Virus record (IMG/VR): IMGVR_UViG_3300014962_000004
Coordinates: 80,292-102,511 of that record
Length of the DNA stretch: 22,220 nt
Reading direction: 5' to 3' (one strand)
DNA from: a virus
How positions within the stretch are numbered: position 1 is the stretch's first letter; the number at the start of each line of letters is the position of its first letter. Shown in pieces: positions 1 through 22,220 of this stretch. Made by a program: the position numbers and the translations under genes. Under the pieces are notes generated by a model. It did no database searches, was not told the origin of the DNA, and was given only the letters and a program-made list of their open reading frames with translations.

Positions 1-389
1 GACTCCTTGAACACGATGTCGCGGTTGGCCGGGTTCTCGGCCATCTCGGCCTCGACCTCGACGGCCTTGTTGTCGGCACCGACGGTGATCACCTTGGGGG
101 TGTAGGAAACCTGACCGCCCATCATCAGGACGATCTCGTTCTCCATCTCCTCGTCGTCGGAGATGGTGACGGCGCGACGCATCCACAGACGCTGGAAGCC
201 GGGGATGTCCAGGCATTCCTTGGGAATGATGCGGATCGAGTCGTCGTTTCCAGCAGGCTCCAGCTGAAAGCTGATCGTGCTGGTGTTGCAGGTGATCGTG
301 TTGGGCGTGTTGTTCTTGGCAAACAGGGTGCCAGTGGACTCACGCAGCTCGCGCAGCGACTTGCGCGCTTCTTGGGTGGAAGTGGTCAT
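1..389 (-). CDS. Hypothetical phage protein, 3' end missing (runs off left edge)
   Basis: This open frame starts at ATG (389-387) and stays open to base 1, so about 129 codons are visible and the C-terminus lies outside the window. A strong Shine-Dalgarno sequence, GAGGAG (396-401), sits 6 bases before the start. The protein begins MTTSTQEARKSLRELRES and continues through LFAKNNTPNTITCN, a stretch of likely beta strands, and an acidic segment DDEEMENEIV. There is no signal peptide or membrane segment. I do not recognise the family. The mixed helix/strand composition and its place at the end of a late-gene run would suit a small virion or virion-assembly protein, but that is inference. The frame is clearly coding: wobble positions are GC-rich, and it is preceded by its own leader with two hairpins (409-463). 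Confidence 0.8.
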   Translation of the reverse strand, partial: MTTSTQEARKSLRELRESTGTLFAKNNTPNTITCNTSTISFQLEPAGNDDSIRIIPKECLDIPGFQRLWMRRAVTISDDEEMENEIVLMMGGQVSYTPKVITVGADNKAVEVEAEMAENPANRDIVFKE

Positions 390-408
390 ACTTGACTCCT
401 CTACTAGG

Positions 409-463
409 GAGGGGACATTCCCCTCACCAGTTCAGGAGCCTAGCGACCCCGACCACAGGGTCG
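409..463 (-). other. Two intergenic hairpins between small gene and left-edge gene
   Basis: Two inverted repeats occupy the 79-base gap between the 72-residue gene and the left-edge gene. One is a perfect 7-bp stem GAGGGGA/TCCCCTC at 409-415 and 419-425 with a 3-base loop. The other is a 6-bp stem CGACCC/GGGTCG at 444-449 and 458-463 with an 8-base loop. Neither is followed by a T-run on the minus strand, so they are not classical intrinsic terminators. They could be processing, stability or attenuation elements in the leader of the downstream gene, or a terminator that does not depend on a U-tract. Confidence 0.35.
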
Positions 464-468
464 TGCAG

Positions 469-687
469 TTATCCCCGCACGAGCGACGGCATCACCGTCT
501 GCGCGGGCGGGCGCTTGATGCGCAGCTGGTGAATGGCGATCACCACGGGATCCTGCAGCTGCAAGGTCGGACGAACTTTGTCCGAATCGACGAATTCCTG
601 CATGTTCTCGTCGGTCTTGGACTGCACCAGGATACGCTGATCTTCGCCGGTGTTGCGGTCGGCCAGCGTCACCAGATAGGTGTTCAT
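469..687 (-). CDS. Small hypothetical phage protein (72 aa)
   Basis: The gene starts at ATG 687-685 with a good upstream Shine-Dalgarno (GGAGAGA, about 5 bases of spacing) and ends at TAA 471-469. The product starts MNTYLVTLADRNTGEDQ, has an acidic middle (KTDENMQEFVDSDK) and a basic tail (LRIKRPPAQ). The pattern YLVTLADRNTGEDQRILVQSK suggests a small beta-sheet protein. No membrane segment, signal peptide or known motif is visible, and I do not recognise it. A longer overlapping frame (440-805) covers the same DNA. I prefer this one because of its ribosome binding site and its more protein-like composition. Confidence 0.7.
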   Translation of the reverse strand: MNTYLVTLADRNTGEDQRILVQSKTDENMQEFVDSDKVRPTLQLQDPVVIAIHQLRIKRPPAQTVMPSLVRG

Positions 688-875
688 GCCGGTCTCTCCA
701 CTTCTTGTCGGGGGGCTGTTGTAGCCCCTCTATAACTTTATTGTCGACGAATTGCGAAATACATGCAAACAACCCGCACTTTCGGGGTGTCGCGCTCTCC
801 GTCACTGCGACAATTTGTGCGTTCTTAGGCGCACTATCTACATGAATACCCGGCTTGCCGAGACTTAACCATGAA
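688..875. other. Intergenic leader with hairpin and possible -10 element
   Basis: This 188-base gap is locally richer in A+T. On the minus strand it has a TATAGA hexamer (729-734) as a possible -10 element, but no convincing -35. Just downstream is a perfect 6-bp hairpin, GGGGCT/AGCCCC (712-717 and 723-728, 5-base loop), which would lie near the 5' end of a transcript leading into the 72-residue gene. No T-run follows the hairpin in either direction. No convincing gene is seen here. It probably holds the promoter and leader of the 72-residue gene. Confidence 0.25.
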
Positions 876-1148
876 TCATTTGATCTGTCCTGGATCTAGA
901 TCGGGATTAGACCATTTACTTTCGTGCCAGGCGATCCGGCGCTCCATCAGCTCGTTCAAAAGCTTCAAGTTGTTCTCGGAGCACTCGGCGCGAACCTCGG
1001 CGATGTCGGTCAGGCCCGAAAGCCGGTTCCACTCCTTGGCCTTATCGACTAAAGCCATGATTTCGTCCATAATTTGAGTGTCAGTCGACGCTCTGACCTG
1101 CGTCAACAAATTACAATCCTGTAGTTTTTTCCTAAGAGTAAAAATCAT
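876..1148 (-). CDS. Small hypothetical alpha-helical protein (up to 90 aa)
   Basis: The frame ends at TGA 878-876. The furthest ATG (1148-1146) would give 90 residues but has no good Shine-Dalgarno. A TTG codon at 1109-1107 (codon 14) is preceded by AGGA (1117-1120) at 7-base spacing and would give 77 residues, so the true start is uncertain. The sequence TATGAT (1149-1144) overlaps the upstream ATG and resembles a -10 element; if it is real, transcription begins inside the long frame and favours the shorter protein. The product is charged and almost entirely helical (DEIMALVDKAKEWNRLSG, CSENNLKLLNELMERR) with no membrane segment. I do not recognise it. It is the first gene after the terminator at 1173-1211 and so probably starts a new transcript. 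Confidence 0.6.
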   Translation of the reverse strand: MIFTLRKKLQDCNLLTQVRASTDTQIMDEIMALVDKAKEWNRLSGLTDIAEVRAECSENNLKLLNELMERRIAWHESKWSNPDLDPGQIK

Positions 1149-1172
1149 ACGATTGATTTACCCAGGAAAAGC

Positions 1173-1211
1173 GGAAGCGGGCCTGTCACTCGAAAGGACA
1201 GACCCGCTTCC
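1173..1211 (-). terminator. Strong hairpin terminator ending the late/structural run
   Basis: The inverted repeat GGAAGCGGG-C-CTGTC (1173-1187) pairs with GACAG-A-CCCGCTTCC (1197-1211), giving 9 + 5 base pairs around one mismatch with a 9-base loop. On the minus strand the stem is followed directly by GCTTTTCC, a short T-run. It lies about 95 bases after the stop of the coiled-coil gene and before the next small gene, where a terminator for the long minus-strand transcript would be expected. Confidence 0.75.
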
Positions 1212-1304
1212 AGGGAGAAGAGGGGCGACACTCACGGGCCGCTGCTCAATCCTCCCTACCTCCACCCACTGGAGGAAAGGTCACCCACCACAGGCAACCA
1301 GTAG
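1212..1304. other. Short 3' untranslated gap with a small hairpin
   Basis: No gene is seen between the terminator and the stop codon of the coiled-coil gene. A perfect 6-bp inverted repeat, CCTCCA/TGGAGG (1259-1264 and 1270-1275), could form a small hairpin in the 3' end of the transcript. It has no T-run. Confidence 0.3.
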
Positions 1305-1790
1305 TTACTCTACGGGAGCGCTACCGGTTTCGTCGACGGAGGGGGCCGGGGTGTCAACGACTGTGTCGGAAGTCACCGGAGCGTTCTGCAGCGAATCGAC
1401 GACGGCGTTGATCTGAGCCGCGACCTTGTCCTGCAAATCCGAGATCTCGGCCTGCAGGGCGGCGATGGCAGCCTTGTCGGCGGCATCGTCGGACAGCGCC
1501 GCATCGAGCGCGGCCTGCAGCTCGGCGAGCTTGCCGGTCTGGGTGTCGTTGGTTTCCTTGGCGCTGGTCAGCTGCGCGACCACATCCTTGACGAACGCGG
1601 TGAAACGGGCGAGAGCATCATCGAGAGCGGACACGATTCCTCCTAGAAAACCGAGCAGGGTTACACCCTTTCGGGTCGGATCCGCCGGGTTTGACAGGCC
1701 GTCATCGCTGCGCAATCCCGAGAACAGGTAAACGACCAAAATCAGCCAAAGGGTCAGCACGACGACGGTAGTGGTGGCTTCAAATCCCAT
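1305..1790 (-). CDS. Membrane-anchored coiled-coil protein, possible dual start
   Basis: The 161-residue product starts at ATG 1790-1788 behind GAGGGGAA. Residues about 7-26 (TTVVVLTLWLILVVYLFSGL) form one hydrophobic membrane segment. Residues about 55-135 are an alanine-rich heptad-like helix (LAELQAALDAALSDD, AALQAEISDLQDKVAAQ). The last 25 residues are rich in P, V, S and T and probably disordered. It could be a virion- or membrane-anchored spacer; a holin-like role is possible but unsupported, because there is only one membrane segment and no lysis gene nearby. A perfect internal Shine-Dalgarno, AGGAGGA (1638-1644), precedes an in-frame GTG (1634-1632). That start would yield a second, soluble 109-residue form lacking the membrane segment. 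The gene follows the ART-ParB gene with a 9-base gap and is the last before the terminator. Confidence 0.75.
   Translation of the reverse strand: MGFEATTTVVVLTLWLILVVYLFSGLRSDDGLSNPADPTRKGVTLLGFLGGIVSALDDALARFTAFVKDVVAQLTSAKETNDTQTGKLAELQAALDAALSDDAADKAAIAALQAEISDLQDKVAAQINAVVDSLQNAPVTSDTVVDTPAPSVDETGSAPVE
1632..1644 (-). promoter_or_regulatory. Internal Shine-Dalgarno and in-frame GTG start
   Basis: On the minus strand AGGAGGA (1644-1638) is followed after 3 bases by GTG (1634-1632), in frame with the coiled-coil gene. This is one of the strongest ribosome binding sites in the window, although the spacing is short. It would initiate a form starting at residue 53, just after the membrane segment and its loop. 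It may instead simply encode the residues L-G-G-I-V. Confidence 0.4.
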
Positions 1791-1799
1791 TATTTCCCC

Positions 1800-3344
1800 T
1801 CACGACCAAAACGACTTTAGGTGCTGACGATTCTTGTCAATCCAATCGCCCAGAACGGGTTCCAGCGGCACCGGCTTGCTGTAGGACTCGTTGGTCATCA
1901 CCTCGCCGGGTTTCTCCATGAACACCTGCACCGGGACGTGGGAGATGCCGAGCTGGCGGGCCACGTTGAGCCGGTGGTTGCCCTCGATCATCAGCGCGTG
2001 GGTGCCGTCGGTGGAGATCTTCAGCGGCTGCCGGATGCCCTGGTCGGCGATCACCCGTTTGAGCATCTGGGTGTTCTCGTTGTCGGGCCGGTCGTACTCG
2101 CGGTAGTGGTGGGCGATGTCGGTCGGCAGCATCAGGTGGGGCTTGAGCGAGTCCGGCAAGTTGGGGCTGCCCGGCGGGTAGTTCTCGTAGGTGTCCCGCA
2201 GGTGCTGCTCAAGGCTCTTCTCGGCGGTGATCGGGCGGGGGATGGCGTTGGCGAGCTTGCCGACGGTCTCCCGGCCCTGGCGCATGTCGGTCAGCCAGTT
2301 CTTGAGCCACGGTTCGATCTTGCTTTCGTAGGCCCCGTCGTCGTAGCCGGTGGAGTTGCGCCAGGACACCACCACCGGGACGTGGGTGTGGCCGAGCTGG
2401 CGGGCAATGTCGATGCGGTGGTGGCCGTCGTAGATAGCCCCGGACTTGCCGTCGGTGGCCAGCTCGACCGGGTTCTCGTAGCCATTGTCTTTGATCTGCT
2501 GGCTCAGCGGAGGCCGTCCGCTCATCTCGTACAGCGGGGCCTTTTCGTCGCCGAAGCCTTCGCCCTTGCGATCCATGTAATGGCTGATCACGTCAAGCGG
2601 GAAGTAGTCGCCGCCGATATGCTGCCAGTCCTGGTTGAACCGGCGCGGCTTAGCGGCGGTGTACTGGGCTGGGGTGTCAAACTCGTGAGTCTTCCAAGTC
2701 TTCAAGACAGGATGGTAGATATGCACCCGCTTGACGTTCGTGGGCGCACCCGGCAGCAATCGCTGCTCAGCCTCCCATTTGATCTGCTCGTCAGACAAAC
2801 CTTCTTCGGCGAGGGTGTGGGTGTGCGGGTCAACTCTGACGCCTCTGGGGTGTTCAGCCTCCATCACCACGCCAAGATTGTTCGGCAGCAACGTGGCGGC
2901 GGCTTTGGCGACTTCGGGATCGGTAGTCCAGTGGGGGCCAAGTCCTTCCCCCTGCGGGACGTACTTGTTGTTAATGTCCTGATCACGACCGGGAAGATTG
3001 TGATGCCATTTCAGCTGGCCGGGCTTGTTAATCCAGTCGACCACCTGACGGGCTTCATCGTCGGTGAGATGCCGGGGGCCGGGCTTGGGGGCTTGCAGCC
3101 GCCCGTATCCTGCCGGGCCAAACACATCAGACCTGTCGTTGTTGGTCGGCCTGCCGTACAACGACCACCCAATCTGTTCCAATCCTGGCTCGCCGGGATC
3201 AACGCGCAAACCCCTGTATAGCGTTTCGTTGTCAGGCGGGGCTACCGGCTGGGGTTCGGGCATCCCCGGTAGCGTTTGCTGCTCGGCGGTGCGCCAGGGC
3301 GACAGCATCTCGACCTGATCGCGGGCCGAGACGATGCGCCTCAT
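1800..3344 (-). CDS. ADP-ribosyltransferase-like / double ParB-like fusion with shared N-terminal tag
   Basis: I place the start at ATG 3344-3342, which overlaps the previous gene's TGA (ATGA), giving 514 residues. The longer frame to 3422 would lie inside the upstream gene and displace the tag. Residues 1-17 are MRRIVSARDQVEMLSPW, the tag shared with the two upstream genes. Residues about 40-210 fit an R-S-E type ADP-ribosyltransferase: YRG with R44, HWTTD at 138-142, then E191-A-E193 followed by LLPG. Residues about 245-330 and 400-475 are two ParB/sulfiredoxin-like units, each with a signature loop (DGHHR 306-310; EGNHR 454-458) followed by ARQLG and a short VPV strand. Known ParB-fold domains act as CTPases or nucleases, and ARTs modify proteins or nucleic acids with NAD. 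ART and ParB domains are both reported in phage polyvalent proteins. Roles as host-takeover or genome-protection effectors are inferred. Confidence 0.8.
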   Translation of the reverse strand: MRRIVSARDQVEMLSPWRTAEQQTLPGMPEPQPVAPPDNETLYRGLRVDPGEPGLEQIGWSLYGRPTNNDRSDVFGPAGYGRLQAPKPGPRHLTDDEARQVVDWINKPGQLKWHHNLPGRDQDINNKYVPQGEGLGPHWTTDPEVAKAAATLLPNNLGVVMEAEHPRGVRVDPHTHTLAEEGLSDEQIKWEAEQRLLPGAPTNVKRVHIYHPVLKTWKTHEFDTPAQYTAAKPRRFNQDWQHIGGDYFPLDVISHYMDRKGEGFGDEKAPLYEMSGRPPLSQQIKDNGYENPVELATDGKSGAIYDGHHRIDIARQLGHTHVPVVVSWRNSTGYDDGAYESKIEPWLKNWLTDMRQGRETVGKLANAIPRPITAEKSLEQHLRDTYENYPPGSPNLPDSLKPHLMLPTDIAHHYREYDRPDNENTQMLKRVIADQGIRQPLKISTDGTHALMIEGNHRLNVARQLGISHVPVQVFMEKPGEVMTNESYSKPVPLEPVLGDWIDKNRQHLKSFWS

Positions 3345-4237
3345 GATCGCCGCGCGGATCTCGCTCCGCTGGCGGGCGCGTGGCGCGGCAGGTTGGCCAG
3401 ATCCAGCGAGCGGTCGTCCCAATGCTCCGGCGGCAACAAGCCGACCTTCTGCGGCCCGAAATGCCCGTTGAGGATCAGGCTAGCGTTCTGCCCCTTGGTC
3501 TCGCTGGCCAGTGCGGCCCGCGCAGCCGGGCTGAACATCAGCGAGTGCGCCAGGTAGGTGGCCTGCTCGCCGTGCCGGTCGAACGACCTGCCGGTGGCGG
3601 CGTGCCCGAAGAAGTCGTGCACCGCCCGGAACTGATCGTTCTCCCGATTGCTCAGGTACGGATGTCCGCCGGTGACGTGGGTGCCCAGCACCTTGAGCCG
3701 CTTGTTGTTGTTGATGTCGTCCATCAACTCGTTCACGTCGTGGTACGGATCGTGATCGACGGTCTCGGTATGGATTCCGAGCCGGTTGGTCAGGAAGTCG
3801 TGCTGCTGCGCGATCTCGCGACGAAACGCGTCGTAGTTGCCCTCGGCTTTGTGGTCGTAGTCCGGCATCGCGTCGTACAGCCGCCCCACGGTTCGCACCT
3901 GCTCCGGACTGGTGGTGACGTGGGTGTAGTCGTACTGGTGCGGATCCGGCAGACCGACCTGTCCGGCGTAAGCCCGCGCGCCGGTGATCGCCAGCCCAGA
4001 CGGGGTGAACGTGATGTGTCGCTGCCAGCCCGCCGGGTCGAGCAGCCGTGTTTCCTGCGTGCGCGGGTCGGCGACCGCCAGGTGTGCGGTCGGCAGTCGT
4101 CGTCCGCCGGTGGTGTGCGCGACACCGTGCAGGCGGCGCGATTCTTCGAGATCCGCGTGGCAATGCCCGCAGGCGGTGACAATCCACGGGGACAGCATTT
4201 CCTGCTGCTCCCGCGCGGTGACAATACGCTTGGCCAC
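3341..4237 (-). CDS. HDFFGH-motif phage protein with shared N-terminal tag
   Basis: The start is GTG 4237-4235 with GGGGAG upstream, inside the end of the 1199-codon gene's tail region; the product is 298 residues. It begins with the shared tag (MAKRIVTAREQQEMLSPW). Next comes C23-G-H-C26-H, which could bind metal. The core is residues 195-255: an END-F-R-A-V-H207-D-F-F-G-H212 block, then HGE224, A-H231, and SE246-T-K-G-Q-N. The spacing of His and Glu residues suggests a metal-dependent hydrolase or a structural metal site, but no catalytic activity is established. I recall similar motifs in many uncharacterised phage proteins; that is memory, not a search result. It overlaps the downstream ART-ParB start by 4 bases, which indicates translational coupling and a shared programme. 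Confidence 0.75.
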   Translation of the reverse strand: MAKRIVTAREQQEMLSPWIVTACGHCHADLEESRRLHGVAHTTGGRRLPTAHLAVADPRTQETRLLDPAGWQRHITFTPSGLAITGARAYAGQVGLPDPHQYDYTHVTTSPEQVRTVGRLYDAMPDYDHKAEGNYDAFRREIAQQHDFLTNRLGIHTETVDHDPYHDVNELMDDINNNKRLKVLGTHVTGGHPYLSNRENDQFRAVHDFFGHAATGRSFDRHGEQATYLAHSLMFSPAARAALASETKGQNASLILNGHFGPQKVGLLPPEHWDDRSLDLANLPRHAPASGARSARRS

Positions 4238-4241
4238 GGGT

Positions 4242-7200
4242 TTACTCCCCGTAGCCGAAGAGATCTAGGTGGGCTGCTCGTCGGGCGTACTCGTCGGGGT
4301 CTCCAACGGAGGCAGCCCGGCTGCCGCCCGCAGGATAGCCACCACCCGATCCGGGTCGTTCTTGGGCAGCAGGTGATACTGCGGTTGATCCTTGGGCACG
4401 ATTCCTCGATCCGAGCACGCCAGGGTGGCCGGTCAGGGCACCGGCCTCTTCGGTATACATGGTACGCCCGTTATTGAGGTCGTAAATGCCCAGCTGCTTG
4501 TTGCGCACCGCCTCGGCGGTCGCCCGGTTCAGATCCGGGATGTGCTTGGAAACGTCTAGGTAGAAGTTTCCGTTTTCCAGCCAGCCGCCCAAATAGTGGT
4601 GGGGCCTTTCCAGCGCCTCGGCGTTCTTTATGACGAAATCCCGGACGTGCTCGGGGGTCAGCTCCTCCATCGGGCGCTTGAATTCCTGGTCTTTGGCGAG
4701 GCTGACCATGTACCCCTGCTTCGGGCCATCGCCGACGTGGTCGTGCAGAGTGAAGCCGCCCTTGTGGGCCGCGTCCATCACGTCGCCCATCCACTGCTTG
4801 TCCATGACCGGAATGGCGATCTTGACACCCGCCGCGTGAGCAGCGGCGTGATCGTGCATGATCTGAGCGGCAGATTCCGGATCCCAGTGAGGCAGAAGAA
4901 CATAGATCGCCGACGGAGACGGGGCAGCCTGTCGCGTCAGCGAGCCGGTCACCCGCAGCGCCTCGTCCACGCTGGCCAGCAATGCCGCGCCAAATTCGCG
5001 CGGATCCAATGCGTCGGTGTCCGGATCCCAGCCGTGCATGTCCTGATGAGATTGCTCGGCTGCGGCCTGCGCCAACTCGAATGACGGGGCCAGGCCGGAA
5101 TTGACGGTGCCCGCATCGGCAATCGAGTGCCGCCACTCGAAGTGCGGATTCCCGGAATGGTACTCACCGTCCTGTTCACCCCACGGGTAGCGCACCGCCA
5201 GCTGGCAGCCGTCCGGCAACATCGCCTGAGCGTAGTGAGCGCCCATTTGCCAAGGAACAGTTTCCGCAGCCAGTCGCCTACGAGATTCCTTGCCGAAAAT
5301 ATCGCCGTAGTCATCGCTGAGGGGATCGTTGTTGTGGAAGAACTGAGAGTAATCCACCCCGGAATCGTGTGACCCGGTACCAGGCCCGCCGATGGGGAAC
5401 ATTTTCTTGTATGCCTCTTGGGCCTGATGCTTGGCCTCATCCAGGGTGTGGATGTGATCGCCGTGCAGCACGCTGTCCTCGCCCTCACGCGCGGTCTCCT
5501 GGGCATCCCGACCACCAGCGGCTAGCCAATGATACTCGTCCGGAGCGCCGTAACCGGCCAGTTCGGGGTGGCCGTAATCGTCAGGGTCGTCGTATTTGGC
5601 GATGGCCCAGTTCCAGCCGGGCTGAGCTTCGGGGCTGGTGTATTGCCAAGCGTGCAGTTCGTGACCGTTCTCCAGTGTGGCCTTGTGGAATTCCAAGTCG
5701 GGAACGTCGATATGCCGTTGCCAATCAAACGCAAATTTCACAAAAGCGGTGCGCTGCAGCGCATCCCACACTGCCGCCAGCAGTGGGTCGTAAGAACCCT
5801 TGCGCTTGATCATGTGGCTCGGCGTGAAACCGTAACCAGGCATCTGCTGAATCGGAACGTAATTGTCGTCCCCCGGCCTTGGCAGGCGGGGGTCGAAATG
5901 CCACGGCTCCCCTGCCTCATTGCGGTGGTCGTAGCGATACCTGCGGAACCAGCGAGGATCCAGGGGATGGTCTTCTATCCAGCTTTCTTCCGACCAGTTA
6001 GGGTCGTCCGGATCCCAGCTTTTCGGAGGCATGCCCGGCTCGGGCCATGACTTGTTCTTGGCCTCGTCCAAGTCGCGCTTAAAGCCATTCCAGGTCAGGC
6101 TCTGCCCCTGCTTAGGAACCATGTGCTTCAGCTCGTCCGGCTGCATGGCGTTGAGGATGCGGCGCGCTTCCCAGCTGGAACGCACCATCATGTTGTAACC
6201 GGGTTCCAGCTCGATTCCCTTGCCTGGCTGCACGCGGTGATGCCACTGAGGGTCATGGCCGAGTTCAGTGAGCCGCTGGTGATAATCTTCGTTGGATTCG
6301 TCCTCTCCCTGCTTGGGCGGGAGAAGAGCCTTGCCGGGGCGCACAAAGCCCTTCGGGTCCATCGTGGGAGAAAAACCAGCATCTTGCAGCCGCTTAAAAT
6401 AATCCTCGTGCGACTCGTCCGCCGCTGAAGTCGGATCTTTCGGATCCCGACGCATGCGGGCCGGGGGTTTGATCGGAGACCCAATCACCCTGCTGACCAT
6501 TGTGGGCGACATGCCCAAAGACTTCAGCCGGTCGTGGTAGTCCTGGGCCGATTCCCTGCGCCCCTGTTCCGGAGTCCAAGTGAGTTTCTGGGCAAATTGC
6601 ACCGGAACGCCGTAGCTTAGACCCCGCAGCCGTTCCAGGTACGTCTCTCGGTCTTCGCCGGGCTGCTGCGGGGTGGTGTGCGCCATCCGCACGTCGTGGG
6701 TGTCGCTGGTGTGGTTCTGGTCGCTGTGCAGTCGCCAATCCCGCTCCCCGGTGTAGGGGTTAATTGACATTTGGTAGTAGCCGTAATCGTCCTTGATCCC
6801 TGGACGCGGCTCCCGCTCCGGAGTCTTGTCGGTAAGATTGATGGCGAAATTCTTGGTCTTCTCGCCAGAGTTGACTTTCTGAAATTCCCCGTCCGGCAAG
6901 CTATAGATGAGCTTGGATTTTGCCGCCGGACTTTTGGAAAGGCCGGGAAATTCTGGATCCGGGAATCCGGGGTCGTCATCGCCAATGCCGGGGCCGACTC
7001 CGGAGGGGCGATGGTTCAGAACCCAGTGCCAGCCCTTCTCCATGTTTTCGTCCCACCGGGTGCGCGGAGACCAGGCCGAAATAGTGTGGGTAACCCGCTC
7101 GTGATCGCCGTGGGTCTTCTCGGCGAGGTTTTTGGTCTCTTCGTGGCCAACGCGGTACCAGGACCGGTAGATCTGGTCGTCATCGTGAACATTCAGTTCA

Positions 7201-7841
7201 TGTCCGACCCGGTTGGCAACCAGCTCTGTGGGCGAGACGTTGGGCTGCCACCCTTGGTCGGTTACGTCGATGGTGTTCTTGGCACGCCAGCGCCCATCCC
7301 GATCCAGCGGCACCCCACGCTTGTTGGTGAGGATGTTGCCATCCTCGTCGCGCGGGATTCCGTTGGGGTAGTGGATGATCTTGTGCGGCGGAGTCTGCAC
7401 GCCCCACGGGTCATTGATCGGGTCGGCGCTTTCCCTGGCCTGCTGGATCCATGACTTGAGGTGGTAGTCGGTGACCTCGCCGGTCCGCTGATTAGTGATG
7501 CGAACGACGCGCGGGGACCGGTGGTCAGGGTTGCTGCGGCGCAGCACTTCGCTGGGGTGCGGAATGTCGGAAACCAGCGGAGGCCGAACAGTGGAATGAA
7601 AGGCCAGGCCGTCGGTGGCGTTACGCCAGTCCGGGTGTTTTACCCAGTCTCCTTCGGGAATGGTTGGGGTCGGAGCCTGTGGAATGACCGGTGCCGGTCC
7701 AGACGTGGGCCTGCCTGGGGGTGGGGTGGCCGAAGGGGACATCGGCAGCCCAGCGCCGGGGGTGATGTCGCCAGGAGCGGCGGTAAGGAGCCACGGGGCA
7801 TGTAGTTCGATCTGCTCGCGAGCAGAAACAACACGGCGCAT
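4242..7841 (-). CDS. Large multi-domain polyvalent-type protein with shared N-terminal tag (1199 aa)
   Basis: The start is ATG 7841-7839 with Shine-Dalgarno AAGGAGG (7850-7856), buried in a hairpin. Residues 1-17 are the tag MRRVVSAREQIELHAPW. A proline-rich linker follows (about 30-65). Residues about 205-275 contain NRVGHELN and SAWSPRTRWDENMEKG, a helical domain resembling the 'ALSPQxxW' region I recall from phage proteins. Residues 395-531 hold four copies of an E-S-x-E-D-Y-x-x-R-L-x-x-L-G-x-S-P-T-M-like repeat. Residues about 720-815 and 870-935 look like two copies of a W-x-W/G-x-A-x-S-x-x-x-A small beta-alpha domain. Residues about 978-1125 form a C-terminal domain with HDH, LHDHVGDG and YLGGWLENGNFYLDVS. 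The tail is Gly/Ser-rich. No single known enzyme is recognised. Its modular build, size and neighbours fit a virion-delivered polyvalent protein (inference). Confidence 0.8.
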   Translation of the reverse strand: MRRVVSAREQIELHAPWLLTAAPGDITPGAGLPMSPSATPPPGRPTSGPAPVIPQAPTPTIPEGDWVKHPDWRNATDGLAFHSTVRPPLVSDIPHPSEVLRRSNPDHRSPRVVRITNQRTGEVTDYHLKSWIQQARESADPINDPWGVQTPPHKIIHYPNGIPRDEDGNILTNKRGVPLDRDGRWRAKNTIDVTDQGWQPNVSPTELVANRVGHELNVHDDDQIYRSWYRVGHEETKNLAEKTHGDHERVTHTISAWSPRTRWDENMEKGWHWVLNHRPSGVGPGIGDDDPGFPDPEFPGLSKSPAAKSKLIYSLPDGEFQKVNSGEKTKNFAINLTDKTPEREPRPGIKDDYGYYQMSINPYTGERDWRLHSDQNHTSDTHDVRMAHTTPQQPGEDRETYLERLRGLSYGVPVQFAQKLTWTPEQGRRESAQDYHDRLKSLGMSPTMVSRVIGSPIKPPARMRRDPKDPTSAADESHEDYFKRLQDAGFSPTMDPKGFVRPGKALLPPKQGEDESNEDYHQRLTELGHDPQWHHRVQPGKGIELEPGYNMMVRSSWEARRILNAMQPDELKHMVPKQGQSLTWNGFKRDLDEAKNKSWPEPGMPPKSWDPDDPNWSEESWIEDHPLDPRWFRRYRYDHRNEAGEPWHFDPRLPRPGDDNYVPIQQMPGYGFTPSHMIKRKGSYDPLLAAVWDALQRTAFVKFAFDWQRHIDVPDLEFHKATLENGHELHAWQYTSPEAQPGWNWAIAKYDDPDDYGHPELAGYGAPDEYHWLAAGGRDAQETAREGEDSVLHGDHIHTLDEAKHQAQEAYKKMFPIGGPGTGSHDSGVDYSQFFHNNDPLSDDYGDIFGKESRRRLAAETVPWQMGAHYAQAMLPDGCQLAVRYPWGEQDGEYHSGNPHFEWRHSIADAGTVNSGLAPSFELAQAAAEQSHQDMHGWDPDTDALDPREFGAALLASVDEALRVTGSLTRQAAPSPSAIYVLLPHWDPESAAQIMHDHAAAHAAGVKIAIPVMDKQWMGDVMDAAHKGGFTLHDHVGDGPKQGYMVSLAKDQEFKRPMEELTPEHVRDFVIKNAEALERPHHYLGGWLENGNFYLDVSKHIPDLNRATAEAVRNKQLGIYDLNNGRTMYTEEAGALTGHPGVLGSRNRAQGSTAVSPAAQERPGSGGGYPAGGSRAASVGDPDEYARRAAHLDLFGYGE
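6248..6661 (-). repeat. Four degenerate repeats inside the 1199-aa protein
   Basis: Residues 395-413, 427-448, 473-494 and 512-531 each contain an acidic, tyrosine-containing helix of the form E-[ST]-x-[EQ]-[DT]-Y-x-x-R-L, then a turn (SLGMSPTM, DAGFSPTM, ELGHDP). The key tyrosines are 34, 46 and 39 residues apart. The copies are divergent, so this is an old protein-level repeat rather than a recent DNA duplication. It may form a helical spacer or a repeated binding surface. Confidence 0.65.
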
Positions 7842-7843
7842 CG

Positions 7844-7878
7844 GGCGGGCCTCCTTCTGCCTATTCAGGAAGCCCGCC
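7844..7878 (-). promoter_or_regulatory. Hairpin sequestering the ribosome binding site of the 1199-codon gene
   Basis: Bases 7844-7855 pair with 7867-7878 (GGCGGGC/GCCCGCC extended by a further 5 bp that includes one G-U pair in the minus-strand RNA). This gives a 12-bp stem with an 11-base loop. The Shine-Dalgarno AAGGAGG at 7850-7856 lies inside the stem and the start codon is at 7841-7839. There is no following T-run, so I favour translational gating, or uncoupling from the upstream fibre gene, over transcription termination. Confidence 0.55.
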
Positions 7879-7885
7879 TGGGGGA

Positions 7886-8386
7886 TTACAGGACTACGTC
7901 TCCGGTGCTGCCAGTGCTGCCGGTGTCGCCACCCGCAGCGGCAGTATCGCCGGTGGCTCCAGTCGCTCCGGTGTCGCCGCCGGTGGCTCCGGTGGCTCCG
8001 GTGGGCGGCTCTGTGGATCCAGTCGCGCCGGTCGCACCAGAGGTGGCATCGGGAACGGGAGTTTCGTCCGGGAACGGCGGCGGCGGCAGCGGCGAGGGGT
8101 CCGGCGACGGGGCGGGGAAAATTTCCGGTTCGGAAATTACAACCGGCTCCGGGGCCGGGTCGGGGGCGGCTTCACGCAGCACCTCACGAACGCCGAGGAT
8201 GACGTTGGCCAGCGCATTGGCGCGGGCATCATCCTGCGCTTGCTGCTCCTGGATTTCGGCTTCGGTCTGGGCGTTTTCGATGGCGGCACGAACTTGCGCA
8301 GCCATTTCGGGATTTTGCGCGATAACGTCCAGGGCGGCGCTCATCTTCGCCTGCAACTCGGCAAATACTTCATCAAATCTAGCCAT
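7886..8386 (-). CDS. Coiled-coil / proline-rich / collagen-like virion protein
   Basis: The start is ATG 8386-8384. The Shine-Dalgarno AGGAGA overlaps the TAG of the giant LamG gene, so the two are closely coupled. The product is 166 residues. Residues 1-75 are a long amphipathic helix (ELQAKMSAALDVIAQNPEM, IENAQTEAEIQEQQAQDD). Residues about 75-115 are proline-rich. The last 50 residues are collagen-like Gly-X-Y tracts dominated by G-A-T and G-S-T (GATGATG, GDTGATGATGD). Collagen-like triplets in phage proteins usually form trimeric stalks in fibres. A trimeric fibre accessory, tip or spacer attached to the adhesins is the best guess. Alternatively it may be a tail-fibre chaperone, which is less likely given the repeats. 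Confidence 0.75.
   Translation of the reverse strand: MARFDEVFAELQAKMSAALDVIAQNPEMAAQVRAAIENAQTEAEIQEQQAQDDARANALANVILGVREVLREAAPDPAPEPVVISEPEIFPAPSPDPSPLPPPPFPDETPVPDATSGATGATGSTEPPTGATGATGGDTGATGATGDTAAAGGDTGSTGSTGDVVL
7889..8038 (-). repeat. Collagen-like Gly-Ala-Thr triplet tract
   Basis: The last 50 codons of the coiled-coil/collagen-like gene are dominated by repeated G-A-T/G-S-T triplets. They are encoded by near-identical 9-base units, seen on the plus strand as repeated 'ggtggctcc'/'ggtcgcacc' type blocks. Such tracts can lengthen or shorten by strand slippage. Confidence 0.6.
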
Positions 8387-8398
8387 GATCAGTTTCTC

Positions 8399-11300
8399 CT
8401 ATTTCATTGGGAAGGGTTCGGAAGGAACGGTGAAGTTGGCGGTGTAGCGACCCACCCGGCTGACCCGCAACCCCTCGATGTAACTGTTGATCCGGTATTC
8501 GGTAGTGCTGTTGTAGTAAGAGTTTCCTAACTGTGGTCGGCCCGCTCCACACAGGTAGGAGTTGGTGTCGGCATAGGTACCGCCAACCTGGGTGCCGTTG
8601 ACGAAGAGCCGGGTCTGGCTGTTGGCACGGCTCACCGCGATGTGATACCACGTCGAAGCGGAGAGAGTGCCGCCGTTAATCTGATTCCCACCGCCGACGT
8701 AGTAGTACAAGGTTGCGTTCTCGCAGTAGATGGTGGGGTATGCGCCCTGCGTGGTGTAGGGCCGCTGATCGTAGAACACTTCCTGGTTCTGGGTGTTGCG
8801 GTACAGCCAGAACTCAATGGTGAAGTCGCCAGCACCGAAGGCAAAATGACTGGTTACGGGAACGGGATTAATAGACGTATTGTCTGTACCGTTAAACGCC
8901 AAAGTGGCGATTTCGTATTTGCTGCGTGTGCTGCTGGTTGCAGTAGCTCCCCTAGTCAGAATGTTCTGTCTGCCGGTCGCGTCGTACACCCCGGCGTTGT
9001 CGAAGTTCAGCAGCAGGCTGGTGCCGCTGATCGCGGTGACCGGTGAGGTTGGGGGCGTGAAGGCGGCGGTGTAGACGGCAGTGTTGGTGACCCTGATGTT
9101 GGCGGCGTGGCCAATGAAATAACCGCCCGCGCCGACTTCCGACCCGACATAGAACGGAGAGGCGGCTGGCGTGGTCAGGTTGTTGTTTGTCGTCGTGGAA
9201 CCGACCGAAACGCCGTTGAGGTACAAGGTGGTGGTGCCGCTGTTTCTAACCAACGCGACGTGCGCCCAGGTGTTGAGAATCATGGGTGCTGATGCGCTGA
9301 TGAGAACGGCATCGTTGTTTCGGTAAGTCAGGTAGCCGGTGTCGCTGACGTTCAGAGCCACATCGTTGGTGGTTCCGGTGCCGAAAGACCACAGCCTCTG
9401 GTAGTAGGTCGTCCGAATAGTGAAATCCTGGAAGTTCCACCATCCCTCGATGGTGAAATTGCCGGTGCCGATGTTGGTCAGATACCCGGTCGGGCACATG
9501 AGGTAGTCGCCCGAACCGTCAAAGTATCCGCTGCCGCCGTAGGTGTAGGTGGCCCTCTTGGTCGTCGGGAACGGGGAGAGGTCGCTGGTGGCCCTGGCAT
9601 CCCCGGTGCGGGTGATGGCGTAGCCGTTGGCGCTCGCGTCGATAAGGGACGATGACTGAGCGGTCAGGAACGTGGTGCCGCTGATCGCGGTCAGCGCCGA
9701 GGTGGGCGGCGTGAAATTAGCCGTGTAGAGAGCCGTCCCCTTGATCACCCGCAGGTTGGAGATGTAGCCGGTCAGGTACTCCTGGTCGTAAGTGACGATC
9801 CGACCGAACTGCAATCCGCCGTTGAACCCGCTGGGAACGTAGGTGGTCGTGCCGACGTTCGTGCCGTTGTGGTACAGCGTGAGGGTGCCGCCGTTTCGCA
9901 CCAGCGCGATGTGGTGCCAGGTGTTGAACGCCAGCGTGTTGGTGCTCTGAATGGTGGGGGTGGCGTACCACCCGGAGCCGTTGCCGATGAAGACGCATGT
10001 TTTTCCGGTGCCGCCTCGGTTGAGGCTGACGGCGATGGTGTTGTGCGGCGCGAAGTTCACGAACGTCTGGTCGCTGGCGGTGCCGGTGAGGGACACCCAG
10101 CCCTCGACGGTAAAGTCGCCGTCCAGCACCAGTCCGGTGCCGCCGCTGGTGGTGCAGTAGTCCCCGACACCGTCAAAGTAGACGCTGCCCGGACTGCTGG
10201 TCGTGGCGACGGTAGTGACCGGCGGGGCGAACGGGAACGGGGAGGATCGGGCGATCTCGGGACTGCCGTTGCGGGTCAGGGCGAAATTGTTGGTGGAGCG
10301 GTCGATGAACCTGTTGTCCTGGCAGGCCAGCAGGGACGTGCCGGTGATCGCCGTCAGGGGCGAGGTCGGCGGGGTGAAGTTGGCGGTGTAGAGGGCGGTG
10401 CCCTTGACCACGCGGAGGTTGGAGATGTGCGACGTGCCGGTCGTGTAACCGTCGGCGTAGCCGCCGATGTGGAACGGAACGCCGGTGGGCAAGTACGAAC
10501 CCGAATAGGTGGATGATCCGACGAGGATGCCGTTCAGGAACAGTCGGAACGTGGACCCCTGCCGGGTGACGGCGACGTGGTGCCACACCCCCAACTGCGC
10601 GTTGCAGGCGTAGTTGCCGGTGAGAGAGGTCATCCCGTAGGTGCCGTCGAACCCTATCGCCGTGCTGCTGAGTCCCACGGCGAACCGCGCCGTCCCACCG
10701 CCGTCCCAGTGGCAGAACAGGGTCGTGCTGTTCCCCCAGGTGAGCGGCATGATCCACCCCTCGATGGTGAAGTCGCCGGTGCCGTGTTCAAACGCGGTGC
10801 TGGACGCGGCGGTGATCCTGTTCGACCCGCCGAGGTTCGCACCGGACCAGTAACCGCTCGGGATGTACGGCGACAGGCTCCCCTGCGTCACGTCGCCGTA
10901 GCGCACCGGCAGGAAGTTGTTGGCCGAGTCGTCGCGGAACACGTTGTTGGTCGCTCCGGGGAGGTCGATGGTCTTTACCTGCAAGGCGTTGGACGTGTAG
11001 AACGTGTCGTTGTAGGGCGGCTCCCAGTCCTTGCTGTAGGGCGTGGGGCTGACGGTGAAATTGCCGGTGTAGCGTGCCGACCTGGTGACCCGGAGTTCAG
11101 CAATCTGCCCGACGTATCCGTAGGCGTTGTCGGCCACGCTGCGCCCCACGGCGGCGGTGGACTCGGACAGGTTGGTGGTGTTCGCCGCCGAGCCGACGCA
11201 CATCCCGTTGATGTAGAGGTAGATCACCCCGTTGGCGCGGACGCACGCGACGTGCGACCAGGTGTTGGCGGCGACGGCGACGTTGGAGGTGACCTGCCAG

Positions 11301-13714
11301 GCGCTGGCCGTGTAGAAGCCGAGGGTGTAGGCGTTGGTGTAATGGCCAAAGTAGATGGCGTTGGCCTGCGCGCCTCGGGTGGAGAAGATGCAACGGTCAC
11401 CGCTGCTGCTGGTGGGGTATATCCACGCTTCGATGGTGAAGTCACCGGTGCCGAACGCGAAATCCGAGGACAGGGTTCCCGAAGTGGCCCGCGCCAGTTG
11501 AGAACCGTTCAGCGACAGCGCAGATCCGGCGAGCATCGCCGGGGTGGGCGTGATGGTCGCGTTGTTGGCGAGATTGTTGCGCCCGGTCGCGTCCCAGGTG
11601 TCGACGACCTGATCGAGCAGCAGGATGGTGTTTTTGGTCGGGGTGTGCGGCGCGGTGCTGGGGGTGAAGTTGGCGGTGTACCGAGCCGCGCGCTCGATCC
11701 GCAGATTGGACACCAGCCCGCCGAAGGTGCTGTTGGTTGTCGCGTCACCGGGCACCGAAAGGAAAGACGTGCCTGATCCCTGGTTGAAGACGGTGGTTGT
11801 TGAGTAGGTGCCTTCTGCAACGCCGTTGACGTAGAGCGTGATCACCCCGTTGCTTCGCACCGCCGCCAGGTGCGTCCACTGGTTGTAAACGATGTCGCTC
11901 TTGCTGGTGATGACCGCGTCGGTGGCGTTGAGGCCGATGGTGTATTTCGTGGGGGTGGAGTTGTGCCCGATGAACAACCCGAAGCAGCCAGTGGCCCAGG
12001 ACGTGTAATTGCACCACATGACGGGATAAGCGCCGACTTTGGCTATGGGGTAGACCCAGCCCTCCACGGTGAAGTCGCCGCCGCCCAGATAGCCAGACGG
12101 CGCGGAGGCCGACAGGTAGTCCCCGTTGACGGCGAACCCGACGTTGGTGAGTTCGGTGGACGGAGCCAAGTACCCCCGCGAGGTGGTCGCCCCATACTGC
12201 CGGATCACTGACGCGAGGCCGCTGGTGTCGCGGTAGGCGGCGTTGGTGAAATTCAGCAGCAGGCTGGTGCCCGACACGGCGCTGACCGGGCCGGTCGGCG
12301 GCGTGAAGTTGGCGGTGTAGACAGCGGTGCCTGCCACCAGTCTGATGTTCGCCATGTAGCCGGTGAGCGACCTGGCCCCGCCGGGGTAGTACGGATAGTA
12401 CCCGGCGTAGAACCCGCCACTGGGCGAATAGATGCTGGCGGCACCGACGTTGGTGGAGCCGATGGAAACACCGTTGGCGTACAACGTGATTGTCACGCCG
12501 TTGCGCACCAGGGCAAAGTGGGTCCAGGCGTTGACCGTGGGCAAGTAGGTGGTGGCGATGGAATACGCCCAACTTCCAGCGCCCGTTGAGAAATAGCAGT
12601 AGACGTAGTTGTTGGTCTCGGTGGTGATGATCCACCCCTGCGCGTCCCCGGTGCCGGTGTTGCACATGATCGGCTGGTAGCCGATGGAATTGGTGGTGAA
12701 GTATTGCCAGCACTCCGCCGTGAAGTTCTGGTTGGTGAAATTGGCGACGGCGTTGGGGGCTGAGAGGTAGTCACCTGAACCGTCGAAGCACGCACTGCCG
12801 CCACTGGCGGCGCTCCACGTCCAGGCGAACGGGGCGAACCGGGACACCGCCACGTCGCCGGTCTTGGTGATGGACAGCGCATTGGCCGAGTTGTCCTTGA
12901 ACCTGTTGTCCTGGCAAGTCAGCAAGATGGTTCCGGTGATTGCCGTCAAGGGCGCGGTCGGCGGCGTGAAACCCGACGTGTAGACAGCGGTTCCAGCGAC
13001 GACGCGGAGGTTGGAAATGTATCCGTTGAAGTAACCGGAGGAGATGGAGTCGCCCGCCACGCCGATCCACGACGTGTTGGCCTGGTTGAGGGTGGCGGTG
13101 CTGGCAAAGGTTCCGTTGGCGACGCCGTTGACGTAGAGCGTAATGGTGCCGCCGCTGCGCACAACCGCGAGGTGCGTCCACTGGTTGTAGATGATGTCGG
13201 CGGTTGACTGGATGGCCGGAAAGGTTCCGTTGCAAGAGACCTGATATTTCGCAGTGTTGGCACTGCCGTGCCCGGCGAACAGCGCCAACGACCCCGCGCC
13301 CCAGGTGCTGTAGTTACCCCAGACTGTCGGGTATGTGCTGACGCGGGCCGTCGGGTACACCCAGACCTCGACGGTGAAATCCCCAGAGCCGAGTTGGCCG
13401 GACGGCGAAGGGGCGGTCAGGTAGTCGCCGCTGCCGTCAAAGTAGGCCGACCAGTACGGCGCGTAGGGGGTGGCGGTGGTCTGGATCGTGTCGCCAGCGC
13501 GGGTGACCGTGACGTTGGCGGGAGACGAGTCGATGAAGGTATCGGCGGCTGTTGAAGTTGTCTTGAGCAGCAGGCGGGTGTTCGACCACTGGGGGTCATA
13601 GCCCGGCCATGCCGAAGCGCGGTTGGCGGCGTTCTGCTCGCGCAGGCTCCACACCCCCTTAGCCGACGTGGTGGCCGGGAGGTTGGATTTTCCGATGATG
13701 TTCCCCTGACCCAT
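8399..13714 (-). CDS. Giant tandem LamG (concanavalin A-like) adhesin, 8 units, 1771 aa
   Basis: The start ATG 13714-13712 overlaps the previous TGA (TGATG), and the gene ends TAG 8401-8399. After an 88-residue N-terminal region containing KGVWSLREQ, the protein has eight LamG/concanavalin A-like jelly-roll units. They begin near bases 13450, 12797, 12136, 11517, 10835, 10187, 9530 and 8905. A typical unit runs: YFDGSGDYL; GDFT[VI]E[GV]W[VI]; W[TH]H[LIV]A[VL]VR with a following LYVNG; G[YF]ISNLR[VI]; then [ARV]YTANFTPPT. Most linkers share a pattern like LLxCQDNRFxDxSxN. LamG folds commonly bind glycans, so this is probably a long tail fibre or virion adhesin for host surface recognition. No catalytic site or intramolecular chaperone was seen. 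The last unit ends at the C-terminus without a linker. Confidence 0.9.
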   Translation of the reverse strand: MGQGNIIGKSNLPATTSAKGVWSLREQNAANRASAWPGYDPQWSNTRLLLKTTSTAADTFIDSSPANVTVTRAGDTIQTTATPYAPYWSAYFDGSGDYLTAPSPSGQLGSGDFTVEVWVYPTARVSTYPTVWGNYSTWGAGSLALFAGHGSANTAKYQVSCNGTFPAIQSTADIIYNQWTHLAVVRSGGTITLYVNGVANGTFASTATLNQANTSWIGVAGDSISSGYFNGYISNLRVVAGTAVYTSGFTPPTAPLTAITGTILLTCQDNRFKDNSANALSITKTGDVAVSRFAPFAWTWSAASGGSACFDGSGDYLSAPNAVANFTNQNFTAECWQYFTTNSIGYQPIMCNTGTGDAQGWIITTETNNYVYCYFSTGAGSWAYSIATTYLPTVNAWTHFALVRNGVTITLYANGVSIGSTNVGAASIYSPSGGFYAGYYPYYPGGARSLTGYMANIRLVAGTAVYTANFTPPTGPVSAVSGTSLLLNFTNAAYRDTSGLASVIRQYGATTSRGYLAPSTELTNVGFAVNGDYLSASAPSGYLGGGDFTVEGWVYPIAKVGAYPVMWCNYTSWATGCFGLFIGHNSTPTKYTIGLNATDAVITSKSDIVYNQWTHLAAVRSNGVITLYVNGVAEGTYSTTTVFNQGSGTSFLSVPGDATTNSTFGGLVSNLRIERAARYTANFTPSTAPHTPTKNTILLLDQVVDTWDATGRNNLANNATITPTPAMLAGSALSLNGSQLARATSGTLSSDFAFGTGDFTIEAWIYPTSSSGDRCIFSTRGAQANAIYFGHYTNAYTLGFYTASAWQVTSNVAVAANTWSHVACVRANGVIYLYINGMCVGSAANTTNLSESTAAVGRSVADNAYGYVGQIAELRVTRSARYTGNFTVSPTPYSKDWEPPYNDTFYTSNALQVKTIDLPGATNNVFRDDSANNFLPVRYGDVTQGSLSPYIPSGYWSGANLGGSNRITAASSTAFEHGTGDFTIEGWIMPLTWGNSTTLFCHWDGGGTARFAVGLSSTAIGFDGTYGMTSLTGNYACNAQLGVWHHVAVTRQGSTFRLFLNGILVGSSTYSGSYLPTGVPFHIGGYADGYTTGTSHISNLRVVKGTALYTANFTPPTSPLTAITGTSLLACQDNRFIDRSTNNFALTRNGSPEIARSSPFPFAPPVTTVATTSSPGSVYFDGVGDYCTTSGGTGLVLDGDFTVEGWVSLTGTASDQTFVNFAPHNTIAVSLNRGGTGKTCVFIGNGSGWYATPTIQSTNTLAFNTWHHIALVRNGGTLTLYHNGTNVGTTTYVPSGFNGGLQFGRIVTYDQEYLTGYISNLRVIKGTALYTANFTPPTSALTAISGTTFLTAQSSSLIDASANGYAITRTGDARATSDLSPFPTTKRATYTYGGSGYFDGSGDYLMCPTGYLTNIGTGNFTIEGWWNFQDFTIRTTYYQRLWSFGTGTTNDVALNVSDTGYLTYRNNDAVLISASAPMILNTWAHVALVRNSGTTTLYLNGVSVGSTTTNNNLTTPAASPFYVGSEVGAGGYFIGHAANIRVTNTAVYTAAFTPPTSPVTAISGTSLLLNFDNAGVYDATGRQNILTRGATATSSTRSKYEIATLAFNGTDNTSINPVPVTSHFAFGAGDFTIEFWLYRNTQNQEVFYDQRPYTTQGAYPTIYCENATLYYYVGGGNQINGGTLSASTWYHIAVSRANSQTRLFVNGTQVGGTYADTNSYLCGAGRPQLGNSYYNSTTEYRINSYIEGLRVSRVGRYTANFTVPSEPFPMK
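8402..13450 (-). repeat. Eight ~650-bp tandem LamG-encoding units
   Basis: Unit starts are about 653, 661, 619, 682, 648, 657 and 625 bases apart. Conserved segments at both protein and DNA level recur in each unit, for example the DNA for TANFTPPT and for SNLRV (seen on the plus strand as 'ggaggttggagatgt'-like blocks). The units are divergent enough to be distinct domains but similar enough to allow unequal recombination. Confidence 0.85.
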
Positions 13715-14448
13715 CAGAGACCAAACCTTGTTTTCTGCGCGTCGTAATTCTGCTGAATTTCAGTGATGGATAAAGCGCGGTTGTAAACCCGGCAAATTGC
13801 TATCCCGCCGTTGTATCGGTAATCCCATCCGCCCCCGTCAAAATAAGCGCCTAAATCTACGCCTCTACCATTGGTGGCGATGGTGCCGGACAAGCTATCA
13901 GAAGCCACCAAAGTGGCATTGCGATAAATCCTCCGCCCGGTTCCGCTGGCGTAAGTTGCCGTTATGTGATTCCAACTGGTGGTGGATACACCGGCTGCAG
14001 ATTCCGTCACGGTGAGGTCGACCAGCGATCCGCCGACCACCATGCGCCAGTAAATGTATCCATTGGCGGTAAAGATTTCATATTGCTGATTGACGATTCC
14101 TTTTTCAAACCAGAAATATGGTTGACCAAGGTAAGTGGGTTTAACCCAGAGTTCCACAGTGGGTGTTTGGGTGTCCAAGACGGTGTTGTTGGGAAATGCC
14201 GCATAGCTCAGGGTGGTAGCCGTCGTGCCAGTTCCGGCAAAGGACATATAGCCGCCGTTGGCGGAATTGTAAGTCACATTACTGAGCGTCCCGGCAGATA
14301 TTGTTCCGGACAGGTCGGTCCAGGTGGTGCCGCTGCCGGGGTAAGAAGCTGGGTTACCCGCATCGACGTGCATGATCAGGCCGTTAGTGACAATGTTGGG
14401 GCCACTCATCTTGGAGTCATACGCCGCGCCCAGGCTCCACACGCCCAT
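13714..14448 (-). CDS. Single-domain LamG-like tail fibre protein (first tandem paralogue)
   Basis: The product is 244 residues, starting at ATG 14448-14446, which overlaps the upstream stop (TGATG). It opens with MGVWSL, the same short motif found near residue 20 of the giant adhesin. It then has TNGLIMHVDAGNPASYPGSG and TTWTDLSG, a LamG core with PTVELWVKP and SWNHITATY, and the ending VYNRALSITEIQQNYDAQK followed by TRFGL. This order matches the next gene upstream, so the two are tandem paralogues. The DNA is more AT-rich than its neighbours (24 GC of 60 at 14101-14160), suggesting a separate origin. A glycan-binding fibre tip is likely. Confidence 0.8.
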   Translation of the reverse strand: MGVWSLGAAYDSKMSGPNIVTNGLIMHVDAGNPASYPGSGTTWTDLSGTISAGTLSNVTYNSANGGYMSFAGTGTTATTLSYAAFPNNTVLDTQTPTVELWVKPTYLGQPYFWFEKGIVNQQYEIFTANGYIYWRMVVGGSLVDLTVTESAAGVSTTSWNHITATYASGTGRRIYRNATLVASDSLSGTIATNGRGVDLGAYFDGGGWDYRYNGGIAICRVYNRALSITEIQQNYDAQKTRFGL

Positions 14449-15182
14449 CAGATGCCGTACCTGGACTTGAAGAAGTTGTAGTTCTGCGCGATCTCGGCGG
14501 CGGTCAAGCCCCGGTTGTAGATCATCACGACGTTCATGGAGGTCTGGAACAGCGCGTCGGCCCAGTTGCTCTTGCCGATGTAATTATTGGCGCGGGTCAC
14601 TGTGGGCGGCACGGCGGTGAGGCTGACCGTGTTCAGGAGGTTGCCGTTACGGTACGCCGTCCCGGTGGTGCCGTTGAGGGCGACGGCGTACTGGGCGGTG
14701 GTGTTGTTGACAATCCCATTGGCTGTGGACACGGTGCCCGTCAGGGTGCCGCCGTTGAACATCTGGAACTCCAAAGTGTCCGAAGTCCCGTTGCGGCCCA
14801 GAAAGATGTTGCTGGCGTATGAGCCGTTCCCGAAATCCATGATCCGTTCCCAGGTGCTGGCAGCGCCGAAGTTCACGATGGCAAAGATCGTGATGCCGTT
14901 CGTCCAGGTGCCGAAACCGGAAGGCAGCGACACGTAGTCGTCGGATCCGTCGAAGACCAGGGTGCCGCCATTGGCGCTGCTGTAGGACACCCCATTGAGA
15001 AGCGTGCCGTGATTGCCGTTGCCGGACAGGTCGGTCCAGGTAGTGCCGGTGCCGGGGTAGGAAAGCCGGTCGCCCGCGTCCAGGTACAGCAGCAGTCCGT
15101 TGGTGGCGAGAGTGATGCCCTCCCCGAACGTGGCTTTGCGCCCGATGTACCCGCCGTTGTCGAAAACCGTCGTTCTCGCCAT
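14448..15182 (-). CDS. Single-domain LamG-like tail fibre protein (second tandem paralogue)
   Basis: The product is 244 residues from ATG 15182-15180, three bases after the previous gene. The ribosome binding site is only modest (GAAGAA), so coupling to the upstream gene is likely. The sequence has TNGLLLYLDAGDRLSYPGTG, TTWTDLSGNGNHGTL, a jelly-roll core (FDGSDDYVSLPSG, ITIFAIVNF) and the ending IYNRGLTAAEIAQNYNFFK followed by SRYGI. The DAG...SYPG...WTDLSGNGNHG signature and the NY-x3-K-[ST]-R-[YF]-G-[IL] ending match the following paralogue. I recall this C-terminal motif from many phage LamG proteins. Probable carbohydrate-binding tail protein. Confidence 0.8.
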   Translation of the reverse strand: MARTTVFDNGGYIGRKATFGEGITLATNGLLLYLDAGDRLSYPGTGTTWTDLSGNGNHGTLLNGVSYSSANGGTLVFDGSDDYVSLPSGFGTWTNGITIFAIVNFGAASTWERIMDFGNGSYASNIFLGRNGTSDTLEFQMFNGGTLTGTVSTANGIVNNTTAQYAVALNGTTGTAYRNGNLLNTVSLTAVPPTVTRANNYIGKSNWADALFQTSMNVVMIYNRGLTAAEIAQNYNFFKSRYGI

Positions 15183-15185
15183 AGG

Positions 15186-15548
15186 CTACGAGATTTCTTC
15201 GTAGCTGCACACCGCTTCCAGCCGGGAGTTGACGCTGGCCGTCACCCGCAGGCTGTCGTTTTCCTCTAGATAAATAGCAGTGTCCTTGGAGATGACCACC
15301 AGGGTCGCGTCAGCCGGGACGGCGATGGTGTAGGCCAGCCGATAGGCGGTGGCCTGGTTCTTGTAGACATCGACGGTGATGTCAGCAGAGTTGGTGCCGT
15401 CGATGTTGGCGATAGCCAACGAGTTGAGCTTGAAGATTTTACCGCTGCTGCTGGCGTTGGTCACCAGCGCTGTGGCGGTCGTCGTCACCGCCGCACCCAC
15501 GGTTTTGCCCTGGATGGTGGTGACGTTGACGATATTCGGGTTGGCCAT
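15186..15548 (-). CDS. Small conserved phage structural protein (120 aa)
   Basis: The gene starts at ATG 15548-15546 with AGGAATC as Shine-Dalgarno and ends TAG 15188-15186. The product begins MANPNIVNVTTIQGKTVGA and contains KIFKLNSLAIANIDGTNSAD, AYTIAVPADATLVVISKD and YLEENDSLRVTASVNSRLEA. It is all beta. I recall proteins of this size and these phrases (ANIDGTNSAD, IAVPADATLVVISKD) in marine cyanophage and pelagic phage genomes, where they lie near tail and neck genes. A small virion or fibre-attachment protein is likely, but the exact role is not known to me. Confidence 0.75.
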   Translation of the reverse strand: MANPNIVNVTTIQGKTVGAAVTTTATALVTNASSSGKIFKLNSLAIANIDGTNSADITVDVYKNQATAYRLAYTIAVPADATLVVISKDTAIYLEENDSLRVTASVNSRLEAVCSYEEIS

Positions 15549-15557
15549 GAGCGATTC

Positions 15558-15776
15558 CTAGCCGAACACCATCGCCATCGCGATGGCCTTCCCGGTGGTG
15601 ACCCCGGCCTGGACCGTCGACCACGTCCCGTCGCCGCGCAGGTAGGTGGAACTGCTGGCGGTTCCGGTCGCGCTGATGTTGGCGACCGGGATGCTGGAGG
15701 TCGCCGCATCGACGTACCCCTTGGTCACCAGGTCGGCGCTGGCCGAGGGGGCCGCTCCTACTTGTTTACGGGCCAT
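15558..15776 (-). CDS. Short tail-fibre fragment-like protein (72 aa)
   Basis: The start is ATG 15776-15774 with TAGGAGAGC upstream, inside the end of the previous gene (11-base overlap). The product has LVTKGYVDAATSS, a tail-fibre segment motif, and SSSTYLRGDGTWSTVQAG. The latter closely matches TSTYLRGDGTWVAIQTG in the 552-residue fibre protein of this window. It ends AMAMVFG. This could be a free-standing fibre module or accessory, or a remnant of a larger fibre protein that still has its own ribosome binding site. Confidence 0.65.
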   Translation of the reverse strand: MARKQVGAAPSASADLVTKGYVDAATSSIPVANISATGTASSSTYLRGDGTWSTVQAGVTTGKAIAMAMVFG

Positions 15777-16164
15777 TCTGCTCTCCTAACGCCGCTACTA
15801 CTTCCCATTGCTGCTGGCCCTCATCCCAGTAATACAGCTGCCCATCCTCGGGCTGCGGCACCGGCGCGACCCACAGGCAGGTGGTTTCGTCCAGAATCCA
15901 CGATGGCCAGGGCTGGGGTGGGATGAACGCATCCCGTTCCGGATCGTAGGTGGATCCCACCCCGGCGTAGTTCTTGCGGAACGCCTTGGACTGGTCGGCG
16001 GCGGGCTGGCCGTCCGGTCCGTAGTAGATTCCACCCCTGGTGTTATAGGAGGTCCGTTTGGCCCCGTAATAAGCTTCCCAATCGCCGGGCGGCTCGGTCT
16101 CGTCCTTGCCGACGATGACCATCGTGACGACGTTGTTTTCGTCCAAGTATGCGTAGTGAGCCAT
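15766..16164 (-). CDS. Conserved phage protein of marine-phage type (132 aa)
   Basis: The start is ATG 16164-16162 with AGGGAATC upstream; the stop TAA is at 15768-15766. The product begins MAHYAYLDENNVVTMVIVGK and contains ADQSKAFRKNYAGVGSTYD, ERDAFIPPQPWPSWILDE, CLWVAPVPQPEDGQ and LYYWDEGQQQWE. I recall this order of motifs in a common small protein of T4-like cyanophages and other aquatic phages, often near fibre genes. Aromatic repeats of the type W-[IV]-L-D and Y-Y-W-D suggest a small carbohydrate-associated or fibre-accessory beta protein. Function is unknown. Confidence 0.75.
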   Translation of the reverse strand: MAHYAYLDENNVVTMVIVGKDETEPPGDWEAYYGAKRTSYNTRGGIYYGPDGQPAADQSKAFRKNYAGVGSTYDPERDAFIPPQPWPSWILDETTCLWVAPVPQPEDGQLYYWDEGQQQWEVVAALGEQNGP

Positions 16165-16170
16165 GATTCC

Positions 16171-17010
16171 CTAAGTAAACGTCACTGTGTCACTAGCGCC
16201 AGCGCCTGTGATGGTGTAGACCTTGAATTCGCCGGACGTGGTGCTGGTTTGAGTCACCCCGGCAGAAAACGTAGCGCTGCGAGTAGCGGGAATGCGCAAA
16301 ATGACGATTCCAGAACCCCCAGCCGAGCTGGCGGGTCCACCAACGTCTTGAGAGCCGCCTCCCCCGCCGCCGGTATTGACTGTGGCTGCACCTGCGGCGT
16401 AGACGTTGTTGCCGCCGACCGCACCGCCGCCCAAGCCGCCGCTACCCACCAGTTTTGCTCCGCCGCTGTCGGGAATGTATCCACCGCCACCGCCTCCGGC
16501 GTAGTAATTGCCGAAGTAGCTGAGACCGTTTCCGCCGTTGCCGCACGCTGTGGTGGTCGGATTACCGCCCACCGCACCAGCGCCGCCGCCACCGGCTGCG
16601 CAATAGCTGTTTCCTGTGGTAGCCCAGCCATTGGTGTCACCACCCTTGTTTCCTTGGCCTGAAACTGCCGTTCCGCCCACATGGGTTTGGTAGTAGGTGT
16701 TAGACGCTCCGCCGCCCGAGCCGCCGTTGCCGCCGTCGGTGCCGTTGTTGTATGCGTAAAAGTGACCACCATATCCGCCGCCAGTTGCCGTGTTAGAGCC
16801 AAAGGCGCTGCTTCCGCCTTGGGCGCGGACTGCTCCGCCGCCACCGACGGTGACGGTGTAGGGAACCCCGGCCTGGAAAGCGAATAGGGCGTTGTATAGC
16901 AGCCCACCGCCACCTCCACCACCATTGCCACCGCCTCCGCCGCCCGCGACGACGAGGTATTCCAGCGTGGATGGGGCGGCGGCAGAGACGTTGCTTGGGA
17001 CGATGATCAT
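16171..17010 (-). CDS. Glycine-rich tail fibre protein (279 aa)
   Basis: I choose ATG 17010-17008 because it overlaps the upstream TGA (ATGA) and yields MIIVPSNVS, matching the start of the AT-rich LamG gene (MIIPSNVS). The longer frame to 17037 lies inside the previous gene. After APSTLEYLVVAGG the protein is dominated by poly-glycine runs (GGGGGGNGGGGGGG, AAGGGGAGAVGG, YYAGGGGGGYIPD) between short aromatic and Asn blocks, then GSGIVILRIP and a short C-terminal beta domain ending TVTFT. This 'LVVAGGGGG...GIVILRY' architecture is a known glycine-rich phage fibre/adhesin type; polyglycine-II sandwiches bind receptors in some phage adhesins. A receptor-binding tip is likely. Confidence 0.85.
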   Translation of the reverse strand: MIIVPSNVSAAAPSTLEYLVVAGGGGGGNGGGGGGGLLYNALFAFQAGVPYTVTVGGGGAVRAQGGSSAFGSNTATGGGYGGHFYAYNNGTDGGNGGSGGGASNTYYQTHVGGTAVSGQGNKGGDTNGWATTGNSYCAAGGGGAGAVGGNPTTTACGNGGNGLSYFGNYYAGGGGGGYIPDSGGAKLVGSGGLGGGAVGGNNVYAAGAATVNTGGGGGGSQDVGGPASSAGGSGIVILRIPATRSATFSAGVTQTSTTSGEFKVYTITGAGASDTVTFT

Positions 17011-18077
17011 GCCGTCAGCCCCCTGATGTCGGCGCACAGCCCCTTGCCCGGAGTGGTGCCGATGGCCGTGATCACGACGGTGAGCACGTCGCCCGCTGCG
17101 AACGACCAGGTTCCGGTCGAGGTGCCGCCCGCGACCTGAGAGGCGGCGGCAATGGTGGTGCTGGTGCCGGACACGGTGGATCCGTTCTTCCGCAACTCGA
17201 CCACCAGGTTGCCGGAGGCATCAGCGGTGGCGCAGCGAAATGTCACGCTGGAAAAGGTGATGTTGCGCTGCAACTTAATCCCGAACGGAAAGTCGCCCGT
17301 GCCGGTGGCGCGGGTCGTGGACGCGCCAAAAGCGACCACCGACGCGTCGGCCACCTGTCCCACGCAAGCCGAAACATTTCCCGACGACGGGGTGCCCAGC
17401 ACCGGGGTCGTCAGCGTCGGACTGGTCAGCGTTTTGTTGGACAGATTTTGGGTGCCGGTCAGCGTCACCAGGGAGGCGGGCAGGGTGTTGGTCGCCGAGC
17501 TGAGGTCTTTGTTGGTGAGCGTTTGAGCAGCGTCTGTCCCGACCAAGGTGAGATTGGTGTCCGGCACCGTCAGCGTTCGGGTAGTGCCGGTCGAGATTCC
17601 CGACAGCGAGAAGTTCAGCAGCTTGGTGGGGTCGGCGGCGTTTTTAATGGAGAAGTTGTTGTCCGGGTACGGCGACGAGTTGACCGAAACCGTCGGCACG
17701 CCGTCGGCGATGATGGTGGCGATGTACTGATTGGTGGTCGGTGCGGTGGCGAACCCCAACGTGACGGTGTTGACCGTTGAGGCCGTCACGTCGCACAGCA
17801 CCTCGGTGTAGGTCGAGGTGTCCTTGACCGACACCACCACGTTGCGGGTGTTGAGGTTGTGGGTGATCGTGATGCTGGTCGACGACCCGTCGCCAATGGT
17901 TTGGACGAAACTGCCGACACCGAAATAGCTGTAGTTCAGCGTCGACCAAGGATTGATCCCGTCGCCCACCTTGATGCGCTTGGTGTCAATTTCATATCCC
18001 ATCTCGCCCTGAGACAGGATGGGGTTGGCCGCTGTCCACGAGGCGGCGGTTCCGCGTTTGAGTTGGATGAGGGTCAT
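17007..18077 (-). CDS. Mtd_N-type tail fibre protein with duplicated C-terminal domain (356 aa)
   Basis: The start is ATG 18077-18075 with AAGGAAAA upstream. Residues 1-52 (IQLKRGTAASWTAANPILSQ, GEMGYEIDTKRIKVGDG) match the Major tropism determinant N-terminal type of domain, as in the two upstream paralogues. A beta-rich central region follows, with TGTTRTLTVPDTNLTLVGTD and TNKDLSSATNTLPAS, repetitive stalk segments seen in phage fibres. The last ~115 residues (VVAFGASTTRATGTGDFPFG to ADIRGLTA) recur in the fibre protein at the right edge of the window at about three-quarters identity by eye. The stop overlaps the start of the glycine-rich gene. Likely a virion fibre whose N-terminal domain anchors or folds it and whose C-terminal head binds a receptor or a partner. 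Confidence 0.85.
   Translation of the reverse strand: MTLIQLKRGTAASWTAANPILSQGEMGYEIDTKRIKVGDGINPWSTLNYSYFGVGSFVQTIGDGSSTSITITHNLNTRNVVVSVKDTSTYTEVLCDVTASTVNTVTLGFATAPTTNQYIATIIADGVPTVSVNSSPYPDNNFSIKNAADPTKLLNFSLSGISTGTTRTLTVPDTNLTLVGTDAAQTLTNKDLSSATNTLPASLVTLTGTQNLSNKTLTSPTLTTPVLGTPSSGNVSACVGQVADASVVAFGASTTRATGTGDFPFGIKLQRNITFSSVTFRCATADASGNLVVELRKNGSTVSGTSTTIAAASQVAGGTSTGTWSFAAGDVLTVVITAIGTTPGKGLCADIRGLTA
17010..17352 (-). repeat. Copy 1 of duplicated fibre head domain
   Basis: This segment encodes the C-terminal ~115 residues shared with 21798-22142. Both copies keep VAFGAST-x-RATGTGDFPFGI, RCATADASGN, VVELRKNGSTVSG, SWSFAAGD-type and GTTPGKG blocks. Both are followed directly by an overlapping gene that begins M-I-I-(V)-P-S-N-V-S. 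Confidence 0.85.
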
Positions 18078-18092
18078 GGGATTTTCCTTGGC

Positions 18093-18713
18093 TTAGGTGA
18101 AGGTGATGTAGGGGCCAGCGATCCAGCCTGAACCGCTGGCTCCGGTGTAGAGGCTCAGACGGAATGGGCCGCTCCCGTAGCTCGCCTTAAGCCCAGTAGT
18201 GCTGATGACCGCACTGGTATTGGTTCTGCTAAGCACACTTGCATAAGCGAAAGATTCAATCAGGACGTACAGCGGTACCGTGCCGTAAGTAGCGTCGCTT
18301 GCCATAAAGTTGGTGCCGTATATCGTGCGATTTGTGCTGTCCGGTGCAGAAGCCGGAGAAACGCTGGTGAAGGTGGGTGCGGGTCTGGTGTCTGGCGGCG
18401 GCGGGGGCGGCTCCACCGCTGCGGTGATGACCTGGCTCGACGACGACCCGAACGGAGTGGTGACCGTGACCGACCCCGAAGATGCGTTTGTAGTATACAT
18501 CGAAAAAGTCAACGACTTGCCGTCGGCGGCGACGGTGATGGCGCTCAGCCCGTTGGCGAGGGTGGAAGTCAAGCTCGTAGAGCCTGAAACAAAATTGGCA
18601 CCGGTGATCGTGAAGCCGACCCATCTTGAGGTGTAGTAGTAGGTCGGCGAGATGCTGGAAACCGTCGGCGGCAAACCACCGGCGGTCACTAGTTGGGCGT
18701 GGGCGGCGAACAT
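18093..18713 (-). CDS. IPT/TIG-like two-domain virion protein (206 aa)
   Basis: I place the start at ATG 18713-18711, overlapping the upstream TGA (TGATG). A longer frame to 18830 lies inside the upstream gene and has a non-protein-like N-terminus. After MFAAHAQLVTAGG come two Ig-like IPT/TIG-type units. One begins PPTVSSISPTYYY with GFTITGANFVSGS. The other begins PAPTFTSVSPASA with RTIYGTNFMASD. They are joined by a proline-rich linker (VEPPPPPPDTRPAP). Ig-like domains on phage virions commonly help weak binding to carbohydrates or decorate fibres. No enzymatic motif is seen. The short N-terminal stretch is not a convincing signal peptide. Confidence 0.8.
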   Translation of the reverse strand: MFAAHAQLVTAGGLPPTVSSISPTYYYTSRWVGFTITGANFVSGSTSLTSTLANGLSAITVAADGKSLTFSMYTTNASSGSVTVTTPFGSSSSQVITAAVEPPPPPPDTRPAPTFTSVSPASAPDSTNRTIYGTNFMASDATYGTVPLYVLIESFAYASVLSRTNTSAVISTTGLKASYGSGPFRLSLYTGASGSGWIAGPYITFT

Positions 18714-19438
18714 CAGTAGGTGTAACCCTGCGATGCGCTGCCGTACCAGTTCGTGCCGTCCGAGAAGAAACTGAGGATGTCCATCTTCCCGGCGGCGGTC
18801 GTGATCGTCGGTGTGCCCAGGACGCTCCACTTGACGTTGGTGAACGTGGCGCTGCCGCCGCCGGTCGACGCGGGCTGCTTGAGGAACAGCACGAACGACT
18901 GCCCGGCGGCAGGGGTCGGCATGGTGAACGTGCAGGCGGTGCTGGCGGTAAGGGTGGCGGTGATGACGGTGCCGGACGACAGGCTCAGGGTGGCCGACGA
19001 CGACACGGTTCCGAGCGCGTTGACAGACTCGGTGTAGCCAGTGACGGTGGGCGCGGTGAGTGTTTTGTTGGACAGCGCCTGGGTGCCGGTCAGCGTCACC
19101 AGGCTGGACGGGAACGTGTTGGTCGCCGAGGTGAGGTCTTTGTTGGTCAACTGGGCGACGGCGGAGTTTTTGGTCGCGTCGGAGGTGTTGTCGACATTCC
19201 CGAGGTCGATGGCGGTGCGAGCGGCCAGCGCGGTCGACCCGGCGGCAATGTAGGCCGGTTTGTTCGGCAGCGTCGACCAGTCCAGGGGGATGTAAGGCAG
19301 CCCCGACCAGGCGGTGGATCCATCACCGATCTTGAGTTTATAGGTGTCCACCTCGTAGCCGAATTCACCCTGACCGAGGACGGGGTTGGAGTACGTCCAT
19401 TGCGTGGCGGTGCCCCGCCTGATTTGAATCTTGGTCAC
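18713..19438 (-). CDS. Mtd_N-type tail fibre protein (241 aa)
   Basis: The start is GTG 19438-19436, overlapping the upstream stop (GTGA). Residues 1-50 (IQIRRGTATQWTYSNPVLGQ, GEFGYEVDTYKLKIGDG) are the Mtd_N-like domain. The next part has IDLGNVDNTSDATKNSAVAQ and LTNKDLTSATNTFPSSLVTL, stalk repeats shared with the 552- and 356-residue proteins. The C-terminal region is a beta domain with SFVLFLKQPAS and ends KMDILSFFSDGTNWYGSAS and QGYTY, a tail ending I recall from other phage fibres. It overlaps the IPT/TIG gene by one base. Probable short fibre subunit. Confidence 0.85.
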   Translation of the reverse strand: MTKIQIRRGTATQWTYSNPVLGQGEFGYEVDTYKLKIGDGSTAWSGLPYIPLDWSTLPNKPAYIAAGSTALAARTAIDLGNVDNTSDATKNSAVAQLTNKDLTSATNTFPSSLVTLTGTQALSNKTLTAPTVTGYTESVNALGTVSSSATLSLSSGTVITATLTASTACTFTMPTPAAGQSFVLFLKQPASTGGGSATFTNVKWSVLGTPTITTAAGKMDILSFFSDGTNWYGSASQGYTY

Positions 19439-21093
19439 AGTGTGCCCCCGTCAATGTAGCCCGCGCTGGTGCTCGACGGGCTGCCGCCGTCGAGACTAGC
19501 AATGAGCAGCGAAATCGGGTTGCCGACATTCGACCCTTGGGCGGTGAATTGAAAGCTGTCTCCGGTCAGCGTGACCCCGTCGACCACCAGGCCGGGCGGG
19601 ATCTGCTCAATCGGAACCTTGGTGGCGCTGTCCAGCGAGGCGTACCCGTTGGGCTGGCCTTTGTTGGCGATCACCTCGATGGTCGATGACGCATCCGGCA
19701 CGGTGAGGGTGCGGGTGGTTCCGGTGGTCAGGCCGGACAGCTGGAACTTGACCTGCTTGGTGGCATCCCCATCGTCCTGCAGCGTGAAGGCATTGTCAGC
19801 GAAAGTGCTGCCGGTCTGGATGGCCACCCACGTTCCATCGCCGCGCAGGTACGTGGACGTACCGGGCGTGCCGGTGGTCGACAATGCCGAAATCGGGATG
19901 TTCGACAGGGTGTTAGAGGATCCGGAGATCGTCTTGCCCGACAAGGTCTGGGTGTCGCTGGTGCCGACCACATCACCGGTCGGGGCGGTCTTGGCAGCGA
20001 ACGCGGCCAGGTCGGCATCGTAGCCCTGCACCGACACCCCGATGGCGTTGGAGATGCGCGCGTCGGCGCGGGCGTTGGTGAAGTAGAGGTTGGTCGAACC
20101 CTCGGTCACCGCGTCGGTGGATCCAGGGCTGGGGCTGATCTCGACGTAGGCCGACCCCGACCACCGGTACACCTTGTTGCTGTCCAGGGCAACGTAGATC
20201 TTGGCGGTCTCGCCGGTGCCGGGGAACACCGCCAGGTCGGCGTATTCCAATACGTCATCGACGTAGGAGGGCAGCTGAGTGGACGGCACCAGCCCGGAAG
20301 AGTTGAGGCTGGCGTAGCCATCCGGCTGACCCTTATTGGCAGTCGACTCCTTGGCCGAAAGGTCGGTCGACAGGTTAGTGACCGCCGACTGGGGGATGTT
20401 AGACAGGGTGTTGTCGGATCCCGAAATGGTCTTGTTAGTCAGCGTGGCCGAGGCACTATTCTTGGTCGAATCTGAAGTGTTGTCCACGTTGGATAGACCC
20501 ACCGCGCTCTTATCAAGCGCCTGCCAGCTCTTGTCACCCCGCCAATACTGTCCAGTGGTGCCGGACGTAATGGACGGTTCCTTGCCGTCCAGGGCCGTCT
20601 GCGTGGCGCTGCTGACCGGCTTGTCGGCATCGGCGGTGTTGTCCACATTCGACAAGCCCACATCAGACTTGGTCAGCGCATGCCAGGTTTTGTCATAGCG
20701 GAACCACTGACCGGCGGTGCCGGTGTTGATGACCTCTTCCGCGTCAATGGCGTTACGCGCGTCGGCTTTGGTCGCTCCGGCGGCGACGTATGTCGGTTTA
20801 CCCTCCAGGGTCGCCCAGTCAGCCTGCGTGATGGGAAGCTGGGTGCCGGGCACCTTGCCTGAAGAATCCAGCGAGGCGTAGCCGTCAGCCTGGCCCTTTT
20901 CGGAAGTGGATTGCTTGCCCGCCAAATCGGTAGCGCTAGGAAGGTAGGCCAAGCTGTTCCAGTGGGTGTTACCGTCGCCCATCTTGAGCTTGCCGGTGTC
21001 GGTCTCAAGGCCAAACTCGCCGGGAGCAAGGATCGGGTTAGACGAGGCCCAGGTAGTCGCCTGTCCCCGTTTCACCTGAATCACTGCTGGCAT
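19435..21093 (-). CDS. Mtd_N-type long tail fibre protein with stalk repeats (552 aa)
   Basis: The start is ATG 21093-21091 behind AGGAGA, which overlaps the upstream TAG. Residues 1-51 form the Mtd_N-like domain (IQVKRGQATTWASSNPILAP, GEFGLETDTGKLKMGDG). The rest is a repetitive stalk: three copies of KGQxxGYASL(D/N)S-(S/A)-x-x-VP, two of VGLSNVDNTxD, two of SG(S/T)TGQ(Y/W) type, two of T(I)SGS(D/S)NTLSNIP, plus NLYFTNARADARISNAIG and STYLRGDGTW. These are classic trimeric phage fibre shaft segments. The C-terminal ~60 residues (VVDGVTLTGDSFQFTAQG) form a small head. It is probably a main fibre shaft, with its N-terminus bound to the baseplate or acting as a folding cap. Confidence 0.85.
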   Translation of the reverse strand: MPAVIQVKRGQATTWASSNPILAPGEFGLETDTGKLKMGDGNTHWNSLAYLPSATDLAGKQSTSEKGQADGYASLDSSGKVPGTQLPITQADWATLEGKPTYVAAGATKADARNAIDAEEVINTGTAGQWFRYDKTWHALTKSDVGLSNVDNTADADKPVSSATQTALDGKEPSITSGTTGQYWRGDKSWQALDKSAVGLSNVDNTSDSTKNSASATLTNKTISGSDNTLSNIPQSAVTNLSTDLSAKESTANKGQPDGYASLNSSGLVPSTQLPSYVDDVLEYADLAVFPGTGETAKIYVALDSNKVYRWSGSAYVEISPSPGSTDAVTEGSTNLYFTNARADARISNAIGVSVQGYDADLAAFAAKTAPTGDVVGTSDTQTLSGKTISGSSNTLSNIPISALSTTGTPGTSTYLRGDGTWVAIQTGSTFADNAFTLQDDGDATKQVKFQLSGLTTGTTRTLTVPDASSTIEVIANKGQPNGYASLDSATKVPIEQIPPGLVVDGVTLTGDSFQFTAQGSNVGNPISLLIASLDGGSPSSTSAGYIDGGTL

Positions 21094-21102
21094 TGCTGTC
21101 TC

Positions 21103-21798
21103 CTAAAGCGAGTATTTGGTTCTGAGATAATTCAGCATTGTTTCATAGTTGGAACTAGACAAGGCCGCTAAAATTATTAATTCACACATGTCCCCGCCAG
21201 TAAAATAAAGCGAGTTTGAAGATCGAGCACCTATATACAGTGTGTCTGTTGCGTTGCTTGATGTAGCATAGCTTGAAATAGAAGCAGAACCGTTTGCCCA
21301 CGGCGTGGTAGATATACTAGTTCCGTTGTATTTTAGAGTAAAACTATTTCCATCAAAGTTCATTGAACCTACGGCAAAAGTGTTATTAGGAAACCAATCT
21401 ATATCTCCCACGGGCTGAGCGCGATAGGGTTGACCGACTGTTGATCGGTAAACGGAATACGGAAAATAAGCATCCGTGTAATAATAAAAACCGTTTAAAG
21501 CGTTTCCGTTAGTTGATTGTTCGATAATTAAAGGATAGCCCGCTTGATAAATTACTGAAAATACAGCCAGTGATGAAGGAGCAACAAAAGAAGGTATTGT
21601 AAAATGTCCAGTGTCTGGAAAATACGCTGCAGGTTTTCCACTGTAAGTAGTTGAAGTAACCGTTCCATTTTTGGTAGGATTAGTGCCTTTTTTAGCAACC
21701 CATGTGGTTCCATTGTAATCTGCTGCATCAAGCCACAAAATAAAATTGTTTGAAATTGCAGCTAGTGGATCTGATGAAACATTACTGGGAATTATCAC
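21103..21798 (-). CDS. AT-rich single-domain LamG-like fibre protein (231 aa)
   Basis: The start is GTG 21798-21796, overlapping the upstream TGA (GTGA). The product begins MIIPSNVSSDPLAAISNN, then FILWLDAADYNGTTWVAKKG, a lectin-like core with GDMCELIILAALSSSNYETM, and ends LNYLRTKYSL. It is the same LamG class as the 244-residue genes, with a related ending (NY...K..[FY]). Its DNA is much more AT-rich than its surroundings: I counted 26 GC of 60 at 21181-21240 and 22 of 60 at 21541-21600, against 39 of 60 at 20041-20100. This points to recent acquisition. The N-terminal MII(V)PSNVS is shared with the glycine-rich gene, so the two look like alternative cargo at equivalent positions. A receptor-binding tip is inferred. 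Confidence 0.8.
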   Translation of the reverse strand: MIIPSNVSSDPLAAISNNFILWLDAADYNGTTWVAKKGTNPTKNGTVTSTTYSGKPAAYFPDTGHFTIPSFVAPSSLAVFSVIYQAGYPLIIEQSTNGNALNGFYYYTDAYFPYSVYRSTVGQPYRAQPVGDIDWFPNNTFAVGSMNFDGNSFTLKYNGTSISTTPWANGSASISSYATSSNATDTLYIGARSSNSLYFTGGDMCELIILAALSSSNYETMLNYLRTKYSL

Positions 21799-22220
21799 GC
21801 AGTCACCGCCGTGATGTCAGCAATAATGCCCTTGCCGGGCGTGGTTCCGACGGCGGTGATGTAAACCGTCAAAATGTCACCGGCAGCGAACGACCACGAA
21901 CCGGTTGCGGTGCCGCCCGGCGTGACTTGATTAGCCGCGCTGATCGTCGCCGACGAACCGCTCACGGTGGAGCCATTCTTGCGAAGTTCTACCACAGTGT
22001 TCCCGCTCGCGTCGGCGGTGGCGCAACGATAGGTCACTGACGTGACAGTGACCGCACGCGGGAGTCGGATGCCAAAGGGGAAGTCTCCGGTTCCGGTTGC
22101 GCGAGCTGTAGACGCGCCAAAAGCCACGATGGACATGTCGTCTACTTGGCCGGGGCCACCAACGACGACGATGTTATTTCCTTCGACGGCCAACACGCCT
22201 GCTGACGCGCGACTCAGAGT
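21795..22220 (-). CDS. Tail fibre protein, 5' end missing (runs off right edge)
   Basis: The frame is open to base 22220. The visible part begins TLSRASAGVLAVEGNNIVVV, a fibre phrase in which a GTG (22196) could be read as a start but is more likely internal. The final ~115 residues are a near-duplicate of the C-terminal domain of the 356-residue fibre protein: VAFGASTARATGTGDFPFGI, RCATADASGNTVVELRKNG, SWSFAAGDILTVYITAVG, and TTPGKG. Its TGA overlaps the GTG start of the AT-rich LamG gene. By analogy the missing N-terminus may carry an Mtd_N or stalk region. It is the earliest gene in the visible fibre transcript. Confidence 0.8.
   Translation of the reverse strand, partial: TLSRASAGVLAVEGNNIVVVGGPGQVDDMSIVAFGASTARATGTGDFPFGIRLPRAVTVTSVTYRCATADASGNTVVELRKNGSTVSGSSATISAANQVTPGGTATGSWSFAAGDILTVYITAVGTTPGKGIIADITAVTA
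21798..22142 (-). repeat. Copy 2 of duplicated fibre head domain
   Basis: Partner of 17010-17352. One residue is inserted relative to copy 1 (near the QV-[TA]-P/G-GG position). The DNA is still recognisably similar, for example the GGCAACGGTG/GCATCAGCGGTGGCGCA-type blocks around 17210-17235 and 22010-22030. Confidence 0.85.

Follow-up and report, generated by a model that had tools for sequence, protein, structure and literature searches.

A movable N-terminal leader on unrelated phage proteins: a probable capsid-targeting sequence

The IP proteins and Alt of phage T4 enter the prohead by way of an N-terminal capsid targeting sequence (CTS) of 10-20 residues, which is later removed (PMC9958956, PMC7411985). 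For DarB of phage P1, the N-terminal 30 residues are enough for the loading of a reporter, and no common sequence is found among the other Dar proteins (PMC9024508). Polyvalent proteins, whose ParB-like, GNAT, ART and metallopeptidase-like domains are encoded among virion genes, are predicted to be injected (Iyer et al. 2017). Finally, the head proteins of the giant phage SPN3US have N-terminal propeptides that are proposed to target the prohead.

The AREQ-PW tag described here, a peptide at the start of three adjacent proteins of a metagenomic virus, resembles each of these systems in part. Like the T4 CTS (of IPI, IPII, IPIII and Alt), it is a short N-terminal leader on several different cargoes in phages that encode a prohead protease, a likeness of architecture; among the T4 cargo, at least one protein, Alt, modifies the host. 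In T4, gp21 cuts the leader off and its targeting is proven by fusion, whereas the AREQ-PW leader is known from sequence alone; it also precedes many more types of body and has a conserved P-W end. The resemblance to DarB is that of an N-terminal signal on a large anti-restriction polyvalent protein, but the Dar proteins lack a consensus where all AREQ-PW cargo shares a strict one. The domain kinds listed for polyvalent proteins recur here, and the fold of one tagged protein matches proteins named as polyvalent-associated; the AREQ-PW cargo, in contrast, consists of separate genes under a common leader, and a keyword search of Iyer et al. (2017) finds no such leader there. The SPN3US propeptides differ from the tag in their length of 111-130 residues and in being cleaved after a T4-like motif.

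The DNA analysed (the window, 22,220 nucleotides) is positions 80,292-102,511 of a 150,100-bp IMG/VR virus record. Its three tagged ORFs are consecutive, all on the minus strand, and encode proteins of 1199 aa (4242-7841, ATG start), 298 aa (3341-4237, GTG start) and 514 aa (1800-3344, ATG start). A gap of 4 bp separates the first from the second, and an ATGA overlap joins the stop of the second to the start of the third. They are the only tagged ORFs in the whole record. The final gene in the run, at 1305-1790 (minus), is an untagged ORF of 161 aa with a hydrophobic N-terminus followed by coiled-coil-like sequence. Beyond it, a strong hairpin at 1172-1212 (minus strand; MFE -35.3 kcal/mol, z -5.9) probably marks the end of the transcript or gene run, although it is absent from the list returned by a pattern scan for terminators. 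Directly upstream of the tagged genes lies a 166-aa ORF with collagen-like GAT repeats (7886-8386, minus), preceded by ORFs of 1771, 244 and 244 aa (8399-15182, minus) that are apparently tail fibre or spike proteins, the largest of them with many LamG-like repeat units (TANFTPPTxPLTAIxGTxLL).

The shared core is 16 residues long: RRVVSAREQIELHAPW in the 1199-aa protein (7791-7838; profile score 44-47 bits), KRIVTAREQQEMLSPW in the 298-aa protein (4184-4231; 50-52 bits) and RRIVSARDQVEMLSPW in the 514-aa protein (3294-3341; 50-51 bits), all on the minus strand, with the consensus [RK]R[IV]V[ST]AR[ED]QxExxxPW. A first profile of 16 columns, built from four tags, three of them the window's own, scored the window tags at 47-52 bits, against no more than 16 bits in 20 shuffled sequences. 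This confirms the observation with which a preliminary description of this DNA began, that three consecutive ORFs open with one peptide; since the window tags trained the profile, independent support comes from recurrence in other phages. A refined profile places the window tags at 44-50 bits and finds many more phage ORFs at 28-52 bits.

Pattern and similarity searches together collected 43 distinct tagged ORFs from phage and metagenome sequences, the tag being N-terminal in each and followed by differing bodies. A start codon, ATG or GTG, precedes the tag by 0-4 codons in every one of the 43, so that this short leader occupies the extreme N-terminus, as do those of the T4 and P1 kind. Conservation begins at the start codon and fades by about residue 21-22; the fuller leader of 17-20 residues reads M-(R)-R-R-[IV]-V-[TS]-A-R-[ED]-Q-x-E-[ML]-L-x-P-W-R-x-A, with a variable stretch after it. 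Positions 6, 7, 9, 15 and 16 of the tag are nearly fixed as A, R, Q, P and W, but these are the very positions fixed in the tag-derived pattern with which the sample was partly gathered; conservation at these columns is therefore inflated, and the facts of position alone are free of this bias. The tag does not recur inside any tagged protein (the best internal score is 5 bits), nor is a cleavage site evident in it. In an AF2 model, residues 8-22 form a helix, predicted with low confidence, that stands clear of the folded body; the beginning [ST]-A-R-[ED] is a typical helix capping box. Resemblances of the tag to the N-termini of the capsid protein (score 9) and of a minor capsid protein were considered and lie within noise.

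The tag is carried by Bxz1-like and Myrna-like Mycobacterium phages, by Gordonia phages Skog and Pupper and by about a dozen metagenomic phage contigs: a family of large viruses of soil bacteria. Searched alone by tblastn, it retrieves 200 phage records, 194 of Mycobacterium/Mycolicibacterium and 6 of Gordonia phages; two pattern scans of 84,980 bacterial and archaeal genomes, one per species, found it neither in these nor in their prophages. Many genomes or contigs have 2-4 tagged ORFs with differing bodies, so that a single phage places one leader on several unrelated cargo proteins, as expected of a capsid targeting sequence. In the three genomes that were completely scanned (the window's own, Drazdys and Skog), all seven full tags and one partial tag map to the late head-tail region, in the stretch from the major capsid protein to the tail sheath. 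Skog gp164 (L001:17747-19849), a homologue of the DUF7178 type, retains RRIVTAREQ, the first half of the tag, and diverges after it. The preliminary description knew of no named account of this tag, and the open-access literature searched yields none, the search by letters being swamped by unrelated words.

What follows the tag is varied. Compared without it by single-linkage blastp, the bodies fall into 10 groups; in two of these, several domains are merged. The 1199-aa protein matches phrog_2878 over residues 2-426 (E 4e-75), DUF7178 (PF23802) at residues 226-339 (window 6825-7166, minus; E 6e-7, 30 bits, above the cut-off of 27) and, at residues 1011-1146 (window 4404-4811, minus), the C-terminal part of phrog_3170 (positions 289-430; E 7e-16) and phrog_17808. 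This C-terminal domain is shared with E3 gp68 (43% by tblastn), and gp105-type proteins of Mycobacterium phages end in it too. In the 298-aa protein, a phrog_3170 domain forms the body (E 1e-104; 63% identity to Skog gp165). The 514-aa protein matches phrog_3147 (E 2e-44) and has two ParB-like modules, with many ParB-like PHROGs at residues 280-326 and 419-475 and Pfam ParB_N below its cut-off only; it has only two relatives in viral contigs, which align mainly via the tag. Elsewhere, DUF7178 bodies occur in many other tagged proteins, a phrog_2579 (ParB C-terminal type) body in Skog and, by annotation, probably also in Pupper, and phrog_5931 is another tagged body. GNAT acetyltransferase domains exceed Pfam cut-offs in at least five tagged proteins; a 1019-aa tagged protein gives several GNAT matches and weak Arr-type ADP-ribosyltransferase and SprT-like matches, and at locus L021 several GNATs lie above the cut-off and the Arr-ART and SprT matches below it. 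An ADP-ribosyltransferase domain is possibly among the tagged bodies. As in polyvalent proteins, domains of disparate activity are combined and encoded beside virion genes, the 1199-aa protein joining DUF7178, the phrog_3170-type C-terminal domain and others.

These bodies are too diverse for the tag to be confined to one homologous full-length family. The stronger statement of the preliminary description, that the three bodies in the window are unrelated, agrees with the 10 groups but needs qualifying: Mycobacterium phages fuse a 298-aa-type body to the C-terminal domain of the 1199-aa protein (phrog_3170), and whole domains are thus shuffled or traded between tagged proteins. Two window bodies also have untagged relatives, in Rhodococcus phage E3 (gp205) and in Drazdys (gp83, a ParB homologue). 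The body of E3 gp205 is about 60% identical, with some 60 unrelated residues in place of the tag region, so that the tag stands out as a sharply bounded module; at the same time, related bodies without a tag mean that it is not the sole route, or is not always needed.

Three independent sequence links support an association of tagged-type bodies with the virion head. E3 gp205, in which a phrog_3170 body and DUF7178 are combined without a tag, is labelled 'structural protein' in its record; the label presumably derives from the virion proteomics of E3 that Salifu and colleagues reportedly carried out in 2013, a study cited in PMC7150772. In two metagenomic phages (L057 and L059), an N-terminal protease of the head maturation family (phrog_18299, E about 1e-19), which has homologues in Drazdys (gp97) and in E3 (gp77, named 'prohead protease'), is followed by a phrog_3170 body and then by a DUF7178-type domain (phrog_3842 in both, Pfam DUF7178 in L057); at a third, L058, tblastn detects protease and phrog_3170 body. 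The third link is the joint tagging, in another phage lineage considered below, of such a body and a head-morphogenesis protein. Through these homologues (the E3 label, the protease fusions and the head-morphogenesis relatives) the AREQ-PW cargo would be placed in the virion head. The tagged phages themselves encode a phrog_18299-family (head maturation) protease. In Drazdys it is part of a polyprotein whose C-terminal portion is a putative scaffold, judging by its fusion to the protease; segment 960-1170 of this polyprotein, the one candidate for a receptor of the tag, is detected in tagged genomes and missed in E3 by filtered tblastn, an unfiltered blastp giving E 1e-6, probably from biased composition.

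The structure predicted for the 298-aa protein (AF2, mean pLDDT 84) matches viral proteins named head morphogenesis, ART-PolyVal-like and large polyvalent protein associated; no solved structure matches the body at E<=0.001. Residues 207-246 include an invariant HDxFGH, with an invariant Glu and His nearby, and recall the metal site of aromatic amino acid hydroxylases. The fold comparison gives this resemblance no significant support, the repeated matches being insignificant (TM about 0.15); that they coincide with the conserved HxxxxH of the body is a weak lead. The model of DUF7178 (pLDDT 53) is too poor for use.

Outside the phages with the AREQ-PW tag, too, the phrog_3170 body is common, and a blind search for shared N-terminal segments at such loci brought two other tags to light, KHxxHDQxTHGxWA and KGDxxGHxFxGNQ, each shared by several neighbouring proteins. 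Both also occur at domain junctions inside long proteins, with 408 and 252 distinct copies, respectively, in the fetched loci, and the letters of neither were found in the open-access literature searched. At one locus (L085), KHxxHDQxTHGxWA precedes two ADP-ribosyltransferases (PF03496, E 2e-20), one of which also matches Alt-like PHROGs, as well as a weakly SprT-like protein, a phrog_3170 protein and a head-morphogenesis protein (phrog_7625). At L085, L087, L097, L101 and many other IMG/VR loci, the slightly looser motif KHxxHDQx[ST]HGxWA is seen at the starts of adjacent proteins and at internal domain junctions. KGDxxGHxFxGNQ, seen at L064, L075, L077 and others, reaches 7 copies per ORF, and weakly HipA/PI3K-like kinase bodies are among its carriers. 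Three unrelated short sequences around the same cargo thus appear in one architectural role.

The tag is, we think, probably a lineage-specific capsid-targeting sequence comparable with the leaders of T4 IPIII and P1 DarB. The sequences show a shared, movable leader, conserved as a peptide, on unrelated, putatively head-linked effectors; its place at the extreme N-terminus, the many types of cargo behind one leader, the head links of that cargo and the presence of a protease-family gene together fit a capsid-targeting sequence best. Gene shuffling sets the effector domains behind the one conserved leader. We infer that the cargo, made alongside other late proteins, is then enclosed when the leader, whose [ST]-A-R-[ED] start probably caps a short helix, binds the prohead core, where the protease-scaffold polyprotein would be its most likely partner. 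The head maturation protease may cut the leader off, and the cargo (ParB-like, GNAT, DUF7178, phrog_3170 and similar) would be ejected with the DNA, at once shielding it or modifying host proteins. The preliminary description had proposed that the tag is a common address and the bodies its cargo: the movable N-terminal module on polyvalent-type, putatively head-linked bodies speaks for this, and the loading of particles is our extrapolation, as are cleavage and injection. That interpretation is plausible and strengthened, and it is partly supported rather than proven.

Other explanations must be set against this one. It is unlikely, though worth keeping in mind, that the leader is a processing signal, perhaps the site at which the head maturation protease recognises its substrates, with loading determined by other parts of the protein. 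The phages do encode a protease of the appropriate family, and the analogous tags of other lineages lie, up to 7 to an ORF, at inter-domain junctions of polyproteins, as cleavage sites would; but the AREQ-PW tag does not occur internally, not even where several domains are joined, as in the 1199- and 1019-aa proteins, and it is not obvious why unrelated proteins should have a leader cut off that had done nothing beforehand. In T4, moreover, a single leader holds both roles. The position of the tagged genes between head and tail genes might suggest that the leader tethers cargo to the portal, neck or tail tube, from where it would leave together with the DNA. This seems improbable, because the sequence links are to a head maturation protease and head morphogenesis proteins and not to tail proteins, and because the leaders of T4 and P1 do their work in the head, precedents that speak for loading as the prohead is assembled rather than docking for injection.

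We give equally little credence to a shared cytoplasmic interaction motif, for one host protein, say, or for mutual assembly of phage proteins. It draws on the fact that the tagged proteins are known here from their genes and not from particles, but those genes lie among late structural genes and their homologues are head-linked. That the likeness reflects a DNA or mRNA element, such as a translation start or recombination site, or mere chance is hardly credible. Strong conservation does set in at the start codon and is lost by residue 22 or so, but within-genome pairs of tags differ by 3-9 synonymous codons, such variation separates even two protein-identical tags on one contig, and A, R, P, T and L are each specified by several codons. 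Selection therefore acts on the peptide and not on the DNA, which rules out a DNA-level element; tag scores far above those of shuffled sequences dispose of chance.

If the tag is indeed a capsid-targeting sequence, a 17-residue profile predicts which proteins of these phages travel in the particle, a question that is now answered by proteomics only, and 'hypothetical proteins' in about 200 sequenced Mycobacterium phage records become candidate injected effectors; the tag might also serve as a loading signal with which proteins of choice could be carried into mycobacteria. Leader-coded loading of cargo, established by fusion in T4 and P1, would then recur in several phage lineages with unrelated codes. 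The chances seem to us about even that tailed phages in general rely on short address peptides specific to the lineage, AREQ-PW, KHxxHDQxTHGxWA and KGDxxGHxFxGNQ among them, to recruit interchangeable sets of effectors into the head, with effectors moving between particle-loading systems by a swap of leader or by direct fusion to a head protease. A further repeated N-terminus was seen at L043:15250-17277 (record positions 75,550-77,577, minus), where three consecutive ORFs begin with MS[KR]HLMA[RK][FM]R; these resemble a segment within the 1199-aa protein, at about residues 800-870.

Follow-up and report, generated by a model that had tools for sequence, protein, structure and literature searches.

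The window analysed here is a 22,220-nucleotide stretch of a 150.1-kb virus record, and its distal part contains an array of fibre genes and short genes coupled to them. The features discussed below are the following.

16171..17010, minus strand: cargo gene 1 (279 aa), glycine-rich (PF21722 / phrog_2295)
16984..17010, minus strand: leader MIIVPSNVS of cargo gene 1, whose start overlaps the fibre stop by 4 bp (ATGA)
17007..18077, minus strand: fibre 1 (356 aa), with Mtd_N at residues 4-40, a stalk and a predicted C1q-like head
17010..17357, minus strand: predicted C1q-like head domain of fibre 1
18093..18713, minus strand: 206-aa gene with an IPT/TIG domain, opening MFAAHAQLV, coupled to the preceding 241-aa fibre
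18713..19438, minus strand: 241-aa Mtd_N fibre, whose stop overlaps the next gene by 1 bp
19435..21093, minus strand: 552-aa Mtd_N fibre of the same array, without a C1q-like head of this family
21103..21798, minus strand: cargo gene 2 (231 aa), AT-rich orphan, with a GC change-point at 21794
21772..21798, minus strand: leader (M)IIPSNVSS of cargo gene 2, whose start overlaps the fibre stop by 4 bp (GTGA)
21795..22220, minus strand: C-terminal part of fibre 2, with a predicted C1q-like head at about 21798-22142

Fibre 2 is cut where the window ends, at an N10 scaffold gap bordered by a 9-base repeat; beyond this gap the gene continues as far as an Mtd_N start in L003:466-1119. Both head-bearing fibres begin with Mtd_N (PF18454), a domain that has five copies in the record. 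In addition, residues 65-123 of fibre 1 resemble a solved capsid decoration protein (PDB 9nx3). The 241-aa fibre and the IPT/TIG gene form a third pair of fibre and coupled gene in the array, with a different fibre end.

The C-terminal domain of about 115 residues is common to both window fibre proteins, as a preliminary description of this DNA had claimed. Residues 240-356 of fibre 1 (P0001) and the fibre fragment at the window edge are identical at 90 of 118 positions (76%, one gap, E=3e-59), and the corresponding DNA is 67% identical over 357 bp (E=2.5e-26), which is the only second copy of the head found at the DNA level in the record. Two catalogue families cover this domain, phrog_32311 and phrog_2952 (minor tail protein); over their C-terminal ~100-125 positions, their profiles match fibre 1 at 2.5e-41 and 7.7e-33, and fibre 2 at 1.5e-42 and 9.2e-32, respectively. 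Neither family includes the fold, the partner gene or the leader rule described below. In the head tree, the two window heads fall into one supported group, together with one prophage and two metagenome relatives. They are not just distantly related. The preliminary description had gone further and called the head duplicated. A duplication is not established, because the head of fibre 1 shares 81-82% with another member of that group, L033, and less (77%) with the second window head; a single clade of the two window heads is not rejected (p-AU 0.17), and a duplication origin is uncertain.

Each fibre stop shares 4 bp with the start of a gene that opens MII(V)PSNVS. The junction of unit 1 reads ..CTG ACG GCA TGA at the fibre end and ATG ATC ATC GTC CCA AGC AAC GTC TCT at the cargo start, and that of unit 2 reads ..GTG ACT GCG TGA and GTG ATA ATT CCC AGT AAT GTT TCA. 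The seven residues common to the two leaders (II..PSNVS) are identical and all seven codons differ at synonymous positions; the match therefore lies at the protein level, and is neither chance nor a recent DNA copy.

Behind these leaders, the two genes differ. Cargo gene 1 (P0002) is glycine-rich, matching PF21722 at 1.5e-15. Cargo gene 2 had been described as an AT-rich LamG gene, and the first half of this description holds: its GC content is 0.392 and its GC3 0.289, against 0.59-0.64 in the neighbouring genes (~62%), and the best-fitting GC change-point falls on base 21794, where stop and start meet (2-lnL interval 21782-21835). The second half does not, since the gene has no LamG match in Pfam (E up to 1) and no PHROG match (E up to 10), and when compared by hhalign with the real LamG proteins at 13714-15182 it matches them only negligibly (probability 1.4%). 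The LamG (Laminin G / ConA-like lectin) identity is thus unsupported by pairwise and profile comparison. We found no phage relative by tblastn, and no credible relative in viral contigs, phages, PHROGs, Pfam or PDB, so that on sequence comparison the gene is an orphan. Its single-sequence AF2 prediction has a pLDDT of 34 and is too poor to be of use.

The head domain is predicted by AF2 to be all-beta with a pLDDT of 96. The best solved fold matches are C1QL1, C1QL3, Cbln (cerebellin), BclA and ExsF (prob about 1.0, TM about 0.4-0.56, best E 6e-4), and on these modest scores we regard the head as a predicted C1q/TNF-like jelly roll that is presumably trimeric. A PDB sequence search with a 17-row head alignment (A1) returned spurious matches only, mostly maltose-binding-protein constructs, and no relative of the head among solved structures, published mycobacteriophage baseplates included.

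To collect relatives, we searched with sub-alignments, A1 being too diverse to serve as one query, and obtained 81 non-redundant instances of the head domain, nearly all of them in phages or prophages whose hosts are mycolic-acid bacteria. In all 81 the domain is C-terminal, with at most 10 residues after it, and no fusion of head to cargo was seen among them. In 72 of the 81, the next gene starts at most 4 nt from the stop of the head gene, the start being at -1 in 18 and at +2 in 46 (4-bp or 1-bp overlap); by comparison, a hand count gave similar overlaps in 13 of 43 neighbouring gene pairs in a stretch of Myrna. There are exceptions: no leader gene accompanies the head in L006/L036 or in the first copy in L017, and gp19 of Nocardia phage NBR1 opens MTFDYFPG and fits the leader pattern poorly. 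We found no description of this arrangement of head, leader and cargo in the open-licence literature.

The cargo proteins behind the heads are of unrelated kinds: they are glycine-rich, beta-propeller, C1q-like, DUF7257, PAF-acetylhydrolase or Pro/Glu-rich proteins, with Gly_rich_2, Lactonase propeller, PAF-AH and DUF7257 as the classes assigned by Pfam. Myrna gp134 is another glycine-rich cargo (PF21722); most of the others are not glycine-rich. Nor is the PSNVS opening tied to one cargo type, since PSNV[ST] was found four times with a different cargo each: the glycine-rich protein, the AT-rich orphan, a lactonase-type beta-propeller (L034) and a cut-off glycine-containing protein (L033). This diversity bears on the possibility that the product of the second gene helps the fibre head to fold or assemble, as a chaperone or assembly factor similar to T4 gp38 or Tfa, and is absent from the finished virion. 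Fibre chaperones are typically encoded immediately behind the fibre gene, and T4 gp38 is one of them (PMC12892980). However, a chaperone for one conserved head should itself be conserved, whereas here propeller, glycine-rich, C1q-like and esterase cargos alternate behind a constant head, and some cargos (L126, L129) consist only of the leader and a Pro/Glu-rich tail of about 70 residues. We therefore consider this explanation improbable.

What the cargo genes do have in common is their beginning. The leaders consist of 6-9 mostly hydrophobic residues (e.g., MIIVPSNVS and MPHIFVRGGS); they are short and their letters vary across clades. The hydrophobic fraction is 0.68/0.83/0.63/0.53 at residues 3-6 and 0.12 at residues 7-9, and at least three of the four positions 3-6 are hydrophobic in 76% of cargo genes, compared with 9% of 97 other coupled genes at the same loci. 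Furthermore, across 75 pairs the leader follows the head rather than the cargo. In pairs with unrelated cargo and heads at least 75% identical, leader similarity is 0.64, against 0.24+-0.03 when shuffled (P=0.0002); in pairs with related cargo and heads less than 50% identical it is 0.16, which does not exceed the shuffled value. Taken over all pairs, leader and head are modestly associated (partial rank r=0.19, P=0.002). Mapped on the same rows of the head tree, leader type requires 6 changes, whereas cargo class requires 19.

We propose that, in the phages of mycolic-acid bacteria, these genes probably form an adhesin unit of two genes that works as a plug and socket. The first gene would encode a virion fibre whose last ~115 residues, the C1q/TNF-like and presumably trimeric head, act as the socket; the second would be translated from a start codon that overlaps the fibre stop. 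Its first ~6-9 residues would form a short hydrophobic plug that is matched to the head subtype and docks on the head, and its remainder would be an exchangeable cargo (an adhesin, a lectin-like domain or an esterase) displayed on the virion, where it would meet the cell surface and might bind a receptor. Cargo would be swapped between phages when they recombine at the start of the second gene or just inside it, and selection would retain only the hybrids whose leader fits the resident head, which is why the junction would look conserved.

A simpler explanation is linkage alone: the short, slowly changing start of the second gene stays with the first gene as part of an operon, and recombination mostly takes place slightly downstream of it. 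Since leader and head are adjacent in the DNA, any downstream breakpoint would yield their association without physical docking, and the compositional boundary at the stop/start junction of the AT-rich cargo allows that this leader arrived together with its cargo. Against linkage alone, the hydrophobic pattern is kept in clades whose leader letters are unrelated, the window leaders agree in residues and differ in every shared codon, and where related cargo stands behind different heads, its leader type is the one that goes with the head present (L063/L069, L054/L073). We judge linkage alone to be unlikely, more probable than a chaperone but well behind the plug-and-socket unit.

Breakpoints are visible at the DNA level. 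Identity continues through the head and the leader and drops ~30 bp inside the cargo gene; for example, in L040/L043 it is 83-97% upstream and 87% over the leader, and then 43/37%. The pairs L119/L123, GMA2/GMA3 and L043/L107 show the same pattern. The suggestion in the preliminary description that a common junction with different cargo marks module exchange is thus well supported, also beyond this window. A reading of the junction as a swap site at the DNA level fared differently. A recombination or inversion site, with cassette exchange driven by a recombinase or a retroelement, would suit the fact that several independent pairs break sharply at about one place. However, the same-codon fraction is 0.47 in leaders and 0.49 in heads, and this conservation at the protein level with no codon-level excess is not that of a DNA recombination signal; moreover, the window pair shares its leader protein and not its leader codons. 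A search with PF00078 found no reverse transcriptase in the record, so that a diversity-generating retroelement of the Mtd type is not in evidence despite the Mtd_N domains. A DNA-level site is thus very improbable. Taken together, the observation in the preliminary description is confirmed and its interpretation partly supported; the cargo may serve as a host-range tip.

The closest functional parallel to the proposed unit is the tip of the T2/S16-type long tail fibre, in which a separately translated adhesin, gp38, caps the gp37 trimer (PDB 6F45; PMC6851490, PMC12892980). Hydrophobic contacts hold the N-terminal part of gp38 on the trimeric end of the fibre; this part is fibre-specific, a chimeric gp38 with a matching N-terminus restoring T2 function. 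The distal part of gp38 is hypervariable and in some cases glycine-rich, in the form of a polyglycine sandwich (PMC6851490, PMC12892980). The units described here likewise have a separate gene directly after the fibre gene (within 4 nt in 72/81), and P0002 and Myrna gp134 have a glycine-rich distal domain. However, gp37 ends in an interdigitated beta-helix rather than a C1q-like head, and the PDB sequence search revealed no homology of the head to the gp37 tip; gp38 attaches by an N-terminal helical bundle with tryptophans rather than by a leader of fewer than 10 residues, and the cargo here, unlike gp38, spans unrelated folds and an enzyme.

For the socket, the parallel is Bacillus ExsF with the exosporium leader of BclA / F-Anchor. 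This C1q/TNF-like trimer binds three N-terminal leader peptides in its interface clefts (PDB 9H3D; PMC11952670) through hydrophobic and hydrogen-bond contacts, and the short leaders are common to proteins with different C-termini (PMC11952670). That system belongs to the bacterial spore coat, its leader is longer (~20 residues), its socket has no fibre stalk, no stop/start overlap is reported, and sequence homology to the head is not established. The haloarchaeal Hafunavirus also has a glycine-rich tip gene, located in a hypervariable fibre region, and its glycine-rich tail adhesins have been tied to host range by plating tests; there, a single type of adhesin occurs in four groups and is not replaced by unrelated folds, and we found no C1q-like head or leader rule in its description (PMC8651126). 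Finally, both fibres start with Mtd_N as does Mtd of Bordetella phage BPP-1, but the record, unlike BPP-1, shows no sign of a retroelement diversifier.

The phage is Ceeclamvirinae-like, with a major capsid protein 89% identical to that of Phabba/Myrna and the same gene order of sheath, tape measure and baseplate. Both window units are located in the capsid-decoration/fibre locus adjoining the major capsid gene, and because of this placement they may be head fibres; the usual baseplate-side unit of this phage has lost its head and cargo. We slightly favour a general form of the proposal, in which one C1q-like trimeric socket, on tail or capsid fibres, takes any cargo that has a subtype-matched leader of ~8 residues. 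If this is true, lectin-like, propeller and esterase surface parts pass between phages without the fibre being remade. The rule would explain the common start of unrelated genes and predict which parts are compatible. Moreover, the rule of socket, plug and cargo yields, from sequence alone, a list of candidate receptor-binding or wall-acting mycobacteriophage proteins that are now labelled 'hypothetical' or 'minor tail protein' in much-studied phages, among them Myrna, Alice, Odin and Kimona. These four phages all grow on M. smegmatis mc2 155. As for the stalks, BLAST clustering connected nearly all of them through their repeats.

Two fibre genes of the window (17007-18077 and a fragment at 21795-22220, both on the minus strand) end in a common domain, here called the head, with 76% identity over 118 residues. 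As the preliminary description had noted, each stop overlaps the start of the next gene, here called the cargo gene, and both cargo genes open with MII(V)PSNVS; the overlap is 4 bp in each case (ATGA; GTGA). In this opening, the leader, all seven shared residues use different codons in the two genes, and therefore the conservation lies at the protein level. The cargo gene at 16171-17010 is glycine-rich, as described, and matches PF21722. The one at 21103-21798 is indeed AT-rich, with a compositional boundary at the junction, but the LamG label given to it fails every test, and the gene is an orphan.

When the junction was searched for in other phages, the pattern proved to be general, and the cargo downstream of it varies. 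In all 15 annotated phages, the head gene is followed by one that overlaps or adjoins its end. We extended the sample with IMG/VR contigs and prophages to 81 non-redundant heads; the head is C-terminal in its protein in every case, and the next gene starts at -1 relative to the head-gene stop in 18, at +2 in 46, and within 4 nt in 72. For scale, 13 of 43 neighbouring gene pairs in a stretch of Myrna overlap by 1 or 4 bp (hand count). Phage matches of the head come nearly all from Mycobacterium, Gordonia, Rhodococcus and Nocardia phages. Of 401 genomes in the GTDB family of Nocardia cyriacigeorgica, 27 carry the domain; of 395 in a class-wide draw, one does, and this is the centre genome. Exceptions to the rule are the heads of loci L006/L036 and the first copy in L017, which lack a leader gene and are possibly terminal heads without cargo.

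The PSNVS opening is not tied to a single cargo type, since the PSNV[ST] leader precedes four different cargos. Pfam assigns a glycine-rich domain to the 16171-17010 product and Myrna gp134, a lactonase-type beta-propeller to the L034 cargo, and DUF7257 to those of L054 and L135; inspection by eye and clustering add C1q-like proteins of ~140 residues and Pro/Glu-rich tails. In L109, the leader is followed by a C1q-like stretch, and this in turn by a PAF-acetylhydrolase/PETase-like domain (PAF-acetylhydrolase by Pfam), a putative enzyme borne at the junction. The cargo genes of L090, L126, L127 and L129 encode a leader and a Pro/Glu-rich tail (77-99 residues in total), so that the folded cargo seems to be missing and the leader nonetheless kept.

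Residues 3-6 of the cargo gene are hydrophobic, and the signal ends after them: at least three of the four are hydrophobic in 76% of cargo genes versus 9% of 97 other overlapping genes at the same loci. Leader types include PSNVS, MPHIFVRGGS, MPCIVV, MPLIV, MFVVR and MIISFPP; gp19 of Nocardia phage NBR1 begins MTFDYFPG, a poor match. The leader type goes with the head. Where cargos are unrelated and heads at least 75% identical, leader similarity is 0.64 versus 0.24 (sd 0.03) after shuffling (P=0.0002); where cargos are related and heads less than 50% identical, it is 0.16, not above shuffled. The head tree requires 6 changes of leader type, against 19 of cargo class over the same rows. Across all pairs the association is modest and one-sided towards the head (partial rank correlation 0.19, P=0.002, for leader-head; 0.04, P=0.15, for leader-cargo).

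In pairs with close heads and unrelated cargo (L040/L043, L043/L107, L119/L123, GMA2/GMA3), DNA identity extends through the head and ~30 bp into the cargo gene and then falls to background. L079/L080 is the opposite case, with a common cargo (90-97%) and heads at ~70% DNA identity. Codon identity is no higher in leaders (0.47) than in heads (0.49), and therefore the junction is kept for the protein and not as a DNA site.

AlphaFold2 predicts an all-beta head (35 rows; pLDDT 96). Among solved structures, Foldseek places C1q-like proteins, cerebellins, BclA and ExsF nearest to it, and in BFVD the domain recurs in tail proteins of actinophages. In the ExsF crystal, three copies of another protein's short N-terminal leader peptide lie in the inter-subunit clefts (PMC11952670), which shows, by analogy and not homology, that a head of this kind can hold a plug of this kind. 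We infer that the head would form a trimer on which the leader would dock, and that the cargo would be displayed and act in host contact. A separate cargo chain would make sense if the trimer bears one or few tips, like the gp37(3)-gp38(1) tip of S16 (PMC6851490). A fibre with a separately encoded, exchangeable tip is a known kind; this variant would differ from the known examples in its socket and in having a far shorter plug.

The record is a 150.1-kb IMG/VR virus related to the Ceeclamvirinae, contractile-tailed phages of Mycobacterium (Myrna, Phabba, ScoobyDoobyDoo), with 89% identity in the major capsid protein and the same order of sheath, tape measure and baseplate genes. The window (bases 80292-102511) is exactly one scaffold contig with N10 gaps at either end. 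Because the right gap is flanked on each side by ACTCAGAGT, inside the second fibre gene, the right-hand join is a scaffolding inference.

Scaffold gaps and neighbouring genes (G000, record coordinates)
G000 80282-80291 and 102512-102521: N10 gaps, the right one (at window 22220) within the second fibre gene
Window 8399-13714: protein of 1771 residues containing eight Laminin_G_3 domains, same fibre array
Window 13714-14448 and 14448-15182: two single-LamG genes, same fibre array
Window 18093-18713: IPT/TIG-domain gene, 1-bp overlap with a third Mtd_N fibre whose end domain differs
L005:3-3017 and L031:19088-19999: gp133 homologue, ~1300 residues, long hydrophobic/helical repeat insert, different C-terminus
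L031:16401-18551 (G000 about 56700-58850): 716-residue protein, PE-PPE/lipase-like and cutinase-like stretches, phrog_102 endolysin

Myrna has a single head-plus-cargo pair, gp133-gp134, adjoining the baseplate. In this phage the gp133 homologue keeps the N-terminal part and has lost the C1q-like head, and gp134 has no match; their place is taken by the long helical insert and the 716-residue protein, which occupies the site of the relatives' pair next to the baseplate and is likely a mycolate-envelope esterase. Both window units lie between the genes for the major capsid protein and the gp115 homologue, a locus that holds head decoration and fibre proteins in Myrna and Phabba. A segment of the first fibre resembles a capsid decoration protein of solved structure (9nx3, E=5.4e-5), and the units could be capsid or tail fibres. 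In ChisanaKitsune (L016), Peregrin (L017) and NBR1 (L136), the pairs adjoin capsid protease, portal or major tail genes, not the baseplate. At the head-decoration locus of Phabba, a second chain of overlapping genes (L030, 13249-18010) comprises an 842-residue fibre, whose C-terminal beta domain is possibly similar to the head, and two glycine-rich genes; it is a possible divergent version of the head-plus-cargo scheme.
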